Source: Synechococcus sp. RS9916
Lineage (GTDB): Bacteria > Cyanobacteriota > Cyanobacteriia > PCC-6307 > Cyanobiaceae
DNA length: 64,000 bases
Direction: 5' to 3'
Assembly (NCBI RefSeq): GCF_000153825.1
Contig: NZ_DS022299.1
Coordinates: 2,349,707 to 2,413,706, forward strand
The notes below the pieces were generated by a model. That model saw only the letters and a program-made list of their open reading frames with translations, was not told the DNA's origin and searched no databases. This document shows positions 1 through 64,000 of the stretch, in pieces. Within the stretch, counting starts at the first letter, position 1, and every line of letters starts with the position of its first letter. Made by a program: the position numbers and the translations under genes.

Positions 1-3000
1 TGGACTGGAGGAGAAGGCCGTGGGAGCCAGCGCCAGCGCCAGCAGCACCGACTGAGCCCATGGATGAGGAGGCGTTAGCGGCAGTGCCACCGCCGGTGAC
101 GATGGTGAGTGTGTCGGGGACCAGGAAGTTGATGGAGCCGGAGCTGCCGCCTTTACCGCCTTTGCCGCCCATGCCAAAGGTGGCGGATGCCGCGAATTTG
201 GCCTCGCCTTGGGCGGATGCGGAGTTGGTGACGGAGCCACCGGCACCACCACCACCACCGACGGATTGCGCAAAGAAACCGATGGACCCAGCACCTGAGG
301 TGGCGACGTTTCCAGAGATGGAGCCGTTGATGTCACCGGAGCTACCACCACCGCCACCGATGGCGCCTTTGCCGACAACAGCACCAAGGGTGAAGGAGGA
401 ATTGGCGGTTTTGTTGCCAGTTCCTGCAGCGACGTTGGAGGTGACCGAACCACCCTGACCACCACCACCACCGATGGATTGGAGGAGAACGCCGTAGGAG
501 GTGTCGCCTTTGGTGATGAAGGTGCCATCGGCGTAGAAGTTGACGCCGGAGGCGTTACCACCGCCACCGCCAGTGCCACCGATGGCAAAGGAGGCGTTGA
601 GGTTGCCGCCAGCGGAGGCGTTGTTCACCGAGCCGCCGGCACCGCCGCCACCACCGATGGATTGGAGGAAGACGGCATGGGCGTTATCGCCCTGGGTTTG
701 GATCTGTAGATCGGCGATTTGTGCAGCGGAGCCGAGGGAAACGGAACCAGCGGAACCGCCGCCGCCGGCGTCACCACCGGAGGTGTAACCACCACCGAGG
801 GAGAAGGAGGTGTTGGAGGTGGTTGTGGCGGAATTGGAGCCGATGACACGACCGCCGGATCCACCACCACCACCGATGGACTGGAGGAGAAGGCCGTGGG
901 AGCCAGCGCCAGCGCCAGCAGCACCGACTGAGCCCATGGATGAGGAGGCGTTAGCGGCAGTGCCACCGCCGGTGACGATGGTGAGTGTGTCGGGGACCAG
1001 GAAGTTGATGGAGCCGGAGCTGCCGCCATCACCGCCTTTGCCGCCCATGCCAAAGGTGGCGGATGCCGCGAATTTGGCCTCGCCTTGGGCGGATGCGGAG
1101 TTGGTGACGGAGCCACCGGCACCACCACCACCACCGACGGATTGCGCAAAGAAACCGATGGACCCAGCACCTGAGGTGGCGACGTTTCCAGAGATGGAGC
1201 CGTTGATATCACCGGAGCGACCACCGCCGCCACCGATGGCGCCTTCGCCGACAACGGCACCAAGGGTGAAGGAGGAATTGGCGGTCTTGTTGCCAGTTCC
1301 TGCAGCGACGTTGGAGGTGACCGAACCACCCTGACCACCACCACCACCGATGGATTGGAGGAGAACGCCGTAGGAGGTGTCGCCTTTGGTGATGAAGGTG
1401 CCATCGGCGTAGAAGTTGACGCCGGAGGCGTTACCACCGCCACCGCCAGTGCCACCGATGGCAAAGGAGGCGTTGAGGTTGCCGCCAGCGGAGGCGTTAT
1501 TCACCGAGCCGCCGGCACCGCCACCACCACCGATGGATTGGAGGAAGACGGCGTGAGCGTTATCGCCCTGGGTTTGGATCTGTAGATCGGCGATCTGCGA
1601 GGCGCGACCGAGGGAGACGGAACCAGCGGAACCGCCGCCGCCGGCGTCACCACCGGAGGTGTAACCACCACCGAGGGAGAAGGAGGTGTTGGAGGTGGTT
1701 GTGGCGGAATTGGAGCCGATGACACGACCGCCGGATCCACCACCACCACCGATGGACTGGAGGAGAAGGCCGTGGGAGCCAGCGCCAGCGCCAGCAGCAC
1801 CGACTGAGCCCATGGATGAGGAGGCGTTAGCGGCAGTGCCACCGCCGGTGACGATGGTGAGTGTGTCGGGGACAAGGAAGTTGATGGAGCCGGAGCTGCC
1901 GCCTTTACCGCCTTTGCCGCCCATGCCAAAGGTGGCGGATGCCGCGAATTTGGCCTCGCCTTGGGCGGATGCGGAGTTGGTGACGGAGCCACCGGCACCA
2001 CCGCCACCACCGACGGATTGCGCAAAGAAACCGATGGACCCAGCACCTGAGGTGGCGACGTTTCCAGAGATGGAGCCGTTGATATCACCGGAGCGACCAC
2101 CGCCGCCACCGATGGCGCCTTTGCCGACAACGGCACCAAGGGTGAAGGAGGAATTGGCGGTTTTGTTGCCAGTTCCTGCAGCGACGTTGGAGGTGACCGA
2201 ACCACCCTGACCACCACCACCACCGATGGATTGGAGGAGAACGCCGTAGGAGGTGTCGCCTTTGGTGATGAAGGTGCCATCGGCGTAGAAGTTGACGCCG
2301 GAGGCGTTACCACCGCCACCGCCAGTGCCACCGATGGCAAAGGAGGCGTTGAGGTTGCCGCCAGCGGAGGCGTTATTCACCGAGCCGCCGGCACCGCCAC
2401 CACCACCGAGGGACTGGAGGAAGACGGCGTGAGCGTTATCGCCCTGGGTTTGGATCTGTAGATCGGCGATCTGCGAGGCGCGACCGAGGGAGACGGAACC
2501 AGCGGAACCGCCGCCGCCGCCGTCACCACCGGAGGTGTAACCACCACCGAGGGAGAAGGAGGTGTTGGAGGTGGTTGTGGCGGAATTGGAGCCGATAACA
2601 CGACCGCCGGATCCACCGCCACCGCCGATGGACTGGAGGAGCAGGCCGTGGGAGCCAGCGCCAGCGCCAGCAGCACCGACTGAGCCCATGGATGAGGAGG
2701 CGTTAGCAGCGGTGCCACCGCCGGTGACGATGGTGAGTGTTTTGGGGACAAGGAAGTTGATGGAGCCGGAGCTGCCGCCTTTACCGCCTTTGCCGCCCAT
2801 GCCAAGGGTGGCGGATGCCGCGAACTTGGCCTCGCCTTGGGCGGATGCGGAGTTGGTGACGGAGCCACCGGCACCACCGCCACCGCCGACGGATTGCGCA
2901 AAGAAACCGATGGAACCAGCACCAGCGGTTGCAATCGAGCCGGCAATGGAGCCGTTGATATCACCGGAGCGACCACCGCCGCCACCGATGGCGCCTTTGC

Positions 3001-6000
3001 CGACAACGGCACCAAGGGTGAAGGAGGAATTGGCGGTTTTGTTGCCAGTCCCTGCAGCGACGTTAGAGGTGACCGAACCGCCCTGACCACCACCACCACC
3101 GATGGATTGGAGGAGAACGCCGTAGGAGGTGTCGCCTTTGGTGATGAAGGTGCCATCGGCGTAGAAGTTGACGCCAGAGGAGGAACCACCGGAGCCGCCG
3201 GTGCCACCGATGGAGAAGGAGGCGTTGAGGTTGCCGCCGGAGGAGGCGTTATTCACCGAGCCGCCGGCACCGCCACCACCACCGATGGATTGGAGGAAGA
3301 CGGCATGGGCGTTATCGCCCTGGGTTTGGATCTGTAGATCGGCGATTTGTGCAGCGGAGCCGAGGGAAACGGAACCAGCGGAACCGCCGCCACCGGCGTC
3401 TCCGCCTGATGAGCCGGAACCACCAAAAGAAAATGAAGAATTGGAGACCGATGTTGTGACGTTGCTGCCGATGATGGAACCCCCAGCACCACCACCACCA
3501 CCGATGGATTGGAGGAGAAGACCGTGGGCACCTGTGCCCTGTGTTGTCACTTTCAGTGGTTTCGGTACCAAGAAGGAGACCGCACCACCATCACCACCAC
3601 CACCGCCTTTGCCCCCAAATCCGAAGGTGGCAGAACCAGCGACGCTTACATTCCCGGAAACGGAAGCAGAATCCATCACAGAGCCTCCAGCGCCGCCCCC
3701 GCCGCCTACTGACTGGGCTTTGAATCCAAGGGAAGCCTCTCCAAAGGTCGAGATTGAACCGGATAGTGATCCGCTGACGTCGCCGGCAGAACCGCCTCCA
3801 CCGCCTTTCCCGCCGACGCCTACAGAGATGCCGAAGGCGAAATTGGAGTTCGCACTACTGGCTGATGCCGAAGCGTTCGATGTCACCGAACCCCCAGCAC
3901 CACCACCACCACCAATCGACTGAATCAAAACACCGTGCGAAGAGTGTCCTGTGGTGATGAACGTGCCATCAGTGAACATTTCGACATTGCCGCCATCGCC
4001 ACCGTCACCACCCCTGCCTCCCATACCAAAGGCCACAGACAAGTTGCCTCCAGAAGAGCTGTTGTTGGTATTGGAGCCAATACCACCACCACCACCAAGG
4101 GACTGAATAAATAGTCCGGTGGCGTTATCGCCACGCGTTCTAATTGTGAGATCGGCAATGTCTGTAGCGCTGCCAAAGCTCACAGATCCACCTCGGCCAC
4201 CGCCGCCGCCTTTGCCACCAACGGATGCAGACGCGCCGAAATTGAAGGAGGAATTCGCTTTAGTTGTAACTGTGTTTTCGGATTTGACTTCGCCAGCATT
4301 ACCACCACCACCACCAAGACTCTGAACAGTGATTCCAGTGGAGGAATCCTTGAGGGTGTCAACTGTGATGGGAGATAGAGCATTGAAAATGACATTGCCT
4401 CCATCACCGCCCTTTCCTCCATCACCGCCGAGTGCGACGGACAAGGAGCCTGAGAATTTGCCGCCGCCACTTGCGGATGATTTTGAGATGGTGGAACCAC
4501 CAATACCGCCACCGCCACCAACGGATTGCACATAAATGCCGTCAGATGCTTGACCTTTGGTCAAGATGGAGCCTCCGAATCCGACATTTACATCGCCGGC
4601 ATTTCCGCCGCCACCACCTTCACCGCCAGTGCCTAATGAAACGCCCAGAGTGAAGGTGGAATCCTTCTCCTTTGAATCGCTCGATTTTTGATCAGGAGCA
4701 CTGGAGTCAGATTGGGAAACACTACTTCCGCCTGTTCCACCACCACCTCCAATGGATTGAGCGATGAAACCGCGGGAATTGGCACCCCGAGTCTCGATGT
4801 TGGCGAGGGTGTTAACAATCACATTGCCTGCATCTCCGCCAGCGCCTCCCTGTGCTCCAAGAGCAAAAGTCACGCTTAATGAACCACCTTTGTTTTCACT
4901 ACTAGCGCCGCCACCAGTTCCACCACCTCCGCCAACGGATTGGGCGAGAAAGCCTTCTGAATTATTGCCAATCGTTAGGATAGTCAGTTCAAATGGATTG
5001 CTAGCACTTGTCCCAACTGTAACGAGTCCAGAATTGCCTCCGGTTGCGCCTACTCCAGATTCATTAACGCCACCTCCAAATGTGTATTTGGATTTGCTTT
5101 TGTTGATGCTATTGCTGCTTGAGGCACCGCCTGAGCCACCACCACCTCCAATCGACTGGGCAACAAAACCTTTGGCTAATTCGCCGAATGTAGTAATCGT
5201 TAGTCCATTGCCGGTGCTGTCAGAGTTGACAGTTACGTTGCCTGCTACGCCACCACTTCCTCCATCTCCACCAAGGCCAACTTCTGCACTGCCTTGAATT
5301 GATTTATCGCCTTTGAGTGAGGCTGTGGCTGATAATGATTCAGAGCTACCTCCTGCGCCACCACCACCACCGATGGATTGGGCAAAGAAGCCATAGGCAA
5401 AATCGCCATGGGTTTTAATCTTTCCTGAAACGTTCACAAGAACATTTCCAGATCGACCTCCTTCTCCTCCCTCCCCGGAGATATTTGCTCCCAAGGTGAC
5501 AGGGCTTCCTTCTTTGGAAATTGATGCTGCGTAGCTGCTGCTGCTACCACCGGTGCCGCCACCGCCACCAACGGATTGCGCTAGTAATCCATAAGAAAAA
5601 TCACCACTGATGATGTTGCCGTTGGAGTCGACGTATCCAGTTGTGATATCGCTGCTGGATGTAACCGTGACATTGCCGCCACTGCTACCGGCGCCACCGG
5701 ACCCGCCAAGATTGACGCTGCCACCAACGCTGACAGATTTTCCAGTGCTAACAGTGCCCTGAAGGTTTAGAGAGCTGCCGCCCGAGCCGCCGCCTCCGCC
5801 GATGGATTGAGCAACAATTCCACTTGCATGGTTTCCAAAGGTTTGAATGGTTTGTGCTGTGTTGAACACTGATACTGAACCTGCTGATCCGCCTGAACCA
5901 CCAGTACCTCCGATGCTCACTGCTGCATTGACTGCTGTTTTTTTGCTGCCACCAAGTTGCCCGTTGACAGTGCTTCCACCTGCGCCACCGCCTCCTCCAA

Positions 6001-9000
6001 CTGATTGAGCAAAGATGCCATAGGCGAAATCGCCATAAATATTATTTTCTCCATTCTCAACGTAATTAGTTCCAGTAAAAATATTTCCGCTATTCGTGAT
6101 CGTGACGTCTCCTGAATTCGCCCCGCTTGCTCCTTTACCGCCAACATTGGCCCCAACGTTGGCAGCTACACCACTCTCTGAAGCTGCTAATTGAGCATTG
6201 ATGACACGACCGCCGGATCCACCGCCACCGCCAAGTGACTGAGCATAAATACCGGCACTGTTATTGCCAATTGTTTTGATGACGCCAGAGTTTTTGATGC
6301 TGACATCGCCAGAGGTTCCGCCTTCTCCTCCATTCCCGCCAAGGCTTACGCCAACGTTGGCACCGACGGATCCACTGGTCGAAAGTGCACCCTGAATTGA
6401 TATAGCTTCTCCGCCTGAGCCGCCACCACCTCCAACCGACTGGGCATAGATGCCGTAAGAGTTGTTGCCGTAAAGAGCGGAAAGACGGTCGTCAGTGATT
6501 CCCGTCGTGATATCGGCTGTATTGCTGACGGTCACGTTGCCAGCGCTGCCTCCTTTCCCGCCGCCCCCGCCTAAGTTCACACCAGCGCTGACAGCATTGC
6601 CGCCACCTGCACCCTGCAAGTTCACGGTGCTGCCCCCTGCACCACCGCCGCCTCCGATGGATTGAGCTAGGAGTCCGGTAGAGAAATCTCCACGCGTTTT
6701 TATTGAACCACCCGTGTTGTCAATGCTCACATTTCCAGCCGTATTTCCTGATCCAGCTCCTCCGCCAATATTGACACCGGCGTTGACTGCCGCAGTTTTG
6801 CCGACGCTGACTTGTGCTGAAAGTGTGCTGCCACCATCTCCACCACCACCGCCGACCGATTGTGCATAAATGCCATACGCGTAATTACCTTTCAGCTCGT
6901 AACCCGTATCGTTAGATTTAATAGTGCCTGTTTCAATATTGGCGGCATTAATTACTTTCACATTGCCAGATGTTCCTCCGCTGCCACCTTTTCCCCCAAT
7001 ATTCGCAGCCATATTGACGGTTGCTGTTCCGCCGCCGCCTAGTTGAATGTTTGTAGCGCTTCCTCCCGAGCCACCGCTTCCTCCGAGTGACTGTACGTAG
7101 ATGCCTGCAGATGAATCACCGATGGTTTGAATCCTGCTGCCGGAGTTGGTGATGGTGACATTTCCAGCTGTTGCTCCCGCTCCAGCTGTTCCCCCAATTT
7201 GAGCGCCAGCATTAACTGCTGCACTGCCACCAAGAGAAAGGCTTCCTGATAATGAGTTGCCACCATTGCCTCCACTACCACCTACTGATTGGGCAAAGAT
7301 TGCAGCTGAGTTGCTACCGACTGTGCTCAGATTTGAGCTGTTGGTAACGGTGACATTTCCCCCTGATGACCCGGCACCGCCTGATCCACCAATGGTGGCA
7401 CCAAGGCTTACGGCACCTGTGCCACCGCCCTGGAGGGTCAAAGACATTGCTGACCCCCCGGTTCCACCACCACCGCCTAGGGACTGGGCAAAAATGGCTG
7501 AGGCATAGCTCTCGCCGAAGGTGCTAATTGATTCGCCTGATGAACTAACGGTTACATCGCCACCGGTACCTCCCGACTCTCCTTGCCCCCCAATTGTGGC
7601 TGCGGCATTGACGCCAGCAGTGCCACCCATGCCGACACTTCCACTAATGGAACTACCGCCACTTCCACCACCACCACCAAGCGATTGCGCAAAGATCCCA
7701 TAAGACAAGAATCCTTCGGTTTGAATTGAGCTGGCTGAATTCACAGTGACGGAACCAGCGCTTCCACCTCCGCCACCATTACCGCCAACTGCTGCTGTTG
7801 CAGTTACACCAGCGGTACCACCTATGCTCCCCTGAAGGCTGAATGTTCCTCCGCCTGAGCCGCCTCCACCGCCAATTGATTGAGCCAAGATGCCAGCGGA
7901 TTGGTCGCCTTTTGTGATGATTTGACCGCCTTTGGTGGTGACACTGACAGGACCTGAGTTTCCGCCCTTACCACCTTCGCCTCCGACACTGCCTCCGAGA
8001 GTGACACCAGCTGTTCCTCCTCCCCCCAATTGTGCGTTGACTGTTGATCCACCCTGGCCACCACCACCACCGACGGATTGAGCAAAGATGCCTTGTGACA
8101 GGTTGCCCAATGTCAGGATTTGATCTTCTGGTCTCAAATTGGCTGTAACGCTGACCGAACCGCCTTGTCCGCCTCCACCACCTTTTCCGCCAACAGCAAA
8201 GTTGGCGCTAACACCAGCAACACCACCTGCCGCAAGACTCATGGTTGTTGAGGATCCTCCAGCACCACCACCGCCACCAAGTGATTGAGCAAGGATGCCG
8301 GGGGAGTAGTCGACTGGGTTGTCTTTTGTGTTTGCGAGACCTGTCTGGATCGAACCGTCGCTGTAGCTGAGTTCCACGGAACGACCATCTCCCCCGCCCT
8401 CACCCTTGCCGCCTACTGCCACTGCTGACCCAATACTGGCGACTGGGTTGATGGACCCTGCTCCACTAACGGTTGAGCCGCCGGATCCACCACCACCACC
8501 AATGGATTGAATCAAGATTCCCGGTGAATATCCCCGGTTGGTGGTGATATTTCCCGAAATATCACCGATTGCTTGCCCCCCAGATCCGCCTGAAGCTCCA
8601 TCGCCACCAAGGCCCACGCTTGCTGATACACCAAGTGAGGCAGTCATTGATATCGTGCTGCCGCCTGCTCCACCACCTCCACCAATGCTGGTGATACTGA
8701 CGCCAGGTGAATTTTCAGCCTCTGTTGTAATGCTGCCCGAGAAGGTAGCTGAGGCTCTGTTGCCTTGACCCCCACCAGCTCCGCTACCACCAACTGATGT
8801 AGTTACGGCAATTCCCCCGGCAGCTGCGCCGGCAGCCGATCCACCTGAGCCACCACCACCACCGATGCTCACCACATTCAGTCCAGGAGATTGAAATCCC
8901 TTTGTCCTGATATTTCCAGCAGCCACGACATCTACAGTGCCTGCGTTTGCGCCTGTACCACCATCGCCTCCGACGTTGATAGAAACGCTAGCGACAGACG

Positions 9001-10864
9001 GTCCAGAAGCACTCTTTGTGCTGCCGCCTGATCCACCACCACCGCCAATACTTGTTGCAGTAATACCAGGCGAGTACTTTCCAGTTGTCGTGATATCTGC
9101 ATTGAAAGGATTACCACTTTCGCCAACTTTCACAGTGCCGCCTAAGCCCCCAGATCCACCTTTGCCCCCAATGGTCAAGTTCACACTGATCAATCCACCG
9201 CCACCGCCAGCGCTGTTTGCACTGCCGCCATTGCCACCGCCACCACCAATTGCTTGCACGAGTAGGCCAGGGGAGCTCACGCCGCTTGTGCTGATAGTGA
9301 CTGCGTCTGAACCCGTTGGTGAATTCACAACGGCGGTGCCGCCAACTCCACCTCCACCACCATCCCCACCAACAGCCACGCTGATATCGCCTGCGGAATT
9401 GGCGTCGCCACCATTGCCACCACCACCACCGATGGACTGCACAATCACACCAGGAGCGTAGTCCTGGAAAGTGGTGATAGATCCTTTGCTCAAGTTTGCG
9501 GTTGCTATGCCTCCGTTTCCACCTGGACCCCCTTTCGCGCCGAACGTGATGAAGCCAGAATTGGTACCTGCACTTCCGCCACCACCGCCAATGCTTTGAA
9601 CAAGAATTCCTGAAGAAAGTGATCCTTTCTCCTTTGATCCGGTGGTGATACTTCCTCCTGAGAAATTGATAGTCGCATTTCCGGCATTTCCACCAGCTCC
9701 TGCTTCTGATGAGGTCCCGAGGGTAATTGCAGAAATATTGCTGCCGATTGCACCACCACCACCACCGATGGATTGAACGATGATGCCTTGAGAATTGTTC
9801 CCGCTGGTATTAATCGTGCCTGCCGACATGGAGGCCTCTGCAGATGCCCCGTCACCGCCCTTACCACCTTTGGAACCTCCAAGGTTGGCTAGCGAAATTT
9901 GGCCTGGGACTGAACCACCACCACCACCAACGCTTTGGGCGTTGATGCCAGGCATATTGTCTCCGACTGTCGTAATTGAACCGCTATTGCTGGCCTGAAC
10001 ATTGCCGGCAGCTCCGCCCGAGCCACCAAGGCCGCCCCAGGTGACGATCACCCCCCCTGTTCCTGACTGACCACCCTGGCCACCAACAGATTGAACAAGG
10101 ATGCCGGCGCCGCCCGACCCGCCACTGTTGGACACGCTAATGGTGCCGGCATTGCTACCGGTTGCGAGGCCTGAAACGCCTCCAGTTCCTCCAGCTCCAC
10201 CTGAGCCGAAGGTCCCGCTACCTCCGTTGCCTGCCGTGCCACCTGTGTTTTGAGATAACACGCCAATGGCGGCAGCGTTGCCGCCGCCTGAGCGGTTTGT
10301 GACAGAGACAGTGGCACCATTTTGAATGGTGATGCTTGCTTTTTGGTTGACGGAGCTACCGCCTGCTCCACCTGGTCCTCCACTCGCCAGGCCTGCGCCT
10401 GCTCCGTCACCTCCCTCACCGGAGACGGCGGATGCTTGAACACCTGCAACAGTGCTATTGCTTGAAGTATTGATCGAGACAGAACCACCGCTGGAGAAGG
10501 TGACTTGAACATTGCCGGGGGAGCCTCCTGTGCCGCCGGCTCCACCGTTGCCAACCGAACCGCCACCGGTACCGCCCTTTCCACCAAAGGATTTTGACCC
10601 AACTTGTGAGCTATTCGACCCTGTAACGGTCTGGGTGATGTTGGGGCCTTGTCCTCCCGAGCCACCAGTGCGTCCCGTGGTACTCCATGGGTCGTAGTTT
10701 GGTTGCGAGCCTGTCTTGCCGGTGCCTTGGAGTAAGGGTTCCGATGGAGGTGAGTTGTAGGTCCCAGACGTGACGCCCGTCTGGGCAAGAACACTCGTCG
10801 TTCGTCCCGCCATCAAAAGGAAGGCGGGCAGAAGCGCTAGGGCTGACGAGGTCTTGCGGTTCAC
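1..10864 (-). CDS. Giant secreted glycine-rich repeat protein, N-terminal 3,621 codons (C-terminus outside window)
   Basis: One minus-strand frame is open without a stop from a GTG at 10864 to the window edge, so the gene is partial. The N-terminus is a good signal peptide: MNRKTSS, then a hydrophobic core ALALLPAFLLMAG, then a likely cut after VLA near residue 26. The protein is therefore probably exported. After about residue 60 it is almost entirely Gly, Ser, Ala, Asn and Thr, built from roughly fifty units of about 65-75 residues, each ending in a motif like QSIGGGGGxGG. Such SIGGGGG repeat arrays are known from very long autotransporter-like passenger proteins, which would suggest a cell-surface or extracellular filament or adhesin. 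The barrel or other secretion domain that would prove this lies beyond the window. No clear Shine-Dalgarno precedes the GTG. The many Pro- or Val-rich open frames on both strands here are its shadows. It could instead belong to a cyanobacterial S-layer or giant motility-type protein class. Confidence 0.85.
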   Translation of the reverse strand, partial: MNRKTSSALALLPAFLLMAGRTTSVLAQTGVTSGTYNSPPSEPLLQGTGKTGSQPNYDPWSTTGRTGGSGGQGPNITQTVTGSNSSQVGSKSFGGKGGTGGGSVGNGGAGGTGGSPGNVQVTFSSGGSVSINTSSNSTVAGVQASAVSGEGGDGAGAGLASGGPGGAGGSSVNQKASITIQNGATVSVTNRSGGGNAAAIGVLSQNTGGTAGNGGSGTFGSGGAGGTGGVSGLATGSNAGTISVSNSGGSGGAGILVQSVGGQGGQSGTGGVIVTWGGLGGSGGAAGNVQASNSGSITTVGDNMPGINAQSVGGGGGSVPGQISLANLGGSKGGKGGDGASAEASMSAGTINTSGNNSQGIIVQSIGGGGGAIGSNISAITLGTSSEAGAGGNAGNATINFSGGSITTGSKEKGSLSSGILVQSIGGGGGSAGTNSGFITFGAKGGPGGNGGIATANLSKGSITTFQDYAPGVIVQSIGGGGGNGGDANSAGDISVAVGGDGGGGGVGGTAVVNSPTGSDAVTISTSGVSSPGLLVQAIGGGGGNGGSANSAGGGGGLISVNLTIGGKGGSGGLGGTVKVGESGNPFNADITTTGKYSPGITATSIGGGGGSGGSTKSASGPSVASVSINVGGDGGTGANAGTVDVVAAGNIRTKGFQSPGLNVVSIGGGGGSGGSAAGAAAGGIAVTTSVGGSGAGGGQGNRASATFSGSITTEAENSPGVSITSIGGGGGAGGSTISMTASLGVSASVGLGGDGASGGSGGQAIGDISGNITTNRGYSPGILIQSIGGGGGSGGSTVSGAGSINPVASIGSAVAVGGKGEGGGDGRSVELSYSDGSIQTGLANTKDNPVDYSPGILAQSLGGGGGAGGSSTTMSLAAGGVAGVSANFAVGGKGGGGGQGGSVSVTANLRPEDQILTLGNLSQGIFAQSVGGGGGQGGSTVNAQLGGGGTAGVTLGGSVGGEGGKGGNSGPVSVTTKGGQIITKGDQSAGILAQSIGGGGGSGGGTFSLQGSIGGTAGVTATAAVGGNGGGGGSAGSVTVNSASSIQTEGFLSYGIFAQSLGGGGGSGGSSISGSVGMGGTAGVNAAATIGGQGESGGTGGDVTVSSSGESISTFGESYASAIFAQSLGGGGGTGGSAMSLTLQGGGTGAVSLGATIGGSGGAGSSGGNVTVTNSSNLSTVGSNSAAIFAQSVGGSGGNGGNSLSGSLSLGGSAAVNAGAQIGGTAGAGATAGNVTITNSGSRIQTIGDSSAGIYVQSLGGSGGSGGSATNIQLGGGGTATVNMAANIGGKGGSGGTSGNVKVINAANIETGTIKSNDTGYELKGNYAYGIYAQSVGGGGGDGGSTLSAQVSVGKTAAVNAGVNIGGGAGSGNTAGNVSIDNTGGSIKTRGDFSTGLLAQSIGGGGGAGGSTVNLQGAGGGNAVSAGVNLGGGGGKGGSAGNVTVSNTADITTGITDDRLSALYGNNSYGIYAQSVGGGGGSGGEAISIQGALSTSGSVGANVGVSLGGNGGEGGTSGDVSIKNSGVIKTIGNNSAGIYAQSLGGGGGSGGRVINAQLAASESGVAANVGANVGGKGASGANSGDVTITNSGNIFTGTNYVENGENNIYGDFAYGIFAQSVGGGGGAGGSTVNGQLGGSKKTAVNAAVSIGGTGGSGGSAGSVSVFNTAQTIQTFGNHASGIVAQSIGGGGGSGGSSLNLQGTVSTGKSVSVGGSVNLGGSGGAGSSGGNVTVTSSSDITTGYVDSNGNIISGDFSYGLLAQSVGGGGGTGGSSSSYAASISKEGSPVTLGANISGEGGEGGRSGNVLVNVSGKIKTHGDFAYGFFAQSIGGGGGAGGSSESLSATASLKGDKSIQGSAEVGLGGDGGSGGVAGNVTVNSDSTGNGLTITTFGELAKGFVAQSIGGGGGSGGASSSNSINKSKSKYTFGGGVNESGVGATGGNSGLVTVGTSASNPFELTILTIGNNSEGFLAQSVGGGGGTGGGASSENKGGSLSVTFALGAQGGAGGDAGNVIVNTLANIETRGANSRGFIAQSIGGGGGTGGSSVSQSDSSAPDQKSSDSKEKDSTFTLGVSLGTGGEGGGGGNAGDVNVGFGGSILTKGQASDGIYVQSVGGGGGIGGSTISKSSASGGGKFSGSLSVALGGDGGKGGDGGNVIFNALSPITVDTLKDSSTGITVQSLGGGGGNAGEVKSENTVTTKANSSFNFGASASVGGKGGGGGRGGSVSFGSATDIADLTIRTRGDNATGLFIQSLGGGGGIGSNTNNSSSGGNLSVAFGMGGRGGDGGDGGNVEMFTDGTFITTGHSSHGVLIQSIGGGGGAGGSVTSNASASASSANSNFAFGISVGVGGKGGGGGSAGDVSGSLSGSISTFGEASLGFKAQSVGGGGGAGGSVMDSASVSGNVSVAGSATFGFGGKGGGGGDGGAVSFLVPKPLKVTTQGTGAHGLLLQSIGGGGGAGGSIIGSNVTTSVSNSSFSFGGSGSSGGDAGGGGSAGSVSLGSAAQIADLQIQTQGDNAHAVFLQSIGGGGGAGGSVNNASSGGNLNASFSIGGTGGSGGSSSGVNFYADGTFITKGDTSYGVLLQSIGGGGGQGGSVTSNVAAGTGNKTANSSFTLGAVVGKGAIGGGGGRSGDINGSIAGSIATAGAGSIGFFAQSVGGGGGAGGSVTNSASAQGEAKFAASATLGMGGKGGKGGSSGSINFLVPKTLTIVTGGGTAANASSSMGSVGAAGAGAGSHGLLLQSIGGGGGSGGRVIGSNSATTTSNTSFSLGGGYTSGGDGGGGGSAGSVSLGRASQIADLQIQTQGDNAHAVFLQSLGGGGGAGGSVNNASAGGNLNASFAIGGTGGGGGNASGVNFYADGTFITKGDTSYGVLLQSIGGGGGQGGSVTSNVAAGTGNKTANSSFTLGAVVGKGAIGGGGGRSGDINGSISGNVATSGAGSIGFFAQSVGGGGGAGGSVTNSASAQGEAKFAASATFGMGGKGGKGGSSGSINFLVPDTLTIVTGGGTAANASSSMGSVGAAGAGAGSHGLLLQSIGGGGGSGGRVIGSNSATTTSNTSFSLGGGYTSGGDAGGGGSAGSVSLGRASQIADLQIQTQGDNAHAVFLQSIGGGGGAGGSVNNASAGGNLNASFAIGGTGGGGGNASGVNFYADGTFITKGDTSYGVLLQSIGGGGGQGGSVTSNVAAGTGNKTANSSFTLGAVVGEGAIGGGGGRSGDINGSISGNVATSGAGSIGFFAQSVGGGGGAGGSVTNSASAQGEAKFAASATFGMGGKGGDGGSSGSINFLVPDTLTIVTGGGTAANASSSMGSVGAAGAGAGSHGLLLQSIGGGGGSGGRVIGSNSATTTSNTSFSLGGGYTSGGDAGGGGSAGSVSLGSAAQIADLQIQTQGDNAHAVFLQSIGGGGGAGGSVNNASAGGNLNASFAIGGTGGGGGNASGVNFYADGTFITKGDTSYGVLLQSIGGGGGQGGSVTSNVAAGTGNKTANSSFTLGAVVGKGAIGGGGGSSGDINGSISGNVATSGAGSIGFFAQSVGGGGGAGGSVTNSASAQGEAKFAASATFGMGGKGGKGGSSGSINFLVPDTLTIVTGGGTAANASSSMGSVGAAGAGAGSHGLLLQS
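60..3400 (-). repeat. Near-identical 876-bp tandem repeats (292 residues each) inside the giant gene
   Basis: The same sequence recurs at exact 876-base steps; one anchor (start of a GATGAGGAGGCGTTAGCGGC block) lies at 62, 938, 1814 and 2690. Copies differ at only scattered bases. Each 292-residue unit is a higher-order repeat of four units averaging 73 residues, each ending with a QSIGGGGG-like motif. Copies are in frame. Similarity falls off sharply near 3400, although the same order of sub-units can still be traced in divergent form to about 4300. The array continues past the left window edge, so copy number is unknown. Confidence 0.9.
3400..10110 (-). repeat. Divergent 65-75-residue SIGGGGG sub-repeats
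   Basis: Beyond the near-identical array the protein keeps the same period. A glycine-run motif (QSIGGGGG, SVGGGGG, SISGGGG variants) returns about every 200 bases. Examples lie near 3705, 3915, 4520, 4940, 5370, 5800, 6235, 6655, 7085, 7480, 7875, 8280, 8690, 9050, 9430, 9770 and 10090. The units are clearly homologous but much more diverged from each other than the 876-bp copies, which suggests an older layer of duplication. Confidence 0.85.
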
Positions 10865-10883
10865 GACATTTTGCGACCAATAC

Positions 10884-10911
10884 AAAATAATGTTTTGTTT
10901 TTTTTTGGCAA
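10884..10911 (-). promoter_or_regulatory. Possible promoter of the giant repeat gene
   Basis: On the minus strand a TTGCCA hexamer (10911-10906) and a TATTTT hexamer (10889-10884) are separated by 16 bases, inside an unusually A-rich stretch 20-47 bases before the GTG start. This fits a sigma-70-type promoter but is only a pattern match. The rest of 10912-11023 shows no gene. Confidence 0.3.
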
Positions 10912-11023
10912 CCCTCAGTCGCGCAATTGAAACGTTGTCGAATAGTCCCTCAGTGCTGTTGCATTGGCCTCTCTAATTTCCGGAGGTTGATGCCAAAGCT
11001 TAGCCTCTGGGTCCCAGTCATAA

Positions 11024-11057
11024 AAAAGTCCACCCCATCAAGCTGGGGTGGACTTTT
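11024..11057 (-). terminator. Rho-independent terminator after the DUF6447-like gene
   Basis: Perfect 14-bp inverted repeat, AAAAGTCCACCCCA (11024-11037) and TGGGGTGGACTTTT (11044-11057), with a 6-base loop. The A/T ends supply the U-tract. It lies 46 bp after the stop of the gene at 11103 and upstream of the giant gene, so it separates the two minus-strand units. Confidence 0.85.
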
Positions 11058-11102
11058 GAGATTGAAATTGTTTCTTGAAACTAGTCTAATTGCAGCTGAC
11101 GA

Positions 11103-11459
11103 TCAGGCAGCTTCTACTTCCTCAGATGCTGAATTGTCTTCCTGGTTAGGGATCCAAGGTTTGAATCCTTCGCCTTCACCTTCTCCTTCGGCAATTGGTT
11201 CGATGCCTGCGTTCTGAATGATTTGGCCCAGGGCGGCTGTCAGGCTTTGCTGTGCGGCAGCGAGCTGACGCATCCGGAAGCGATGCTCGTTGAGTTCGTT
11301 CTCCGAACGAATCAGATCGTTGAGCAGATTGATGGCTTCAGGAGGCAGTGCCTGCATGGGATAGACCCGGCCATCGAAGGTCAGGGTCTGTTGGTTGGCA
11401 GTGGTCCCCTGCTCTTCGGAACCGTTGGATTCCTGTTGATCCTGATCGAAATCGCTCAT
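11103..11459 (-). CDS. Small DUF6447-like protein with Gly/Glu-rich tail
   Basis: 118 residues. An acidic, Gln/Glu-rich N-terminus (1-24) is followed by a compact LTFDGRVYPMQALPPEA segment (26-42) and a long amphipathic helix (about 42-82) that resembles the DUF6447 family pattern (short TxDGxxY strand, then helix). I make this assignment from pattern memory only. The C-terminal third (83-118) is probably disordered: an EGEGEGEG run followed by FKPWIPN, with a single Trp102. Its ATG overlaps the stop of the upstream dioxygenase gene (ATGA), so translation is likely coupled. Function is unknown. A precursor-peptide or carrier role in the neighbouring putative peptide-modification locus is possible but speculative. 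Confidence 0.7.
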   Translation of the reverse strand: MSDFDQDQQESNGSEEQGTTANQQTLTFDGRVYPMQALPPEAINLLNDLIRSENELNEHRFRMRQLAAAQQSLTAALGQIIQNAGIEPIAEGEGEGEGFKPWIPNQEDNSASEEVEAA

Positions 11460-12340
11460 GCCTTTTGGGAGGTGTGCGAAGAGTGTATGGGGAATTTTGC
11501 GGATGGTCTGCTTCTGATCCAGGGATTGTGATACCCGGGAACAGGATCTCCTTCTTTCATCCCTGCAAAACAGGATTGATGAAGGCCTTGTCGCAGGAGT
11601 TGCACTTGACTGCGCAGGGATGTTGGGGCATGGGCCATCGATGGGTTGAGGCTTAAGACTCCTTCTCCGCAGCCGTAGACGGCCACAAAGGCGAGGCGTT
11701 GTTCAGCTGCCCGATGGCCTTGGCTGCCATGCAGGGTCCATCCATCGTGAAAACTGCAATCGCCCGGTTGAAGCCCCAGGGTGGTGAGGTGTTGCCACGT
11801 GTCGTCCTGCTGCCACTGTCTTTCGTAGTGCTTGTAGTGGCTTAGGGCACTCCCCCCTTCCAGCAGATGACAGCAGGCATGGGGCGTTTGCCAATACTCC
11901 AAAGGAGCATCGTCGATGCCCGTGATTGGGGTCAGCGGAATCCATAAGGTGAGGAACGTGCACCCTTCCACCGGTATGAATAGGGCGTCTTGATGCCAAG
12001 GGGTGTGTTCGCTGCCTGGAGGTTTGAAGTAGGTCTGATCCCTCAACAACCAGATCTGGTCGCTCTGTAGCAGATTCGCTGCTAGTTGGGCCGGCTCCTC
12101 TTCCAAAAGCCATTGCTCCAACTCGGCGTGTTGTTTCCAGAGATTTTCGCGGAAATCCCAGTGTTGGCCGAACTCCAGCACGCTGGTTTCCAAACCGCTG
12201 CTGGTGGGGCTGGCCTGGGAGTCTGCGTTCGGTGAGGCCAGCAGCGCAGCGATCTTGGCGAGCTTGCTGCGTGTACAAAAGCCAGTCGCGAGGCCTTGCA
12301 ATCCTCCGAGGCCCGCGCGGGTCACTGTCGCCTGAGGCAA
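11456..12340 (-). CDS. PhyH (phytanoyl-CoA dioxygenase) family Fe(II)/2-oxoglutarate oxygenase
   Basis: About 294 residues if TTG 12340 is the start; a GTG at 12325 is equally possible. The double-stranded beta-helix metal site is visible: the HxD pair in TPWHQDALF (about residue 115), the distal His in GWTLHGSQGH, and an Arg a few residues later in RLAFVAVYG for 2-oxoglutarate. PhyH-family enzymes hydroxylate diverse small molecules; the substrate here cannot be read from sequence. The N-terminus looks slightly short for the family. The gene is divergent from the prenyltransferase-like gene at 12392 with only about 50 bp between them, and is coupled to the downstream 118-residue gene, so it probably belongs to the same pathway. 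Confidence 0.75.
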   Translation of the reverse strand: MPQATVTRAGLGGLQGLATGFCTRSKLAKIAALLASPNADSQASPTSSGLETSVLEFGQHWDFRENLWKQHAELEQWLLEEEPAQLAANLLQSDQIWLLRDQTYFKPPGSEHTPWHQDALFIPVEGCTFLTLWIPLTPITGIDDAPLEYWQTPHACCHLLEGGSALSHYKHYERQWQQDDTWQHLTTLGLQPGDCSFHDGWTLHGSQGHRAAEQRLAFVAVYGCGEGVLSLNPSMAHAPTSLRSQVQLLRQGLHQSCFAGMKEGDPVPGYHNPWIRSRPSAKFPIHSSHTSQKA

Positions 12341-12391
12341 GACTGTCTCCCGCTGTGGCTGCCATCATGTCGCCCCAGAAGTTCTTTTGGT

Positions 12392-14335
12392 ATGCGGGCG
12401 ACCTGGCAGAGCTTTTGGACAGATGACTCCCCGATCGAGGAGTTGTTCTCGACGTTGTCGCCCTCAACATTTCAACGCCAGTTTCTCCAAGGGCTGACAC
12501 CGGTGGATGCACCGGCCATCGGTTTGGAGGTTTCTAAACGGGGGCTTCGCCGCCGCCCCCATCTGGCTGCCTGGGTGCTGAATGGGCGCGTCCAACGTTG
12601 GACCAACGTTCTGCAACCGTTGCTTCGCGCGGATGGCCGCTTTGCTTCTGGTCTGCAGATCTGCGATCTGTTGCCCTTTTTGCAGGCTCAGGATTTGTTC
12701 CGTCCCGAGGCTTGGTTGGAACTGACGCAGCCGCCACGCCGTCAAGCCGGCCAATCATTTTTGCTGTTTCGTCAAACCCTTCAGGCACTCCCACCAGCAA
12801 AACTCAGGCAACAGCTCGAAGCCTTGCATGGGCAGCTGACGCCGTCGTTGCAGCAACGTCTACCCCTTCCCGATGCGGGCTGGTGGTCGGCACTGGATGC
12901 GTTGCCTCTGGCTGGCGTTGAGCAGCTCGGCCTTGATCTGGATCCACAAGGCAGTGGTTGGCGTTTTCTGTTTGCAGTCAGCGACCAAGAGGCGCTATTG
13001 GAAGCCATTACCTTCCCAGTCGCCCTGCGTGCTGGGCTTGAGGTCTTTCCTTTGGCCTTGGCGCTGGATAGTCGTCATTCCATTCAGGAGCGCTATGCCC
13101 TGGAGGTGTTTCCCCGTTATCGCCACATGCACACCATCGTTGGCTACCCCGGTGAGGTGCCTGCCGATGCGAGTCAATGGCCCGTCTGGCCGGTTCATGA
13201 GGCTCTACTGCCAGCCCGTCGTTTGCAGCAGTTGATGCAGGCCTCGGTGCATGTGCCATCGGTGAGCTACGGCTCGAACCACTTGGCGCTGCGTGGAGGT
13301 CTCAGTCACCAGAAAGTCGTTGTGGAAGCCGGCATTCCCGTGGATCACAAGGCCTATCTCGGGGTGATGGTCACGGGCAGCAAGGCAGCCTCCGAGCGCA
13401 GAAGCCCCTTTGAGTGCGCCATCGCGTGCCTTGCTGGAGCGAGCGATGGTTGGTGTGGGTTCGCCCTCAGTCCCGGTGCTTCCGATCAGTGGGTGCCGCT
13501 GGCTTGCCTCACCTTGCTGGCGCCATGGCGGGACGATGCCCGCTTACGAGTGGCTTATGCCAAGCAGGTTGACCAGCTCGAATCGCTGCTTGGGGAGCCC
13601 CGGCCGGTGGGGTACAGCCATCAGACACCGCCTGATCTCGATAGTTCCATCTGGTTGCGTCGCTGTCTGTTGGCCTTGCAGCGTCCATCGACCGAGGCCT
13701 TGGATCAGTTCCTGGCGGAGGGTTGGGTTGATGGCCACGGCATTCGCACCTACAGCGATTCACAAGCCATCGCTGATTTCATCCACCGTCCTGCGGAGGA
13801 GTTGAGCGGTTGGTGTTCCCTTCACGACTGTGTGCTCGCGAACTGGGCAGCGGACCCAGCTCTTCCTCAGGCTGCCCAGGCATTGCAGCAGTTGCGCGAT
13901 CGTCTCCAGCGGCAGAAGTTTGGCGCTTATTGGTGGCCTCTTGATGCGTTGGTGTTGAGCCTGATGCCACGGGGTTCGCTTCCGCGCGGCGTGATCGAGG
14001 CTTGCCTTAACCAAAGTCTGTCTCCCGCGGTTGCAGCCGTGATGCCTGAGGCGGAACGCGAGCGAGTGCTCCGCTTCTCGCGGGCGTTGATGCTGCTCCG
14101 TCACGGCAAGGCGGAGGAACAGCAGGAAGGTCATGCCGTGTTGGAGGCGTTGATTGACAGCCCCGAGGCGTTCCGAAACATCTTGATGATGCAGTTGCCC
14201 GAGCCAGAGTGCACGGATCCCACGACGCAGACGGCCTGGAGGTGGAACGGTCCGATGGAAGGATGCCTGGCACCGGATCCTCTGGGATATCTGGCGGCAG
14301 CCCTGGTGGTGTCGGTTCAGGAGCGGTCGAGATAG
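12392..14335 (+). CDS. Putative fused ABBA-type (LynF/TruF/PatF-like) prenyltransferase and terpenoid-cyclase-like toroid protein
   Basis: 647 residues from ATG 12392; the frame is open upstream to 12296 but that part overlaps the divergent gene. The N-terminal half (about 1-330) has an order of motifs I associate with cyanobactin peptide prenyltransferases: a helix, then GLEVS (44-48), WVLNGRVQRW (61-70), later GLDLDPQGSGWRFLFAV (180-196), and LEVFPLALALDSRHSIQERY (216-235) resembling the GF-F-F-G-S-IEIY strand pairs of the ABBA fold. The C-terminal half (about 345-640) is helical with toroid-cyclase-like signatures: DGWCGFALSPGASDQWVPLA (352-371), GIRTYSDSQA (450-459), LSGWCSLHDCVLANW (471-485) and GAYWWPLDAL (511-520). 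A fusion of these two folds would suggest prenyl transfer followed by terpene cyclisation. The gene converges on a Nif11-leader peptide gene, overlapping it by 19 bp. Family assignment is from pattern recognition only; a wholly new enzyme is possible. Confidence 0.5.
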   Translation: MRATWQSFWTDDSPIEELFSTLSPSTFQRQFLQGLTPVDAPAIGLEVSKRGLRRRPHLAAWVLNGRVQRWTNVLQPLLRADGRFASGLQICDLLPFLQAQDLFRPEAWLELTQPPRRQAGQSFLLFRQTLQALPPAKLRQQLEALHGQLTPSLQQRLPLPDAGWWSALDALPLAGVEQLGLDLDPQGSGWRFLFAVSDQEALLEAITFPVALRAGLEVFPLALALDSRHSIQERYALEVFPRYRHMHTIVGYPGEVPADASQWPVWPVHEALLPARRLQQLMQASVHVPSVSYGSNHLALRGGLSHQKVVVEAGIPVDHKAYLGVMVTGSKAASERRSPFECAIACLAGASDGWCGFALSPGASDQWVPLACLTLLAPWRDDARLRVAYAKQVDQLESLLGEPRPVGYSHQTPPDLDSSIWLRRCLLALQRPSTEALDQFLAEGWVDGHGIRTYSDSQAIADFIHRPAEELSGWCSLHDCVLANWAADPALPQAAQALQQLRDRLQRQKFGAYWWPLDALVLSLMPRGSLPRGVIEACLNQSLSPAVAAVMPEAERERVLRFSRALMLLRHGKAEEQQEGHAVLEALIDSPEAFRNILMMQLPEPECTDPTTQTAWRWNGPMEGCLAPDPLGYLAAALVVSVQERSR

Positions 14336-14580
14336 GCCTGGAAGTCCTGCATATCGAACAGATCGTCGAGGCCTCCTTCGACCAGCAGATCAAGCTCGTC
14401 GTCACTCATGGCCAGGATCTGTTCGGCTTGGGCGCGCAGTAAATCAGCCGCGCGCAACTGAAATCCCTCCTTGGCTGCCAGCTGCAGCACCCCCTGGAGG
14501 TCGAGTTGGCTGAGCTGTTCCTGCAGATCGGGGTTCTGCTCCACCTTCGCGAGGAACGACTCCAGATCCTGAAGGGCCAT
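14317..14580 (-). CDS. Nif11-type leader peptide, candidate RiPP precursor
   Basis: 87 residues. The N-terminal 66 residues match the Nif11 leader pattern: FLAKVEQNPDLQEQL (9-23), then LAAKEGFQLRAADLL (34-48), then MSDDELDLL (58-66). It is followed by a double glycine (69-70), the usual cut site for a C39-type peptidase. The remaining 17 residues, LDDLFDMQDFQAYLDRS, would be the core. They contain no Cys and no Thr, so lanthionine chemistry is excluded, but there is one Tyr (83), the residue O-prenylated by LynF-type enzymes. The last codons overlap tail-to-tail with the end of the prenyltransferase-like gene. Some Nif11 proteins are not RiPP precursors, so the precursor role is inferred. Confidence 0.75.
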   Translation of the reverse strand: MALQDLESFLAKVEQNPDLQEQLSQLDLQGVLQLAAKEGFQLRAADLLRAQAEQILAMSDDELDLLVEGGLDDLFDMQDFQAYLDRS

Positions 14581-14666
14581 GCTGTTACAGGCAGAGGCAA
14601 TGCCAAGGATCCTGCCATCGCTTCGAAAAAATACCCATAGGATCAGTCCAATCTTGTTGTGGGCGC

Positions 14667-15581
14667 GTGCATATCCATTTTCTGATTCCTTGCTACGGCG
14701 GTCAGATCTCGGAAGCCACTTTCACCAGTTTTGTGCGCTTCATTGCTCGCGCACCGCAGTGGGGATTGGAGTGGAGCCTTGACACGCTCGTCAATGAAAG
14801 TTTGATCCCGCGGGGCCGCAATGCTCTGGTCGCGCGGGCGATGCACAACCCGCGTGCCACCCATTTGATGTTCCTGGATGCCGACATTGGCTTTGATCCG
14901 GAATACATCCTGATGCTGCTTCAGGAAGATGTTGATGTGATTGGTGGTGGCTATCCGAAAAAGAGCCTCCCCATCGATTACGTCATCAATCCCATCGGCG
15001 ATGGGGAAGCCGATGACGGCAAGGCGGAGGTGGAACGCATTGGCACCGGTTTTCTGCTGTTGAAGCGTGATGTGTTTCAGCGCATGGCTGATGCCATGCC
15101 TGAGTTGAAATACATGGACGATTGCGGTCTGGATCCGTCCATCAACGAGCACCTCTACGCCTATTTCGAGTGCGGCCTGTTTGGCGAGAAGGTGTTTATG
15201 AGCGAAGACTGGTTGTTCTGTAACCGCTGGCGTGCGCTGGGTGGGCGCATCTTCATCTCCAAGCGTTTTGCTCTCACCCATGTGGGCAGCTATGCCTTCT
15301 CTGAGGCTGCTCAGGCAGATCTGCTCACCCGTCTTAGTGCGCAGTTGATGGCGCCAGCGGCCACGGCTGCAACGTCACCGTTGAGCTCTCCTTCGGCATC
15401 CAATGCCAGCTCCGAGACCGCTGAGAAGCCTGCAAGTCGGAGCACCAAGGCCAAGCCAGCCGCCAAAACGGTCAAGGCCAAGCGTCCTGCGGCTCGGACC
15501 AAGTCCGCACCCAAGTCGACGCCAAAACCTGCTGGTCGCACCACCCGACGCAAGGGTGCAGACAGTCCACCGGCAAACTGA
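14667..15581 (+). CDS. Family-2-like glycosyltransferase with basic Lys/Ala/Pro tail
   Basis: 304 residues from GTG 14667. The catalytic domain covers about 1-225: HFLIPCYGG at the start, RNALVARAM (51-59), and the metal/nucleotide-sugar DxD motif in [11 protein letters not shown] (DAD at 71-73). [10 protein letters not shown] near 175 fits the acceptor side of GT-A folds. From about residue 240 the protein becomes a Ser/Ala/Lys/Pro/Arg-rich tail (repeated [22 protein letters not shown]) like histone H1 tails, unusual for a glycosyltransferase. Donor and acceptor are unknown. It heads a run of plus-strand genes (hisS, a second glycosyltransferase, ugd, epimerase). Confidence 0.75.
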
Positions 15582-15603
15582 TCGGGTTGTTCCGACCGTT
15601 GCC

Positions 15604-16941
15604 ATGACGCAACTGCAAAGCCTGCGCGGCATGGTGGATCTGCTGCCTGAGCAGACATGCCGTTGGCAAGCGGTGGAAGCGGTGGCCCGTGTGCATTTCC
15701 AGCGCTGGGGTTGTCGCGAGATTCGCACTCCACTGCTGGAGGTCACCGAGCTGTTCGCACGGGGCATCGGTGAAGCCACCGATGTGGTGGGCAAGGAGAT
15801 GTACACCTTTCAGGATCGTGGCGATCGCTCCTGCACGCTGCGGCCGGAAGGCACGGCATCGGTGGTGAGGTCTGCCCTGCAGAACGGACTGCTGTCCCAG
15901 GGGGCTCAGCGTCTTTGGTATGGCGGCCCGATGTTTCGCTACGAGCGTCCTCAGGCGGGGCGCCAGCGTCAGTTTCACCAGATTGGTGTGGAGTGGTTGG
16001 GGGTTTCTTCTGCTGCCAGCGATGCCGAAGTGATTGCCTTGGCATGGGACCTTCTCGCTGATCTGGGTGTTGAAGGATTGGCGCTGGAAATCAACAGCCT
16101 GGGCACGCCTGACGATCGCCTGGCCTACCGCACCTGTTTGGTGGAGTGGTTGGAAGCGCGGCGCGACCAACTCGACGCTGACTCGCAGCAGCGATTGAGC
16201 ACCAATCCCCTGCGCATTCTCGATAGCAAACATCCCCAGACCAAGGCCTTGCTGGAGGAGGCACCCTTGCTGGAGCAAAGCCTGGCGCCCGAGAGCTTGG
16301 CGCGTCATCAGGCTGTGCTGCAGGCGTTGGATGCATTGGCGATTCCGTATCAGTGCAATCCGCGTCTGGTGCGCGGCCTTGATTACTACGGCCATACGGC
16401 TTTTGAAATCACCAGTGATCAGCTGGGCGCCCAGGCCACGGTGTGCGGCGGCGGCCGTTACGACGGGCTGGTGCAACAACTGGGTGGTGCTGCGACCCCA
16501 GCCATCGGTTGGGCTTTGGGGATGGAGCGCTTGCTGCTGGTATTGGAAGCGGCGGCCACAGCCAATCCCGATGGACGCGCTGCTCAACTCGTTCAGGCTG
16601 CCACCCCCGATGTGTATGTGGTGAATCGCGGCGAGCAGGCGCTTCAGGCGGCTCTGGTCTTGACGCGCCAGTTGCGCTCTTGTGGCTTGGCGGTGGAGCG
16701 GGATGAATCCGGTTCGGCTTTCGGGAAGCAGTTCAAGCGTGCCGATCGGAGCGGTGCGGCCTTTGCCTTGGTGCTTGGTGATGAAGAGGCGGAGCGAGGT
16801 GTGGTGCGGATCAAGCCCTTAAAGGCTGTCCCTGATGCTGATGGCCTTGCTGATCAGCAGGACAGGAGCCTCAACGATCTTCCCGCTCTGGTCGAGGCGC
16901 TGAAAAAAGGTGCTAACTCTGTTGCGACATCAGGTGATTGA
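15604..16941 (+). CDS. hisS: Histidyl-tRNA synthetase
   Basis: 445 residues from ATG 15604 ([17 protein letters not shown]). Class II synthetase core with motif 2 ([16 protein letters not shown]) and the histidine-binding [14 protein letters not shown] and motif 3 region ([23 protein letters not shown]), then the C-terminal anticodon-binding domain. Length is normal for bacterial HisS. It charges tRNA-His in the cytosol. The open frame extends upstream to 15403 but that part only shadows the end of the glycosyltransferase gene, which ends 22 bp before. Confidence 0.97.
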
Positions 16942-16960
16942 GCATGCCCTGGAGGTGTGA

Positions 16961-17833
16961 GTGACTGCCGCAGCTGAGGCAGCCAACGCGGTTGCCGCGA
17001 TCGGCCCCCGTGGCGCTGCGGTGATCACGCCTTACTACAAGGAATCTCTCGAGGTGCTCGAGCGCTGCCATCGCAGTTGCCTCAATCAGCAGGGGGGGTG
17101 GCCTCTTCGGCACGTGATGGTCGCCGATGGTCATCCTCAGGCTGCGATCGAGGGTTGGGATGTGGACCACATCTGCTTGCCCAAAGCCCACGGGGACAAC
17201 GGCAACACCCCTCGTTGCATTGGGGCGATCTCCGCCATCAACCAGGGCTACTGGCCGATTCTGTTTCTCGATGCCGATAACTGGTTTCAGCCTTGGCACT
17301 TGGAGACGGTGGTTGCCTTGTATCAGCGTCATCCCACGGCCGATGTGCTGGCGATGGGGCGGGAATGTGCTCTGCCCGATGGCACCCCAATTCCAGGAAT
17401 CCCGGAGGAAGACCTGGAACATCGCCACGTCGACACCTCCTGTTATGTCTTCTATCCCTCTGCGTTTCGGGTGCTGCCCCTTTGGGGGATGATGCCCACG
17501 TATCTCGGCCCGATTTGTGACCGTTTCATTCGTGAAGCGATTACGAACTATGGTCTGGTCCTTGCTGGAACCCACCATCCCAGCGTTGTGTTCACTGCCC
17601 ACTACAGCTGGGCTTACCGGGCGATTGATTGTCCTGTCCCCGGCGATGTCCACGACGTCGATTGGGCCAGGCTCTGGGGTCATTTCGATCCCGCCGAGAT
17701 CTACCGCCGTACCGGCATCCTCTCAGCCCTGACGACCCCCTCGCGCGCACCGGGTTCCATCGGAACGAGTGGCCAGGGATCCAGTCTCAGCGGCCCCCGC
17801 TTGCATCCGTCAACCTCTTCCATCGCCTCCTGA
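16961..17833 (+). CDS. Family-2-like glycosyltransferase
   Basis: 290 residues from GTG 16961, preceded by GGAGGTG at 16951, a good ribosome binding site. GT-A features: VITPYYKESLEVLERC (21-36), MVADG (53-57), NTPRCIGAISAINQGYWPI (82-100) and the DxD in ILFLDADNW (DAD 104-106). The last about 40 residues are Ser/Pro-rich and low complexity. It is followed 5 bp later by ugd, so it may use or extend UDP-sugars in surface polysaccharide synthesis; the exact product is unknown. Confidence 0.75.
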   Translation: MTAAAEAANAVAAIGPRGAAVITPYYKESLEVLERCHRSCLNQQGGWPLRHVMVADGHPQAAIEGWDVDHICLPKAHGDNGNTPRCIGAISAINQGYWPILFLDADNWFQPWHLETVVALYQRHPTADVLAMGRECALPDGTPIPGIPEEDLEHRHVDTSCYVFYPSAFRVLPLWGMMPTYLGPICDRFIREAITNYGLVLAGTHHPSVVFTAHYSWAYRAIDCPVPGDVHDVDWARLWGHFDPAEIYRRTGILSALTTPSRAPGSIGTSGQGSSLSGPRLHPSTSSIAS

Positions 17834-17838
17834 TTTCC

Positions 17839-19284
17839 GTGACAGCCATTCGCTCCATTTGCTGCATCGGTGCCGGCTATGTCGGTGGGCCGACCATGGC
17901 GGTGATTGCGGATCGATGCCCGGAGCTGCAGGTCACGGTGGTAGATCTCAATGAGCAGCGCATCGCGGCCTGGAACGACGCTGACCTCAGCAAGCTGCCG
18001 GTCTATGAGCCTGGTCTCGATGCCGTGGTGGGCCGTGCCCGGGGCCGCAATCTCACCTTCTCCACGGCGGTGGATGAGGCGATCGCGGCTGCCGACATGG
18101 TGTTCATTTCCGTGAACACCCCCACGAAGACCAAAGGCTTGGGTGCAGGCCAGGCCAGTGACCTGCGTTGGGTTGAAGCGTGTGCTCGTCAGGTGGCCAA
18201 GGTCGCCACGGGGCACACGATTGTTGTGGAGAAAAGCACCCTGCCGGTGCGCACTGCCCAGGCGATCAAGGAGATTCTGGCGGCGGCCCAGGGGGAAGGC
18301 TCTTCTGACCGAAGCTTCGCTGTGCTTTCCAATCCCGAGTTTCTGGCGGAAGGCACGGCCATCAGCGACCTCGAAGGGCCCGACCGGGTGCTGATCGGTG
18401 GTGAGGATGCGGCTGCGATTGACGCCTTGGCTTCGGTCTATGCCCATTGGGTTCCTCAGGACAAGATTCTGCGCACCAACCTCTGGAGCAGTGAACTCTC
18501 CAAGCTGACGGCAAACGCCTTTCTGGCCCAGCGGATCAGTTCGATCAATTCCATTGCCGCCTTCTGCGAAGCCACCGGAGCGGATGTGCGGGAGGTAGCA
18601 AGGGCGATCGGCACCGACAGTCGGATCGGTCCGAAATTTCTTCAGGCCGGCCCTGGCTTTGGTGGCAGCTGTTTCCAGAAAGACATCCTCAATCTTGTCT
18701 ATCTCTGCCGGCATTTCGGCCTGCCTGAGGTGGCCGATTACTGGGAGAGCGTGGTGGCTCTCAACACCTGGCAACAGCACCGCATTTCCCGCTTGGTGGT
18801 GCAGAAGCTCTTTGGCACTGTGACCGGGAAGCGTTTGGCTGTGCTCGGGTTTGCCTTCAAGGCCGACACCAACGACACCCGCGAAGCCCCGGCGATCCGC
18901 ATTTGCCGCGATCTGTTGGAGGAGGGGGCCCAGCTCGCCATCCACGACCCCAAGGTGGAAAGCGGTCAGATCGCCCGGGACCTGCAACAGGAGGCCAGCG
19001 CTGTGCCCGACCCCAAGGCAGGACCCTCCAGGGCAGCCCTCAGCGGCGAGGGCACCTGGTGGAAGGGGGCCGATGTGGCGGCCACCGTGGCGGGTGCTGA
19101 TGCGGTATTGATCCTCACCGAATGGCAGCACTATCGCCAGCTCGACTGGTCTGCGCTTGCGCCGCTGATGCGTCAGCCGGCTTGGATTTTCGATGCCCGC
19201 TCGGTGGTTGATCCTGCGGCTGTTGCGGCAGCTGGTCTGCAACTCTGGCGTGTGGGTGACGGCGGCGATCCGGTCTCCGGCTGA
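17839..19284 (+). CDS. ugd: UDP-glucose 6-dehydrogenase
   Basis: 481 residues from GTG 17839 (VTAIRSICCIGAGYVGG). Oxidises UDP-glucose to UDP-glucuronate with two NAD+. The nucleotide-binding GAGYVGG is at 11-17; VFISVNTPTKTKG (about 89-101), EKSTLPVRTA, SNPEFLAEGTA and the catalytic Cys in GPGFGGSCFQKDI (Cys about 278) are all present, as is the C-terminal FAFKADTNDTREAPA segment. The loop with AAAQGEGSSD resembles eukaryote-like UGD forms. It sits between a glycosyltransferase and a UDP-glucuronate epimerase-like gene, a coherent nucleotide-sugar module. Confidence 0.93.
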   Translation: MTAIRSICCIGAGYVGGPTMAVIADRCPELQVTVVDLNEQRIAAWNDADLSKLPVYEPGLDAVVGRARGRNLTFSTAVDEAIAAADMVFISVNTPTKTKGLGAGQASDLRWVEACARQVAKVATGHTIVVEKSTLPVRTAQAIKEILAAAQGEGSSDRSFAVLSNPEFLAEGTAISDLEGPDRVLIGGEDAAAIDALASVYAHWVPQDKILRTNLWSSELSKLTANAFLAQRISSINSIAAFCEATGADVREVARAIGTDSRIGPKFLQAGPGFGGSCFQKDILNLVYLCRHFGLPEVADYWESVVALNTWQQHRISRLVVQKLFGTVTGKRLAVLGFAFKADTNDTREAPAIRICRDLLEEGAQLAIHDPKVESGQIARDLQQEASAVPDPKAGPSRAALSGEGTWWKGADVAATVAGADAVLILTEWQHYRQLDWSALAPLMRQPAWIFDARSVVDPAAVAAAGLQLWRVGDGGDPVSG

Positions 19285-19348
19285 TCGTTTGCACTCCGCT
19301 TCTGATCACTGCATTTCCCCCTTGGTTTCTTCTTTGCGCTGATTCGCG

Positions 19349-20383
19349 ATGACTGACACCCGCTCCCGCCCGATTCTGGTCACTGGTGCTGCCGGGTTTA
19401 TCGGTGCGGCTCTGTGCCAGCGCTTGCTGCAGCGCGGCGATCAGGTGATTGGAATCGACAATCTCAACACCTATTACGACCCTGCTCTGAAGCAGGCCCG
19501 CTTGGAGGCGATTGACGCCATGGCGCCCTCTGGCGCTTGGCGCTTCGAGCAGATCGCCTTGGAGGACGGTGATGCTTTGCTGGCTTTGTTTGCCGCTGAG
19601 CGGCCCAGGGTTGTGGTGAATCTGGCTGCTCAGGCGGGTGTGCGTTATTCCCTAGAGAACCCTGCGGCGTATATCCAGAGCAATCTGGTGGGGTTTGGCC
19701 ACATCCTCGAAGGCTGCCGGCATCACGGCGTGGAGAACCTCGTTTACGCCTCCAGCAGCTCTGTGTATGGCGGCAATCGCAATTTGCCGTTTGATGAGCG
19801 CCAACCGGTCAACCATCCGGTGAGCCTTTACGCCGCCAGCAAGAAGGCCAACGAATTGATGGCGCACACCTACAGCCATCTCTATGGCCTTCCGGCGACG
19901 GGACTGCGCTTTTTCACGGTTTACGGGCCTTGGGGCCGGCCCGACATGGCACCGATGCTGTTCGCCAAGGCGATCCTGGCCGGGAAGCCGATTCGCGTGT
20001 TTAACCACGGCCAGATGCAGCGTGATTTCACCTATATCGATGACATTGTCGAGGGGGTGTTGCGCTGCTGCGACAAGCCGGCGACGGCGAATCCTGACTT
20101 CGACCCCCTGGCCCCCGATCCCGCCACGGCCGCGGCACCGCATCGGGTGTTCAACATCGGCAACAGCCAGCCGACCCCGCTATTGCGTTTCATCGAGGTC
20201 ATGGAGCAGGCCCTCGGGCGCGAGGCCATCAAGGATTTCCAGCCCATGCAGCCCGGTGATGTGGTGGCGACTGCCGCGAACACTGCTGCTTTGGAGGAGT
20301 GGGTTGGTTTCAAGCCGTCAACTCCGATTGAAACCGGTGTGCAGCGTTTTGCGGATTGGTATCGCGCTTTTTACGGCGTTTGA
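19349..20383 (+). CDS. NAD-dependent epimerase, UDP-glucuronate 4-epimerase-like
   Basis: 344 residues. Extended short-chain dehydrogenase: Rossmann motif LVTGAAGFIG (10-19), GIDNLNTYYDPALK typical of the UDP-glucuronate epimerase branch, the Ser-rich ASSSSVYGG, and the catalytic YAASK (161-165). The TVYGPWGRPDMAPMLFAKAI block also matches that branch. It would convert UDP-glucuronate, made by the preceding ugd, to UDP-galacturonate for cell-surface glycans. The start ATG lies 64 bp after ugd. Confidence 0.88.
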   Translation: MTDTRSRPILVTGAAGFIGAALCQRLLQRGDQVIGIDNLNTYYDPALKQARLEAIDAMAPSGAWRFEQIALEDGDALLALFAAERPRVVVNLAAQAGVRYSLENPAAYIQSNLVGFGHILEGCRHHGVENLVYASSSSVYGGNRNLPFDERQPVNHPVSLYAASKKANELMAHTYSHLYGLPATGLRFFTVYGPWGRPDMAPMLFAKAILAGKPIRVFNHGQMQRDFTYIDDIVEGVLRCCDKPATANPDFDPLAPDPATAAAPHRVFNIGNSQPTPLLRFIEVMEQALGREAIKDFQPMQPGDVVATAANTAALEEWVGFKPSTPIETGVQRFADWYRAFYGV

Positions 20384-20392
20384 GACTCGCGT

Positions 20393-20857
20393 TCAGTCAT
20401 AAAACCGTTTGCCGTCATCACGCTTGATCTGATTGCGGCGTGCTGCACGCCGGGTGAATTCACTCACCGTGGGGTTAGCGGCCGTGGGATCCACATGGGC
20501 GACCTGTTCCCAGAGATCCCTTGGAGCCCAGCGCACGCTGTGTTCGACTCGGTCGTGTTTGGTGATGTGGCACCAACGGCTCTGGCCGCAGAGGGGGCAG
20601 AACAGCTCCTCAAGCCACTCATCGCTGAGCACTAAGACGGGATAGGCATTAATGACGAGCTGAGCGCGTTTGGCTGACATCCCGCGCTGCTCCAGTTGCT
20701 CGGGCTGGAGCAAGTGCAAGTAGTACTTTTTGCCGTTGCCTTCGATGCGTTGCTCGGGGTGTCTTGGACAGAACAAGGCCCTTCGCTTAGGTCTGCGATT
20801 GCGTCGCGGGCGTGGTGTCTGCGTGGCTTCATTGGCAGCAGCTTGGCTCTCCTGCAT
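20393..20857 (-). CDS. Conserved cyanobacterial hypothetical protein with putative zinc-binding Cys pairs
   Basis: 154 residues. After a basic N-terminus (RPRRNRRPKRRALF) come a CPRHPE motif (30-35) and, about 55 residues on, LFCPLCGQSRWCHI, spacing that could bind zinc. The C-terminus (PTVSEFTRRAARRNQIKRDDGKRFYD in pattern) is basic. No enzyme motif is visible and I do not recognise the function; a nucleic-acid-binding role is only a guess. It converges with the epimerase gene, 9 bp apart. Confidence 0.75.
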   Translation of the reverse strand: MQESQAAANEATQTPRPRRNRRPKRRALFCPRHPEQRIEGNGKKYYLHLLQPEQLEQRGMSAKRAQLVINAYPVLVLSDEWLEELFCPLCGQSRWCHITKHDRVEHSVRWAPRDLWEQVAHVDPTAANPTVSEFTRRAARRNQIKRDDGKRFYD

Positions 20858-20982
20858 TCATCCAAGTGCTGATGTGCGGAATTTTATGCCTCTCTCGGTT
20901 CCTCAATGCAGCATGCAAGGAGATAGGTCAGCGGATTGATGCGCCTTCCGCCTCCATTCGCTGGGCTTCTGGTGGCAATGAA

Positions 20983-21013
20983 AAAGCCCTCTGACCGCTG
21001 GCCAGAGGGCTTT
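20983..21013 (-). terminator. Terminator of the psbEFLJ operon
   Basis: Stem AAAGCCCTCTG (20983-20993) pairs with CAGAGGGCTTT (21003-21013) around a 9-base loop, with extra A residues at 20981-20982. It starts 22 bp after the psbJ stop on the minus strand. Confidence 0.85.
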
Positions 21014-21035
21014 CCTTCAAACATTCATTCCTGAA

Positions 21036-21236
21036 TCAGGCAGAACCGACGCCGGTGTAGGAGCCGTAGAAGAACAGGCCCACCACGAACAGAACGGCCA
21101 TGCCGCCAGCAGTGGCCACCAGCCAGAGGGGAAGGGTGCCTTCTGTCCAGCGGGAACGCCAAGCAACAGCTGGGCGACCGTCGGGAAGGCGGTCGGGAAT
21201 TCGACCGTCAGGAAGATTGGATTTCTTGCCGCTCAT
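21036..21236 (-). CDS. psbJ: Photosystem II protein J
   Basis: 66 residues. One C-terminal membrane span ([21 protein letters not shown] pattern, about 36-57) ending [11 protein letters not shown], the PsbJ signature. A hydrophilic N-terminal extension (residues 1-30, [14 protein letters not shown]) is the form seen in marine picocyanobacteria. PsbJ is a low-mass subunit near cytochrome b559 in the thylakoid, affecting assembly and electron flow. Last gene of psbEFLJ. Confidence 0.97.
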
Positions 21237-21248
21237 GATTCAGATCCC

Positions 21249-21368
21249 TCAGTTGAAGAAGTAGCTGGAGAACAGGATCCCGCAGGTGGCAACAAACAAG
21301 ATGCCGAGATAAAGACTGGTGCGGTTCAGCTCAACCGGAAGAGAGTTGGGGTTTTGATTGCGCTCCAT
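21249..21368 (-). CDS. psbL: Photosystem II protein L
   Basis: 39 residues, translated by eye from ATG 21368: [20 protein letters not shown] followed by one membrane span and ending SSYFFN. This is the canonical PsbL length and sequence. It is needed for plastoquinone-side function and dimerisation of photosystem II. It lies 12 bp before psbJ and 23 bp after psbF. Confidence 0.97.
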
Positions 21369-21391
21369 GGTTTTTCAGCAGGTGATTGGGA

Positions 21392-21529
21392 TCAGCGACG
21401 GATGAACTGCATGGCGGCAAGAGCGCCAATGAAGAACACAGTGGGTACGCCCAGGGTGTGCAGAGCAAGCCAGCGCACCGTAAAAATCGGGTAATTACGC
21501 GGCGTGGACGTGGAGGGTGATTGGGTCAT
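21392..21529 (-). CDS. psbF: Cytochrome b559 beta subunit
   Basis: 45 residues from ATG 21529, translated by eye: [20 protein letters not shown], then [20 protein letters not shown] and QFIRR. The haem-ligating His24 is in [11 protein letters not shown]. Together with PsbE it forms the b559 haem protein of photosystem II. It begins 3 bp after the psbE stop. Confidence 0.97.
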
Positions 21530-21532
21530 GGT

Positions 21533-21781
21533 TTATTTCAGGCGAACATCGAGTTGATCTTTGCCTTCGTAGCGCTGGCTCAAGACAGGAGCTTTGGTCT
21601 CAGCGGCCTGGAAGTAAGCATCCGGGCGGGGAGTGCCAAAGGCGTCGTAGGCCAAGCCTGTGGAGACAAACAGGAAGCCGGCGAGGAAGATCGCAGGCAG
21701 GGTCACAGCGTGGATCACCCAGTAGCGGATGCTGGTAATGATCTCAAAAAACGGGCGTTCCCCGGTGGAGCCGGCAGCCAT
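21533..21781 (-). CDS. psbE: Cytochrome b559 alpha subunit
   Basis: 82 residues. The N-terminal region [20 protein letters not shown] carries the haem-ligand His (24), followed by one membrane span and a lumenal tail ending QLDVRLK. Normal PsbE length. First gene of psbEFLJ, 102 bp after ycf48, the usual cyanobacterial order rubA-ycf48-psbEFLJ. Confidence 0.97.
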
Positions 21782-21883
21782 GGCTTCGGGCGTATCAGCT
21801 TGGCGATCCTAATGGTCGGGGCTGAATCTCCGGGGATCGGAGACCGTCTTGGTTACACAGAGTTGTGGGCAGAGGTGGGCTGA

Positions 21884-22876
21884 TCAGCTCACCCAGCGCA
21901 GCAGGATGCCCCGCTCACCCAGCAGGAATCCCTTGCCATCCACCAGCTCAAAACGGGTGAAGTTGCTGGGTTGTTCGCTGCCTACGGGATCCTTCAGCCA
22001 GCTGTCGCCACCGTCATTGCTCACCAGCAGGGTGCCGTTGCCACCGGCAGCCCAGAGCGATCCATCAGGGGTCCAGGCCAGATCCAGGTACCCGTAGCCA
22101 TTGGTGATCGGCACGATGGGCTTGCTCCAGCTTTCGTTGTTGCTGGCGTCGTCGTTCAGGCGAATCTGGGCACCGCGGGCCAGCATCCACAGACGACCAT
22201 CCGGTTGGTAGCCAATGCTCTGCAGGCGCTGGCTGCTCACCCGTTGATGCACTTGCCAGACCGATTGACCTGGATCCCAGCTGGCGTAAAAGTTGCCCAG
22301 GCTGCTGACGCTGACGTAGCGACCGTCATCGCTGCGGCGAAGATCACGGACTGCTCCTGCCGCATCTGTCACCTTTGCGTCCCAGCTGCCGCCACCATCT
22401 GAGGTGCTGTAGACCGCGCCCACATTGGTGGCGAGTTCGGCGCTGTCACGGCCCAGTGCGGTGATCAGATAAGGCTCGCCAGGAAGCTTGGTGTCGAGGA
22501 ACAGCCGGGTCCAGTTGTTGCCGCCGTCGGTGGTGTGCATCAGCAGGCCGGGCTGACCAGCGATCCAGCCATCTTGGCCGTCAAAGTCGATGCTGATCAG
22601 GCGGAAGTTTTCTTCTTCTGGCAGATCAAGGCTGCGCTCACTCCAGGAGGAGCCGCCGTCGCTGGTTTCCAGAATCATTCGATTGCTGCCCACCAGGAAG
22701 CCGTGATTGGCGTCGGTAAACGCCACATCCAGGGGGTTCGACTGGGTGTCGAGGTCAATGGCTTGCCAGGGGCTGGTGGTTGCCGCCGGCAGGCGGGTAG
22801 CCACGCATCCGCCCAGGCTGAGGCCCAGGCAGGCCACCAGCAGCAGCTGGAGGAAGGGTTTAAGCAGGCGCTTCAT
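21884..22876 (-). CDS. ycf48: Photosystem II assembly factor Ycf48/HCF136
   Basis: 330 residues from ATG 22876. The N-terminus is a lipoprotein signal (KRLLKPFLQLLLVACLGLSL ending in lipobox LGGC), so it is likely anchored on the lumenal side of the membrane. The body is a seven-bladed propeller with repeated GF(L/I)VG, SDGG(S/N)SW and TDGGNNW blades. Ycf48 helps insert and protect D1 precursor during photosystem II assembly and repair. Upstream in-frame ATGs (22888, 22912) exist but 22876 places the lipobox normally. Confidence 0.95.
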   Translation of the reverse strand: MKRLLKPFLQLLLVACLGLSLGGCVATRLPAATTSPWQAIDLDTQSNPLDVAFTDANHGFLVGSNRMILETSDGGSSWSERSLDLPEEENFRLISIDFDGQDGWIAGQPGLLMHTTDGGNNWTRLFLDTKLPGEPYLITALGRDSAELATNVGAVYSTSDGGGSWDAKVTDAAGAVRDLRRSDDGRYVSVSSLGNFYASWDPGQSVWQVHQRVSSQRLQSIGYQPDGRLWMLARGAQIRLNDDASNNESWSKPIVPITNGYGYLDLAWTPDGSLWAAGGNGTLLVSNDGGDSWLKDPVGSEQPSNFTRFELVDGKGFLLGERGILLRWVS

Positions 22877-22932
22877 GGAATTGAGCATCGGTGGGCGTAA
22901 GTGGTGCAGCACGGGGAAGCGTGCGACGGGGT

Positions 22933-23397
22933 TCAGCGCAGGGAATAAAGGGACAGGAAAAAGGCGAAGCCCAGGGCCAGGCTGCCGAAGATCAGCACGT
23001 TCTTCTGACCTGGAGTGAGGCGGTTCACGCCGAGGCCGTAGTCGAGATTTTCTTCAAAGCCACTGGCTTTGGTGGCGGGGCCAATATCACGGAATGCGCC
23101 AACGCGGCTACGGCATACCGGGCAACGAAAGCTGATGGCATCCAGCTCTTCAAAAGCTGTGCCTGAAACAATTCCCAGCTTCTTCACCCCTTCAGCGGGG
23201 TCGTAGACGTAACCACAACTGCGGCACTCAAAGCGGTGGGTGCGGGGATCGCTGCTGGGTTCTGCCTCGGTTCCGTCTTCTGCGGGGGAGTCGGCGCTTT
23301 CGACCGCGACGGGTTGCTCTTCAGCGGAGGGTTGAACCTCCGCCTGCTTCTGCGGAAGACCGGCTTGCTCCGATCCTGCGATCTCGTCGGTCACCAC
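22933..23397 (-). CDS. rubA: Membrane-anchored rubredoxin (RubA)
   Basis: 154 residues from GTG 23397 (a second GTG follows directly). An acidic Pro/Glu-rich N-terminus (about 1-52) is followed by the rubredoxin fold with its two iron-binding pairs, [15 protein letters not shown] (about 56-70) and [12 protein letters not shown] (about 91-102). A C-terminal membrane span ([18 protein letters not shown]) anchors it to the thylakoid. It is required for photosystem assembly in cyanobacteria and sits upstream of ycf48 as usual. Confidence 0.95.
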
Positions 23398-23480
23398 TTA
23401 ATAAACAGGTCTGGCAACTCTATCGGGGGCGCCAGAAGGTGGTGGTGAATGCCAGACTGCCCTCCAGGTCGGGCTTCTCC

Positions 23481-23843
23481 ATGTTCGCGCTGCCGGGTTA
23501 TGACGCCTTTCTGGGTTTTCTGCTGATCGCAGCAGCGGTTCCAGCACTGGCGTTGATCACCAACAAACTCCTCGCTCCTCGCAGTCAGCAGGGTGAGCGT
23601 GAGATCACCTACGAGTCGGGCATGGAGCCCATTGGCGGTGCTTGGATTCAGTTCAACATCCGCTACTACATGTTTGCGTTGGTCTTCGTCATCTTCGATG
23701 TGGAGACTGTCTTTCTGTATCCCTGGGCCGTGGCGTTCCATCGCCTCGGTCTTCTGGCCTTCATCGAGGCCCTGATCTTTATCGCCATCCTCGTCGTGGC
23801 CCTGGCCTACGCCTGGCGCAAGGGCGCCCTCGAGTGGAGCTGA
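23481..23843 (+). CDS. ndhC: NAD(P)H-quinone oxidoreductase subunit 3
   Basis: 120 residues from ATG 23481 ([15 protein letters not shown]), matching the family length; the frame is open upstream to 23439. Three membrane spans, with the conserved loop [18 protein letters not shown] and [16 protein letters not shown]. Membrane-arm subunit of the thylakoid NDH-1 complex used in cyclic electron flow and respiration. First gene of ndhCKJ; 4 bp separate it from ndhK. Confidence 0.97.
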
Positions 23844-23847
23844 GCTG

Positions 23848-24615
23848 ATGTCTGAATCAATCTCCCCGTCAATTTCCGCCGTTCGCGATCTGCGCGGTGC
23901 CAGTTGTGGACCGGTGGCAGGCGCTGCTGAAGGTGCACCTGCCGTTACCACTGATCTGAGTGAGAACGTGATTCTCACCAGCCTGGATGACCTTCACAAC
24001 TGGGCCCGTCTGAGCAGCCTTTGGCCCCTGCTCTACGGCACGGCCTGTTGCTTCATCGAATTTGCGGCGCTGATTGGATCACGCTTCGACTTTGACCGGT
24101 TTGGTCTGGTTCCGCGCAGTTCCCCCCGTCAGGCCGATCTGTTGATCGTGGCTGGAACGGTCACGATGAAGATGGCGCCAGCGCTTGTGCGTCTCTATGA
24201 GCAGATGCCTGAGCCCAAATATGTAATCGCCATGGGTGCTTGCACGATCACCGGAGGGATGTTCAGTGCCGATTCCACTACTGCTGTTCGGGGCGTCGAC
24301 AAGCTGATTCCCGTCGATCTGTACCTCCCCGGATGCCCTCCCCGTCCAGAGGCCATTTTTGATGCGGTGATCAAGCTGCGCAAAAAGGTCTCCAATGAGT
24401 CGGTCAGCGATCGGCGCCAGCTGCAACAGACCCATCGCTATTGCACCGTCAAGCACGCCATGACGCCTGTCGAGCCGATTGTCACCGGTGCTTATTTGCA
24501 GGCGGAGACGCAGATCGCAGCTTTGAAGCCTGGTGCTGGACTGGCGATGCCGTCCTTGTCCGATACCGCCAACACCGCTGCCGAGCCAGCGTCAACTGAC
24601 TCCTCCGCATCTTGA
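23848..24615 (+). CDS. ndhK: NAD(P)H-quinone oxidoreductase subunit K
   Basis: 255 residues. NuoB-type subunit with the [4Fe-4S] cluster N2 ligands: the GTACCFIE pair, then [10 protein letters not shown] and PGCPPRPE. A Ser/Pro-rich N-terminus (1-35) and a 45-residue Ala/Thr-rich C-terminal tail are lineage-specific. It lies in the peripheral arm of NDH-1. It is followed by ndhJ after 11 bp. Confidence 0.97.
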
Positions 24616-24626
24616 GCTGATTCGTC

Positions 24627-25181
24627 ATGAGTGAGACCCCGAAAGCTTCGGCTCAAAAGCCTGCCGACGACAATTTGCCCGCAGCTCCTGAGCGCGGCCC
24701 TGTGAGCCAGTGGCTTCAGCAACAGGGCTTTGACCATGAGCTGTTGCCAGCCGACCATCTGGGTGTGGAAACCATCGGAGTCGATCCTGTATTCCTTCCA
24801 GTGATTGCCGCAGCACTCAAAGGAAACGGCTTCGATTACCTCCAGTGCCAAGGCGGTTACGACGAAGGTCCTGGCGCTCACCTGGTTTGCTTTTATCACC
24901 TCGTCGCCATGGCAGAAGTGACGGAGGGCAAGACCGACGCTGTGCGCGAAGTGCGAGTGAAGGTGTTCCTGCCCCGAGATGGAGAACCTTCTCTCCCCAG
25001 TCTCTACGGTCTGTTCCGTGGTGCTGATTGGCAAGAGCGAGAAACGTTCGACATGTTTGGCATCCGCTTCGATGGACACCCCCATCCCAAGCGTCTGCTC
25101 ATGCCTGAAGATTGGAAGGGGTGGCCACTGCGCAAAGACTATGTGCAGCCTGATTTCTATGAAATGCAGGACGCCTATTAA
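24627..25181 (+). CDS. ndhJ: NAD(P)H-quinone oxidoreductase subunit J
   Basis: 184 residues. NuoC/30-kDa subunit family with the signature [20 protein letters not shown] (about 139-158) and [10 protein letters not shown] near the C-terminus. Peripheral-arm subunit of NDH-1. Last gene of ndhCKJ, followed directly by a terminator. Confidence 0.97.
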
Positions 25182-25205
25182 GGCCTCAGCCTTGTGAGTG
25201 ATGCG

Positions 25206-25233
25206 CCCGTGATCATTCGGTCACGGGTTTTTT
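25206..25233 (+). terminator. Terminator of ndhCKJ
   Basis: Stem CCCGTGA (25206-25212) and TCACGGG (25221-25227), 8-base loop, then six T (25228-25233). It lies 25 bp after the ndhJ stop. Confidence 0.88.
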
Positions 25234-25254
25234 GATCGTATTCATTCGCTTTGT

Positions 25255-26685
25255 TCAGCTGGCGAGCGACTGTTTGTCGGTTTTGTGTCTTCGGTAGAAG
25301 CGCATCACGCCTAAAGCGAGGCTCCTGGGGTCGTGCCTGAGGGTGGCGGTTGGGCGGCTGCCTTGCAGCGGGGCTTCCATTACCTCATACCCCTCTTGTT
25401 GCAAATCGCGGCGGTTGCAGATCACGGGCTCGGCCCCGCGCGATCGGTAATGGGAAATGAGAGGCGAATCGGGGAGTTCTTCCTGGGCGAGAACGGCTGT
25501 GAATAGACGCTTGCTGACCCCAAGGCTGGCCAGCTGAGCCTCGATTGCCCGCAGGTGACCACTCACGTCCAGTCCATCGGTCTCACCCGGCTGGGTCATC
25601 AAGTTGCAGATGTAGAGCCGGGGCGCTCGGCTGCGTTGGATGGCGGTCACCAGCTCCGGCACCAGCAAATTCGGGAGCAGAGAGGTGTAGAGACTTCCGG
25701 GCCCAAGGAGGATGAGATCGGCGTGAGCGATCGCTTCGAGCGCGCGCGGTAGGGCCGGCGGTTGTTCTGGAAGGCAGCCAAGTCGAACGATCGGGCTCGG
25801 AGCATGGCCGATGGCTGATTCCCCCTCAATGCGCTGACCGTTTTCCAGTTCGGCCCACAGCCGCACATCCACGTTCGTGGCCGGCACCACCTGGCCCTGC
25901 ACCGCCAGCACCCGACTGGACGCGGTAATCGCTGTTTCCAGGCTGCCGGTGATGGCCGTGAGCGCTGAGAGGAACAGGTTGCCGAAGCTGTGGCCCTCGA
26001 GCCCGCCGCCCGCTGCGAAGCGGTATTGAAACAACCGCGTCAGCAGGGGCTCTTCGGTGGAGAGGGCGGCAAGGCAGTTGCGGATGTCGCCTGGAGGTAG
26101 CACTCCCAGCTCACGGCGCAGAACGCCACTGCTGCCACCGTCATCTGCCACGGTGACGATGGCGGTGATGTTGGAGCTGTAGCGCTTCAGGCCGCTCAGC
26201 AAGGTGGAGAGGCCTGTGCCTCCGCCGATGGCCACGATGTTGGGGCCACGGTTCAGACGACTTTTGGCCCGCAGTGCATCCACCAGCACGGTGTCTTTTT
26301 CTGGTGCTAAAGCCTGTTGGATCGACCCGAAGCTGCGGCTTTGGCCCCAGAGCAGCAGGCCGATGCCAATCAGCACCACCAGTGGGCCAGTGATGCCCCG
26401 CGGCAGCACCCGTGTGATCCAGCCCAGTGACTCCTGGATGGCCCACAGGGTCCAGTAGATCGGTTGCAAGTCGGCCCATACGGCAGCGCCCAGCAGGGCG
26501 AGTACTAGGCCGATGCCGGAGGTGAGCAGCCAGCGCTTCACCACGAGCCCGGGTTGCAGCCAGCGCACGGCTCGGCGAGAGCGATCCATCAGATCCCGTT
26601 GCCGCTCAGCCTGAAGCGTGCGCAGGTGATCGCGACGACTGCGGCGTCGCGACCTGGGCTGGGGCGGAGGGGGCGACGAACTCAA
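25255..26685 (-). CDS. YvcK/CofD-like (gluconeogenesis factor family) membrane-anchored protein
   Basis: 476 residues if the TTG at 26685 is used; the next ATG at 26589 gives 444. The frame runs on to 26826, but that part overlaps the divergent ABC gene. Two hydrophobic spans lie in the N-terminal quarter, a cyanobacterial feature, followed by the YvcK domain: NIVAIGGGTGLSTLLSGLK, VTVADDGGSSGVLRRE, PPGDIRNCLAAL, EGHSFGNLFLSAL and LGPGSLYTSLLPNLLV. YvcK proteins bind UDP-sugars and influence cell shape and carbon metabolism. The specific role here is unknown. Confidence 0.9.
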   Translation of the reverse strand: MSSSPPPPQPRSRRRSRRDHLRTLQAERQRDLMDRSRRAVRWLQPGLVVKRWLLTSGIGLVLALLGAAVWADLQPIYWTLWAIQESLGWITRVLPRGITGPLVVLIGIGLLLWGQSRSFGSIQQALAPEKDTVLVDALRAKSRLNRGPNIVAIGGGTGLSTLLSGLKRYSSNITAIVTVADDGGSSGVLRRELGVLPPGDIRNCLAALSTEEPLLTRLFQYRFAAGGGLEGHSFGNLFLSALTAITGSLETAITASSRVLAVQGQVVPATNVDVRLWAELENGQRIEGESAIGHAPSPIVRLGCLPEQPPALPRALEAIAHADLILLGPGSLYTSLLPNLLVPELVTAIQRSRAPRLYICNLMTQPGETDGLDVSGHLRAIEAQLASLGVSKRLFTAVLAQEELPDSPLISHYRSRGAEPVICNRRDLQQEGYEVMEAPLQGSRPTATLRHDPRSLALGVMRFYRRHKTDKQSLAS

Positions 26686-26759
26686 CGGCTGGGCAGCTTT
26701 GGCGGTGTCACGGGAACTGTACGGAAGTTGCCCAGATCCACCACCCCTCTTGCAAAACC

Positions 26760-27608
26760 ATGCAGGATGGGCATGAAGCCCTGCGAAACGATCGCGTGCA
26801 GAGCCTTGCGGCCCCATCCACTCCATCTGCGCTAACGCCGGTCGTTGAGATGCGTGATCTCACCATGCAGTGGGGACCTCGTCCCGTGCTCGATCGCGTC
26901 AATTTGAGGATGGAGCCGGGAGAGCGGTTGGCGGTGGTGGGGCCTTCCGGAGCCGGTAAGTCGACGGTGCTGCGCCTGTTGGCAGGTCTGCAGATGCCCA
27001 CCTCTGGTGCACTGTCGTTGTTTGGCGAACCCCAGCAGTACCTGCGCCTTGATCAGCGCCATCCCCAGGATGTGCGTCTGGTGTTTCAGAACCCAGCCCT
27101 CTTGGCGTCGCTCACGGTGGAGGAGAACGTGGGTTTTCTCCTGATGCGCCTTGGGCGCTTCAAGCCCCGTCAGATCCGGGAACGGGTGATGGCCTGTCTG
27201 GAAGCAGTGGGCCTTCACGATGTTGCTGACAAGTATCCCGGTCAGCTCAGTGGCGGCATGCAGAAGCGCGTCAGCTTTGCCCGCGCTTTGATTGATGATC
27301 CCGACCGGGGTGAAGCCGCCATGCCGCTCATGCTCTACGACGAGCCCACGGCCGGACTTGATCCGGTGGCCTGCACCCGGATCGAAGATTTAATTGTCAA
27401 GACCACGGAGGTAGCGAAGGGCTGCTCCGTTGTGGTGAGCCATGTGCACAGCACGATTGAGCGCACCGCTGAACGTGTGGTGCTGCTCTACGGCGGGCAG
27501 CTGCGGTGGGATGGGTCGATCGATGACTATCGCCGTACTGACAATCCTTATGTCCAACAGTTCAGGACCGGTAACCTGCACGGACCGATGCAACCCAACG
27601 ATCACTAA
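26760..27608 (+). CDS. MlaF-like ABC transporter ATPase (lipid transport)
   Basis: 282 residues from ATG 26760; a GTG at 26796 is also possible. Complete ATPase motifs: Walker A GPSGAGKST, Q-loop VFQNPAL, signature LSGGMQKRV, Walker B LMLYDEPTAGLD and switch His in VVSHVHS. The sequence is of the Mkl/MlaF branch. An MCE-domain gene follows after 5 bp, matching the Mla/TGD lipid transfer systems of Gram-negatives and chloroplasts. No MlaE-type permease is in this window, as usual in cyanobacteria where it lies elsewhere. Confidence 0.9.
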   Translation: MQDGHEALRNDRVQSLAAPSTPSALTPVVEMRDLTMQWGPRPVLDRVNLRMEPGERLAVVGPSGAGKSTVLRLLAGLQMPTSGALSLFGEPQQYLRLDQRHPQDVRLVFQNPALLASLTVEENVGFLLMRLGRFKPRQIRERVMACLEAVGLHDVADKYPGQLSGGMQKRVSFARALIDDPDRGEAAMPLMLYDEPTAGLDPVACTRIEDLIVKTTEVAKGCSVVVSHVHSTIERTAERVVLLYGGQLRWDGSIDDYRRTDNPYVQQFRTGNLHGPMQPNDH

Positions 27609-27613
27609 TTGCT

Positions 27614-28504
27614 ATGCGTCGCAGTGTTAGGGAAGCAATCGTCGGTTTCTCCATCGTTGGAGCGTTGGTTGGCTTTACCGGCACGATGCTGTGGCTGCGC
27701 GGGGAGCGACTGGGGGCAGAAACCTGGACCGTGACGGCCAACTTTGCTGATGCTGCTGGTTTGGCGGAACGCTCGCCGGTCACCTATCGGGGCATCGTCG
27801 TGGGTGTGGTCAAGAAGGTGACGGTGACCCCGGCTGCTGTGCAGGCCGTGCTTGAGCTGGATAACGAGGATCTGCTGCTGCCGATGCCGGTCACGGCCTC
27901 GGTTGGATCGGGTTCGCTGCTCGGTGGGGATGCGCAGGTCAACTTGATCAGTGGTGGCAATGCGGGCTCGATCACTGCTTCGACGCCTGGTCCCAAAACC
28001 TCCCGCTGCCAGGCCGCGGCTGTGCTCTGCGCCGGTGCCACCATTCGCGGTCAGGAGGCTCCAAGCCTCGACACGGTCACGGCCACGATGCAGCGTCTGC
28101 TCCAAGAGGCCGAGGACCAGAAGCTGGTCTCCAGTCTGGTGAATTCCTCCAAGCAGTTCGATGCGGTGGCCAAGGAAGCCAAGACTGTGCTCGAACAGTT
28201 GGGGGTGGAATTGGACCGGGCCTCTCCAGCTATCACCAATCTCAATGCCGCGACGGCGGAAGCGGCCCGGGCCGCGACCCACATCAGCAACATCTCCGCT
28301 GCGCTTGATAATCCCCAAACGGTGTCGGACCTGAAGCAGACCGTGTCCAATGCCCGTTCTCTCACCCAGCGCTTCGATGCGGTGGGTGGAGACATTCAAA
28401 AGCTCACCGATGATCCTGAGTTCATGAAGGCGATTCGCGATGTGGGGATCGGCTTGGGAGCCTTTTTCGAAGAGCTGTATCCGGCCAAGACCAGCAAGCC
28501 TTAA
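27614..28504 (+). CDS. MCE-domain (MlaD-like) substrate-binding protein
   Basis: 296 residues. One N-terminal membrane anchor (AIVGFSIVGALVGFTGTMLWL, about 8-28), then a single MCE domain: ANFADAAGLAERSPVTYRGI (about 43-62), VGVVKKVTV, SVGSGSLLGGDAQVNLI. The C-terminal half is a long helical segment with heptad-like Ala and Leu. With the preceding ATPase it forms the core of an envelope lipid transport system. The start ATG is 5 bp after the ATPase stop. Confidence 0.9.
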   Translation: MRRSVREAIVGFSIVGALVGFTGTMLWLRGERLGAETWTVTANFADAAGLAERSPVTYRGIVVGVVKKVTVTPAAVQAVLELDNEDLLLPMPVTASVGSGSLLGGDAQVNLISGGNAGSITASTPGPKTSRCQAAAVLCAGATIRGQEAPSLDTVTATMQRLLQEAEDQKLVSSLVNSSKQFDAVAKEAKTVLEQLGVELDRASPAITNLNAATAEAARAATHISNISAALDNPQTVSDLKQTVSNARSLTQRFDAVGGDIQKLTDDPEFMKAIRDVGIGLGAFFEELYPAKTSKP

Positions 28505-28584
28505 AAGGCCATGGCTTTCAGGCTTGTGGCACGGTATGGTTCCGCTGCCGCGTCGTAGACGTCACGCTCTCGTGCTCATGACGC

Positions 28585-30777
28585 CTAGGTCACTGTGTTG
28601 ATGGCTTCCATGGCGATGGCCGCAATGGCTTGGTCGCTGGCTTTCGGCAGCTGCACATATTTGCCCCCTGCTGATTCGGCCAGATCTTTGCCCATGCCGC
28701 TGCCAATGAACTTGCGCTCGGTATCAATCACCAGCAGCTTGATGCCCAGCATCCGGTAGCGAGAGGCCACATCCAGCACTTCCTGTTTGAGGTCGGGTTT
28801 GTCCTCGCCCTCCAGTTCGGGTTGGCCCAGCGACGTGCTCAGGGGCACATTGCCGCGCCCGTCGGTGATCGCCACCACCACCACTTGCCCCAGATCCCCT
28901 GTGGCAAGGGCGTTGGCACCCACGCGCGCGGCCTGGGTGAGGCCATGGGCCAGGGGTGATCCGCCGCCGCAGGGCATCGATTCCAGCCGCCGCCGGGCGG
29001 CTGTGATCGAGCGCGTGGGGGGCAGCAGCACTTCAGCCTGATCGCCACGGAAGGGGATCAGGGCCACTTCGTCCCGGTTCTCATAGGCCTCGGTGAGCAA
29101 TCGGATCACGGCCCCTTTGGCGCTTTGCATCCGGTTGAGCGCCATTGATCCGCTCGCATCCACCAGGAAAATCACTAAGGCGCCGGACTGGCGTTGCAGC
29201 AGCTTGGCCCGCAAATCCGACTCCTCCACGATCACGGAACGCTCGGGCTGACGAGCCCGGCGTGCTTTTTGGTAAGGCGCCGCAGCACGAAGGGTTGCGT
29301 CAACCGCAATCCGGCGCACCGGACCGCGGGGAAGAATCGGTTTCACATAACGGCCGCGGCTGTCGCTCAGCACCACCGAGCGGCTGCCGCTGTTGCCACT
29401 CTTGGCCTTGGCCGATGAGAAGAGCAGTAGGTCGGGATCGATCGCCACCGATTCCGGGTCGAGCATGAACTCCTCCGGCACGGAGGGAGGGGCTTCGTCC
29501 TGATCGGCTTCGTCGTCATCGTTGTCTTGCTCGTTGTCGCTGTTGTCGTCGTTGTTGTCTTCGGGTTGCTCGTTGTCGTCCTCGCCGGACCCCTCCGGCG
29601 GTGGTGGTTGATTGTCAGGTTCCTGTTCACCGGATTGGGGCGGTGGGGGTGGATTTTGGTCTTGCGGCGGTGGCGGCTCCATCTGCTCGTCTTGGGGTGG
29701 CAGTTGCAGAGCCCGAGGAGCGATCACCAAGCGCACCGCGACCTGAAGGTCGTCCGCTTCCACCCGGTCGCGGCCACTCAGGGCGGCATGGGCCTTGGCG
29801 ACTCGCACCGCATAGAGCTCGGAGCGGTGTCCTTCCACGCCGCCGCGGATCGCTTCGGTCACCAGGTATTCGATCTGCTCAGTGCTGATCTGCACATCCG
29901 GAAGCCATTGACGGGCCAGCAGCAGCTGAGTCGCGAGGGCTTCGGTTTCCTCACCCCACTTGTCGGCGAAGCTGCGGCTGCACTGACCGTGAGACAGCAC
30001 TGCTTCAGTGATCTCCACGCGTTGCTCGACGCTCACCAGCTGATCGGCCGATAGGGCGATGGCGAAGCGATCGAGCAGGTGATCGCGCACGGCGCCCTCT
30101 TCGGGGTTGTAGGTGGCGATCAGTAGGGGGCGGCAGGGGTGGCTCAGGCTCAGGCCTTCCCGTTCCACCTGGTTTTCACCGCTGCCGACGGCTGCCAGCA
30201 TCAAATTGACGATGCCGTCATCGAGCAGGTTCAACTCATCGACGTAGAGCACACCGCGGTGGGCTTCCGCCAGCAGTCCTGGTTGGAACACGGCTGCGCC
30301 GCTGGAGAGGGAGGCCGCCACATCGACAGCCCCCACCAACCGGTCTTCCGTGATTCCGAGGGGCACCTGCACAAACGGAGCCGGCAGCACCTTGGTGGGT
30401 GGAAGCGCGTCGCTTCCGGTGGCATCGGCGTTGTCCCCCAGCGCCGCGATGCGCCGGCGCGCGTTGTCGTCCCATTCCTCCGGCCGCTGCGGGTCGAGGT
30501 TGCGCCCATGGCTCGGTGGCCCCTCGCCACGATCCACATCGAGGACGTCGATGGGGGGCAGTAGTGCATGCAGGCCCCTGGCCAGCACGGATTTGCCGGT
30601 GCCCCGGCCACCGGCAATGATCACGCCGCCGAGGCCAGGATCCACAGCGGCCAGCAGCAGGGCCAGCTTGAGGGTGCCATGGCCAGTGATCGCTGCCAGG
30701 GGAAAGGCGCGGCTGGCCTGATCCCGGGCCGCACTCCCTGCGACGCCATTCGCTGCGGCCACCCCTCCTGACACCAT
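28585..30777 (-). CDS. chlD: Magnesium chelatase subunit D
   Basis: 730 residues from ATG 30777 ([14 protein letters not shown]); the frame extends to 31062 but that overlaps folK. An AAA+ domain ([17 protein letters not shown]; Walker [10 protein letters not shown]; Walker [13 protein letters not shown]) is followed by an acidic and Pro-rich linker ([19 protein letters not shown], then a run of Asp, Asn and Glu) and a von Willebrand A domain with the MIDAS motif [14 protein letters not shown]. It inserts Mg2+ into protoporphyrin IX with ChlI and ChlH, the first step of chlorophyll synthesis. Divergent from folK with 21 bp between starts. Confidence 0.96.
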
Positions 30778-30798
30778 GAACGTTTCCAGGTCCTTTGC

Positions 30799-31299
30799 GT
30801 GAGCGCCAGTCTCGCTGATCAACCCCGTTGCTTGGCAGTGGCTCTGGGCGCCAATTTGCCCAGTCCGGCGGGTAACCCACGGCAAACCCTGGTGATGGTG
30901 CGCCCACGCCTCGAACAATTGTTCAGGGATTGGGCTTGTGAAACAGCGCGTTGCCGCTGGTCGCCGTTGTTTGACACCGTTCCGGTGGGAGGCCCGATCG
31001 ATCAACCCAGCTATCTCAATGCTGTGGTACTGGTGGACGGTCTTCAGCGAGAGCCGCAGCAAGACGCCGCTCTGGCGCTACTTCAAGCTCTGCATCAGCT
31101 TGAGCGGGAGTACGGACGCGATCGGGGTAAGGAGCAGCGATGGGGGCCCCGCACCCTGGATCTGGATTTCCTGTTTTGGGATGAGTTGCGTTTCGATCAC
31201 CCCCATCTGGTGCTCCCCCATCCCCGGCTCCATCTGCGCAGCTTCGTGCTGGAGCCCTTGCTGGCAGCGATGCAGGGATCTGCGGATTGGTCGCTTTAG
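30799..31299 (+). CDS. folK: 6-hydroxymethyl-7,8-dihydropterin pyrophosphokinase
   Basis: 166 residues from GTG 30799. HPPK fold motifs: [19 protein letters not shown] near the N-terminus, [17 protein letters not shown], and the signature [19 protein letters not shown] with catalytic Asp residues. It catalyses pterin pyrophosphorylation in folate synthesis. Its stop overlaps the stop of the convergent ABC gene by a few bases. Confidence 0.95.
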
Positions 31300-33071
31300 A
31301 CGTGTTCCGCTGCCTTGGCTTCTCCATCGCGGCCTGGGAGCGTGATCACCTGATCGGCCTGGGCCAGCAGCACGGGATCGTGGCTGCTGACCAGGACCAG
31401 GCGCTTCTGGGCGCGTTCATGGATCACGGTCCTCACGCGTTCAGCTGCAGCGGCATCGAGGAAGGCGGTGGGTTCATCCAGCACCTCCACAGGTTTGTCG
31501 CGCAGCCAGGCCCGCAGGAGTCCCAGGCGATGAATCTCTCCGCCCGAGAACGGGTCCTGCGCCAGCGCCATGGGGGCGTCCAGGCCGCCATCGCGTTGCA
31601 AGAGGTGGTCTAAGCCAAGTCGCTCGAGCCAAGGGAGGAGACGGGTGTCGTCGAGCTGGCCACCGAGCAGCAGGTTGTCGTGAAGGCTGGCTTCAAACAG
31701 CACGGCGTTCTGAGGGGCGTAGGCAATCAATTGGTGCAGCTGTTGTGCACCTGCCAGACCGGCCAGCTCCCAGATTTGATCTCCCTGCTGGATCGACCAC
31801 CGGCTGTCGCTTTCTTTCAGCAGGCCGCAGAGCTGATCCAGGCAACTGGTTTTCCCGCAACCCGAAGGTCCCGTGATCGCGATCAGGCGCCCTGGTTCAA
31901 GCTGCACGCTGGAGCCAGGCGTTGTCTCGTCTGGAGTTGTCTGGGTTTCGCTCTGTTGGCCTGCGCCGAGATCGCGCCAGTGGAACAGGTCCCAAGGGGA
32001 TGCGCTCAGATGTTCAAGCTCTTGCTCCGATAAGGCCACACCACTGGGTTTGTCAGAAACGGGTTGCAACTGCTCCCGTCGCCGCCGCAGGGCTTCGTAG
32101 CCCGGCAAGTTGCCGAGGCAGAGGCGGCGAGCTTGCACCACTGCACTGAGGGACACTCCGGCGCGGTAAGCCAACACCAGGGTGGTGGTAAGCACGTCGG
32201 CCTTGAGCCCATCACCCTGCAGCAGCATCCAGAGGCCGGCGATGGCCACCACCAGGGTGTCGCGCCAGGCGGTGTAGCCGGCGCGCCGGCGCACCCGTTC
32301 CCGCAGCAGCCAGCGTCCTTCGGCCGTTTCCTTGGCAAAGCGTTCCAGGAGCCAAGGCTCCGCAGCCGCTGCACGCACCGCCTTCAGGCCATGCAGTCCA
32401 TCCCCCACCGTGCGCTGCAGGGCGGCATTCAGGCGACTCTGAATGCGTCCAAGGCTCCAGCTGCCGGAGCGTTGCAGCAGGGCGGCGACGGCTGTGGCCA
32501 CCAGCGCAAGCAACAGGGGCCAGGCGGCCGCGCGCCCCACCACCAACACGCTGGTGAGGTAGATCCCCAAGGCCAGCAGTGCCTGTCCCATGCGCACCGC
32601 CTGATCCAGGCCCAGGGCTGTGCGATTGATGTCGACCATTAACAGGGCCAGCAGATCGCCCCGGCCGATTTGCTCCAGTTGGGCGGCGGAGGCGGCGAAG
32701 ACGCGATGCAGCAGTTGTTGACGCAGTCGATCGGTAAACCCTGAGCGCAGTCGTTCACGACTGATGGCGACTCGCGCCTGAATCAGGCCGCGCAGCAGGA
32801 TTAACCCCACCAGCACAGCCAGGCTGGTGGCCAGGGGCCAGGTCTCTGCCAGGGGTAGAGCGACGGTTGAAGATGTGCCCGCGCCCAGGAGCAGGGAGAC
32901 GGCGAGTCCGAGTCCGGCGATGTCGAGCAGGCTGCTCATGGTGCTGAGCAAACTCAACAGGGCCAGATGGCGCCATCCGGCTTCCACAGCCAAGGCCTTC
33001 AGCAACTGCACTTGCTTCTGGCGGGGCAGCAGGCGTGGTGGGCTCGGGGTCGGGGTCCGGGAAGTGTTCAC
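31296..33071 (-). CDS. ABC exporter, fused membrane and ATP-binding domains
   Basis: About 591 residues from GTG 33071 (VNTSRTPTPSPPRLL); GTG 33089 is an alternative and the frame runs to 33158 into the Nudix gene. The N-terminal half holds about five to six membrane spans of the type I exporter fold. The C-terminal half has Walker A GPSGCGKTS, Q-loop AYAPQNAVLF, signature FSGGEIHRL and Walker B PVEVLDEPTAFLD with HDPVLL switch. The substrate is unknown; the sequence resembles lipid or peptide exporters of the MsbA/CydD type. An insertion of about 30 residues precedes the ATPase domain. Confidence 0.85.
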   Translation of the reverse strand: MNTSRTPTPSPPRLLPRQKQVQLLKALAVEAGWRHLALLSLLSTMSSLLDIAGLGLAVSLLLGAGTSSTVALPLAETWPLATSLAVLVGLILLRGLIQARVAISRERLRSGFTDRLRQQLLHRVFAASAAQLEQIGRGDLLALLMVDINRTALGLDQAVRMGQALLALGIYLTSVLVVGRAAAWPLLLALVATAVAALLQRSGSWSLGRIQSRLNAALQRTVGDGLHGLKAVRAAAAEPWLLERFAKETAEGRWLLRERVRRRAGYTAWRDTLVVAIAGLWMLLQGDGLKADVLTTTLVLAYRAGVSLSAVVQARRLCLGNLPGYEALRRRREQLQPVSDKPSGVALSEQELEHLSASPWDLFHWRDLGAGQQSETQTTPDETTPGSSVQLEPGRLIAITGPSGCGKTSCLDQLCGLLKESDSRWSIQQGDQIWELAGLAGAQQLHQLIAYAPQNAVLFEASLHDNLLLGGQLDDTRLLPWLERLGLDHLLQRDGGLDAPMALAQDPFSGGEIHRLGLLRAWLRDKPVEVLDEPTAFLDAAAAERVRTVIHERAQKRLVLVSSHDPVLLAQADQVITLPGRDGEAKAAEHV

Positions 33072-33142
33072 GCCTGCGTTGGGAGACACAAACGATCCTG
33101 CACTCCAGCCGCCATGCTGGTCGCCTTTGCTGCCCTGCCCCC

Positions 33143-33703
33143 ATGGCTCCGCTGCCACCCCCTGAGCGGTTCCAGTTGCTGGAGACGATTGAAAGCGTGG
33201 ATTCGCGCAAGATTCGCTTCGAGCGCAATCGCATCAAGTTGCCGATGGGCGTGGAAGGCACCTTCGGCATCATTCGCCATCCCGGGGCCTCATTGGCGGT
33301 GCCGATCACCGACGACGGCCAGGTCGTCCTCCTACGTCAGTACCGCTTTGCCGTGCAGGCCCGCTTGCTGGAATTCCCCGCTGGCACCCTCGAAGACGGC
33401 GAGGATCCGCTCGAATCGATGCAGCGCGAGTTGGGTGAAGAGGCGGGCTACAGCGCGTCCCGTTGGGATGCACTCGGCCCGATGCTGCCGTGTCCTGGCT
33501 ACTCCGATGAGGTGATTCATTGCTTCCTGGCTCGGGAGCTCACGCCGTTGGAGAACCCACCTGCCGGTGATGACGATGAAGACCTTGAGGTGGTGCAGAT
33601 GAGCCCCGCCGAGCTCGATGCAGCCCTGGCATCCGGTGAGGAATGGCTGGATGGCAAGAGCGTCACCGCTTGGTTCCGGGCCAAGCAGTTGTTGGGTCTT
33701 TGA
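33143..33703 (+). CDS. Nudix hydrolase, ADP-ribose pyrophosphatase-like
   Basis: 186 residues from ATG 33143. Full Nudix box GTLEDGEDPLESMQRELGEE (about 79-98, consensus G5xE7xREUxEExGU). The upstream VLLRQYRFAVQARLLEFPAG is typical of ADP-ribose pyrophosphatases. It hydrolyses a nucleoside diphosphate linked to another moiety. The photolyase gene follows after 11 bp, a common neighbour in marine Synechococcus. Confidence 0.88.
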   Translation: MAPLPPPERFQLLETIESVDSRKIRFERNRIKLPMGVEGTFGIIRHPGASLAVPITDDGQVVLLRQYRFAVQARLLEFPAGTLEDGEDPLESMQRELGEEAGYSASRWDALGPMLPCPGYSDEVIHCFLARELTPLENPPAGDDDEDLEVVQMSPAELDAALASGEEWLDGKSVTAWFRAKQLLGL

Positions 33704-33714
33704 GTTGCACCGTC

Positions 33715-35193
33715 ATGAACGCTTCTCGCACCCTCTTCTGGCATCGCCGCGATCTGCGCCTGGCTGACAACAAGGGCTTGCAGGCTGCAGCGGCCCTGGG
33801 TTCTGCCGTCACCGGTGTGTATGTGCTGGATCCGGCGATCATCACGCCGCCACACCATTTGCCGCCGATGGCGCCGGCGCGCCTTTGGTTTTTGGTGGAA
33901 ACCCTGCGCGAGCTTCAGCAGCGTTGGCGGGATGCGGGGAGTCGCCTGATCGTGGTGGCTGGGGATCCGGTGGCGGTGCTGCCGCGCTTGGCAGCCCTTT
34001 TGGAAGCACCCACTCTGGTGTGGAGCCGGGATGTGGAGCCCTATGCCCGCGAGCGGGACCGTCAGGTGGCCAAGGCGCTTCAGGCCGATGGCCGCAAGGT
34101 GCTGGTGGATTGGGATCAGCTGCTGGTGGCGCCTGAATTGCTGAAGACCGGTGGCGGTGATCCTTACCGGGTGTATGGCCCTTTCCTGCGCAACTGGCGT
34201 GGTCAGGTGGAGCGCACCGAGCCGAGCACAGTTGAAGCTCCCACTGGCTTGTGTGACCTCGAGTCGGAGCAGCTCGAAGCGATCAGCAGTGGCGCAGGAG
34301 ACCTGGGTCGACTTTGCGCCGAAGGCCAGCGCGAACTGGAGCGGCTGCAGGTTGAGCACGGTTTCCGCGGGATGGAGCTGTGCCCATGCCGACCGGGTGA
34401 GGCCGCGGCGGCGGAGCAGTTGGCCACCTTTGTTGATGGGCCGCTCTTGGCCTATGAGCCCGATCGCAATTTCCCTGGAGTAGTGGGTACCTCTTACCTC
34501 AGTGCTGCCTTGAGTGTGGGCACATTGAGTCCGCGCCAGGCCTGGTGTGCTGCGCAGGAGATGAAAGGTCTTGCGCGCAGTGATGAGCAGCGCCAGGCCA
34601 TCACGGTGTGGGAGCAGGAGCTCGGTTGGCGCGAGTTCTATCAGCAGGCGCTGTTTCACTTTCCTGAGCTGGCAAACGGGCCCTACCGCGACCAGTGGCG
34701 CCGATTCCCCTGGGAGAACAACGAGGACTGGTTTGATTTCTGGAAAGACGGCCAGACCGGCATGCCGATCATTGATGCGGCGATGCGTCAGCTCAATGAA
34801 ACCGGTTGGATGCACAACCGTTGCCGCATGATCGTGGCCTCGTATCTGGTCAAAGACCTGATCTGCGACTGGCGCTGGGGTGAGCGTGCCTTCATGGAGT
34901 TGGAGGTGGATGGCGATCTAGCCGCCAACAACGGTGGTTGGCAGTGGAGTGCCAGCAGCGGTATGGATCCCAAGCCCCTGCGCATCTTTAATCCCGCCAC
35001 TCAGGCGTCGAAGTTCGATGCGGACGGTGATTACATCCGCCGCTGGGTGCCGGAGCTTCGGCATGTGAACACCAAGGATTTGCTCAGTGGTGAGATCGCG
35101 GCACTTGAGCGTCGTGGCTATCCCGAGCTCCTGGTGAATCACAAAACGCAGCAGGCACGTTTTAAGGCGCTTTACGCCACGATTCGCAGCTGA
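33715..35193 (+). CDS. phrB: Deoxyribodipyrimidine photolyase
   Basis: 492 residues from ATG 33715 (MNASRTLFWHRRDLRLADNK). N-terminal Rossmann-type antenna domain (1-130) and C-terminal FAD domain with GTSYLSAALSVGTLSPR, QELGWREFYQQALFHFPEL, GMPIIDAAMRQLNETGWMHN and NNGGWQWSASSGMDPKPLR. It repairs cyclobutane pyrimidine dimers with blue light. In frame upstream codons to 33643 overlap the Nudix gene and are not used. Confidence 0.95.
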   Translation: MNASRTLFWHRRDLRLADNKGLQAAAALGSAVTGVYVLDPAIITPPHHLPPMAPARLWFLVETLRELQQRWRDAGSRLIVVAGDPVAVLPRLAALLEAPTLVWSRDVEPYARERDRQVAKALQADGRKVLVDWDQLLVAPELLKTGGGDPYRVYGPFLRNWRGQVERTEPSTVEAPTGLCDLESEQLEAISSGAGDLGRLCAEGQRELERLQVEHGFRGMELCPCRPGEAAAAEQLATFVDGPLLAYEPDRNFPGVVGTSYLSAALSVGTLSPRQAWCAAQEMKGLARSDEQRQAITVWEQELGWREFYQQALFHFPELANGPYRDQWRRFPWENNEDWFDFWKDGQTGMPIIDAAMRQLNETGWMHNRCRMIVASYLVKDLICDWRWGERAFMELEVDGDLAANNGGWQWSASSGMDPKPLRIFNPATQASKFDADGDYIRRWVPELRHVNTKDLLSGEIAALERRGYPELLVNHKTQQARFKALYATIRS

Positions 35194-35214
35194 ATCCTGA
35201 CCTCTGGATGTCTG

Positions 35215-35694
35215 CTATCTGCGTACGGGTACGTCCGTGGTTGTTTCCAGCATGCAGGCTTGGCCATCGACCATGAGCTGCAAGGTCACGGTGAGGGGAT
35301 GTGTTGTGTTGGTCTGAATCGGTCGATGCTCAATGGTGTTGAACCGGTTCAGAGGGCTCAGGTCGGGCTGTTTATGCCATCTGAGCGGATGGGACTGTTC
35401 GTTTTGACTCCAGCTGGCTCCTAGTACTTCAGCGTTGTGGGGATTAAGGGTGGTGTTGTGCAAGCGGAGTTCCACGTGCAGCACATGGGTGTGATCGGTT
35501 GGCTCCGGATTTGGGGCTTGGTGTTCTCCAGGAGGAAGGGCGTTGTCTTGAACGATGGGTATTGGGCTTACCCAAGCCTGCAAGTCAGGGGTGACATTGC
35601 CATCGGAGCAGGTAATCGCAGCGTCTGGTGAGGAGAACTTCATGGCCATGGTCAGGATTGAAAGGAGAGCAAGTGGGATGAATGTCATGTGCAT
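35215..35694 (-). CDS. Small secreted protein of unknown function
   Basis: 159 residues from ATG 35694, preceded by a strong AAGGAGA site. A short signal peptide (MHMTFIPLALLSILTMAM, cut near SSPDAA) is followed by a polar domain with two Cys (ITCSDGN near the start, QACMLETT near the end) that could form a disulfide. Pro/His/Asn-rich middle. No family recognised. It lies downstream of the first calpain-like gene on the same strand, but a terminator hairpin separates them. Confidence 0.6.
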   Translation of the reverse strand: MHMTFIPLALLSILTMAMKFSSPDAAITCSDGNVTPDLQAWVSPIPIVQDNALPPGEHQAPNPEPTDHTHVLHVELRLHNTTLNPHNAEVLGASWSQNEQSHPLRWHKQPDLSPLNRFNTIEHRPIQTNTTHPLTVTLQLMVDGQACMLETTTDVPVRR

Positions 35695-35719
35695 CTTTCT
35701 CCTTGGCTAAAAGAAAGAA

Positions 35720-35741
35720 AAGGAGGCGCGATGGCCTCCTT
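35720..35741 (-). terminator. Terminator after calpain-like gene 1
   Basis: Stem AAGGAGGC (35720-35727) and GCCTCCTT (35734-35741) with an A-rich flank at 35709-35719 that becomes the U-tract on the minus strand. It starts 25 bp after the protease stop codon. Confidence 0.7.
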
Positions 35742-35765
35742 GTATTGGTTTGCCTTGTGCGTGAT

Positions 35766-37964
35766 TCAGCTCAGGCTGTAGCGGATGTCCGCACCGAGTT
35801 GTCTGAGTTGAAGGTGGGTCAGGCTGAGGTGTTGGTTGTCCCAGGGATTGCGGATGTCAAATCTCCCAGTCTCAGCGTCATAGCCCACAATCGAGTAGGC
35901 GTGGCCTTGCACGCCAGAGCTGATATTGGTGGGGCCACTTCCAGAGCCTGTGGCTAAGCCGTTGAATCCTCGAACGGTCACGACGCGATCGCTGTTCACA
36001 TAATTGATCAGCTCAGCATTACTGACTCCGTTAATGCCGGTGAGGTTCACAGCTTCTGATGTCGCGCTCAACCCTGTGATGTGGGTAATTGCAGTCGCAG
36101 AGTTGCCGCCGCTGATGCCTGCGTAGGAGTTGCGCCCGTTTTGGCTGATTCGACCTGATTCGTTCACCTGGGCATAAGCCTTCTCAGCAAGGGCGACCCA
36201 CAGCTCATTGTTGTCAGCGACCACATTTTGGACTCCATTATCGCCGCCTGAGTTGGCATAGAGGTAGCGATCTGTCGCTGATGTGGCCATCATGCTATCG
36301 ACGGTCACGTAATCGACTTTGCCGTTGGTGTAGAAGCGAACGCTATAGGTGCCATCGCCATTGTCGGTGAACATGTCTTGAATCATTTCGGCCTTGTCAT
36401 TGGCCGTGCCAGCAAGAGCAGAGAGGAAATAGCAGCTTCCCACCCCTCCCTGATCGATGTCATCGGCGCTCACTCCGTCCACAAACAGGCTGCCTCCAGC
36501 TTGGGTGTACTCGCCAGCAGCCACGGGCCTGTCAAGCCCAAGCATGTGTTTGCCGATTAGAAGATTCAGGTCTTGAGTGCTGGAGCCGGCTTCGAGGTCG
36601 CCGAGATCAGTCACGATGCTGTCGGAGCCTGTATACCAAGCATTGCTGTCATCGTGGAACAGCACCTTTTCAGACAAAACTGCGAGATCAGAGCGCATTG
36701 TGCCGCTGAAAATGTTGTGGAATTGGCGTAGATCGGTTAGCTCAGTATTGGTGACAGACCCATAGTCTCCAGCACTTTTAAGAATGCCGATGATGTCGTT
36801 GCGCCCGAAGTCGCCGTCGTATTTGATGGAATTCAGTGCGGCATTCTTGACGCTGCTGTCATCGATCCAGGCTTCGACGATTTGTTCGAAGCAGTCGGCC
36901 TGGCGGCTGATGTTGAAGTTGAAGGCTGTTGCGCCATTGTTGTTCCAGAATGAGGTGTTGTAGCTGTAGATCCGGCTGGTGTAGTGGCCTTCATTGAGGA
37001 AGGTGCTGATGTTTTCGTCTTGGGTGCCTGAGTTGTTAGACCAGCTGACTAGTGATCCGCTTTCGTTGTAAAGGGCAAGGCCGACATTGGCTCCTAAGTT
37101 GGAGAGAGAGAGGTCGTAATTGCCTGCTTTCCCGGCATAGAAAGAGAAGTAATCGTTGGAGTCACGATTTCTGCCACTGCCATAGCCAATCGTTCCGATC
37201 ACCTCTTTGTCGTCGCGATAGGCCACTGTGCCGATGTCGGCTGCATTGTTCTTGCTGTCGGTGATGTCGTATCCGCTGCCCTCATGAGCTGAAAAGCCGC
37301 TGCCCCAGGTGAAGTTGTAGAGGGTTTCTGTGCCTGCAGATTGATCGCGATCAAAGCGTTCTTCTGCCAGCAAATTGTTCACCTCAGCGCGTTCGCCGAG
37401 ATGGGAGAGAAACTCTGGATCAATGTCAAGGATTCCCGGCATTGGGATGAAGCCAATCGCATCTTCTGAATCGCCCGTGAGTGGATCCAGTTGTTGTGGT
37501 GCCGTGTTGAGGCCAATGGAATTGGTTTGATCGAGATTGAGTGGATCAGTAGGAGCTGCGTGTTGTGCGCTGCTGATCGCGCGGCCATCAGGATGGCCTC
37601 CGGTCAGCTGATCGATTGGTGTTTGAACGCTGAGCCTTTGGCCCAAGTCGTGCATTGGCTCGGCTGTGCCTGTGAGTGCGTCGTTGTTGCTGCCTGGGTT
37701 GACGCCGCGTTGAGTGGGTTGGGCGTTGTGGCCCTGTGGCAGGGCGCTGTGACGTTGAATTCTTTCTGCGCCGTTGGTCTGACCAGCTTCATCCCAGGGA
37801 GAGATCAGGGTGTCTTCGCTGAGGGGGTTGATGGCGCCTGGGGTGAGCGGATCGTTGCTCTGGCCCAGGCCGTAGGAGGTGGCCTCGGATCCGGCGACGC
37901 GTTGATAAGCGTTGCCGGCATCGAAGTTGTTGTTGAGTTTTCCGTCGAGGTTGAATTCGAGCAT
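35766..37964 (-). CDS. Calpain-like cysteine protease with PPC domain, paralogue 1
   Basis: 732 residues. There is no classical signal peptide; instead a conserved N-terminal stretch (MLEFNLDGKLNNNFDAGNAY) shared by all three paralogues, then a disordered region to about 180. A PPC-like beta-sandwich follows (NDYFSFYAGKAGNYDLSLSN, about 275). The C-terminal third is a C2-type papain-like domain: active Cys in DIDQGGVGSCYFLSALAG (about 510-527), and the His and Asn pair in VQGHAYSIVGYDAETGRF and DIRNPWDN near the C-terminus. Such proteins are calcium-type proteases or related peptidases in bacteria. A secreted or surface role is inferred. Copies 1 and 3 are more alike than either is to copy 2. 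Confidence 0.85.
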   Translation of the reverse strand: MLEFNLDGKLNNNFDAGNAYQRVAGSEATSYGLGQSNDPLTPGAINPLSEDTLISPWDEAGQTNGAERIQRHSALPQGHNAQPTQRGVNPGSNNDALTGTAEPMHDLGQRLSVQTPIDQLTGGHPDGRAISSAQHAAPTDPLNLDQTNSIGLNTAPQQLDPLTGDSEDAIGFIPMPGILDIDPEFLSHLGERAEVNNLLAEERFDRDQSAGTETLYNFTWGSGFSAHEGSGYDITDSKNNAADIGTVAYRDDKEVIGTIGYGSGRNRDSNDYFSFYAGKAGNYDLSLSNLGANVGLALYNESGSLVSWSNNSGTQDENISTFLNEGHYTSRIYSYNTSFWNNNGATAFNFNISRQADCFEQIVEAWIDDSSVKNAALNSIKYDGDFGRNDIIGILKSAGDYGSVTNTELTDLRQFHNIFSGTMRSDLAVLSEKVLFHDDSNAWYTGSDSIVTDLGDLEAGSSTQDLNLLIGKHMLGLDRPVAAGEYTQAGGSLFVDGVSADDIDQGGVGSCYFLSALAGTANDKAEMIQDMFTDNGDGTYSVRFYTNGKVDYVTVDSMMATSATDRYLYANSGGDNGVQNVVADNNELWVALAEKAYAQVNESGRISQNGRNSYAGISGGNSATAITHITGLSATSEAVNLTGINGVSNAELINYVNSDRVVTVRGFNGLATGSGSGPTNISSGVQGHAYSIVGYDAETGRFDIRNPWDNQHLSLTHLQLRQLGADIRYSLS

Positions 37965-38068
37965 GGGAGGGAAGAATGAGTGTGGAAGATCTGGGCTGGG
38001 TGTGTGACCTCTGTTGCTCAGTGTTCCCGCTCTGCTTGTTGAGCTTGATGACCAGGATCACGGCTCGC

Positions 38069-38084
38069 TGTGATTTTGATCACA
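38069..38084. promoter_or_regulatory. CRP-type operator upstream of calpain-like gene 1
   Basis: TGTGATTTTGATCACA, a perfect TGTGA-N6-TCACA palindrome, which is the cAMP receptor protein/SyCRP1 consensus. It ends 105 bp before the start of the gene at 37964. The same site at nearly the same distance precedes the other two paralogues. Confidence 0.7.
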
Positions 38085-38172
38085 GGTTGATGCGTGGTGA
38101 TTTGTGCTTTGTTGATCGGTCGTTAATTCGTGTGCTTTGTCCTTGATGATTCGCCGTCGTTGATAGACGTGA

Positions 38173-38198
38173 AAAAAGGTGGCCTAAGCCACCTTTTT
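38173..38198 (-). terminator. Bidirectional-type hairpin between calpain genes 1 and 2
   Basis: Stem AAAAAGGTGGC (38173-38183) and GCCACCTTTTT (38188-38198), 4-base loop. It serves the minus transcript from gene 2 and sits upstream of the gene 1 operator. The core GGTGGC is shared with the hairpins after genes 3 and 43282. Confidence 0.85.
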
Positions 38199-38232
38199 GT
38201 TTCTTCTGTTTTTTGCGGCTTGATTGGTATAG

Positions 38233-38258
38233 AACAGGAGGTCGAATGACCTCCTGTT
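38233..38258 (-). terminator. Second hairpin just after calpain-like gene 2
   Basis: Stem AACAGGAGGTC (38233-38243) and GACCTCCTGTT (38248-38258), loop GAAT, starting 6 bp after the gene 2 stop. It has no strong U-tract of its own, so it may act with the hairpin at 38173, or stabilise the 3' end. Confidence 0.65.
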
Positions 38259-38264
38259 ATCGAT

Positions 38265-40520
38265 TTAGGTATTGGAATAGTTGACAGTGCCTCCCAGGTT
38301 CCGAAGTTGGTTGTAGGTCAGGCTGAGGTCGAAGTTGCCCCAGGGATTCTGAATGTTGAATCGCTGTGTGGCGGCGTTGTATCCGACAATTGCATAGACG
38401 TGGCCTTGCACTGCTGAGCCAATGTTTGTGCTGCTGGTGCTCTTCCAGTCGATGGATCCGTCGCCGTCATCATCGGTGGAAGCGTTGCCGTTGAAGCCGT
38501 CAATAGTGACGATATTGTCGCCATTCACAAGATTGATCAGCTCGTTCTTGGTGAGCCCTGCATCCCAGCTAAAGGGATTCCACCAGGTTGATTCAACGAG
38601 GCGCTCTTGTGTTGTGTTGAGTCCGGTGATGTGGGTCGTGGTGGCGTCGGCCCAGCCCCAGCTGATCCCCTCATTCCATTGGCGCCCATAACGGTTGGTG
38701 CTTTCCTCTTGGCCGAGGCGTCCTGACTCGTTCAGTTGGGCATAGGCTTTCTCGGCAAGGGCGACCCAGAGCTCGTTGTTATCGGCAACCTGCTGCTTTC
38801 CTGCCGCTCCATCATCGGCATACATGTATCGACCATTGGAGTCGGTCGCCATCATGTTGTCGACAGTGACGTAATCAGCCTGGCCGTTTGTGTAGAAGCG
38901 GACGCTATAAGTGCCGTCGCCATTGTCTTCGAACATGTCGCGGATGATGCTTGGCTTCTCATGGGCTGTACTGGCTAATGGAGCCAGCAAGTAACAGTCT
39001 CCGGTTTGTCCTTGGTCGATATCTGTGAAGCTCACTCCATCCATGAATAGGCTTCCTCCAGCTTGTGTGTAGCTGCCAGCCACATTTCCAGAACTGTTGC
39101 TATGGATCATGGGTCTGTCGGTGCCCAGCATGTGCTTGCCGATCAGCAGGTTGAGGTTCTGAGTGCTGGTGCCCGCTTCTAGGTTGCCAAGTGAATTGCG
39201 AATGCTGTCGTAGCCGGTGTACCAGGCGTTGCTGTCATCGCCAAAGATCACTTTTTTGGAGAGGCCTGCGATGTCGGCACGCATTGTACCGCTGAACATA
39301 TTGTGTATTTGGCGTAGATCGGTTAGTTCCGTGCTGCTAACGGAGTCGTAATCGCCGGCACTCTTGAGAATTCCGACCATGTCATTGCGACCAAAGTCGT
39401 TGTCATATTTGATCGAGTTGAGCGCCGCATTCTTGACGCTGCTGTCGTCGATCCAGGTTTCTATATCTTGTTCGAAAATGTCGGCCTGGCGGCTAATGTT
39501 TAGATCGAAGGCGGTGGCGCCGTTGTTGTTGGAAGCTGCGCTGTTGTGGCTGTAAACGAGACTGGTGTACCAGCCCTCATTCAGGAAGGTGCTGATGCTT
39601 TCGTCCTGGGTGCCACTTTTGTTGGAGTAGCTCATCAAGGAGCCGCTCTCGTTGTAAAGGGCCAGTCCTACGTTGGCGCTGAGCAGAGAGAGGGAGAGGT
39701 CATACGTGCCGCTCTTGCCGGCATAGAAGGAGAAGTAATCGTTGCGGTCGCGATAGCCATTGCTGGTGTAGCCGACGGTGCCAAGCACGTTCTTGTCATC
39801 GCGGTATGCAACGGTCCCGAGCTCTGCGGCGTTGCTGCGGCTGTCGGTGATGTCATAGCCGCTGCCCTCGTTGGCGCTATACCCGCTTCCAGTGGTGAAG
39901 TTGTAGAAGGTTTCTTTGCCGCCGGTTTGATCGCGATTGAAGCGTTCCTCTGCGAGCAGATCGTTGACTTCTTGGCGTTCTCCTAGATAAGAAATCAGCT
40001 CATCGCTAACCCAGTCCGCAGACAGGGTTTCTCCGATGGGTATGTAGGCAAATCCTGCTTGGGATTGATGGGATGTTCCAGTAATGGGATCTGATGTTTT
40101 GCCCTTTGGATTCCCGGCGCTTTGTTCGAATTGCTTTTGGGTGTCGATGGCAGCATCAAGAGTTACTTCCGCTGCGGGCAGTTGTCGATCTGCTTCGAGA
40201 ACTGTGCCGGTGAGGGCGTCTGTGGTGTTGTGATTCCCGCTGTCCTTGCCGGGGTTGACGCCGCGTTGGGTGGCTTGGGCATTGTGGCCTTGCGGCAGTG
40301 CACCATTGCGCTTGATACCTTCTGCGTTGCTGGCCTGGCCAGCCTCGTCCCAGGGCGAAAGCAACTCGTCTTCGCTTAAGGGGTTGATTGCGCCTGGGGT
40401 GAGCGGATCGTTGCTCTGGTCGAGGCCGTACGAGGTGGTATCGGATCCGGCGACGCGTTGATAAGCGTCGCCAGCATCGAAGGTGTTGTTGAGCTTGCCG
40501 TCGAGGTTGAATTCGAGCAT
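38265..40520 (-). CDS. Calpain-like cysteine protease with PPC domain, paralogue 2
   Basis: 751 residues with the same plan as its neighbours: conserved N-terminus (MLEFNLDGKLNNTFDAGDAY), disordered linker, PPC-like domain (NDYFSFYAGKSGTYDLSLSL) and C-terminal papain-like domain. Active Cys in DIDQGQTGDCYLLAPLAS, where LAPLAS replaces the LSALAG of the other two. The His and Asn are in VQGHVYAIVGYNAATQRFNI and NPWGN. Longest of the three because of extra residues before the His (FNGNASTDDDGDGSIDWKS), an acidic loop that could bind calcium. The most divergent copy, although it lies in the middle. Confidence 0.85.
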   Translation of the reverse strand: MLEFNLDGKLNNTFDAGDAYQRVAGSDTTSYGLDQSNDPLTPGAINPLSEDELLSPWDEAGQASNAEGIKRNGALPQGHNAQATQRGVNPGKDSGNHNTTDALTGTVLEADRQLPAAEVTLDAAIDTQKQFEQSAGNPKGKTSDPITGTSHQSQAGFAYIPIGETLSADWVSDELISYLGERQEVNDLLAEERFNRDQTGGKETFYNFTTGSGYSANEGSGYDITDSRSNAAELGTVAYRDDKNVLGTVGYTSNGYRDRNDYFSFYAGKSGTYDLSLSLLSANVGLALYNESGSLMSYSNKSGTQDESISTFLNEGWYTSLVYSHNSAASNNNGATAFDLNISRQADIFEQDIETWIDDSSVKNAALNSIKYDNDFGRNDMVGILKSAGDYDSVSSTELTDLRQIHNMFSGTMRADIAGLSKKVIFGDDSNAWYTGYDSIRNSLGNLEAGTSTQNLNLLIGKHMLGTDRPMIHSNSSGNVAGSYTQAGGSLFMDGVSFTDIDQGQTGDCYLLAPLASTAHEKPSIIRDMFEDNGDGTYSVRFYTNGQADYVTVDNMMATDSNGRYMYADDGAAGKQQVADNNELWVALAEKAYAQLNESGRLGQEESTNRYGRQWNEGISWGWADATTTHITGLNTTQERLVESTWWNPFSWDAGLTKNELINLVNGDNIVTIDGFNGNASTDDDGDGSIDWKSTSSTNIGSAVQGHVYAIVGYNAATQRFNIQNPWGNFDLSLTYNQLRNLGGTVNYSNT

Positions 40521-40623
40521 GGGAGGAAAGGTTGAGTGATGGAGATAGTCAGGGAATGAACCTCTGATGCACTCAGCGTTTCCGTTTTCCCGGTTGGTTT
40601 TGATGATTTGGATTTAGTGCGGC

Positions 40624-40639
40624 TGTGATTCTGGTCACA
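40624..40639. promoter_or_regulatory. CRP-type operator upstream of calpain-like gene 2
   Basis: TGTGATTCTGGTCACA, matching TGTGA-N6-TCACA. It ends 104 bp before the start codon at 40520, almost the same spacing as in the neighbouring copies. Confidence 0.7.
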
Positions 40640-40729
40640 GGGTTTTTGTGGTGCTCTGGTTGCCGGTAATGGCGTTTTGCGTTGCTCGGTGTGCTGGGCT
40701 GTCCGTTGCTTGCAGTTTTTATGGACAAA

Positions 40730-40751
40730 AAAGGTGGCCGAAGCCACCTTT
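40730..40751 (-). terminator. Terminator after calpain-like gene 3
   Basis: Stem AAAGGTGGC (40730-40738) and GCCACCTTT (40743-40751) with an A-tract at 40727-40732 on the downstream side. It starts 31 bp after the gene 3 stop. Confidence 0.8.
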
Positions 40752-40781
40752 GTGTTGGTTGTGTTGGGCTGATGGCTGAAT

Positions 40782-42971
40782 TCAGCTGTTGCTCCAGCTG
40801 AACTGTGCGCCCAGACTGATCAATTGTGCATGGGTCAGTGTGGAATGGTTTCGGTCATAGGGATTGCGAATGGTGTATTGGCCTGTGGTGGCGTTGTAGC
40901 CCGTGATGGTGCGAGCGTGACCGCCCCATCCTGCAGCGACGACACGGTTGCTGTTAACGAGGGTTTGCAGCTCCGAAGAGCTCACATTGGTTGCGCCGAC
41001 GCCTGAGGCGCTTGCATTGCCCCAGCTGGAATTGAGTCCAGTGATATGGGTAATCGCGTCGGTGGTGAACCCCCAGCTGATGCCTTCATTACCGGCAATG
41101 CCGTAGCGGTTTGTCGCTTCTTCTTGATTAAGGCGACCCGACTCATTTAGTTGTGCATAGGCTTTTTCAGCCAGGGCAACCCAGAGTTCGTTGTTGTCGG
41201 CCACGAGGGCGTTGGTTGCGGTGCCATCGCCAGCATCAGCATGGAGATAGGTGCCATCGGCTCTGGTCGCCATCATGCTGTCGACGGTGACGTAATCAGT
41301 CTGTCCGTTGGTGTAGAAGCGAACGCTGTAGGTGCCGTCGCCGTTGTCAGTGAACATATCCTCGATGATCGACTCTTTTTTGTCGGCGGTGCCGGCAAGA
41401 GCGGAGAGGAAATAACAGGAGCCTGTCGCTCCTTGGTCGATGTCACCGGCATCAATACCGTCAACAAAGAGGCTGCCTCCAGCTTGGGTGTAGCTGCCGG
41501 TGTGAATCATCGGCCTGTCGGTGCCCAGCATGTGCTTGCCAATCAGTAGATTGAGATTCTGGGTGCTAGTGCCGGCTTCCAGATTGCCGAGTTCATTGCG
41601 AATGCTGTCGTAGCCGGTGTACCAGGCATTGCTGGCATCGCCAAAGACCACTTTTTTCGAGAGGCCGGCAATGTCAGCGCGCATGGTGCCGCTGAATATG
41701 TTGTGGAATTGCTGTAGATCGGTCAGCTCTGTATTGGTGACAGATCCATAGTCGCCAGCACTTTTAAGGATGCCGACGGTATCATTGCGATCAAACAAAT
41801 TGTCATATTTGATCGAGTTGAGGACGGCATTCTTGACGCTGTTGTCATTAATCAAGCAGTTAGTGATTTGTTCAAAGCAGTCGGCCTGGCGGCTGATGTC
41901 GAGGTTGAAGGCTGTTGCGCCGTTGTTGTTCCAGAATGAGGTGTTGTAGCTGTAGATGCGGCTGGTGTAGTGGCCTTCATTGAGGAAGGTGCTGATGTTT
42001 TCATCCTGGGTGCCAGACTTGTTCGACCAGGTGACCAGTGATCCGCTGTCGTTGTAGAGAGCGAGGCCGACATTGGCTCCTAAGTTGGAGAGGGAGAGGT
42101 CGTAAGTGCCCGATTTGCCGGCGTAGAAGGAGAAGTAATCGTTGTAGTCACGATTGCTGCCGCTGCCATAGCCAATCGTTCCGATCACCTCTTTGTCGTC
42201 GCGATAGGCCACGGTGCCGATGTCGGCTGCATTGGTGCGGCTGTCGGTGATGTCGTATCCGCTGCCTTCATTAGCTGAAAAGCCGCTGCCCCAGGTGAAG
42301 TTGTAGTGGGTTTCGGTGCCTGCAGATTGATCGCGATCAAAGCGTTCTTCTGCGAGCAGATTGCTCACCTCCGCGCGTTCGCCGAGATAGGAGAGGAGAT
42401 CTGCATCAAATGCGGTGATCTCCGGCAATGGCATGAAGCCAAAGGATCCGGCCTGCGTCTCGCCTGTGAGTGGATCCAGTTGTTGGGGTGAAGTGTTGAG
42501 ATCAGCTGGATTGGCTTGATCGAGCTGGAGTAGATCAGCGAGAGCTGTCTGTTGTGCGCTGCTGATGGCGCTGCCGTCTTGATGGCCTCCGGTGAGCTGA
42601 TCGATGGGTGCTGTCTCGCTGAGCCGTTGGGCCAGTCTTTGCCCTTGCTGGGCGGCGCTAGAGAAAGCGTCGTTGTCGTTGTGATCGCCGCTGGTGCTGG
42701 TGGGGTTGACGCCGCGTTGGGTGGCTGGGTCATTGTGCCCTTGCGGCAGTGCACCATTGCGCTTGATACCTTCTGCGTTGCTGGGCTGGCCTGCGTCTTC
42801 CCAGGGGGAGATCAGTGTGTCCTCTGTGAGGGGGTTGATGGCGCCTGGAGTGAGCGGATCGTTGCTCTGGCCTAGGCCGTAGGAGGTGGCCTCGGATCCG
42901 GCGACGCGTTGATAAGCGTTGCCGGCATCGAAGTTGTTGTTCAGTTTGCCGTCGAGGTTGAATTCGAGCAT
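40782..42971 (-). CDS. Calpain-like cysteine protease with PPC domain, paralogue 3
   Basis: 729 residues; same architecture and N-terminus as paralogue 1, with which it shares long near-identical stretches. PPC-like domain NDYFSFYAGKSGTYDLSLSN. Active Cys in DIDQGATGSCYFLSALAG. The His region differs: VVAAGWGGHARTITGYNATT in place of VQGHAYSIVGYDAE, but the His and the Asn in TIRNPYDRN are kept, so catalysis is plausible. Expressed from its own promoter region, as judged by the upstream operator and downstream hairpin. Confidence 0.85.
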   Translation of the reverse strand: MLEFNLDGKLNNNFDAGNAYQRVAGSEATSYGLGQSNDPLTPGAINPLTEDTLISPWEDAGQPSNAEGIKRNGALPQGHNDPATQRGVNPTSTSGDHNDNDAFSSAAQQGQRLAQRLSETAPIDQLTGGHQDGSAISSAQQTALADLLQLDQANPADLNTSPQQLDPLTGETQAGSFGFMPLPEITAFDADLLSYLGERAEVSNLLAEERFDRDQSAGTETHYNFTWGSGFSANEGSGYDITDSRTNAADIGTVAYRDDKEVIGTIGYGSGSNRDYNDYFSFYAGKSGTYDLSLSNLGANVGLALYNDSGSLVTWSNKSGTQDENISTFLNEGHYTSRIYSYNTSFWNNNGATAFNLDISRQADCFEQITNCLINDNSVKNAVLNSIKYDNLFDRNDTVGILKSAGDYGSVTNTELTDLQQFHNIFSGTMRADIAGLSKKVVFGDASNAWYTGYDSIRNELGNLEAGTSTQNLNLLIGKHMLGTDRPMIHTGSYTQAGGSLFVDGIDAGDIDQGATGSCYFLSALAGTADKKESIIEDMFTDNGDGTYSVRFYTNGQTDYVTVDSMMATRADGTYLHADAGDGTATNALVADNNELWVALAEKAYAQLNESGRLNQEEATNRYGIAGNEGISWGFTTDAITHITGLNSSWGNASASGVGATNVSSSELQTLVNSNRVVAAGWGGHARTITGYNATTGQYTIRNPYDRNHSTLTHAQLISLGAQFSWSNS

Positions 42972-43008
42972 GGAAGGGAAGAGTGAGTGTGCGAGATCTT
43001 GGTCGTTG

Positions 43009-43024
43009 TGTGACCTCTGTCACG
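43009..43024. promoter_or_regulatory. Possible second, weaker CRP-type site upstream of calpain-like gene 3
   Basis: TGTGACCTCTGTCACG matches TGTGA-N6-TCAC with one changed end base. It lies between the perfect site at 43075 and the start codon. The same region before gene 1 (near 38003-38018) has decayed to TGTGACCTCTGTTGCT, so function here is uncertain. Confidence 0.4.
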
Positions 43025-43074
43025 CAGTGTTCCCGCTCTGCTTATGGGGCTTGATGACCAGGATCACGGCTCGC

Positions 43075-43090
43075 TGTGATCTTGGTCACA
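43075..43090. promoter_or_regulatory. CRP-type operator upstream of calpain-like gene 3
   Basis: TGTGATCTTGGTCACA, a perfect TGTGA-N6-TCACA site ending 104 bp before the start at 42971. About 50 bp on the coding side (CCCGCTCTGCTT, TTGATGACCAGGATCACGGC) are also nearly identical to the region before gene 1, showing that the regulatory DNA was duplicated with the gene. Confidence 0.7.
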
Positions 43091-43177
43091 GACTTATTGG
43101 TGGTGATCTGTGTTTTGTTGGCCGGCCGTTGATTGGTACGCTTTCGCCTTGATTGTTTGCCATCTTTGGTTGACATG

Positions 43178-43205
43178 AAAAAAGGTGGCCAAGGCCACCT
43201 TTTTT
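43178..43205 (-). terminator. Terminator after the DegT aminotransferase gene
   Basis: Perfect 13-bp stem AAAAAAGGTGGCC (43178-43190) and GGCCACCTTTTTT (43193-43205) with a 2-base loop. It lies 77 bp after the stop of the aminotransferase and before the operator of calpain gene 3. The stretch 43206-43281 shows no gene. Confidence 0.85.
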
Positions 43206-43281
43206 GATGCGGTGAGGCTGATCCTGCGAGCAAGGATCAAGTGCAGACCGGTGCCATGTCCTCGATCAGAGTTGGCTGCCC

Positions 43282-44496
43282 TCAGGCCACCAGCTGATTG
43301 TTGACATTTGGACTGAGAAGTTGTTTGAGCACATGGATCACCTGGTCCTGCTGCTCTTCGCTCAGCTCGGGAAAAATTGGCAGGCTCAGCACCTCGCTGC
43401 AGAGACGTTCGGTGATGGGAAGGCCGCTAGGAGCCGTGGAGAGGTCGGCATAGGCCGGCTGCCGATGGATGGGGATTGGGTAATAGATGATCGTGTTTAC
43501 CCCATGTTCCTGGAGGTACTGCTTGAGCCAATCACGGCAACGGCTGCTCGGTAAGCCGAAGTTGCTTGGGCTATCCGAGCAGGACCCCGCGCAATTGGCT
43601 TGTCCCTCGGGGCAGAGCTTGACGCGTACCACGAACTGGTTCCATCCATGGCCCACGGCTGCACTAGCAGCGGGATCAGGCAATTGAATGCCGGGGAGCC
43701 CGTCGAGCGCTTCGAGGTAGCGGCTGGCAATGGCGCTGCGTTTCTCGACCCAGGTGGTGAGATGCGGCAGTTTCACATTCAGCACGGCAGCCTGCAGTGC
43801 ATCGAGGCGGCTGTTGTAGCCGAGCTCGGTGTGGAGGTAGCGACGGGGCATGCCGTGCACGGCGAGCTCGCGCATGGACTGCGCCACCGCTGGATCGTGA
43901 CAAGTGACGGCGCCACCATCACCCGCACCGCCAAGGTTTTTAGTAGGGAAGAAGCTGAAGCAGCCCACATCGCCCCAGCTGCCGACGGGTTTGCCATTCC
44001 AGCTGGCACCGGTGGCCTGGGCGCAGTCCTCAACGACCTTGAGGTTATGGCGTTGGGCGATCGCCATCAGTGCATCCATGTCCACAGGGCGCCCGAAGAG
44101 ATGCACCGGGATCATCGCTTTGGTCGCTGGAGTGATCGCCGCCTCGATCAGGTTGAGATCGATCAGGTAGGTGAGGGGATCCACCTCCACAAATACCGGG
44201 GTGGCCCCCACGGCGCTGATGGCTTCGGCCGTTGCAAAAAAGCTGAAGGAGGCTGTGATCACCTCATCGCCAGGTCCGATGCCTAGGGCGCGTAGGGCCA
44301 GGATCAGCGCATCGGTGCCGCTGTTGCAGCCCACGGCATGGGGCGTGCCCACGCTGGCCGCAAAAGCTGTTTCAAACGTCTGAATTTCGTTGCCGCCGAT
44401 GTACTGGCCGCTGCGCAGCACGCGCAGGACAGCGTGATCAAGCTCCTGCCCCAAATCGGCAAGCTGCTGACTGAGACTGAAGGGAGGCACCTGCAT
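43282..44496 (-). CDS. DegT/DnrJ/EryC1/StrS-family PLP aminotransferase
   Basis: 404 residues from ATG 44496 (MQVPPFSLSQQLADLG). Sugar aminotransferase family: GGNEIQTFETAFAASVG, VGCNSGTDALILALRALGIG, GDEVITASFSFFATAEAI, VEDCAQATGASWNGK and the PLP-lysine motif CFSFFPTKNLGGAGDGG. An unusual Cys-rich insertion (LCPEGQANCAGSCSDSPS) lies near residue 310. These enzymes transaminate keto-sugars for surface glycans, but no companion sugar genes sit next to it here. The redoxin gene is 10 bp upstream, so they may be cotranscribed. Confidence 0.9.
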   Translation of the reverse strand: MQVPPFSLSQQLADLGQELDHAVLRVLRSGQYIGGNEIQTFETAFAASVGTPHAVGCNSGTDALILALRALGIGPGDEVITASFSFFATAEAISAVGATPVFVEVDPLTYLIDLNLIEAAITPATKAMIPVHLFGRPVDMDALMAIAQRHNLKVVEDCAQATGASWNGKPVGSWGDVGCFSFFPTKNLGGAGDGGAVTCHDPAVAQSMRELAVHGMPRRYLHTELGYNSRLDALQAAVLNVKLPHLTTWVEKRSAIASRYLEALDGLPGIQLPDPAASAAVGHGWNQFVVRVKLCPEGQANCAGSCSDSPSNFGLPSSRCRDWLKQYLQEHGVNTIIYYPIPIHRQPAYADLSTAPSGLPITERLCSEVLSLPIFPELSEEQQDQVIHVLKQLLSPNVNNQLVA

Positions 44497-44506
44497 GAAG
44501 GGAACC

Positions 44507-45091
44507 TTAAGCCGTCTCTCCGAACCATCGCGGTTCCTGGCCGGGATGCCATTTGATGTTGCAGCCAATCGACGGCTGCTGCTCCATGTCTGGGTCGTCG
44601 CCCTTGAGTACTGCTTCAAGGGCCGCGCGCAGGTCGTGGCCATCAACGGGCAAGCCATTCCCTGGTCGGCTTCCATCCAGCTGGCCGCGATAGCGCAGGG
44701 TTTGGGTTCCCTCGCCGTCAGGGGCAAACAGATAAAACTCGGGAGTGCAGGCGGCCCGTAGGGCTTTGGCCAGGGTTTGCTGTTGGTCGAGCAGATACGG
44801 GAAGCGCCAACCGTTGCGCTGGGCCTGGTCGGCCAGTGCTTCAGGACCGTCCTGTGGATGGGTGATCCAGCTGTTACTGGCCACACCCAGCAGGGTCACA
44901 CGGGCGCTGTAGTCGCGGTCGATCCGGCTCAGCTCGTCCTCAATGTGCTTCACGAACGGGCAGTGGCTGCAGAGCAGCATCAGCACTAATGGCCGATCCG
45001 GTAGGTGCTGGCTCCCTATGCAGTCGCGATCGCTGGTGCCCGAGGCCATTGGTAGGGCGAACTCCGGCAGTGGACTTCGCAGCGGAAGCAT
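44507..45091 (-). CDS. Redoxin/thioredoxin-like protein
   Basis: 194 residues from ATG 45091 (MLPLRSPLPEFALPM). AhpC/TSA-redoxin fold, with a CxxC-type site in LMLLCSHCPFVKHIEDEL (Cys about 41 and 44) and ACTPEFYLFAPDG with the cis-Pro near the C-terminal half. Probably a cytosolic disulfide-reducing or peroxidase-like enzyme. The open frame continues to 45184 but overlaps the divergent lipoprotein gene. Confidence 0.85.
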   Translation of the reverse strand: MLPLRSPLPEFALPMASGTSDRDCIGSQHLPDRPLVLMLLCSHCPFVKHIEDELSRIDRDYSARVTLLGVASNSWITHPQDGPEALADQAQRNGWRFPYLLDQQQTLAKALRAACTPEFYLFAPDGEGTQTLRYRGQLDGSRPGNGLPVDGHDLRAALEAVLKGDDPDMEQQPSIGCNIKWHPGQEPRWFGETA

Positions 45092-45110
45092 GGTGGAGGG
45101 TGTCAAAACC

Positions 45111-45722
45111 ATGAAACAGCTCCGTGATGCCCACAGCATGGGTAAGCCCTTGCTGACGTGTGTTGTGCCTCTGCGCCTCGACAAAGCACGCCGATGGATT
45201 GGGCTTGGCCTCGTGCTGGTGCTGAGTGGTTGCCAAAACGCGTCAGGGCCGCAGCCCAGTTGGAAGGTGTTTGCTTTGCAGCGTCAGCAACCTCACGACG
45301 GCCTGGCAGTGGTCAATCAGCCCGATGGTTTTGGTCTGCACATCTACCTCGAGACCGATACGAGCAACCCTCAGCAGTGCAAGCCCCGATGGTTGCCGGA
45401 CCCTGCTCGCCTTTTTAACGGCAATGGCACCCACCCCTTTTCCTCCGGTGTGGCCACGCGTGAGGAGTTCTTTGCTGCTGTGGGGCGCGATGCGGTGCGT
45501 CAGGTCCTGGAGAAGGAGCTGAAAGCGTTGTGTGCAGCGCGGGCACCACAAGCCCAGTGGCAGTGGACGGAACCGCCGAGAGAGGCGTCAGAGGTGACGC
45601 CCGTGCAATTACCGGCCCTTGAAGAGCGGCATCTGCTCACCGATCCAGGAGAGGAGAAAGCGCGTCAGGAGGCGCTGCTGACAAATCCCTCCCAGACCAC
45701 GGATTCCGCTTCGCGCCAGTAA
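45111..45722 (+). CDS. Lipoprotein of unknown function
   Basis: 203 residues from ATG 45111. Lipoprotein signal with a lipobox in LGLVLVLSGCQN (Cys about 42), so membrane anchored. The mature part carries no motif I recognise; it has VVNQPDGFGLHIYLETDT and a C-terminal region rich in Glu, Gln and Ser. Starts 19 bp from the divergent redoxin gene and overlaps the convergent photolyase-like gene by 58 bp at the 3' end. Confidence 0.6.
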   Translation: MKQLRDAHSMGKPLLTCVVPLRLDKARRWIGLGLVLVLSGCQNASGPQPSWKVFALQRQQPHDGLAVVNQPDGFGLHIYLETDTSNPQQCKPRWLPDPARLFNGNGTHPFSSGVATREEFFAAVGRDAVRQVLEKELKALCAARAPQAQWQWTEPPREASEVTPVQLPALEERHLLTDPGEEKARQEALLTNPSQTTDSASRQ

Positions 45723-46108
45723 CGGCTGAATCGCCCGAGACGGGGTGGGCGCGGGAGTTTCACGAACGGTTCAGGGTCGACCAGCTCGAGAGGGAGCTGC
45801 GCCTCAATGGCATCGGCGATCCGTTCCAGACGGGGATCGACAGGGGTACTGCTGACGATGCCATCGGCGTTGTGGCGGTTGGCGAACGCCACCACTTCGG
45901 CAGCCACATCGCCTTTGCGCAGGGTCAGAGGCAGTGCCAGGGCGCTCTCGTAAAGGAAGCCGATGCGTTTGCGACTGATGCTGGCGTCTTGAATCCAGGC
46001 ACTGTCGAATACGAACAGGGCTGGGGCTTGGGGCCAGGCCAGCAGGGCTGGGTTGCGGGGGCCCAGGGCCTCGTCATGAACCCAGATGATCGGACGTTGA
46101 AAGGACAT
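45665..46108 (-). CDS. Photolyase-like N-terminal (Rossmann) domain protein, standalone
   Basis: 147 residues from ATG 46108 (MSFQRPIIWVHDEALGPRNP). It resembles the antenna-side alpha/beta domain of photolyases (IIWVHDEALG at the start, ADGIVSSTPVDPRLERIADA near the middle) but contains no FAD domain. The FAD domain is encoded by the gene just upstream (46116), 7 bp away, so the two may act as a split photolyase/cryptochrome in reverse domain order. Function not proven. Confidence 0.55.
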   Translation of the reverse strand: MSFQRPIIWVHDEALGPRNPALLAWPQAPALFVFDSAWIQDASISRKRIGFLYESALALPLTLRKGDVAAEVVAFANRHNADGIVSSTPVDPRLERIADAIEAQLPLELVDPEPFVKLPRPPRLGRFSRYWREAESVVWEGFVSSAS

Positions 46109-46115
46109 CGGGGCG

Positions 46116-47081
46116 TCAGCGTTTGGGGCGGGCGGTGGCGGATGAGGGACGGGCAAAGGCGGCGCCGCTGCTCCGCTGGCGTTGGTTGCCTGCGTTGCTT
46201 CGCCCGCGTCCGCGCGTTGCGCCGGTGTCGCGGATGGCGGCTTGGGGGGCAAAGAGCTGGTTCTCGAGTTGTTCGTAGCTCCCCTCAAACGGACAACAGC
46301 CCGCGCTGGGGCAATCCGTGCAGAACCGGCCTTTGCTGTACCGCTCCAGGTTGTCGCGGTTGAAGAAATAGGGCTTGTGGCTGAAGCTGCTCGCCACCCA
46401 TTGCCAACTCAGGTGGTTGCTGGCTGGGTCGCCATCGAGCAGATGCTCAAGGAACCAGTCGGCCCCGGCTTTCCAGTGCACCCGTCGCCAATGCACCACG
46501 TAGGCGGCCATCCACATGCGGGCATGGTTGTGCAGCCAGCCGTGGGTCACCAGCTCTCGCTGGAACGCATCCATGCAGGCCAGGCCGGTGTTGCCCTCTC
46601 GAATGTCGGTGGGAAGGCTGCGGGCGTAGGAGGCGGGGTCGTGGCCGGTATTGAGTGCTTCCTGGTCGTCGTTGATGCCGTCGCCGAGATCACTCCACAT
46701 CCGTTGCCAGAAATCTCTCCAGCCCAATTCGTTGATCAATTTGGCGCCGTCATCGCGGCGCTGATGGCGCTCGTTCAGTTGGGCGAAGACGGCATCGCGC
46801 ACTTCAGCCAGGGTGAGCACTCCATGGCGGATCCAGGGTGAGAGCCCTGTGACGGCACCATCCAGATGATTGCGGCTGCGGCCGTAGCGCTTGGCTTCGA
46901 CCCTCTTGAGTTGGTGTTCGGCTGCGGTGCGGCCTCCTTGGAGCGGGCTCAGCTCGCCCTCTGCTTCAGGGAACTGGGTTTCAAGCAGCTGGGCGAGGGC
47001 CTGGCGGTCGTCGAAATCGCGGGACAGGTCCCCCGGTGCCGGATCCCACGCCAGCGGTGGGGGAACGGGTTGCTCAAGCAC
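46116..47081 (-). CDS. Standalone FAD-binding photolyase/cryptochrome domain protein
   Basis: 321 residues. It begins directly with the FAD-domain region: LSPWIRHGVLTLAEVRDAV, INELGWRDFWQRMW, CMDAFQRELVTHGWLHNHAR, GDPASNHLSWQWVASSFSHK. No N-terminal antenna domain is present. A Cys cluster (FCTDCPSAGCCPF, about 255-267) follows the FAD core, which could bind a metal or iron-sulfur cluster. The tail (280-321) is Arg/Ala-rich and disordered. A short photolyase-like protein whose light or repair role is unknown; it runs with the small gene at 45665. Confidence 0.8.
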   Translation of the reverse strand: MLEQPVPPPLAWDPAPGDLSRDFDDRQALAQLLETQFPEAEGELSPLQGGRTAAEHQLKRVEAKRYGRSRNHLDGAVTGLSPWIRHGVLTLAEVRDAVFAQLNERHQRRDDGAKLINELGWRDFWQRMWSDLGDGINDDQEALNTGHDPASYARSLPTDIREGNTGLACMDAFQRELVTHGWLHNHARMWMAAYVVHWRRVHWKAGADWFLEHLLDGDPASNHLSWQWVASSFSHKPYFFNRDNLERYSKGRFCTDCPSAGCCPFEGSYEQLENQLFAPQAAIRDTGATRGRGRSNAGNQRQRSSGAAFARPSSATARPKR

Positions 47082-47193
47082 CGAACGGAGGGACTACGGA
47101 AGAGCCGCCACTCTGACGTTTGGCGCTGGAAAGTGCGAAACCGCGCGGCGTGGGGGAGAATCACCCGAATTGTTATCCCGCGGGAACGGCTCG

Positions 47194-47976
47194 ATGCTTC
47201 TCGATCTCACCGGCAAGAAGATCCTCGTCACCGGCATTGCCAACAACCGCTCGATTGCCTGGGGCATCGCCCAACAACTCAAAGCAGCTGGCGCTGAGCT
47301 GGGCATCACCTATCTCCCCGACGACAAAGGCCGTTTCGAAGCCAAGGTGCGTGAGCTCACCGCTCCCCTGGAACCCAGCCTGTTTCTGCCCCTCAACGTG
47401 CAGGACGCCGCCCAGATGGAATCGGTGTTCTCCGAGATCAAGGAGAAGTGGGGTGTGCTCGACGGCCTCGTTCACTGCTTGGCCTTTGCCGGCAAGGAAG
47501 AACTGATCGGCGACTACAGCGCCACCACCGCTGCAGGGTTTGCTCGTGCCCTTGAGATCAGTGCCTACTCCCTGGCGCCTCTCTGTGCCCACGCCAAGCC
47601 CCTGTTCAGCGAGAAGGCGGGTGTGGTGACCCTCACCTATCTGGGCGCTGAGCGCGCCATCCCCAACTACAACGTCATGGGTGTGGCCAAGGCGGCTCTA
47701 GAAGCGTCTGTCCGTTATCTGGCCGCAGAACTGGGCCCCGACAAGCAGGTGCGTGTGAATGCCATCAGCGCCGGCCCGATCCGCACCTTGGCCAGCTCTG
47801 CCATCGGCGGCATTCTCGACATGATCCACAACGTGGAGGAAAAAGCCCCTTTGCGTCGCACGGTGACCCAAACCGAAGTGGGCGGGACCGCTGCATTCCT
47901 GCTCAGTGACCTGGCGAGCGGTATTTCAGGCCAGACCATCTACGTCGATTCCGGCTACTGCATCAACGGCATGTGA
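47194..47976 (+). CDS. fabI: Enoyl-ACP reductase
   Basis: 260 residues from ATG 47194 (MLLDLTGKKILVTGIANNRS). Short-chain reductase with the FabI-type NAD motif TGIANNRSIAWGIA, LVHCLAFAGKEEL, the catalytic Tyr/Lys region NYNVMGVAKAAL and INAISAGPIRTLA. It performs the last step of each fatty acid elongation cycle. The frame is open upstream to 46891, which shadows the divergent photolyase-like gene. Confidence 0.96.
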   Translation: MLLDLTGKKILVTGIANNRSIAWGIAQQLKAAGAELGITYLPDDKGRFEAKVRELTAPLEPSLFLPLNVQDAAQMESVFSEIKEKWGVLDGLVHCLAFAGKEELIGDYSATTAAGFARALEISAYSLAPLCAHAKPLFSEKAGVVTLTYLGAERAIPNYNVMGVAKAALEASVRYLAAELGPDKQVRVNAISAGPIRTLASSAIGGILDMIHNVEEKAPLRRTVTQTEVGGTAAFLLSDLASGISGQTIYVDSGYCINGM

Positions 47977-48067
47977 TCTCTGGCGGTGTTCCCCGCTGGT
48001 GTCCGGGCGTCCGTTCGGCATGATCGGTCTGTTGTGACTGAGTCAGCGCCCCGGGCGCCCGTGAACC

Positions 48068-48670
48068 ATGCGCACAGGTGAGATCCATCGCGCCACCGGC
48101 GAAACCGATGTGCGGGTCAGGCTGGATCTCGATGGCACGGGGCAATGCCACGCCGTCACCGGAGTGCCGTTTCTCGACCACATGCTGCATCAGATCAGCA
48201 GCCACGGTCTGATCGATCTGCACATTGATGCCACGGGTGACACCCATATCGACGACCACCACACCAATGAGGATGTGGGCATCGCTGTGGGACAGGCCCT
48301 GTCCCAGGCCCTTGGCGACCGGCGCGGCATTCATCGCTTCGGTCATTTCGTGGCGCCTTTGGATGAGGCTTTGGTGCAGGTGGCCCTTGATTGCTCCGGC
48401 CGCCCTCACCTCAGCTTTGGCCTTCAGATTCCAAGCCAGAAAATCGGCACGTATGACACCGAACTGGTGAAGGAGTTTTTTGTGGCGGTGGCCAATAACT
48501 CCGGTCTCACCCTCCACATTCGTCAGCTCGATGGGGTGAATTCTCATCACATCGTCGAGGCTTGCTTTAAAGCGTTCGCTCGGGCGCTGCGCATGGCCAC
48601 GGAAATCGACCCGCGCCGTGCTGGAACAGTGCCCAGCAGTAAGGGGGTGTTGGAGCAGGCCGGCAGCTGA
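48068..48670 (+). CDS. hisB: Imidazoleglycerol-phosphate dehydratase
   Basis: 200 residues. Contains both metal-binding signatures: [14 protein letters not shown] (about 37-50) and [16 protein letters not shown] (about 63-78), and [16 protein letters not shown] near the C-terminus. It acts in histidine synthesis. Normal stand-alone HisB length, with no phosphatase fusion. The carotenoid oxygenase follows 55 bp later. Confidence 0.97.
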
Positions 48671-48725
48671 ACCCAAACAGCTGTCCACGCCGGACGCGCT
48701 TCACACTCCGTTACGAGAGGATGGG

Positions 48726-50243
48726 ATGGTTGTCGCCCGCTCCACTGTGACCGTTGCATCCGCACCGACCCGCTTCAACCGCGCGGATTGGGCCAGCGCC
48801 TTCCGCAACGTTGAGCAGGAACTCAGTCAGGTGCCGGTGCGCGTGGCCAGCGGCACCGTTCCGGTTGAGCTGGAGGGATGCCTTTACCGCAACGGCCCTG
48901 GTCGTCTGGAGCGTGGTGGCCAGTCGGTGCATCACCCGTTTGACGGTGACGGCATGATCACCGCGGTGCAGTTTGCGGCTGGAGAAGCGCGCTGCAGCAA
49001 CCGCTTCGTGCGCACCGAAGGCTGGGAGGCGGAGGAGCAAGCCGGCCGTTTTCTCTATCGCGGTGTGTTCGGCACCCAGAAGCCGGGCGGCGCAATGGCT
49101 AACGCCTTTGACTTACGCCTCAAGAACATCGCCAACACTCATGTCGTGCGGCTTGGGGATCAGTTGTTGGCGCTCTGGGAGGCCGCCGAACCGCATGCGC
49201 TTGATCCCGCCAGCCTGGAAACGCGCGGCCTATCGCGACTGGATGGGGTGCTGAGCAAAGGCGAAGCGTTCAGTGCTCACCCGCGTTTTGATCCAGGCCA
49301 TCACGGCAGCCCGCGCATGGTCACCTTTGGGGTCAAGACGGGCCCCCGCAGCACCATCCGCCTGATGGAGTTCGCCACTGAAGACGACGCGGCCGCCGGG
49401 ATCCGTGCAGGTGATCTGCTTTGCGACCGTCGCGACAGCTTCAACGGCTTTGCCTTCTTGCATGATTTCGCCATCACTCCCAACTGGGCGGTGTTCCTGC
49501 AGAACGCTGTGGCGTTTAACCCCTTGCCTTTCGTGATGGGCCAGAAGGGGGCGGCGCAGTGCTTGGCTTCGAAGCCTGGTGGCCAGGCCATGTTCTGGTT
49601 GGTGCCTCGCGATTCCGGTGCCCATGCCGGCGAAGAACCTCGCTTAGTGCCGGCTCCCGAGGGTTTCGTGTTCCACCACGTGAATGCCTGGGAAGAGAAC
49701 GGGGCCCTGGTGATCGACAGCATTCACTACAGCGATTTCCCTTCCATCGGCCCTGATGTGGATTTCCGCGCTGTGGATTTCGACAGCATTCCTGAGGGGC
49801 TACTCAAGCGTTGCAGCATTGATCTGGCCAGTGGTCAATGCAGCACAGAACTGCTCGGGGAGCGCTGTTGCGAATTCGCCATGGTGAACCCTGCGGAGCA
49901 AGGCCTCAAGGCCCGCTACGCCTGGATGGCCGTTGCCGAGCGGGAGCAGGGCAATGATCCGTTGCAAGCGATCCAGAAGCGTGATGCGCAGACCGGCGCT
50001 ACCAGGGTGTGGAGTGCGGCCCCGCGCGGTTTTGTGAGCGAGCCAATTGTGGTGGCGCGCCTTGGCGGCACGGCGGAAGATGACGGCTGGGTGCTGGTGC
50101 CGGTGTGGAACGGTGCCCGAGAAGCCACGGATCTGGTGATCCTGCGTGCTGATGATCTCAGTGAGCAGGCGGTGCTGGAGCTGCCGCTGGCGATTCCCCA
50201 TGGCCTGCATGGCAGTTGGGTAGCTGGGCCGGTCATGGTTTGA
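48726..50243 (+). CDS. Carotenoid cleavage oxygenase
   Basis: 505 residues from ATG 48726 (MVVARSTVTVASAPTRFNRA). Seven-bladed propeller of the RPE65/CCD family with iron-binding His residues in FDGDGMITAVQF (nearby HHPFDG), AHPRFDPG, LHDFAITPNWAVF and FHHVNAWEENGALVI, and a C-terminal IPHGLHGSWV. It cleaves or otherwise acts on carotenoid or apocarotenoid substrates; specificity cannot be read. A GAGAGG purine run precedes the start. Confidence 0.92.
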   Translation: MVVARSTVTVASAPTRFNRADWASAFRNVEQELSQVPVRVASGTVPVELEGCLYRNGPGRLERGGQSVHHPFDGDGMITAVQFAAGEARCSNRFVRTEGWEAEEQAGRFLYRGVFGTQKPGGAMANAFDLRLKNIANTHVVRLGDQLLALWEAAEPHALDPASLETRGLSRLDGVLSKGEAFSAHPRFDPGHHGSPRMVTFGVKTGPRSTIRLMEFATEDDAAAGIRAGDLLCDRRDSFNGFAFLHDFAITPNWAVFLQNAVAFNPLPFVMGQKGAAQCLASKPGGQAMFWLVPRDSGAHAGEEPRLVPAPEGFVFHHVNAWEENGALVIDSIHYSDFPSIGPDVDFRAVDFDSIPEGLLKRCSIDLASGQCSTELLGERCCEFAMVNPAEQGLKARYAWMAVAEREQGNDPLQAIQKRDAQTGATRVWSAAPRGFVSEPIVVARLGGTAEDDGWVLVPVWNGAREATDLVILRADDLSEQAVLELPLAIPHGLHGSWVAGPVMV

Positions 50244-50316
50244 CGCAGGCCGGTCACGGTTGAGGAAGGTTTTGCCCTTCGGGCTCGTCAGCATGGAAGC
50301 CTGAAGCAAGATCGAT

Positions 50317-51054
50317 GTGACGACCTCCAACCGTGAAGCGGCCAAGCCTCGGCTGCGCTCCCTATCCTTCGTTGCTGGCGCATTAATGGCACCTGTGGCT
50401 CTCGCCTCCAGCCTGTTGCCAGCAGCTCCTGCTTGGGCTTCGCAACGGACCTGCGGAGGCACGTTGCTGCAAATGCAGGTGCAGGAACGGGGCACCACCA
50501 GAAGCGATCGTTTCCGTTTCCGTTTGGGCCTTGAAGCGGAGGCCCGCACCAAGGCTGCGGCGATGGATCTGCTCAATGAGCGTCTGGATCAGACCCGTCT
50601 TGATGTCAAGGCCCTGGCTATGGGGCAGCTCACCATCCCTGCGCCCCGCAGCTACACCATCGGCGGAGGTAGCGCCGGACCTCGAAGGGAACGCGCCAGC
50701 ACCAGTCTCAGTGGTGAGGTCAGTCGTGCCAACTACGACGCACTCATTCAGCTGGCGGGTCGCCTCCCCGCCGTGCGCTTGCACAGCATGACCTCGCTGG
50801 CCTCCAGCACCGGTTCAGCTTCCTTGGCGGATCAGTTGCTCGAGCAGGCCTTAGAGACGGGCCGCCGTCGGGCGAAGGCCACGGCGCGTGCCTTGGGGTT
50901 GCGTCGTGTTGATCTGCTGCGTATCGATCAACGCAGTGGGGGGTATCAGCCGATCGCAATGGCTGCACAGATGGGAGCCCGCAGTTTCAAGCCTGGTGAG
51001 GCGCCGAAGCCAAGCCAGTCGGTGCGCCTCGACTTGGATTATTGCTTGAACTAA
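50317..51054 (+). CDS. SIMPL-domain (DUF541) secreted protein
   Basis: 245 residues from GTG 50317. Signal peptide (hydrophobic stretch 15-40 with APAWASQ cut) and a SIMPL/DUF541-type body: LNERLDQTRLDVKALAMGQL, SLSGEVSRANYDALIQLAGR and ARALGLRRVDLLRIDQRSGG. SIMPL proteins are periplasmic or surface proteins of unclear function. A cysteine pair (TCGG near residue 47 and DYCLN at the end) could form a disulfide. Confidence 0.75.
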   Translation: MTTSNREAAKPRLRSLSFVAGALMAPVALASSLLPAAPAWASQRTCGGTLLQMQVQERGTTRSDRFRFRLGLEAEARTKAAAMDLLNERLDQTRLDVKALAMGQLTIPAPRSYTIGGGSAGPRRERASTSLSGEVSRANYDALIQLAGRLPAVRLHSMTSLASSTGSASLADQLLEQALETGRRRAKATARALGLRRVDLLRIDQRSGGYQPIAMAAQMGARSFKPGEAPKPSQSVRLDLDYCLN

Positions 51055-51068
51055 TCAGCCTGAACTGA

Positions 51069-52637
51069 TCAGGGAGTGGACTGCCCGCGCTGCCATTCTT
51101 TCCAGGCCAGGCGTGGTGCGGTCCAAAGCGTCACCAGCACCAGTGGGGTCACGGGTACAGCGGCAATCACGATGAACGCTTGCAGCGCATTGATGGATGT
51201 TGGATCGGTGAGGCTGGTGCCGATGCGCAACAACACCAAGGTGAGTGTCCCGATCATCAAGGCCCAGAACAGCCGGAGGGGTGCAGGCGGCTCGTTTCTG
51301 CTGCTGACAACCATCGCGGCGGCGTAGCTCATGGAGTCGGCGCTGGTGCACATAAACAGGACCACCAGAACCAATCCGATTGGAATCAGAAGCCAAGACA
51401 GGGGCAGACCACCAAGGATGGTGAGCAATGTGGACGCTGCGGCATTGATCCCGTCGGTCTCTAAGGCACCAGTGATGTCTGCTCCGTTCAGATCGAGATA
51501 CATGCCGGTGCCACCAACCAGGGTGAACCAGAGGTTGGTAACCAGTGGGCAGAGGATGGCGACCGCCAGCACCAGTTCCCTGATGCTCCGACCGCGACTC
51601 ACCCCTGCAGTGAAAAGACCCATCAAGGGGGCATAGCCCAAAAACCAGCCCCAGTAGAAGACGGTCCACCAATCGAGCCAGATACCTGTCTCCTTCGTGC
51701 GAGGTAACAGGGCCATTTGGGGTAGGTGGGTGATGTAGGTGACAAGACCACCGAAGAAATGCTGGATCAACCAAATCCCTGGTCCGAGTAGTAAGAGACC
51801 AGCGGCCAGGGCAATGGTCAGCCAGACGTTGAGTTCAGACAGCCATTTGATTCCTTTTTGAATTCCACTGACTGTGGATATGGCAAACACAGTCGTTAGC
51901 AGTACGACAACGAGGGATTGAAGTCCCGCGCTGTTGGTCATCCCAGGTAGTTGTCCTGCAGCATCACTGAGTTGGAGGGAGAGGAATCCCAATGGACCAA
52001 CTGTTCCTGCGATTGCGGCAACAACTGAAAGCCCGTCTGCAATGTCGCCGATGGGTCCATCCACCCAGCTGTGGGGCAGCACATTGACAAGAAGGGTTCG
52101 AGGGCGAAGTGGCTCACCCTTCTTTTCCAAGATTGAGAACGTGATGGTGGTCGTTGTGGCGACAAGGGCCCAGGCCAGAAATCCCCAGTGCAAAAAACTC
52201 ACGGCGAGAGCTGGATCCACCGCCGCCGCTGTTTTTCCTTTCACACCCATCACTTCAAAGACAGGTGACGGTTCGATGAAGTGAAAAAGCGGTTCTGCCG
52301 CTGACCAAAACACACCACCGCCGGCGAGCAGAGTGCAGATCAAGACCGCACACCAATCGAACATTTTCAGGCTCGGTTTGGCGTCGTTGCCGCCAAGTCG
52401 CACTTTGCCGACGGGACTTAAGGCGATCACAATCGCAACCACGAAGAGCAGCGCCACCATCCACTGCCAAATTCCGCCGAGAAGGCTTCCGATGATGGCT
52501 TTCCCTTCGCTGGTGAAGTCTTTGGCCAGATTGAGATCAATGGCGGCTAAAACAAGGAAGGCCAGCAGTGGTCCAGCACCGACCCAAAGCGGTGGTTGCT
52601 TCCACCAAGGACGAGGATTGGAAGGGGATCCGGACAT
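51069..52637 (-). CDS. BCCT-family betaine/choline/carnitine-type transporter
   Basis: 522 residues with about twelve membrane spans. Typical BCCT motifs: GGVFWSAAEPLFHF, DWWTVFYWGWFLGYAPLMGL (the Trp-rich substrate-binding helix) and SRGRSIRELVLAV. Members move quaternary-ammonium compounds such as glycine betaine, usually with Na+ or H+. It is the last gene of a four-gene minus-strand operon (SABATH methyltransferase, dehydrogenase, flavin oxidase, transporter), 30 bp after the oxidase. That context suggests transport of the compound made or used by the enzymes. Confidence 0.9.
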   Translation of the reverse strand: MSGSPSNPRPWWKQPPLWVGAGPLLAFLVLAAIDLNLAKDFTSEGKAIIGSLLGGIWQWMVALLFVVAIVIALSPVGKVRLGGNDAKPSLKMFDWCAVLICTLLAGGGVFWSAAEPLFHFIEPSPVFEVMGVKGKTAAAVDPALAVSFLHWGFLAWALVATTTTITFSILEKKGEPLRPRTLLVNVLPHSWVDGPIGDIADGLSVVAAIAGTVGPLGFLSLQLSDAAGQLPGMTNSAGLQSLVVVLLTTVFAISTVSGIQKGIKWLSELNVWLTIALAAGLLLLGPGIWLIQHFFGGLVTYITHLPQMALLPRTKETGIWLDWWTVFYWGWFLGYAPLMGLFTAGVSRGRSIRELVLAVAILCPLVTNLWFTLVGGTGMYLDLNGADITGALETDGINAAASTLLTILGGLPLSWLLIPIGLVLVVLFMCTSADSMSYAAAMVVSSRNEPPAPLRLFWALMIGTLTLVLLRIGTSLTDPTSINALQAFIVIAAVPVTPLVLVTLWTAPRLAWKEWQRGQSTP

Positions 52638-52667
52638 AACGTCTTTTCTGACAGCAGTTTTTTGATT

Positions 52668-53855
52668 TCAGGCACGCACTGCTGGACGCTTGTGGCTCCA
52701 GCAGCTCAGATTGACGCCTGGCTGTTCACCACAGGCCAGACGGGCCAGAGAGTCTCCGATCAGCGGAGCAAATTTGAAGGATTGCCCTGACCCGCCACAA
52801 AACAGGCTCAACTGCGGTGTGATCCGATCGAGCACGAAGTTCACATCGCTGGTCATCGAGTAAGGACTGATGACGGTCTCAACCCGTTCTTGAACGCCTT
52901 CGAGTTCGTTGAAGAGGAAGGTGTCGAGCAGTTCCACCAAGCGAGCCGGTGGTTCGCTAACCATGGCGTTGGGCTCAGCAACCCGCAGGTCTTTGGGAGC
53001 CCAGTCGATCCCGCATTTGATGCGGGGGCGACCATCGCTGGTGGTGCTTAAGACGGGGAAGCCGTAGTAGAGCCCGCCGTCATCGCCTCGTTCTTGCTGG
53101 AAGCAGAACCACTGGGGATAGCGATCCGCCAGGGCTGGATCGACGGTGTAGTGGGCCCAAAGCATGGGCCATACCTCCAGTTTTGGTGCGAGGCCCAGGG
53201 GGGCAAGCAGCAGCTGACTCCAGATCCCGCAGGCCACCACCAGTTGATCAGCGGCGATGTGATGCCCGTTCTCGAGGGTGACGCCCCCACCATCCGCATC
53301 CAGTTGTTGAACGCTGGTGTGCTCAATCAGCTGGTGTCCTGCGTTGCGGGCAGAACGGATCCAGTGGGCCACCACCTTGTCGCTGCGCACCGCTCCGGCG
53401 GTGGGTTCGAACAGGCCGGTGAAGTCAGCCTTGGGTTTGAGGGGGAAACGGTCTGCGATCTGCTCGGCATTCAGCGCTTCGTAGGGAATGCCTTGGTCGT
53501 CCATCACACGCCGGGCGCCTGGAATCGACCCTTCGATCGTTTCTTCATCCCAGCTTTCGCCGTAGAAGAGCAACCCATGGGTCTCGCGCAGCTGTTCCCC
53601 GGCCTGGCTTTCTTCCTCCCGCCAAAGGCGATTCGCCTCCTGGGCAAGACGGCACAACACGGGATCGGAATACATTTCCCGGAACATCCGGGTCTCTCCG
53701 TAGCTGCTGGCCCCGGCGTGGGCCAGGGTGCGTGCTTCCAGCAACACCACATCGGAAACGCCGCGTTTGGCCAGGGCCGCTGCGCAGCTGAGGCCTGCCA
53801 TGCCTCCGCCCACGATCACGACGCGGGCATGGGTGGGGAGTGATGAAGAAGTCAT
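52668..53855 (-). CDS. FAD-dependent amino-acid oxidase, monomeric sarcosine oxidase/pipecolate oxidase-like
   Basis: 395 residues. Dinucleotide motif VVIVGGGMAGLSCAAALAKR (about 12-31), SYGETRMFREMYSDPVL, and the covalent-flavin-type region FCGGSGQSFKFAPLIGDSLA near the C-terminus, without an evident flavin-linking Cys there. The family oxidises secondary or N-methyl amines (sarcosine, N-methyltryptophan, pipecolate). Start overlaps the stop of the dehydrogenase (ATGA), so translation is coupled. Confidence 0.85.
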   Translation of the reverse strand: MTSSSLPTHARVVIVGGGMAGLSCAAALAKRGVSDVVLLEARTLAHAGASSYGETRMFREMYSDPVLCRLAQEANRLWREEESQAGEQLRETHGLLFYGESWDEETIEGSIPGARRVMDDQGIPYEALNAEQIADRFPLKPKADFTGLFEPTAGAVRSDKVVAHWIRSARNAGHQLIEHTSVQQLDADGGGVTLENGHHIAADQLVVACGIWSQLLLAPLGLAPKLEVWPMLWAHYTVDPALADRYPQWFCFQQERGDDGGLYYGFPVLSTTSDGRPRIKCGIDWAPKDLRVAEPNAMVSEPPARLVELLDTFLFNELEGVQERVETVISPYSMTSDVNFVLDRITPQLSLFCGGSGQSFKFAPLIGDSLARLACGEQPGVNLSCWSHKRPAVRA

Positions 53856-54907
53856 GACGCGTCGTTGAAGCTCAGGCCAATGGGGTCCGTTCCGCTATCT
53901 GCGGCAACACTGTCGAGGGCATCGCCCACGGAGACGCCTTCGTGGCGTTGCGTGAGGTACTCGTTGGCTCTGCTGCGGACTTCCTTGCGCACGAAGGCGT
54001 ACACGTCATCGGCTTGCGCGGTGCGCCAGGCATCGGGCGAGAAGCGTTCAATCGAGTCAGCGATCACCGCTCCCGCATTGACCAACGGGTCGGGGAGTAC
54101 AGGAATGTTCCGGGCTCGCAGCGTTTCAGCCAACTGCGGGTCTTGGAAGGGGGCGTTCGCGGCTGGCACCACGGCTTTGGTGCGCAGGGCCTTCGTCATC
54201 GAGGCATCCAGCAATCCAGAGATCGAACAGGGCAGCAGCAAGTCCACATCCACCTCCCACCACGGGCAGTCCTCCGGCAGCGGTGTTGCCCCTTTGAAGC
54301 CAGCCCGTTCACGGCTGAGGTCAACGGTGAAGACGGTCCAACCGTGATCCGCCAATGTGCGCGCCACGGTGCCTCCCACGGCACCGCAGCCGTGCACCAA
54401 GGCGCGGCCAGGCTCGGCATCAGCCAGGTCATGGCCCAGCACAGCTTCCACAGCGCCCAGGGTGCCGTGGGCTGTTGCGGCACTGGCATCGACCGGACTG
54501 CCCACTGCTGCCAGCACGTGGGGAGTTAACGCCGTAAGGCGTTCCATGTCTTCGAGGCTGGTGTTCAGATCACAGCCGGTGATCATGGCCCCATCAAGGG
54601 ACTCCAGCAGTTCGGCGGTGACGCTGATCAGCTCGTCTTTGACGGCTTCTGGATCTGCCGCGCGGGCCACGATTTTGCCGCCGGCAAACCCGGTGCCGTA
54701 GAGGTCATGTTTGTGGGTCATCAACCCAGCCAGACGCTGACCATCGGCAATGCAGGCTGCATCGCTTGGGTAGTTGAGCAACCGCAGGCCGCCGTTGGCC
54801 GGCCGTTTGGCGTCGGTGTCTTCTCCGACGACGAACACGGACAAGTGTTCGGAGACGTGCTCAGCCAGCACCGACACCGCCGGCGTGGAGGCGTGTGTTG
54901 ATGTCAT
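53852..54907 (-). CDS. Leu/Phe/Val-dehydrogenase-family amino acid dehydrogenase
   Basis: 351 residues from ATG 54907 (MTSTHASTPAVSVLAEHVSE). ELFV dehydrogenase signature aligned by eye: MTHKHDLYGTGFAGGKIVA keeps the catalytic Lys pair, GCDLNTSLEDM the Asp segment, and GRALVHGCGAVGGTVARTLA the NAD(P) motif (G-x-G-x-x-G). It would interconvert an amino acid and a 2-oxo acid plus ammonia, or act on a cyclic imine. Shares TGATG overlap with the upstream SABATH gene, so the pair is translationally coupled. Which amino acid it uses is unknown. Confidence 0.8.
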   Translation of the reverse strand: MTSTHASTPAVSVLAEHVSEHLSVFVVGEDTDAKRPANGGLRLLNYPSDAACIADGQRLAGLMTHKHDLYGTGFAGGKIVARAADPEAVKDELISVTAELLESLDGAMITGCDLNTSLEDMERLTALTPHVLAAVGSPVDASAATAHGTLGAVEAVLGHDLADAEPGRALVHGCGAVGGTVARTLADHGWTVFTVDLSRERAGFKGATPLPEDCPWWEVDVDLLLPCSISGLLDASMTKALRTKAVVPAANAPFQDPQLAETLRARNIPVLPDPLVNAGAVIADSIERFSPDAWRTAQADDVYAFVRKEVRSRANEYLTQRHEGVSVGDALDSVAADSGTDPIGLSFNDAS

Positions 54908-55944
54908 CAGGCGACCCGTTCCATCATCTGGTGGTGTTCGACGTAATCGAGACTCCACTCACTGGGCGCATCGGCGATGCGTTGTTCGAGCCGTTGGTAG
55001 ACCGTGTCCGCAGCCTGGTCTCCGGCGGAACTGGCGAAGCTGTGGCGGCTCCAGCTGCGGATGGTGGCCATCAGCCCCGCTGCGAACGTGGCTGTATTGC
55101 CGTCCTCATCCCAGCGACGGCGATAGGGACACTTCACATACACCGTGCGTTCATCGACCAGTCGCAGGCCGTTGCGATAGGCCGGCGAATCGCTGTCCTT
55201 CAGCGGCGCCATGAACTCTGACGGCGACTTGTAGAAGTTATTCACCGTGCCGTTGCGGTATTGCTCCTCGCTGATCAGCCCCTCATCGGCCATGCCGCGC
55301 CAAATCTGGTGCAGCTGGTCGTGCACGTTGCGGGTTTCACCGCCGTTGTGACCGAGGTAAAGGCCCTGTTCATCCCGTGACAGATTCACAGTGAGCAGGC
55401 GTCCGCCCACCTGCAGCTCGCGGCTGCGCAGCTCAAGGATGTGATTCCAGTCCTTCATGGCCTGCGCGGTGAAGCGCTCCAGCGCCTCTGCGTCGTTGGA
55501 GGCCAACACGTGGGTGTGCGTGTTGAGCGGCCCAGGTGAGGCACTCAGCCAGTGCATGGCCGTGGCGGAAAAGCCAAAACTGACCGTGCCAGGAGCCACC
55601 GATGGCTCATAGAAGCTGCGGGCACTCACCAGAACCGTCGGTTTCGGCGCTCGAGGGATCTGCAGGGCCAGGTTCTCCGCCAGGGCGACGTTGTCGTTGC
55701 TCGGCAGGTCATTGCCGATCAGCGTCAGATGGGCATCGGGCTGATTGGCATGCAGGCGGTCCAGCACCTGATGCCAGAGCCCAACGGCAGTACCGCCGTC
55801 GGCGGCGCCGTAATCAATCAACACGTGGCTGCTTTGGGCAGCCAGGTTGTCCACACAAGTCAAGGCCCAGTCGGAGGCGGCTTCAATGCAGAGCAGAGCG
55901 CCTTCGGTCTGTGCGCTGTAACCCGTGGTCATGGCGATGGCCAT
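54907..55944 (-). CDS. SABATH-family methyltransferase
   Basis: 345 residues from ATG 55944; ATG 55932 is possible. SABATH (plant carboxyl/N-methyltransferase-like) features: IDYGAADGGTAVGLWHQV near residue 42 as the SAM motif, SARSFYEPSVAPGTVSFGFS, and SATAMHWLSASPGPLN near 128. SABATH enzymes methylate small carboxylic acids or ring nitrogens. First gene of the operon with the dehydrogenase, oxidase and BCCT transporter. Bacterial members are few, so transfer or marine-specific use is worth noting. Confidence 0.8.
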   Translation of the reverse strand: MAIAMTTGYSAQTEGALLCIEAASDWALTCVDNLAAQSSHVLIDYGAADGGTAVGLWHQVLDRLHANQPDAHLTLIGNDLPSNDNVALAENLALQIPRAPKPTVLVSARSFYEPSVAPGTVSFGFSATAMHWLSASPGPLNTHTHVLASNDAEALERFTAQAMKDWNHILELRSRELQVGGRLLTVNLSRDEQGLYLGHNGGETRNVHDQLHQIWRGMADEGLISEEQYRNGTVNNFYKSPSEFMAPLKDSDSPAYRNGLRLVDERTVYVKCPYRRRWDEDGNTATFAAGLMATIRSWSRHSFASSAGDQAADTVYQRLEQRIADAPSEWSLDYVEHHQMMERVA

Positions 55945-56019
55945 AGACCTCGTCAGCGTCTGAAGGCACCGTACAGCTCACTCCTCTGCTTGGCAGGGGA
56001 TTGCAGTTTCTGTTGTGAA

Positions 56020-56607
56020 TTAAGACCCCGCGAGCAACTGGTGCAGCTGCGGCTCCAGCAACGTGAAGGCGCGGCCGCGGTGGCCATGGGATTTTTTGCG
56101 TTCCCGGTCCATCTCGGCGAAGGTTTGCCCTGTGCCAAGCACTTCGAAAATCGGGTCGTAGCCGAAGCCCTCAGCTCCCCGTGGCGTTGTGGTGATCACG
56201 CCATCGCAGCGTCCTTCCACTTCCACCAGCACGGAGCCATCAGGAGCGGCGATGCAGAGAGCTGCGCTGAAGTAAGCGCTGCGGTTGTCGGTGTCCCCCA
56301 GTTCCTGGAGCAGACGGGCGATCCGGGCGGGATCGCTTTCGGCGTAGCGGGCGGAAAACACACCGGGTGCCCCGTCCAGGGCGTCCACACTCAGTCCGGA
56401 ATCGTCGGCCAGGGCCCAGTGGCCCGTGGCTGCAGCCACGGCCCTTGCCTTGATGCGAGCGTTCTCCGCGAAGGTCAGGCCGGTCTCCTCCACCTCCATG
56501 CCCTCAGGTTGAGGTTTCATCGTGAGCGGCAGATGCTCAAGCAGACCCGCAAATTCGCGGATCTTGCCGGCGTTGCCGCTGGCGATCACCAGAGTGCGTG
56601 CGCTCAT
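56020..56607 (-). CDS. rdgB: XTP/dITP non-canonical purine NTP pyrophosphatase (RdgB/HAM1 type)
   Basis: 195 residues. Signature ASGNAGKIREF (9-19), the metal/base site TFAENARIKARAVA and ADDSGLSVDAL, then PRGAEGFGYDPIF and a C-terminal KKSHGHRGRAF. It removes deaminated purine NTPs from the pool. Length and motifs are complete. Phosphohexomutase lies 34 bp upstream on the same strand. Confidence 0.95.
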   Translation of the reverse strand: MSARTLVIASGNAGKIREFAGLLEHLPLTMKPQPEGMEVEETGLTFAENARIKARAVAAATGHWALADDSGLSVDALDGAPGVFSARYAESDPARIARLLQELGDTDNRSAYFSAALCIAAPDGSVLVEVEGRCDGVITTTPRGAEGFGYDPIFEVLGTGQTFAEMDRERKKSHGHRGRAFTLLEPQLHQLLAGS

Positions 56608-56641
56608 CGGGTTACAGGGTCAGGGGGGATGCGGTTGCTGT

Positions 56642-58102
56642 TCAGATCGACGTGGCGAGGGCTTGGGCCCAGCTCAGCACTTCAGCGACCCGCTCGGCGT
56701 TGGGTGCTTCGCAGTAGAGGCGCAGCAAGGGCTCGGTGCCTGAGAAACGCAGCATCAACCAGTGGCTCGGGCCGAGCCGCAGCTTCACGCCATCGGTGGT
56801 GATCACCTCTTGCACCACACTCCCGGCGATCTCCCTCGGGGGTTGCTGGGCCAGCAGTTGTTCCAGCCGGTGGCGCGTGGCCATGTCGGGCAAGCGCAGG
56901 TCGACCCGGTCGTAATGGCTGCTTCCCCCGCAACGCTGTTGCAAGGCACTGACTCTGGCGCCCAGGGGTTGGCCGCCCTCGACCAAGGCCTCCAGCACCA
57001 GGAGAGCAGCAAACAGGGCATCCCGCTCAGGCAGGTGCATGCCAAACCCGACGCCGCCGGACTCCTCTCCGCCAATCAGCACCTCGCCTTCGAGCATTTC
57101 GGAGGCGATGTATTTGAAGCCCACCGGCAGCTCGAGCACCTCGCGGCCGAGGTCTTCGGCCACCAGGCGCATCAGATCGGAGCCGCTCACGGTTTTGACC
57201 ACCGATCCAGGCAGCTGGCGAGCCCTGGCTAAGTGGTCGATCAGCAGTGGCATCAGCTGCTGTGTGCTGCAGAAGGTGCCGCTTTCATCCACCGCTGCGA
57301 TCCGGTCACCGTCGCCGTCGAAGACCAGCCCGACCGCTGGCTGGCCGGAGGAGCCTGCCGCTTTCACTGCGGTGATCAGCTCTTGGAGGTAAGGCGCCAG
57401 GGGCTCCGGTGGATTGCCGCCGAACAGCGGATCGCGATCACTGCGGATCTCTCGCACCGGGCCGGAGATTCCGCCCAGAAGCTCAGCCATGCAGCCGGCA
57501 GCGGAGCCATGCATGGGATCCACAATCACTTGCAGTCCCATGGCCTCGAGTCCGCGCCGTAGACCGTCGAGGTCGAGCTTGGACCGGAGTCCGTTGAGGT
57601 GCTCCAGGCGGGCATCAAAGCGTTCCGTTTCCCCTTCGATCGGTGGGGTCACACCTGCTGCGGCAAGGCGCTGCTCCACAGCGGCGGTGAAGTCCCCTTC
57701 CACCGATCCACCGAATGGTCCTTTGATCTTCAGACCCAGCCATTCCGGAGGGTTATGGCTGGCGGTGATCACCAGGGCGCCGAGTGCTTGCCGTTCCACG
57801 ACTGCCCAACTGCAGGCGGGGGTAGGCACGGGGGTACTGGCGAGCAGCGGCTGGAGACCACAGCCGCGCACGGCCGCGGCAATCGCCTCCGCCAACTCTG
57901 GGGCGAGGAAGCGGCGGTCGTAACCGATCACCACGGTGTTGCTGGTGTTGCCGGCTGCGGCTCGATGGGCCAGCTCCTGTGCAGAAGCGGCGGCGACGGT
58001 GAGCAGTCGCTCCACCGTGATGTCAACGCCGAGAATGCCCCGCCAGCCATCGGTGCCGAACTTGATGGCGGTGGCAGCCAGAGGCAGGGGAGCTGAAGCC
58101 AT
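56642..58102 (-). CDS. Phosphoglucomutase/phosphomannomutase family protein
   Basis: 486 residues. Four phosphohexomutase motifs are visible: IKFGTDGWRGILG near the N-terminus, the active-Ser VITASHNPPEW, the metal-binding DGDGDRIAAVDE and the sugar-loop GGEESGG, plus the phosphate site RFSGTEPLLRLY. Interconverts hexose 1- and 6-phosphates, supplying nucleotide-sugar and glycogen pathways. The exact sugar is not determined. Confidence 0.92.
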   Translation of the reverse strand: MASAPLPLAATAIKFGTDGWRGILGVDITVERLLTVAAASAQELAHRAAAGNTSNTVVIGYDRRFLAPELAEAIAAAVRGCGLQPLLASTPVPTPACSWAVVERQALGALVITASHNPPEWLGLKIKGPFGGSVEGDFTAAVEQRLAAAGVTPPIEGETERFDARLEHLNGLRSKLDLDGLRRGLEAMGLQVIVDPMHGSAAGCMAELLGGISGPVREIRSDRDPLFGGNPPEPLAPYLQELITAVKAAGSSGQPAVGLVFDGDGDRIAAVDESGTFCSTQQLMPLLIDHLARARQLPGSVVKTVSGSDLMRLVAEDLGREVLELPVGFKYIASEMLEGEVLIGGEESGGVGFGMHLPERDALFAALLVLEALVEGGQPLGARVSALQQRCGGSSHYDRVDLRLPDMATRHRLEQLLAQQPPREIAGSVVQEVITTDGVKLRLGPSHWLMLRFSGTEPLLRLYCEAPNAERVAEVLSWAQALATSI

Positions 58103-58167
58103 GGACTGCAGGCGGAAGGCCGGATGTCAGTTCAGGATCTAGCAGCCGGCCGGCGTACCGTCGGACG

Positions 58168-59661
58168 ATGGGTGACACCCCTTCTGCTGACAAGCCGCTC
58201 ACGGACCGTCTGCTGCGCAGTTGGGTGCGTTGTCGACGCCGTGCCTGGCTGGATGTGCACGGTGATCCTGATGCTCGGATTTACACCGCCCATCGCACCC
58301 TGCAGCTCGATGATCAGCAGCGCAGCTTTGTGGCCCTGCTGCCCCAGAAACCGGCTGCTGGTTTGGCGGGGCTTGCCGATGGGGCGCAAGGCGTCGTGGG
58401 TGTGCGCTTGCGTGGCGAGGGGCCTGAGGGCTTGCGCCTCGAAGCGCACCCAGCCTTGTTGCAGCGTGTCAAAGGGCAGAGTCGTTGGGGTGCTTTTGCC
58501 TATCGCCCTGTGCTGGCTCGGCAGGGCCGGCGGCTCACCCGTGAACACCGTTTTCCCCTGGCTCTGGCAGGACGGCTGTTGGCCGATTTGCAACAAGCCC
58601 CTGTGCCAGAGGCACTGGCTGTGGCGGGTGCTGGGCGCCGTGTGGACAAAGAACGGTTGCCCCTGAATGCGGCACTGGATAAACAGCTGAACGATGCCTT
58701 GGGCAAGCTGGCGGGCGATCTGCGCCGCTCCCAGCCCCCTGCCCTGGCGGCTGACCGCCGCAAATGCACGCTCTGCAGCTGGCGAGGGCTGTGCAATGCC
58801 GAGGCGGCAGCGGCTGGCCATCTCAGTGAGGTCAGTGGCATTGGTGCGAAGCGCCGCGAAATGCTGCAGGACTTGGGCATCCAGGGCCTGAAGGAGCTGG
58901 CTGCTGCTGATCCCACTCGCCTGGCGGGTCAACTTGAACGCTTCGGGGAACAGCACGGCGCCATGGCTGCGCCCCTGGTGGCTCAGGCCCGGGCTCAGAG
59001 GGATGGACTCGTGGAGCGTCTGGATCCGGCTTCAGCCTTGCCCGAACTCGAGTCGGCCAAGGGGGTGTTGCTTTACGACATCGAATCGGACCCCGATGCC
59101 CGCGATGACTTCCTGCATGGCTTTGTGGTCTTGCCCCGAGCTGTCGATGGCCGTTGGCAGTTGAGTCAGGCCCGCTATCACCCTCTGCTGGTGCTCCAGG
59201 AGCACGGCGACTCTGCGTGCTGGCAGCGCTTAAGGCGATTTCTGCGCCACTACCCCGACTGGCCGATTCTTCATTACGGCGAGACCGAGTCGCTGGCCTT
59301 GAAACGTATGGCCCAACGGCAGGGGGCCAGTGATCGGGAACGGGCTGCCCTGCAGCGGCGACTGGTGGATGTCCATGCCCGTGTTCGCCGCCATTGGCGC
59401 TTGCCGCTGAACAGCTACGGCCTCAAAGCGGTGGCGGCCTGGCTCGGGTTTCAGTGGCGCCAGCGCAGCGTTGATGGGGCGCGGGCCCTGCTTTGGTGGC
59501 GGCAGTGGCGAGGGTCCGGGCCTCTGGATCGGGGCCATCACCAAACCCTGCGTTGGATCTTCACTTACAACGAAGACGATGGCCTGGCGACCTGGGCCGT
59601 GGCGGCCTGGTTGTTGGCGCAAGACACAACGAAGGGGGGATTGCAGCCCCCGCAGTCCTGA
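58168..59661 (+). CDS. TM0106-like RecB-family nuclease
   Basis: 497 residues from ATG 58168. N-terminal Cas4/RecB-like part (LLRSWVRCRRRAWLDVHGDP) with a late Cys cluster, CTLCSWRGLCN (about 204-214), a helix-hairpin-helix-like SGIGAKRREMLQDLGI, and a C-terminal RNase H/exonuclease-like domain (YDIESDPDARDDFLHGF, HYGETESLALK, DVHARVRRHW). This is the TM0106 family arrangement. Role is unknown; a nucleic-acid processing function is expected. Convergent with ygfZ, 36 bp apart. Confidence 0.85.
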   Translation: MGDTPSADKPLTDRLLRSWVRCRRRAWLDVHGDPDARIYTAHRTLQLDDQQRSFVALLPQKPAAGLAGLADGAQGVVGVRLRGEGPEGLRLEAHPALLQRVKGQSRWGAFAYRPVLARQGRRLTREHRFPLALAGRLLADLQQAPVPEALAVAGAGRRVDKERLPLNAALDKQLNDALGKLAGDLRRSQPPALAADRRKCTLCSWRGLCNAEAAAAGHLSEVSGIGAKRREMLQDLGIQGLKELAAADPTRLAGQLERFGEQHGAMAAPLVAQARAQRDGLVERLDPASALPELESAKGVLLYDIESDPDARDDFLHGFVVLPRAVDGRWQLSQARYHPLLVLQEHGDSACWQRLRRFLRHYPDWPILHYGETESLALKRMAQRQGASDRERAALQRRLVDVHARVRRHWRLPLNSYGLKAVAAWLGFQWRQRSVDGARALLWWRQWRGSGPLDRGHHQTLRWIFTYNEDDGLATWAVAAWLLAQDTTKGGLQPPQS

Positions 59662-59697
59662 CGCACCATCGACGCCTGGGTTGGCGGATGGATTGGG

Positions 59698-60540
59698 TTA
59701 GCTGCAGTCGCGGTAGGCCGGTGGCTGATGCACGTTGACCTCTGTCTCTTGTGGTCCCCAGGTCAGGGTTGGATGGTCGAGACAACCGCGTCGAACCAAG
59801 GCCAGGCCTTGCAGGCATTGCCCTGTTTTTTGGCTTGATGTGATCACGCCAGCCCGCTCGCCTGCGACATGGAGCGTGTCTCCGGCTTGCGGGAGAGGGG
59901 TGTTGCCGTCCTGTTGCGGGATGGTCCAGCAGCGCAGCTTCTGCTTCACCCCATCGCGGGAGACGAGCTTGGCCACGGTCTCCTGGCCCAAATAGCAGCC
60001 TTTCTCCAGACTGACCCAATCGGCAAGGCCCAACTCCAGAGGATTGGTTTCGCCATTCAGTTCCTGGCTGCTCAGGGGCAGTCCATGGCTGATGCGCCAT
60101 TGCTCCAATTGCTCTGGATCGGCGACAGGCAATGCAGCCCATGGGTCGGGCAGAGGGTGGCTGGCGGGCCACACCACGTCGTCCTGCCATTGCAACGGCT
60201 CGGGTGCGGGCTGTAGGCGCTGCACGCGTCGTTGGGGCTCTGCAGCGTTGACTTTCACGCGGTCCGCCGGAAAGATCACCCGGTCAAAGCCTTCCAAGAC
60301 GGCGTCCGCATCGCCGCAGAGCACCAACACATCGGCTCCTTCGCCATCAAGGCGCACTTCCAGGAGTGCGCGCACGCGGCCTGTCGCTGTGAGCCAGCAG
60401 GTGTGAATCAGGCTCTGTTCGGGGGCCTGTTCGATCGCGGCACTGGTTTGACCATGCAGAAATTGGCGCGTTCCTCCACCCGTCAGCCGCAGGAGCGGAA
60501 ACCTGGCATCCCAGAGCAGCTCATCAACCGCTGCGCTCAT
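59698..60540 (-). CDS. ygfZ: YgfZ/GcvT-domain folate-binding protein
   Basis: 280 residues from ATG 60540 ([20 protein letters not shown]); the frame extends to 60786 over pyrE. The diagnostic motif [12 protein letters not shown] (about 195-206) is present, plus a GcvT-like N-terminus ([15 protein letters not shown]). YgfZ proteins use folate to help maintain certain iron-sulfur enzymes. Its ATG overlaps the pyrE stop by 4 bp (ATGA), so the two are coupled. Confidence 0.92.
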
Positions 60541-61094
60541 GCCGAGAGCTCCTTGGCGCGTGCCGCCACTTCGCTGAGCCTGAACAAACTCACCAACTCC
60601 AGGCCGGCGGCATCCATGGCTTCCTGGCCCCCTTCCTCCCGGTCCACGATCGTCACCACCCGTTCGACGCGGTAGCCGGCCTCTTTCAGCTGATTCACGG
60701 CCTTGATCGATGAGCCACCGGTGGTGACGACGTCTTCCAGCACCGTGACGCGAGACCCCGTGGGGGGTAGAGGGCCTTCCAGCCAAGCTCCGGTGCCGTG
60801 GCCCTTGGCCTGTTTACGCACAATCAGGGCATCCAGATCGCGCCCGGCCTGGGCCGCTGCCATGGCGACACCACTCACCAGGGGATCCGCCCCAAGCGTG
60901 AGTCCGCCGACGGCGACGGAATCGGCTTCAACCAACGCCAACATCGCTGGGCTGAGCAGGGCCAGACCACTGCCGCTCAGTGCCACGGGCTTGCAGTTCA
61001 CGTAGTGATCACTGCTGCGTCCTGAAGCGAGGGTGAAGGTGCCATGGCGATAGCACTCAGTGGCCAGGCGGTTCAACAGGGTGTCGCGACTCAT
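60537..61094 (-). CDS. pyrE: Orotate phosphoribosyltransferase
   Basis: 185 residues. PRPP-binding signature [20 protein letters not shown] (about 114-133), the N-terminal [20 protein letters not shown] and [18 protein letters not shown]. It converts orotate and PRPP to OMP in pyrimidine synthesis. The stop overlaps the ygfZ start. Confidence 0.96.
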
Positions 61095-61154
61095 GGTGAG
61101 GGCTGGTCTCGCGCGGATCTTCTGCCTAGTTTGCGCTCAGCTGGGTCCCGGGTT

Positions 61155-61685
61155 GTGTCGCGCCTTCTTCACTCCTCTGTGGTGCTGTCGCTTTTAGCGC
61201 TAGGCGGCCTGCCGCTGCAGGCATTCGCCCGCCCGGTGGTTTGCACCACCAGCCTCGAGGCGCCTGGGTCATCGAGCGCTACAGGACCTGTGGAGGTCAC
61301 CCGCTGTGGTCCGGTGGAGCGCACCGACACCTTGGTTGAAAATCGTTTTTACACCTGGACCGCGCCCTATGCCCGCGGTGTTGATGTGATCCATCAGGTC
61401 ACTGACCTGCTGGGGATCGCCATGGCTGGTCCTGAGGGGAATCGGTTGATGGGTCTGGGGTTCCCCGACCAGACGATCATTTGGGACGGTTCTGCGGTGG
61501 AGAACACCACCAACGCCTTGCTGGAAGAGCAAAGTGCTCCCATCCCTTGGCGCACGGTGGATATTCTCAGTGGTTTTGACAGCAGCCTGGCCAGTGATGG
61601 ATCGGCGGTGATCGCTCCTGTGGTGGTGGAGACGGAGGTTGAGCAGGTCGAGACCTTTGGTGCCCCGGTGCGCGGCCTGTGGTAA
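61155..61685 (+). CDS. Secreted hypothetical protein
   Basis: 176 residues from GTG 61155. The frame is open upstream to 61044, but starting there would bury the signal. Signal peptide VVSRLLHSSVVLSLLALGGL, cut after AFA. Then ARPVVCTTSLEAPG and a Cys (VTRCGPVE) that could pair with it. Acidic C-terminus (ETEVEQVETFGAP). Conserved picocyanobacterial type in my reading, function unknown. Confidence 0.65.
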   Translation: MSRLLHSSVVLSLLALGGLPLQAFARPVVCTTSLEAPGSSSATGPVEVTRCGPVERTDTLVENRFYTWTAPYARGVDVIHQVTDLLGIAMAGPEGNRLMGLGFPDQTIIWDGSAVENTTNALLEEQSAPIPWRTVDILSGFDSSLASDGSAVIAPVVVETEVEQVETFGAPVRGLW

Positions 61686-61698
61686 ACCCTGTTGCGAA

Positions 61699-61771
61699 GG
61701 GGGTCTAGCAATCTGGTGAATGCAGCGAACTCATAATTCGCCTAAGGCGAGTTCGATCCTCGCGACCCCCA
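61699..61771 (+). tRNA. tRNA with CAU anticodon (elongator Met, or Ile-CAU)
   Basis: Cloverleaf folded by eye: acceptor GGGGGTC (61699-61705) with GACCCCC (61764-61770) and discriminator A; D-arm GCA/TGC; anticodon stem GCGAA/TTCGC around loop CTCATAA (anticodon CAT); T-arm GCGAG/CTCGC around TTCGATC. G1-C72 pairing rules out the usual initiator form (C1 mismatch). CCA is not encoded (ATT follows). Whether it carries Met or lysidine-modified Ile cannot be decided from the fold alone. Confidence 0.9.
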
Positions 61772-61784
61772 TTCACACCGTCTG

Positions 61785-63101
61785 ATGCGCATCCTGCTGC
61801 TGCTTGTGTTGCTGGTCCTGCCGGCATTCTTCGCAGCGGTGGAGGTCGCTTTGCTGCGCCTTCGCACCAGCCGCGTGCGCGTTCTGGATGAGCAAGGTGT
61901 GCCCGGTGCTGACGCTGTGCATCGTCTGCAGCGGCGAATGCGCCGGGCCTTGTTGATGTCGCAGTTGGGCACCGTCCTCTCGCTGCTGGCTTTGGGGTGG
62001 GCTGGCAGTGGTGTGGCCCGGGACTGGTTGCAGACCCATGCATCTGCAGACGGCCTCTGGTGGGACCTCGCCTGGTTTCTGTTGCTCGTGCTGCTCACCA
62101 CCCTGGTGGCGGGGGTGCTCCCCAGGGCTTGGGTGTTGAGTTCTCCGGAACGGGCGGCGCTCACCCTGGCACCTGTGCTGGAAGCGGTGATGCGGGTGCT
62201 GCGCCCCCTTCTGTCGGTCTTGGGTGGTGTGGCATCTCTTCTGCTTCAGCTGCTGGGTTTGCCGGCCCGCTGGGATTCGCTCGGTTCGCCACTCACCGCC
62301 GGGGAGCTGGAGACCCTGATTGAGAGCGGTGGCGTCACCGGTCTGCGTCCGGATGAACGCAACATCCTCGAAGGGGTGTTTGCCCTCCGGGACACCCAGG
62401 TGCGCGAAGTGATGGTTCCGCGTTCCGGCATGGTCACCTTGCCGGTGGATGTGCGCTTCGCCGAACTGATGGAAGCGGTGCACAGCACCCGCCATGCCCG
62501 TTTTCCGGTGATCGGTCAGTCCCTGGATGATGTGCGGGGTGTCCTTGATCTGCGCTTGCTGGCGGAACCGATCGCCCGTGGCCTGCTGGACGAGAGCTCG
62601 CCCTTGGAGCCCTATCTGATTCCGGCGGAACGGGTGCTGGAGACCAGCACCTTGGCTGAGCTGCTTGCGCTGATCCGCAACGGTCATCCCCTGTTGCTGG
62701 TGGTGGATGAGCACGGTGGGACCGAGGGTTTGGTCACTGCCGCTGATCTCACAGGAGAGATCGTGGGTGAAGAACCGGAGCCGGACTCCGAAATTCCCGA
62801 TTTGGAAGCGCTTCCGCAAACCCCCGGTAGTTGGCTGGTCGCGGGTGATCTGGAGATCTTTGAACTCAACCGTCAGCTGGGTTTGGAGCTGCCGGAAGCT
62901 GCCGAGCACCACACCTTGGCGGGCTTCCTGCTGGAGCGGTTGCAGCACATCCCATCCGAAGGAGAGGCGTTGCGACACCTTGGCCTTCAATTTGAAATTG
63001 TGGCGATGGATGGCCCGCGGATTCGCCGGGTGCTTTTGATCACCCCAGAAGAGACATCGGCCGTGCCCGAGGATCACAATCCTGAGATTTCGGACGTCTA
63101 G
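61785..63101 (+). CDS. CNNM/CorC-type (DUF21-CBS) membrane transport protein
   Basis: 438 residues. N-terminal DUF21 membrane region with about four spans (LLLLVLLVLPAFFAAVEVAL, GTVLSLLALGWAGSGVA, AWFLLLVLLTTLVAGVLP), then tandem CBS domains (PRSGMVTLPVDVRFAELMEA; HPLLLVVDEHGGTEGLVTAA) and a C-terminal CorC/HlyC-type domain (SWLVAGDLEIFELNRQLGLE). Family members export Mg2+ or affect cation balance. It begins 13 bp after the tRNA. Confidence 0.9.
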   Translation: MRILLLLVLLVLPAFFAAVEVALLRLRTSRVRVLDEQGVPGADAVHRLQRRMRRALLMSQLGTVLSLLALGWAGSGVARDWLQTHASADGLWWDLAWFLLLVLLTTLVAGVLPRAWVLSSPERAALTLAPVLEAVMRVLRPLLSVLGGVASLLLQLLGLPARWDSLGSPLTAGELETLIESGGVTGLRPDERNILEGVFALRDTQVREVMVPRSGMVTLPVDVRFAELMEAVHSTRHARFPVIGQSLDDVRGVLDLRLLAEPIARGLLDESSPLEPYLIPAERVLETSTLAELLALIRNGHPLLLVVDEHGGTEGLVTAADLTGEIVGEEPEPDSEIPDLEALPQTPGSWLVAGDLEIFELNRQLGLELPEAAEHHTLAGFLLERLQHIPSEGEALRHLGLQFEIVAMDGPRIRRVLLITPEETSAVPEDHNPEISDV

Positions 63102-63160
63102 CCGCCGCTTGGTGGTCAGATGATCCCTGATAATCAGCCCAGACCCCCTTTCACCTACCG

Positions 63161-64000
63161 ATGACCGATCCAATGGTGCCGGTGAAGGTGGGTGTGATTG
63201 GCATCGGCAACATGGGCTGGCATCACGCCAGGGTGCTGAGCCTGCTGAAAGATGCGGATCTGGTGGGAGTCGCTGATCCTGATCCTGAACGGGGGCAATT
63301 GGCCACCGAGCAATTTGATTGCCGTTGGTTTGCCGATTACCGGGACATGCTCGCGGAGGTCGAGGCGGTGTGCATTGCGGTGCCGACCCTGTTGCACCAC
63401 CCCGTTGGTCTGGCCTGCCTGGATGCTGGCCTGCATGTGCTGATTGAAAAGCCGATCGCTGCCAGCCAGGAAGAGGCTTCATCCCTGATTGCCGCCGCAA
63501 ACCGTAACGGCCGCTTGCTGCAGGTGGGCCATATCGAACGCTTCAATCCAGCCTTCAGAGAGCTCACCAAAGTGGTGGCCAACGAAGAAGTTGTGGTGCT
63601 GGAAGCTCGCCGCCACAGCCCCCATGCCGATCGCGCCAACGATGTGTCGGTGGTGCTCGATCTGATGATCCACGACCTCGACCTGGTGCTTGAGCTGGCT
63701 CAGGCGCCGGTGGTGAGCCTGGCGGCTGCCGGCGGTCGCACGGCTGATGGTCCGATCGACTACGTCAACGCCACGCTTGGGTTTGCCAACGGTGTGGTGG
63801 CCAGCCTCACCGCGAGCAAGATGAGCCACCGCAAGATCCGCAGTCTCAGTGCCCACTGCCGATCCAGCCTTGTCGAGACCGATTTCCTCAACCACAACCT
63901 GCATATTCATCGCAGGGCGCATGAGTGGTATTCCGCTGACCATGGTGAGTTGCTGTATCGCAACGACGGCTTCATCGAGGAAGTGAGCACCACTTCGATC
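63161..64000 (+). CDS. Gfo/Idh/MocA-family oxidoreductase, N-terminal part
   Basis: 280 codons from ATG 63161 to the window end, no stop reached. Rossmann start VGVIGIGNMGWHHARVLSL (about 10-28), then VADPDPERG and the signature VLIEKPIAAS (about 95-104) with the catalytic Lys, then GHIERFNPAF and DLMIHDLDLVLEL, typical of the sugar or cyclitol dehydrogenase branch. The substrate is unknown. Upstream, 63102-63160 holds no gene. Confidence 0.9.
   Translation, partial: MTDPMVPVKVGVIGIGNMGWHHARVLSLLKDADLVGVADPDPERGQLATEQFDCRWFADYRDMLAEVEAVCIAVPTLLHHPVGLACLDAGLHVLIEKPIAASQEEASSLIAAANRNGRLLQVGHIERFNPAFRELTKVVANEEVVVLEARRHSPHADRANDVSVVLDLMIHDLDLVLELAQAPVVSLAAAGGRTADGPIDYVNATLGFANGVVASLTASKMSHRKIRSLSAHCRSSLVETDFLNHNLHIHRRAHEWYSADHGELLYRNDGFIEEVSTTSI

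Follow-up and report, generated by a model that had tools for sequence, protein, structure and literature searches.

Gene content of the cassette

Four genes form a cassette within the window, the whole stretch of 64,000 nucleotides that we analysed. They lie in the order DUF6447-like gene, PhyH gene, 647-aa fusion gene and Nif11-leader gene, with the following features:

11024 to 11057, no strand: perfect inverted repeat, two 14-bp arms and a 6-base loop, 3' of the DUF6447 gene (read directly)
11103 to 11459, minus strand: divergent DUF6447 paralogue (E 5.9e-7)
11456 to 12340, minus strand: PhyH-type Fe/2-oxoglutarate oxygenase with a TTG start (PF05721, E 8.9e-11)
12392 to 14335, plus strand: putative prenyltransferase-cyclase fusion, 647 aa (reading frame open in six genomes)
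12392 to 13390, plus strand: N-domain, ABBA-prenyltransferase-like, of its own cyanobacterial family (family alignment, Foldseek)
13409 to 14332, plus strand: C-domain, predicted monodomain class II terpene cyclase with an MstE-like toroid (profile match, alignment, fold match)
13634 to 13648, plus strand: DxDSS motif (D415, D417), putative catalytic acid of class II cyclases, invariant in six fusions
14317 to 14335, no strand: overlap of 19 bp between the tails of the fusion gene and the Nif11 gene, exactly retained in 6/6 genomes
14317 to 14580, minus strand: Nif11-leader precursor peptide, 87 aa (PF07862, TIGR03798; 77-90% identity across six genomes)
14371 to 14580, minus strand: leader, residues 1-70, ending in GG (69-70), with putative cleavage after GG (TIGR03798/PF07862 match)
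14320 to 14370, minus strand: putative core, residues 71-87, 17 residues, LDDLFDMQDFQAYLDRS (ORF translation; Tyr83 codon at 14332-14334)

This layout agrees with the original prediction: the Nif11 gene converges on the gene for the 647-residue protein, and the PhyH gene and the gene for a small protein, now seen to be a divergent DUF6447 protein, lie on the other side. The DUF6447 gene shares 4 bp with the end of the PhyH gene, and the two genes are one operon. The inverted repeat, absent from the output of the consensus scan, is a probable terminator. Relatives back the TTG start of the PhyH gene, and its product has the HxD...H motif and the 2-oxoglutarate-binding arginine of the family (H116, D118, H204 and R215, all invariant). 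We rejected DUF6447 as a cassette-specific gene because a canonical copy lies elsewhere in nearly every genome of the genus; the cassette gene is an extra, divergent copy beside the canonical one. A peptidase-transporter had been reported missing, and indeed no C39 peptidase was found in the window; two C39 peptidase/exporter genes are present elsewhere in the genome.

The Nif11 peptide scored above the curated cut-offs of both Pfam (E 1.5e-10) and NCBIfam (TIGR03798, E 9.7e-12). All that had been read from it (87 residues, a GG site, a 17-residue core with one Tyr and no Cys or Thr) was confirmed. The core also lacks Trp, and Trp is absent from all six Nif11 peptides compared. Modifying enzymes adjoin the peptide gene and are conserved with it, as expected of a Nif11 precursor. 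The C-terminal residue of the core is Ser in the window peptide and Thr in its five relatives. For core residues 71-82 pN/pS was 0.10, and it was 0.18 for the whole peptide versus 0.42 for the fusion. The peptide is better conserved than its own enzymes and its core is near-invariant.

The two halves of the fusion protein

Sequence comparison shows the C-terminal half to be a homologue of MstE-type class II cyclases. All three toroid-cyclase motifs noticed originally were confirmed, and they line up with those of MstE-family cyclases. Profile searches matched 6ij1 (E 1e-10) and MstE (E 3e-7 to 6e-6), the MstE match running mainly across profile positions 345-530 with divergence past that. MstE was also the top fold match of the full-length fusion model (E 0.042), a poor AlphaFold2 model built from a three-sequence alignment (pLDDT 42). 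MstE is a stand-alone, monodomain class II cyclase from the merosterol pathway of Scytonema, which makes a small molecule; the window domain shares its family and its DxD motif, but at low identity.

The N-terminal half had been read as having the strand pattern of LynF/TruF/PatF ABBA prenyltransferases, but no sequence test placed it in that family. The N-half gave no match in Pfam, NCBIfam or PDB profile searches, known prenyltransferases showed no sequence similarity to it, and hhalign scores against LynF/TruF/PatF were no better than those of reversed controls. TIGR04445, the model for these enzymes, had no match in the genome. What the N-half shares with LynF, TruF and PatF, which act on peptides, is probably the ABBA fold: when the N-half model was searched with Foldseek, the best 27 matches were all ABBA prenyltransferases (best E 0.017, from a low-confidence model). 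The ABBA and toroid folds expected from the outset did head the matches, from models of low confidence (pLDDT 42 for the full length and 55 for the N-half). These model-based matches support an ABBA-type fold for the N-half. The protein would join a prenyltransferase, assigned from a low-confidence fold and gene context, to an MstE-like cyclase.

One half might nevertheless be dead or repurposed, for example as a leader-binding ABBA-like domain or as a cyclase whose one task is to shape the pocket for the prenyl group. The N-half is indeed far from every characterised prenyltransferase, and the C-half resembles MstE mainly over part of its length. However, the invariant residues of the N-domain (E46, W70, E110, G180, R191, E238, P289, H306, K308, K320 and Y322) include charged ones, E110, R191, E238, K308 and K320, that are invariant in 24 diverse N-domains, and DxD and WW are invariant across seven aligned cyclase domains. 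We consider such a loss of function very improbable. In all six genomes the N-terminus of the fusion (MR..W..FW) is invariant and its C-terminus conserved.

Relatives and distribution

The N-domain belongs to a cyanobacterial family that has no Pfam or NCBIfam model. Stand-alone members often adjoin Nif11/NHLP precursors, LanM or C39 genes, and a halogenase-like gene is also found among the neighbours; some members are fused to 2OG oxygenases. Members occur in named plasmid clusters as well. The N-halves of the L035 and L036 fusions and the L038 partner gave no alignment with the window N-domain. A split form of the cassette is present in a cyanobacterium of another family (G559). There an N-domain protein occurs together with an MstE-like cyclase, which matches MstE at E 2.5e-77, two PhyH proteins related to that of the window and an NHLP peptide whose core reads CxWxxxC. 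The N-domain relatives beside RiPP precursors and in the plasmid clusters support a RiPP context for the cassette.

The full cassette, with its four genes in identical order, was found in 6 of the 31 genomes of the genus. Every fusion found came with a Nif11 gene, in all six carriers; a fusion without one had been named as a refutation of the original prediction. As proof of a peptide-fusion linkage this perfect co-occurrence is weakened, because an adjacent glycosyltransferase gene has the same six-genome distribution; co-occurrence therefore partly reflects the clade or an island. A contig search with the single fusion protein returned no relative, whereas a search with the alignment found UW140 and UW105. 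Relatives of the cyclase were not found in viral contigs, nor relatives of the fusion in phages.

Does the fusion act on the peptide at all? Its acceptor might be a small aromatic metabolite or a protein such as DUF6447, the Nif11 gene being a neighbour with a role of its own. In favour of this, the meroterpenoid pathway of MstE makes a small molecule, Trp is absent from the core, and in an N-domain/2OG subgroup with conserved context a leader peptide was not seen within about 1.5 kb. But the tail-to-tail overlap is exact and peptide and fusion are co-inherited in six genomes, N-domain relatives adjoin RiPP precursors, and the split version in G559 has a leader peptide too. We regard another acceptor as quite unlikely.

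A candidate terpenoid-modified RiPP

The best explanation of the whole, and in our judgement the probable one, is that the product of the cassette is a RiPP modified with a terpenoid. In this scheme the Nif11 leader would present the core to the fusion enzyme, whose N-domain, as an ABBA-type peptide prenyltransferase, would move a prenyl chain (probably C15-C20) onto a core side chain, most likely that of Tyr83. The DxDSS acid of the C-terminal class II cyclase would then protonate the chain to yield fused rings. PhyH may hydroxylate the terpene or the peptide, and a C39 exporter encoded elsewhere in the genome may cut the leader after GG. DUF6447 may have some part in this as well.

We infer Tyr83 as the best acceptor candidate. 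Its codon overlaps the stop codon of the fusion, so its invariance is weak evidence for an acceptor role. Within the RiPP explanation, attachment to Arg86 or to the C-terminal Ser/Thr87 in place of Tyr83 is rather unlikely. It is suggested by analogy with cyanobactin enzymes that prenylate Arg and Ser/Thr, listed in PMC13290415, and Arg86 is invariant and residue 87 is Ser or Thr in 6/6 genomes; however, both residues lie inside the 19-bp overlap, which also constrains their conservation, and in several N-domain-associated peptides, L072 and L074 among them, the core lacks Trp and a Tyr is found at the C-terminus or close to it.

The original prediction knew of no described pathway with such a combination. 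Prenyltransferase-cyclase fusions acting on peptides were in fact first described in 2024 (PMC13290415), and the concept of prenylation and cyclisation on a RiPP is known from NctPC, ChrPC and the Moorena mpp cluster. NctPC (Hubrich et al. 2024, as described in PMC13290415) fuses an ABBA prenyltransferase to an MstE-like cyclase, acts on a RiPP and geranylgeranylates Trp. Going by that description, its domains are of the same type and order as those predicted here, and its P domain, like our N-domain, has low similarity to cyanobactin prenyltransferases. ChrPC likewise prenylates and then cyclises in one protein, but its prenyltransferase half is of another fold class, trans-IDS-like (PMC13290415). 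The mpp cluster of Moorena producens has a Nif11 leader ending in GG, an ABBA prenyltransferase, a terpene synthase and an oxygenase (PMC11791876), the set of parts predicted for the cassette. Its genes (MppE/MppC/MppD/MppG) are separate, and its core, ACWRWSG, carries lanthionine and bromotryptophan (PMC11791876, PMC12715784), whereas the cassette has no LanM or halogenase gene. MppC is leader-dependent, geranylates Trp82 and does not accept Tyr there (PMC11791876, PMC12715784). Since the known fusions use Trp and the window peptide has none, the attachment site would be new.

What is new here is the host group, together with a near-invariant core that contains neither Trp nor Cys and varies less than the enzymes of the cassette. 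The genome encodes many peptides that share the Nif11 leader, of the prochlorosin/synechococsin kind, but those pair hypervariable, Cys-containing cores with LanM. A polycyclic, hydroxylated terpenoid on the Tyr of one Nif11 peptide that hardly varies, which would be the first Tyr-linked cyclised-terpene RiPP and would probably have a physiological function, is a tentative proposal, somewhat more apt to fail than to hold. If the product is Tyr-linked, the conservation of the peptide would argue for such a function and not for a diversified chemical arsenal.

If the RiPP explanation is true, cyclised-terpene RiPPs extend to marine picocyanobacteria and to a non-Trp residue. The unnamed N-domain family, likely one of peptide prenyltransferases, offers a direct hook for genome mining. 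Unlike the prochlorosins, whose pattern is the opposite, this peptide varies less than its enzymes do, so what it does in the cell could be probed in cultured strains such as Synechococcus sp. UW105 and UW140.

Layout and conservation of the cassette

All four cassette genes were found at the positions originally assigned to them. The PhyH protein has a Pfam match, and the small protein beside it is a divergent DUF6447 protein (Pfam). The features with their window positions are:

1-10885, − strand, giant ORF with Gly-rich repeats, 3628 aa or more, continuing past the window's left edge
12392-14335, + strand, 647-aa fusion (N-domain 12392-13390, C-domain 13409-14332)
14317-14580, − strand, 87-aa Nif11 peptide gene, scoring above the curated Pfam and NCBIfam cut-offs
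14667-15581, + strand, glycosyltransferase-like gene, divergent from the Nif11 gene

As a single query, the fusion had no meaningful match in Pfam, NCBIfam or PDB. Homologues that are 54-65% identical and open over their full length occur in five further genomes of the genus, including Synechococcus sp. UW140 and UW105, showing that the fusion is a real gene. Gene order is the same in all six genomes: DUF6447 and PhyH (both −; overlapping by 4 bp in the window), fusion (+) and Nif11 (−), with a tail-to-tail overlap of exactly 19 bp between the last two in every genome. The flanks are also the same (glycosyltransferase-like, hisS-like and giant repeat-protein genes; 6/6). The fusion shares its distribution over six genomes with the Nif11 gene and with the PhyH orthologue (31 genomes of the genus were searched for the latter two). 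This co-occurrence is weaker than it appears because the neighbouring glycosyltransferase gene is distributed alike; membership of a clade or island accounts for part of it.

The giant ORF adjoins the cassette in all six genomes and its product looks like a surface protein. The glycosyltransferase-like gene, confined to the same six genomes and highly conserved (90-95% identity), may be a cassette member or part of a shared surface island. In four relatives, the giant gene and DUF6447 are separated by a gene for a secreted-looking protein of 251-257 aa, which we take to be Tic22-like (L016:5267-6040, with counterparts in L017, L019 and L020; L numbers denote loci in other genomes); it is absent from the window. 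A canonical DUF6447 gene (G000:C1:840760-840972) is apparently a core gene of these picocyanobacteria, with a match in 30 of the 31 genomes of the genus.

The two halves of the fusion

The C-terminal half had been predicted to be a toroid cyclase, and profile searches supported this. A profile of the six fusions matched both 6ij1 "Prenylcyclase", with E 1.1e-10, and MstE, with E 2.7e-7 to 6.4e-6, over profile positions 345-530. All six fusions keep DxDSS (D415, D417), and DxD is invariant in 7/7 aligned cyclase domains, taken from loci of the window's genome and four other cyanobacterial genomes. We regard membership of the class II cyclase family as secure, an assignment that covers family, not activity.

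The N-terminal half had been said to show the strand pattern of the LynF/TruF/PatF prenyltransferases. Sequence tests did not place it in that family: TIGR04445 was not matched, and six LynF-family sequences, compared with it profile to profile, scored no higher than reversed controls. A profile including two split homologues from G559, a genome of another cyanobacterial family, found relatives in 25 further cyanobacterial genomes, and 24 aligned N-domains keep E46, W70, E110, G180, R191, E238, P289, H306, K308, K320 and Y322. We place the window's domain in this wider family because of its hhalign score (E 1.3e-4; reversed control 0.085), its weak similarity to L037 in BLAST (E 0.01) and the common gene context.

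Structure prediction, which the original prediction had proposed as a check, favoured an ABBA-type N-half and a cyclase in the full-length protein, from models that were both poor. The N-domain AlphaFold2 model, made from three sequences, was of low confidence (mean pLDDT 55, pTM 0.57). Searched with Foldseek against 350,542 chains, its best 27 of 83 PDB matches were all ABBA prenyltransferases (best E 0.017), among them DMATS1, TleC, FunA, AnaPT, PirF, CloQ, CdpNPT, PagF, KgpF, LimF and NotF. A single fold in all 27 top places would be unlikely by chance, though each E-value is weak and the model poor. For the full-length model, MstE was the top match (E 0.042, probability 0.89).

Relatives of both domains and their gene contexts

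Many stand-alone N-domain genes adjoin precursor peptide genes. Seventeen candidate peptides, with that of the window among them, were scanned; the Nif11 leader model fitted 10 and the NHLP model 3. LanM-like or C39 genes were read by eye at several N-domain loci (L065, L068, L069). A Nif11 precursor and a methyltransferase flank the N-domain gene on an Acaryochloris plasmid, where a RiPP radical SAM enzyme is also encoded close by. LanM and Nif11 genes accompany the N-domain gene on a plasmid of Pseudanabaena.

Fusions of the N-domain to a C-terminal 2OG-Fe(II) oxygenase occur at L058, L061, L062, L063, L070 and L073 (a PF13640 scan covered four of the six). Around these fusion loci, whose context is conserved, a leader peptide was not seen within about 1.5 kb. 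At L086, on a Pseudanabaena plasmid, such a fusion adjoins LanM and Nif11 genes. Two other genes adjoin N-domain genes: L071:375-1400 encodes a possible toroid protein with LDLDD, its PDB matches being only weak ones to squalene-hopene cyclases, and L064:2693-3544 looks by eye like a flavin-dependent tryptophan halogenase, an enzyme likewise present in the Moorena mpp cluster.

In G559, neighbouring genes encode a protein with the N-domain, a cyclase resembling MstE (E 2.5e-77), two PhyH proteins (BLAST E 3e-31 and 6e-17 to the window's) and an NHLP-type peptide of 98 residues (core ...GCTWGVSCQSSSN). This split cluster holds a second N-domain paralogue (L037:3365-4531, 388 aa) besides the cyclase-adjacent copy. 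At L035:5433-8271 and L036:9002-11658, the same cyclase type is fused to an N-half that cannot be aligned with the window's. These fusions adjoin PhyH and a Gly-rich protein of 231-247 aa with CNWKTGC or CNWASGC; here the terpenylated substrate may be a large protein instead of a short peptide. Both loci also hold a giant RHS-like protein. C-x-W-x3-C is thus found in three putative substrates (G559, L035, L036), which fits Trp as the acceptor in those systems; the window's Nif11 peptide lacks it.

Acceptor residue and proposed pathway

Prenylation, cyclisation and hydroxylation of one peptide had been put forward as a combination not known as a described pathway. The combination is of a known kind, since NctPC, ChrPC and the mpp cluster have been published. 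In NctPC, an ABBA prenyltransferase and an MstE-like cyclase form one protein, which geranylgeranylates Trp and cyclises the attached chain; ChrPC is a fusion with a trans-IDS-like half (2026 review, PMC13290415, after Hubrich et al.). The mpp cluster comprises a Nif11 precursor, the prenyltransferase MppC, the terpene synthase MppD and the oxygenase MppG (PMC11791876); MppC depends on the Nif11 leader. In a survey covering the RiPP clusters of marine Synechococcus, Nif11 peptides are mentioned together with "a conserved terpene synthetase", while a prenyltransferase is not named (PMC10783134).

The Nif11 peptide is much more conserved than the cassette enzymes: its pN/pS is 0.18 over the whole peptide and 0.10 across residues 71-82, whereas the fusion reaches 0.42 and PhyH 0.34, values that are meaningful only relative to each other as synonymous sites are near saturation. 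Tyr83, in the putative core, is invariant; it could hardly vary as long as the overlap is fixed, because two bases of its TAY codon also belong to the TAR stop codon of the fusion. The Nif11 peptides beside N-domain genes at L072 and L074 have a Tyr at the end and a core without Trp, which indirectly supports Tyr as the acceptor. Against Tyr counts the finding that MppC did not accept it in place of its Trp82 (PMC12715784). The window's genome has 37 Nif11 matches in all, the strongest being prochlorosin-like with variable cores, mostly containing Cys.

In the pathway we propose, the N-domain would prenylate a core residue, guided by the leader, the C-domain would close rings, PhyH would hydroxylate, and a C39 exporter would remove the leader and export the product. 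Two C39 exporters with an HlyD-like partner gene are encoded elsewhere in the genome. Homology and published precedent support the predicted steps of leader-guided prenylation and ring closure; the donor, the acceptor, the target of PhyH and the role of DUF6447 are what we infer. NctPC acts on Trp whereas the window's core has none. The cassette differs from the known systems in its host and in its near-invariant core without Trp and Cys, and perhaps also in its N-domain family.

Follow-up and report, generated by a model that had tools for sequence, protein, structure and literature searches.

Three calpain-like protease genes follow one another on the minus strand of a 64,000-nucleotide stretch of the Synechococcus sp. 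RS9916 genome (the window), and each is preceded at almost the same distance by a perfect palindrome of the CRP type, TGTGA-N6-TCACA. This raises the question whether the palindromes are operators that place the proteases under one regulator or only inherited copies of one upstream region, and which other genes would share such control.

Calpain genes and their upstream regions

All three products match the calpain C2 domain (PF00648) with 57-73 bits against a cut-off of 23.8. In addition, Cys motifs (GSCYFLSALAG, GDCYLLAPLAS), a His motif (GHAYSIVGYD and similar) and an Asn motif (IRNPW and similar) can be read in the translations of proteins 1-3. By domain score and motifs the proteins are members of the calpain (C2) family and predicted proteases; a weak PPC match stays below its cut-off. 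The positions within the window are as follows.

35766..37964, minus strand: calpain-like protease gene 1 (732 aa; PF00648, weak PPC match)
38020..38025, minus strand: predicted -10 of gene 1, AACACT (xAxxxT); predicted start near 38013
38049..38060, minus strand: second, weak palindrome of gene 1, TGATCCTGGTCA, 6/6; predicted centre -41.5
38069..38084, minus strand: putative strong CRP operator of gene 1, TGTGATCAAAATCACA in gene orientation; perfect match; predicted centre -63.5
about 38175-38201: inverted repeat and T run, read from the sequence
38265..40520, minus strand: calpain-like protease gene 2 (751 aa; PF00648)
40575..40580, minus strand: predicted -10 of gene 2, AACGCT; predicted start near 40568
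40604..40615, minus strand: degenerate second element of gene 2, AAATCCAAATCA, 4/6, weak
40624..40639, minus strand: putative strong CRP operator of gene 2, TGTGACCAGAATCACA; perfect match
about 40732-40755: inverted repeat and T run, read from the sequence
40782..42971, minus strand: calpain-like protease gene 3 (729 aa; PF00648)
43009..43024, minus strand: one-mismatch CRP-like match before gene 3; overlaps the predicted start, role uncertain
43026..43031, minus strand: predicted -10 of gene 3, AACACT; predicted start near 43019
43055..43066, minus strand: second, weak palindrome of gene 3, TGATCCTGGTCA, 6/6
43075..43090, minus strand: putative strong CRP operator of gene 3, TGTGACCAAGATCACA, identical to the regulon consensus; perfect match
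about 43177-43205: inverted repeat and T run, read from the sequence

A motif scan confirmed the perfect sites at 38069, 40624 and 43075 that the preliminary description had reported, as well as their distances of 105, 104 and 104 bp from site start to ATG (37964, 40520 and 42971). The argument built on these distances, that equal spacing of three sites would be an improbable coincidence, fails nonetheless: the genes are tandem paralogues (protein identity to the third copy 71-74%) and their aligned upstream regions show 75% mean column identity, so the equal spacing is inherited and not independent. An independent origin of the three operators is thereby ruled out. Loosely scored sites (up to two mismatches) are not enriched in the window, with 15 found against 26 expected.

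On the 3' side of calpain genes 2 and 3, and likewise of the neighbouring DegT-family gene, there is a G+C-rich inverted repeat with a T run behind it (in gene orientation). Because of these elements each calpain gene looks like a separate transcription unit with a promoter of its own. The additional match before gene 3 can fold in the transcript into a hairpin (GTGAC-AGAG-GTCAC) over the predicted start, and for that reason a third operator at 43009 is disfavoured.

Genome-wide sites and promoter architecture

The genome, a single contig of 2,664,873 bp, contains 27 perfect copies of TGTGA-N6-TCACA whereas about 1.4 are expected from base composition, which rules out a chance origin; the reversed-pattern control occurs once. 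The gene-oriented consensus reads TGTGA-YCAAGA-TCACA. Nearly all 27 sites lie upstream of an ORF, with the start codon at +96 to +113 bp from the site centre. Exceptions are the site at 1026254 (in the fourth copy of a tandem repeat), which has no ORF, and the site at 365578, which sits at the end of a neighbouring gene and has an uncertain target. Across the genome the sites thus show a strong positional preference rather than a scattered distribution, and the spacing of roughly 105 bp recurs outside the calpain cluster.

When 75 unique gene-oriented promoters from eight genomes were aligned with the perfect site as anchor, another palindrome, TGA-N6-TCA, became visible at 22 bp, together with a -10-like block at +51 to +56. 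Neither element, nor the extent of the regulon, had been noticed in the preliminary description. In the own genome 24 of the 27 sites have the centre of the second palindrome exactly 22 bp downstream of that of the perfect one. The same offset emerges when gene calls are ignored: a second palindrome with at least 5/6 matches stands at offset 22 in 93 of 115 sites from eight genomes, against a mean of 1.5 at other offsets. With the direction set by the second palindrome only, xAxxxT is present at +51 in all 27 own sites (no other offset gives more than 4) and in 69/71 sites of seven relatives. Many target promoters within one genome are related by duplication and are therefore not fully independent. 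For 36 non-redundant promoters (less than 80% identical to each other), which were selected for the second element and not for the -10, A52 and T56 are invariant, while C62, A63 and T64 each occur in 27/36.

No -35 hexamer was found at a proper distance in the aligned promoters, in spite of the -10. The second block often carries TTGA on its left, but this is ruled out as a -35 hexamer by its spacing, since about 30 bp separate it from the -10 where about 17 would be needed. If T56 is taken as -7, transcription would start at +63, which predicts the second palindrome to be centred at -41.5 and the perfect site at -63.5. The former is the class II position of CRP, the classical activating position. 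The same architecture is seen in seven relatives, including Prochlorococcus, and the layout is kept ahead of genes for unrelated proteins, over a range of genomes of 35 to 62% GC.

The candidate regulator and its distribution

Five proteins of the genome exceed the HTH_Crp_2 cut-off, of which only one has a CRP-type recognition helix (AGLARETASRTLSKL). This CRP homologue of 226 aa is encoded outside the window (genome 1856155-1856832, minus strand) and matches PF00027, PF13545 and PF00325 above cut-off, giving an N-terminal cNMP domain and a C-terminal Crp HTH; among proteins of known structure it matches E. coli CRP and its relatives. Its helix, A-R-E-T-A-S-R, holds the Arg-Glu...Arg needed for TGTGA. 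R-E-T-A-S-R is invariant across nine orthologues that share 45-76% identity with the own protein, as is the Arg-Ser of the phosphate cassette. On these features the regulator is a member of the CRP/FNR superfamily of the CRP type. Since it scores only 66.4 bits against a cut-off of 266 for the NCBIfam CRP equivalog (NF008732), it belongs to the CRP family without being an E. coli-type equivalog. NtcA or another CRP/FNR paralogue is disfavoured as the TGTGA binder, as the four paralogues lack the Arg-Glu pair in the helix.

Class III cyclases are present as well, and 8.9 kb separate the better match from the CRP gene. The CRP locus encodes a CHASE2 class III cyclase (PF05226 and PF00211), for which the best matches among known structures are adenylate cyclases, together with a CHAT protein with a ShlB-type partner and further cNMP-domain proteins. 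The genome therefore does hold a CRP-family gene besides ntcA with the helix that the sites call for, and the proposal of the preliminary description, one CRP-family regulator over the three operators, is supported by positional preference, recognition helix and cyclases.

We compared 151 genomes of the same family, 27 of which have a CRP orthologue. All ten genomes with at least 7 perfect sites are among these 27. The mean number of perfect sites is 6.6 with CRP and 1.2 without, and the control pattern is not higher in genomes with CRP. The composite of both palindromes, scanned with at most one mismatch, is found in 21 of the 27 genomes with CRP (167 hits) against 8 of the 124 without (15 hits), whereas the control gave 2 hits in total. 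The pattern can also be followed within genera. In genus g56 the one genome with CRP (G056) has 22 perfect sites and its four congeners without CRP have 1-4; in genus g10 the numbers are 3-6 and 0-1, respectively. A cyclase is present in 26/27 genomes with CRP and in 34/124 without, and in many cases it is no more than about 3 kb away from CRP. A calpain homologue occurs in only 3 of the 151 genomes, all of them with CRP. The P values for co-occurrence range from 2e-7 to 8e-19, not corrected for phylogeny.

Judged from sequence, this is the pattern of a CRP regulon, with sites enriched together with the regulator and lost without it, but with exceptions. Six of the 27 genomes with CRP have no composite site, and G005, G035, G090 and G111 have no perfect site despite their CRP orthologue. 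Conversely, G004, G075 and G002 retain a few composite sites without a CRP orthologue. These leftover sites (L169) may mean that the regulator was lost recently or replaced by another, or that its gene escaped detection.

Predicted target genes and peptide export

The targets in the own genome, classed by eye, comprise about 12 peptides with a double-glycine or similar leader, the 3 calpains and 3 proteins that are RTX-like or rich in Gly/Asp. A further 6 apparently carry a signal peptide or membrane segment, and 3 cases are uncertain. Three of the five target peptides scanned with the CCRG-2 RiPP model (NF033456) exceed its cut-off (29.8, 40.1 and 42.3 against 24 bits). With an 18-residue leader ending in Gly-Gly as the mark of the family, these target peptides are CCRG-2 RiPPs by sequence, and their modification and export are predicted. 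The suggested tie of the proteases to carbon or motility is not supported, the other targets being secreted peptides and exported proteins; a surface or secretion state is the best fit to the targets.

A one-mismatch composite site was seen before another double-glycine peptide (genome 604894; L167:2507-2779). By this site the regulon exceeds the 27 perfect sites.

The calpain homologue of G056, which we take to be a Prochlorococcus, belongs to another genus (49% identity over 570 aa; GC about 35% in the stretches analysed) and has its own perfect site 97 bp upstream. Cyclase and CRP are encoded in the stretch that holds this homologue, as is an export set (TIGR03896/NHLM ABC2-like/HlyD/C39-ABC1) with double-glycine peptides behind it. 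The own genome has this export set too, at a distance of about 16-23 kb from CRP. An NHLM/C39 peptide exporter is thus found near CRP and cyclase in two divergent genomes, and its parts match the NHLM models (TIGR03794/03796/03896) above cut-off. No composite site was found before the exporter operon near CRP, nor in the 12-kb calpain locus of G064, the third genome with a calpain.

Most perfect sites of G056 fall within one stretch of about 83 kb (L080-L081 and L131-L133, 505-602 kb), which also contains CRP, cyclase, exporter and calpain. This suggests that regulator and regulon share a genomic island there.

Proposed mechanism and alternatives

The motif, its spacing, the -10 block, the co-occurrence with CRP and cyclase genes and the target classes are the observations from which we propose a mechanism. 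We consider it probable that cyclic-nucleotide-activated CRP acts through tandem operators, strong at -63.5 and weak at -41.5, to recruit polymerase to the promoters of secreted peptides and proteins and of the calpains. Cyclic AMP or a similar nucleotide made by the class III cyclases would activate the 226-aa CRP, which would bind the perfect site at -63.5. The same CRP, or a second dimer, may then occupy the abutting weak TGA-N6-TCA at -41.5, two helical turns downstream and on about the same face, and polymerase would be recruited to promoters that have a -10 and no -35. With the perfect site giving affinity and the weak site activation, output would depend steeply on the amount of active CRP. 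The regulon would span at least 27 perfect sites, including the calpains, each with its own promoter, and could serve to release secreted peptides and enzymes in a coordinated way as the level of the cyclic nucleotide goes up. Candidate signals, taken from the CCRG literature only, are co-culture or darkness.

It may also be argued that CRP binds the perfect site only, in a class I-like manner at -63.5, and that the block at -41.5 serves another CRP/FNR-family protein or a polymerase contact. The genome does encode four further proteins above the HTH_Crp_2 cut-off, the second block is a general CRP/FNR half-site core often with TTGA at its left, and a spacing of 22 bp would leave two CRP dimers little room. 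However, the absence of the Arg-Glu pair also from these four, NtcA included, and the fact that from genome to genome the second element goes together with the same CRP gene make this reading unlikely in our opinion. More doubtful still, and in our view very improbable, is repression, in which CRP at -63.5 and -41.5 would block RNA polymerase and the genes would come on when cAMP falls. The direction of control cannot be read from sequence, and the one-mismatch match overlapping the predicted start of calpain gene 3 would suit a repressor; yet that match is better read as an RNA hairpin, the -41.5 position is by general knowledge an activating one, and the promoters are without a -35 hexamer.

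The question raised at the outset, whether the palindromes are passive hitch-hikers in copied upstream regions without a regulatory role, can be addressed from the comparisons above. The three calpain upstream regions are homologous and several further sites sit in tandem repeat arrays, as this explanation would have it. Nevertheless, the site count depends on the presence of CRP, and the same layout stands before unrelated proteins at 35 to 62% GC, so that we find a mere duplication artefact hardly credible. Activation by CRP through the tandem operators accordingly remains our preferred reading.

Relation to known systems

The predicted system resembles E. coli cAMP-CRP in its site (TGTGA-N6-TCACA), its helix (Arg-Glu...Arg), the -41.5 position and the cNMP domain with Arg-Ser in the phosphate cassette. 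It differs from E. coli CRP promoters in that two palindromes abut at 22 bp in nearly every target, in that the targets belong to the secretome rather than to carbon catabolism, and in the equivalog score (66 bits against a cut-off of 266). To our knowledge such a geometry of two abutting palindromes has not been described for CRP, and the promoters presented here offer a natural example.

CRP and CRP-like sites were predicted for MIT9313, MIT9303, CC9311 and CC9605 by Xu and Su in 2009 (PMC2633013), but the portions of those predictions and of the SyCRP1 regulon considered here contain neither a tandem element nor -10 phasing, and neither calpain genes nor a link to double-glycine peptides. 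For marine Synechococcus, the island module Syn_GI122 (PMC7522525, 2020) brings together CHAT proteins, CRP and adenylate cyclases within shared islands, as does the own locus (L029) with its CHAT protein, cyclase and CRP; unlike the present work, that account gives no operator or regulon in the portion considered. CCRG-2 peptides are secreted small peptides of Prochlorococcus and Synechococcus (PMC8120280), and according to PMC5974335 earlier work had found induction of CCRG-1 in co-culture and its enrichment in the dark. The targets and exporter parts described here resemble CCRG-2 family RiPPs (NF033456) and NHLM export (TIGR03794/03796/03896) with scores above cut-off, and no transcription factor for CCRG-2/NHLM peptides was found in the literature searched. 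The open-licence literature that we searched yielded no description of the tandem architecture, and none in which CRP is linked to the calpains or to control of CCRG-2 or double-glycine peptides. The tandem architecture and the secretome regulon thus appear to be new, whereas CRP in these organisms had already been predicted in 2009.

Prochlorococcus and marine Synechococcus encode numerous secreted peptides that have no assigned role. To the question of how they are switched on, the mechanism brings a testable transcription factor, second messenger and promoter code. The code is common to about 27 promoters in one genome and to relatives of about 35 to 60% GC, and could be used to find more secreted products in genomes and metagenomes. 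We give an even chance to the wider view that in marine picocyanobacteria cAMP-CRP is a dedicated master switch of the secretome, acting on CCRG-2/double-glycine peptides, RTX-like proteins and calpain proteases, and that the tandem operator travels with accessory genes so that new secreted products join the regulon. On this view CRP would also be the regulator behind the reported co-culture responsiveness of CCRG genes.

Hairpins and repeat arrays

Many predicted 5' UTRs of targets (for example L026 and L036) would carry a short hairpin just after the predicted start, in the form GGAGG-GAGA-CCTCC or as sequence variants in which pairing is kept. RNAalifold gave no consensus structure for it; folded one by one, the sequences exceed their shuffled versions in stability, with a mean z of -1.9 compared with -0.1 for a control region. 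A conserved 5' hairpin of target transcripts is only a lead.

Several sites occur in arrays. Four tandem repeats of 512 bp (genome 1024718-1026269; L023:4719-6270) carry one composite site each, and three of the four encode an identical double-glycine peptide, MKNLNHELTEKELQSIAGG. Elsewhere in the own genome, three near-composite sites on both strands fall within 3 kb (143656-146757; L166). In G123 five sites are spaced exactly 870 bp apart (L118:3476-6971), which suggests a tandem array of operator plus exported-protein gene.

Follow-up and report, generated by a model that had tools for sequence, protein, structure and literature searches.

An operon of four genes in Synechococcus sp. RS9916 probably serves to make and handle homarine (N-methylpicolinate); no enzyme step has yet been assayed. 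What we observed is the gene unit itself, how its members are linked and conserved, which families they belong to and which residues they keep, and that one strain with measured homarine carries the operon. With somewhat less assurance, we favor the broader view that homarine here gains its first genetic route from any organism: a three-enzyme pathway from lysine in marine Synechococcus and some Prochlorococcus that would replace the tryptophan/quinolinate origin, with a dedicated carrier in Synechococcus. In particles of the surface ocean, homarine ranks among the abundant osmolytes. Two studies published in 2021 stated that genetic information on its synthesis was lacking (PMC8269262, PMC8269247). 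No homarine biosynthetic genes could be found in the searchable literature, which assumes that homarine originates from tryptophan/quinolinate, and the possibility of a report elsewhere could not be excluded.

The four open reading frames are located on the minus strand at 51069..55944 of the window (that is, the whole 64,000-nt stretch of DNA analyzed here). The stop codon of the methyltransferase gene and the start codon of the dehydrogenase gene (ATG at 54907) share one base (TGATG), the dehydrogenase and oxidase genes overlap by four bases (ATGA), and the transporter gene starts 30 bp after the end of the oxidase gene. These coordinates bear out the preliminary description of the locus, in which four genes lay on one strand, the first three overlapping by 1–4 bases and the transporter following 30 bp later. 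The same four genes occurred together and in the same order in all 20 loci compared (the methyltransferase gene was split in one), the flanking genes were also alike in most of them, and the overlap pattern was repeated in most of the 19 loci in which it was measured. Across the compared set, the operon proteins were 70–93% identical to the copies in the window (80–93% for methyltransferase orthologs). Thus, given the shared order, the mostly shared flanks, the recurrent overlaps and this level of identity, the operon is not a product of chance. Among 149 Cyanobiaceae genomes, the methyltransferase, oxidase and transporter genes shared one and the same genome set, and every one of the 24 complete genomes available for the genus carried the methyltransferase. 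Four Prochlorococcus-sized genomes contained the three enzyme genes and lacked the transporter, which makes the transporter accessory and leaves the three enzymes as the functional core. No relatives of the methyltransferase were found in either viral contigs or phages; three matches were located on plasmids. A SABATH gene adjoining an FAD oxidase gene on a plasmid of Rhizobium sp. CB3171 was considered as a second copy of the operon and rejected, as its oxidase looked DadA-like and did not match that of the operon in tblastn.

The flavin amine oxidase (52668..53855, minus strand; 395 aa; PF01266, E 4.9e-46) is proposed to be a picolinate-forming piperideine-2-carboxylate oxidase. Its top match in the PDB was NikD (2oln; E 1.6e-39, 139 bits), followed among solved structures by bacterial sarcosine oxidase (124.5 bits) and MSOX (106.5 bits). 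NikD converts piperideine-2-carboxylate to picolinate. Two NikD positions that distinguish it from the six sarcosine oxidases compared are present in the operon enzyme: Glu108 corresponds to NikD Glu101, inside an insertion missing from all six, and Asp284 corresponds to NikD Asp276, a column occupied by His or Phe in the six. The family residues Arg53, Tyr258 and Lys358 were also kept in the NikD-column comparison, and the equivalents of all five residues were invariant in operon members down to 51–53% identity (Prochlorococcus-sized genomes). On the other hand, two features expected of NikD were not met: Trp355 of NikD is replaced by an invariant Gln358, and the FAD-linking Cys321 by an invariant Ser330, the latter placed opposite the cysteine by multiple alignment. 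Because of these two replacements, we term the enzyme NikD-like rather than NikD. It does not qualify as MSOX either, having Ser, Asp and Gln at the columns of MSOX Cys315, His269 and His345, respectively, and scoring 143.8 bits with TIGR01377 (cut-off 479.65). The preliminary description had called it sarcosine/pipecolate-oxidase-like; NikD-like fits better than pipecolate-oxidase-like, as assignment to the L-pipecolate oxidase AmaA was rejected on the basis of a weak match to NF050086 (34.5 bits vs cut-off 600). Considering that identity to NikD is only about 32% over aligned positions, that raw identity to a sarcosine oxidase is much the same (36%), and that both Trp355 and the covalent-flavin cysteine are absent, the chemistry of the enzyme may differ from that of NikD.

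The second gene (53852..54907, minus strand; 351 aa) encodes an ELFV (Glu/Leu/Phe/Val) dehydrogenase, for which we propose an NAD-dependent L-lysine 2-dehydrogenase (cyclizing) activity. The ELFV cut-off was passed (PF00208, E 1.2e-15; PF02812, E 1.9e-6), and the closest solved relative was leucine dehydrogenase (7vid), whose catalytic K68, K80 and D115 are retained as K66, K78 and D113, so the residues required of the family are present. The hydrophobic pocket of leucine dehydrogenase (Leu40/Val294) is not: Asn38 replaces L40 and Asp284 replaces V294, both invariant in all operon members. These two columns set side-chain specificity and correspond to Lys89/Ser380 in glutamate dehydrogenase (PMC2723916). 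HMMER in some cases introduced a two-residue gap into the helix after NAGG, whereas MAFFT L-INS-i with five solved sequences placed Asp at V294 without any gap, and the ungapped register was adopted. Such a polar and acidic pocket would suit a side chain with positive charge, for example that of lysine; activity on lysine remains an inference from these residues. The AlphaFold model of this protein had a low mean pLDDT of 70.1 and that of the methyltransferase only 55.6, both obtained with shallow alignments of close relatives, and no claim is based on either of them.

The first gene (54907..55944, minus strand; 345 aa) encodes an S-adenosylmethionine methyltransferase that belongs to the SABATH family (PF03492, E 8.7e-22; 78.2 bits vs cut-off 29.8). 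We propose that it acts as a picolinate N-methyltransferase (homarine synthase), an activity inferred by analogy, since SABATH also includes trigonelline synthases, which N-methylate nicotinate, an isomer of picolinate (PMC8877179). The solved structures that matched it best were 5f2k, a fatty acid O-methyltransferase, and 1m6e, a salicylate carboxyl methyltransferase.

The last gene (51069..52637, minus strand; 522 aa) encodes a transporter of the BCCT family (PF02028, E 1.1e-124; 417.1 bits vs cut-off 27), proposed to be a homarine/betaine carrier. Its aromatic box is non-canonical and thus not intact, with Val at Tyr197 and Phe at Trp374 (BetP numbering), and its score with the BetP/OpuD-type equivalog model was 286 against a cut-off of 650. 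It is the sole BCCT gene in this genome and the sole one found in nearly all operon-bearing genomes. For this reason, the choline/betaine uptake gene (BetT/betP) listed in a genome survey (PMC9361551) is likely the transporter gene of the operon.

A coherent route can be drawn from these assignments. The dehydrogenase would use NAD+ to remove the alpha-amino group of L-lysine, and the resulting keto acid would cyclize spontaneously to delta1-piperideine-2-carboxylate. The ring of this compound would undergo a four-electron oxidation to picolinate by the NikD-like flavoenzyme, the SABATH enzyme would methylate the ring nitrogen with S-adenosylmethionine to give homarine, and the BCCT carrier would take up or retrieve this compatible solute or a zwitterion like it. 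Homarine has been measured in two Synechococcus strains, WH7803 and WH8102 (PMC8269262, with values corrected in PMC10134881). The operon was identified in WH7803 (locus L061); WH8102 was not in the genome set compared, and its presence there is inferred from relatives. The preliminary description had speculated about a pyridine carboxylate methylated on nitrogen, homarine for instance, whose ring would come from lysine. This guess has become the best explanation, with enzyme activities still inferred, on the basis of NikD being nearest to the oxidase among solved enzymes, the two positions that sarcosine oxidases lack, the polar/acidic dehydrogenase pocket, the SABATH trigonelline synthase precedent (PMC8877179) and the operon in the homarine producer WH7803 (PMC8269262). 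It should be noted that further points count against the proposal: homarine production in operon-bearing WH7803 is about 100-fold below that of WH8102, the methyltransferase has O-methyltransferases as its nearest solved relatives, and published work assumes a tryptophan/quinolinate origin of homarine.

Degradation of a methylated amine, the alternative raised in the preliminary description, is unlikely. Under it, the carrier would import such a compound, and the oxidase and dehydrogenase would degrade it for nitrogen; import is common among BCCT carriers, sarcosine oxidases that demethylate belong to the MSOX family, and BCCT adjoins MSOX in four other cyanobacterial genomes (L102–L105). However, those four loci form a recognizable betaine-degrading set with canonical MSOX residues (including the FAD-linking cysteine) and a Rieske oxygenase, to which three of them add a large dimethylglycine dehydrogenase-type FAD enzyme; none of these is found here. 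The His and Cys of MSOX are also missing from the operon oxidase, it is hard to see what a methyltransferase that consumes SAM would do at the head of a degradative operon, and the four Prochlorococcus-sized genomes retain the three enzymes without the carrier. We regard as similarly improbable that the ring is formed as proposed and the end product is another N-methylated compound (an N-methyl or N,N-dimethyl pipecolate derivative, or a partly oxidized ring). Without Trp355 and the covalent FAD site the oxidase might halt after two electrons, and pipecolate betaines are known plant osmolytes, but the unit contains no reductase to pipecolate, NikD Glu101 and Asp276 are kept, and it is homarine itself that has been measured in WH7803.

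The O-methyltransferase relatives could also be taken to indicate a carboxyl O-methyltransferase that yields a methyl ester, perhaps methyl picolinate, to serve as a volatile or signal. This seems quite improbable, considering that SABATH also contains nicotinate N-methyltransferases, that a BCCT partner points to a zwitterion with permanent charge, and that homarine is an established constituent of these cells, with no methyl picolinate report known to us. Just as little weight is given to the possibility that the substrate is not lysine but some other amino acid and the product an unrelated methylated metabolite: specificity indeed rests on no more than remote homology and a handful of pocket residues, yet three enzymes independently hint at a single metabolite that the host is known to contain.

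If the homarine assignment is true, the three genes would provide a marker with which metagenomes and metatranscriptomes could reveal homarine makers and the timing of synthesis, and named genes would allow a direct test of lysine vs quinolinate origin. Producers could also be matched to the homarine degraders described in 2026 (as cited in PMC13390433), and a transporter catalogued as choline/betaine uptake (BetT/betP, PMC9361551) would be corrected.

The operon carrier and the BetP/OpuD-type glycine betaine carriers belong to the same BCCT family, whereas their aromatic-box motifs differ (HWGLHAWGIY and FYWAWWIAWSP in BetP/OpuD; HWGFLAWALV and FYWGWFLGYAP in the operon). The betaine-degrading clusters (L102–L105) likewise have BCCT beside an MSOX-family oxidase, but no SABATH or ELFV gene was seen in them, and the operon has both. 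Leucine and tryptophan dehydrogenases (7vid, 5b37 and ScyB) have the family and Lys68, Lys80 and Asp115 in common with the operon dehydrogenase, and differ in the pocket, where the operon enzyme has Asn for L40 and Asp for V294; its score with the ScyB model was 96.6 bits (cut-off 600). The coffee SABATH trigonelline synthases CTgS1 and CTgS2 perform SAM-dependent N-methylation of a pyridine carboxylate, as proposed here (PMC8877179), whereas they are plant enzymes acting on nicotinate (3-carboxylate) and the bacterial enzyme is distant, with O-methyltransferases as its nearest solved structures. Finally, the picolinate branch of nikkomycin synthesis in Streptomyces (NikC, NikD) proceeds from lysine through piperideine-2-carboxylate to picolinate, the same as the proposed route (PMC4021061). 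Its first step is carried out by the lysine 2-aminotransferase NikC instead of an ELFV dehydrogenase, and its picolinate is activated to picolinate-CoA, whereas that of the operon would be N-methylated.

Read along the minus strand, the four genes are methyltransferase (MT; 55944..54907), amino acid dehydrogenase (DH; 54907..53852), flavin oxidase (FAD; 53855..52668) and transporter (BCCT; 52637..51069). These open reading frames agree with the preliminary description of four same-strand genes, the first three overlapping and the transporter 30 bp further on: MT and DH overlap by 1 base, DH and FAD by 4 bases, and a 30-bp gap separates FAD from BCCT. All four proteins exceeded curated Pfam cut-offs: MT for PF03492 (SABATH), DH for PF00208/PF02812 (ELFV dehydrogenase), FAD for PF01266 (DAO) and BCCT for PF02028. 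No NCBIfam model reached its cut-off for any of them, and the nearest (tryptophan dehydrogenase ScyB, N-methyltryptophan oxidase and BCCT models) were all far below.

A search of 149 related genomes identified MT in 34 genomes of the same family and remote SABATH homologues in two more; MT, full-length FAD and BCCT occurred in an identical set of Cyanobiaceae genomes. MT was present in all 24 complete genomes of the genus, the only genus genome without a match being 58% complete, and in 70 of 400 Cyanobiaceae genomes. All 20 loci compared contained the four genes in unchanged order (BCCT is cut off in one locus and MT is split in another), mostly with constant flanks (SIMPL and carotenoid oxygenase genes at one end, RdgB and a phosphosugar mutase at the other), and the 1-base and 4-base overlaps recurred at most of 19 loci. 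Four 1.7 Mb genomes, only a subset of genus g18, had an intact MT-DH-FAD trio in the same order (50-55% identity; L126, L133, L134 and L135 in G411, G643, G725 and G709) with no BCCT gene there; two of them (1704176 and 1738790 bp) are presumably Prochlorococcus MIT9515 and MIT9215. Thus, MT-DH-FAD is the core and the carrier an addition. In G505 (L137) the operon lies outside the usual RdgB/SIMPL flanks, which suggests that it may have moved as one unit; G039, of the same genus, lacks it.

Among all solved structures, NikD was the top match to FAD (2.8e-36). NikD oxidises lysine-derived piperideine-2-carboxylate to picolinate (PMC4021061). The FAD family profile likewise ranked NikD (1.6e-39) ahead of bacterial sarcosine oxidase (4.1e-35) and monomeric sarcosine oxidase (MSOX; 1.2e-29). 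In a multiple alignment, the family kept NikD Arg53, Tyr258 and Lys358, which MSOX also has, as well as Asp276 and, in a short insertion, Glu101, which are absent from six sarcosine oxidases compared and which we take to be important in NikD. The register was anchored on 3hzl, whose sequence departs from NikD at the aligned Tyr258. Trp355 is replaced by Gln and the flavin-linking Cys321 by an invariant Ser; FAD is therefore named NikD-like rather than NikD, and its flavin is probably held without a covalent link because that Cys is replaced.

The nearest solved enzymes to DH are leucine, tryptophan and phenylalanine dehydrogenases, and catalytic Lys68, Lys80 and Asp115 are retained. Leu40 and Val294 distinguish leucine from glutamate dehydrogenases, where Lys89 and Ser380 correspond (PMC2723916), and their pocket-lining role has been confirmed (PMC8766677). 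Every DH member has Asn and Asp instead, and this holds in the Prochlorococcus-sized genomes as well as for a homologue that stands alone in G060. Judged from sequence, this acidic pocket end would fit a positive side chain, such as that of lysine. A lone homologue in a 2.9 Mb relative (L127:9949-11073, minus strand; ~61% identical, same pocket Asn and Asp) has no adjoining MT or FAD.

MT is a clear SABATH member and strongly conserved among orthologues, but no solved member of the family is close to it, and most of those are O-methyltransferases. N-methylation of nicotinate by SABATH enzymes is known from the trigonelline synthases of coffee (PMC8877179); whether MT methylates nitrogen or oxygen cannot be told from its sequence alone. 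SABATH homologues (28-29% identity) were also found in two large-genome cyanobacteria (L098, ~8885-9898; L099, ~9933-10868) within ~725-codon open frames, perhaps as fused proteins. A 32% identical SABATH methyltransferase on a Rhizobium sp. CB3171 conjugative plasmid (L130:11803-14339), downstream of an apparent B12-type radical SAM gene, adjoins an FAD oxidase; this pair was rejected as a relative of the operon, its oxidase being DadA-like.

The preliminary description had left open that the operon degrades a methylated amine. Four other cyanobacterial loci (L102-L105, large genomes), used as a control, do pair a BCCT gene with MSOX and appear to be glycine-betaine degradation clusters. They include a Rieske oxygenase and, in three, a dimethylglycine-dehydrogenase-type enzyme; their MSOX keeps the canonical Cys and is without the insertion seen in NikD. 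The present operon lacks all of these demethylases, which argues against degradation. The carriers also differ: all 12 operon BCCT members examined have HWGFLAWALV and FYWGWFLGYAP as betaine-box motifs, whereas a solved trimethylamine transporter has HWGLHAWGIY and FYWAWWIAWSP, which the four betaine-cluster carriers resemble. These altered aromatic motifs suggest a substrate other than glycine betaine for the operon BCCT, the only BCCT in this genome.

Homarine has been measured in both Synechococcus strains examined, WH8102 and WH7803 (PMC8269262), with corrected values of ~18 mM and ~0.2 mM, respectively (PMC10134881). WH7803, one of these measured producers, carries the operon (L061). The same group described homarine pathways as uncharacterised and assumed a quinolinate origin, and a companion paper stated that genetic information on its synthesis was lacking (PMC8269247). 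The open-access literature searched on homarine synthesis, including that on Synechococcus and Prochlorococcus, yielded no gene report; a 2026 catabolism paper fell outside this scope.

Three strains have a disrupted gene with the other operon genes matched at full length: MT has a 4-base deletion (L136:9190-10240) in a 2234828 bp genome, presumably CC9902, and a 1-base deletion in G030 (L054:2990-4040), and FAD is frameshifted near residue 54 in G371 (L139:4960-6160). Sequencing error is not excluded; the first two are candidate methyltransferase-loss strains, and all three offer ready-made natural variants for the homarine reading.

Taken together, the NikD match, the DH pocket, the SABATH precedent and WH7803 favor the earlier proposal of a homarine-type product with a lysine-derived ring. 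A lysine-to-homarine operon plus carrier, with every catalytic step inferred, is the best reading and in our judgment a probable one. The parts of the operon belong to known families; their combination and the proposed pathway appear to be new.
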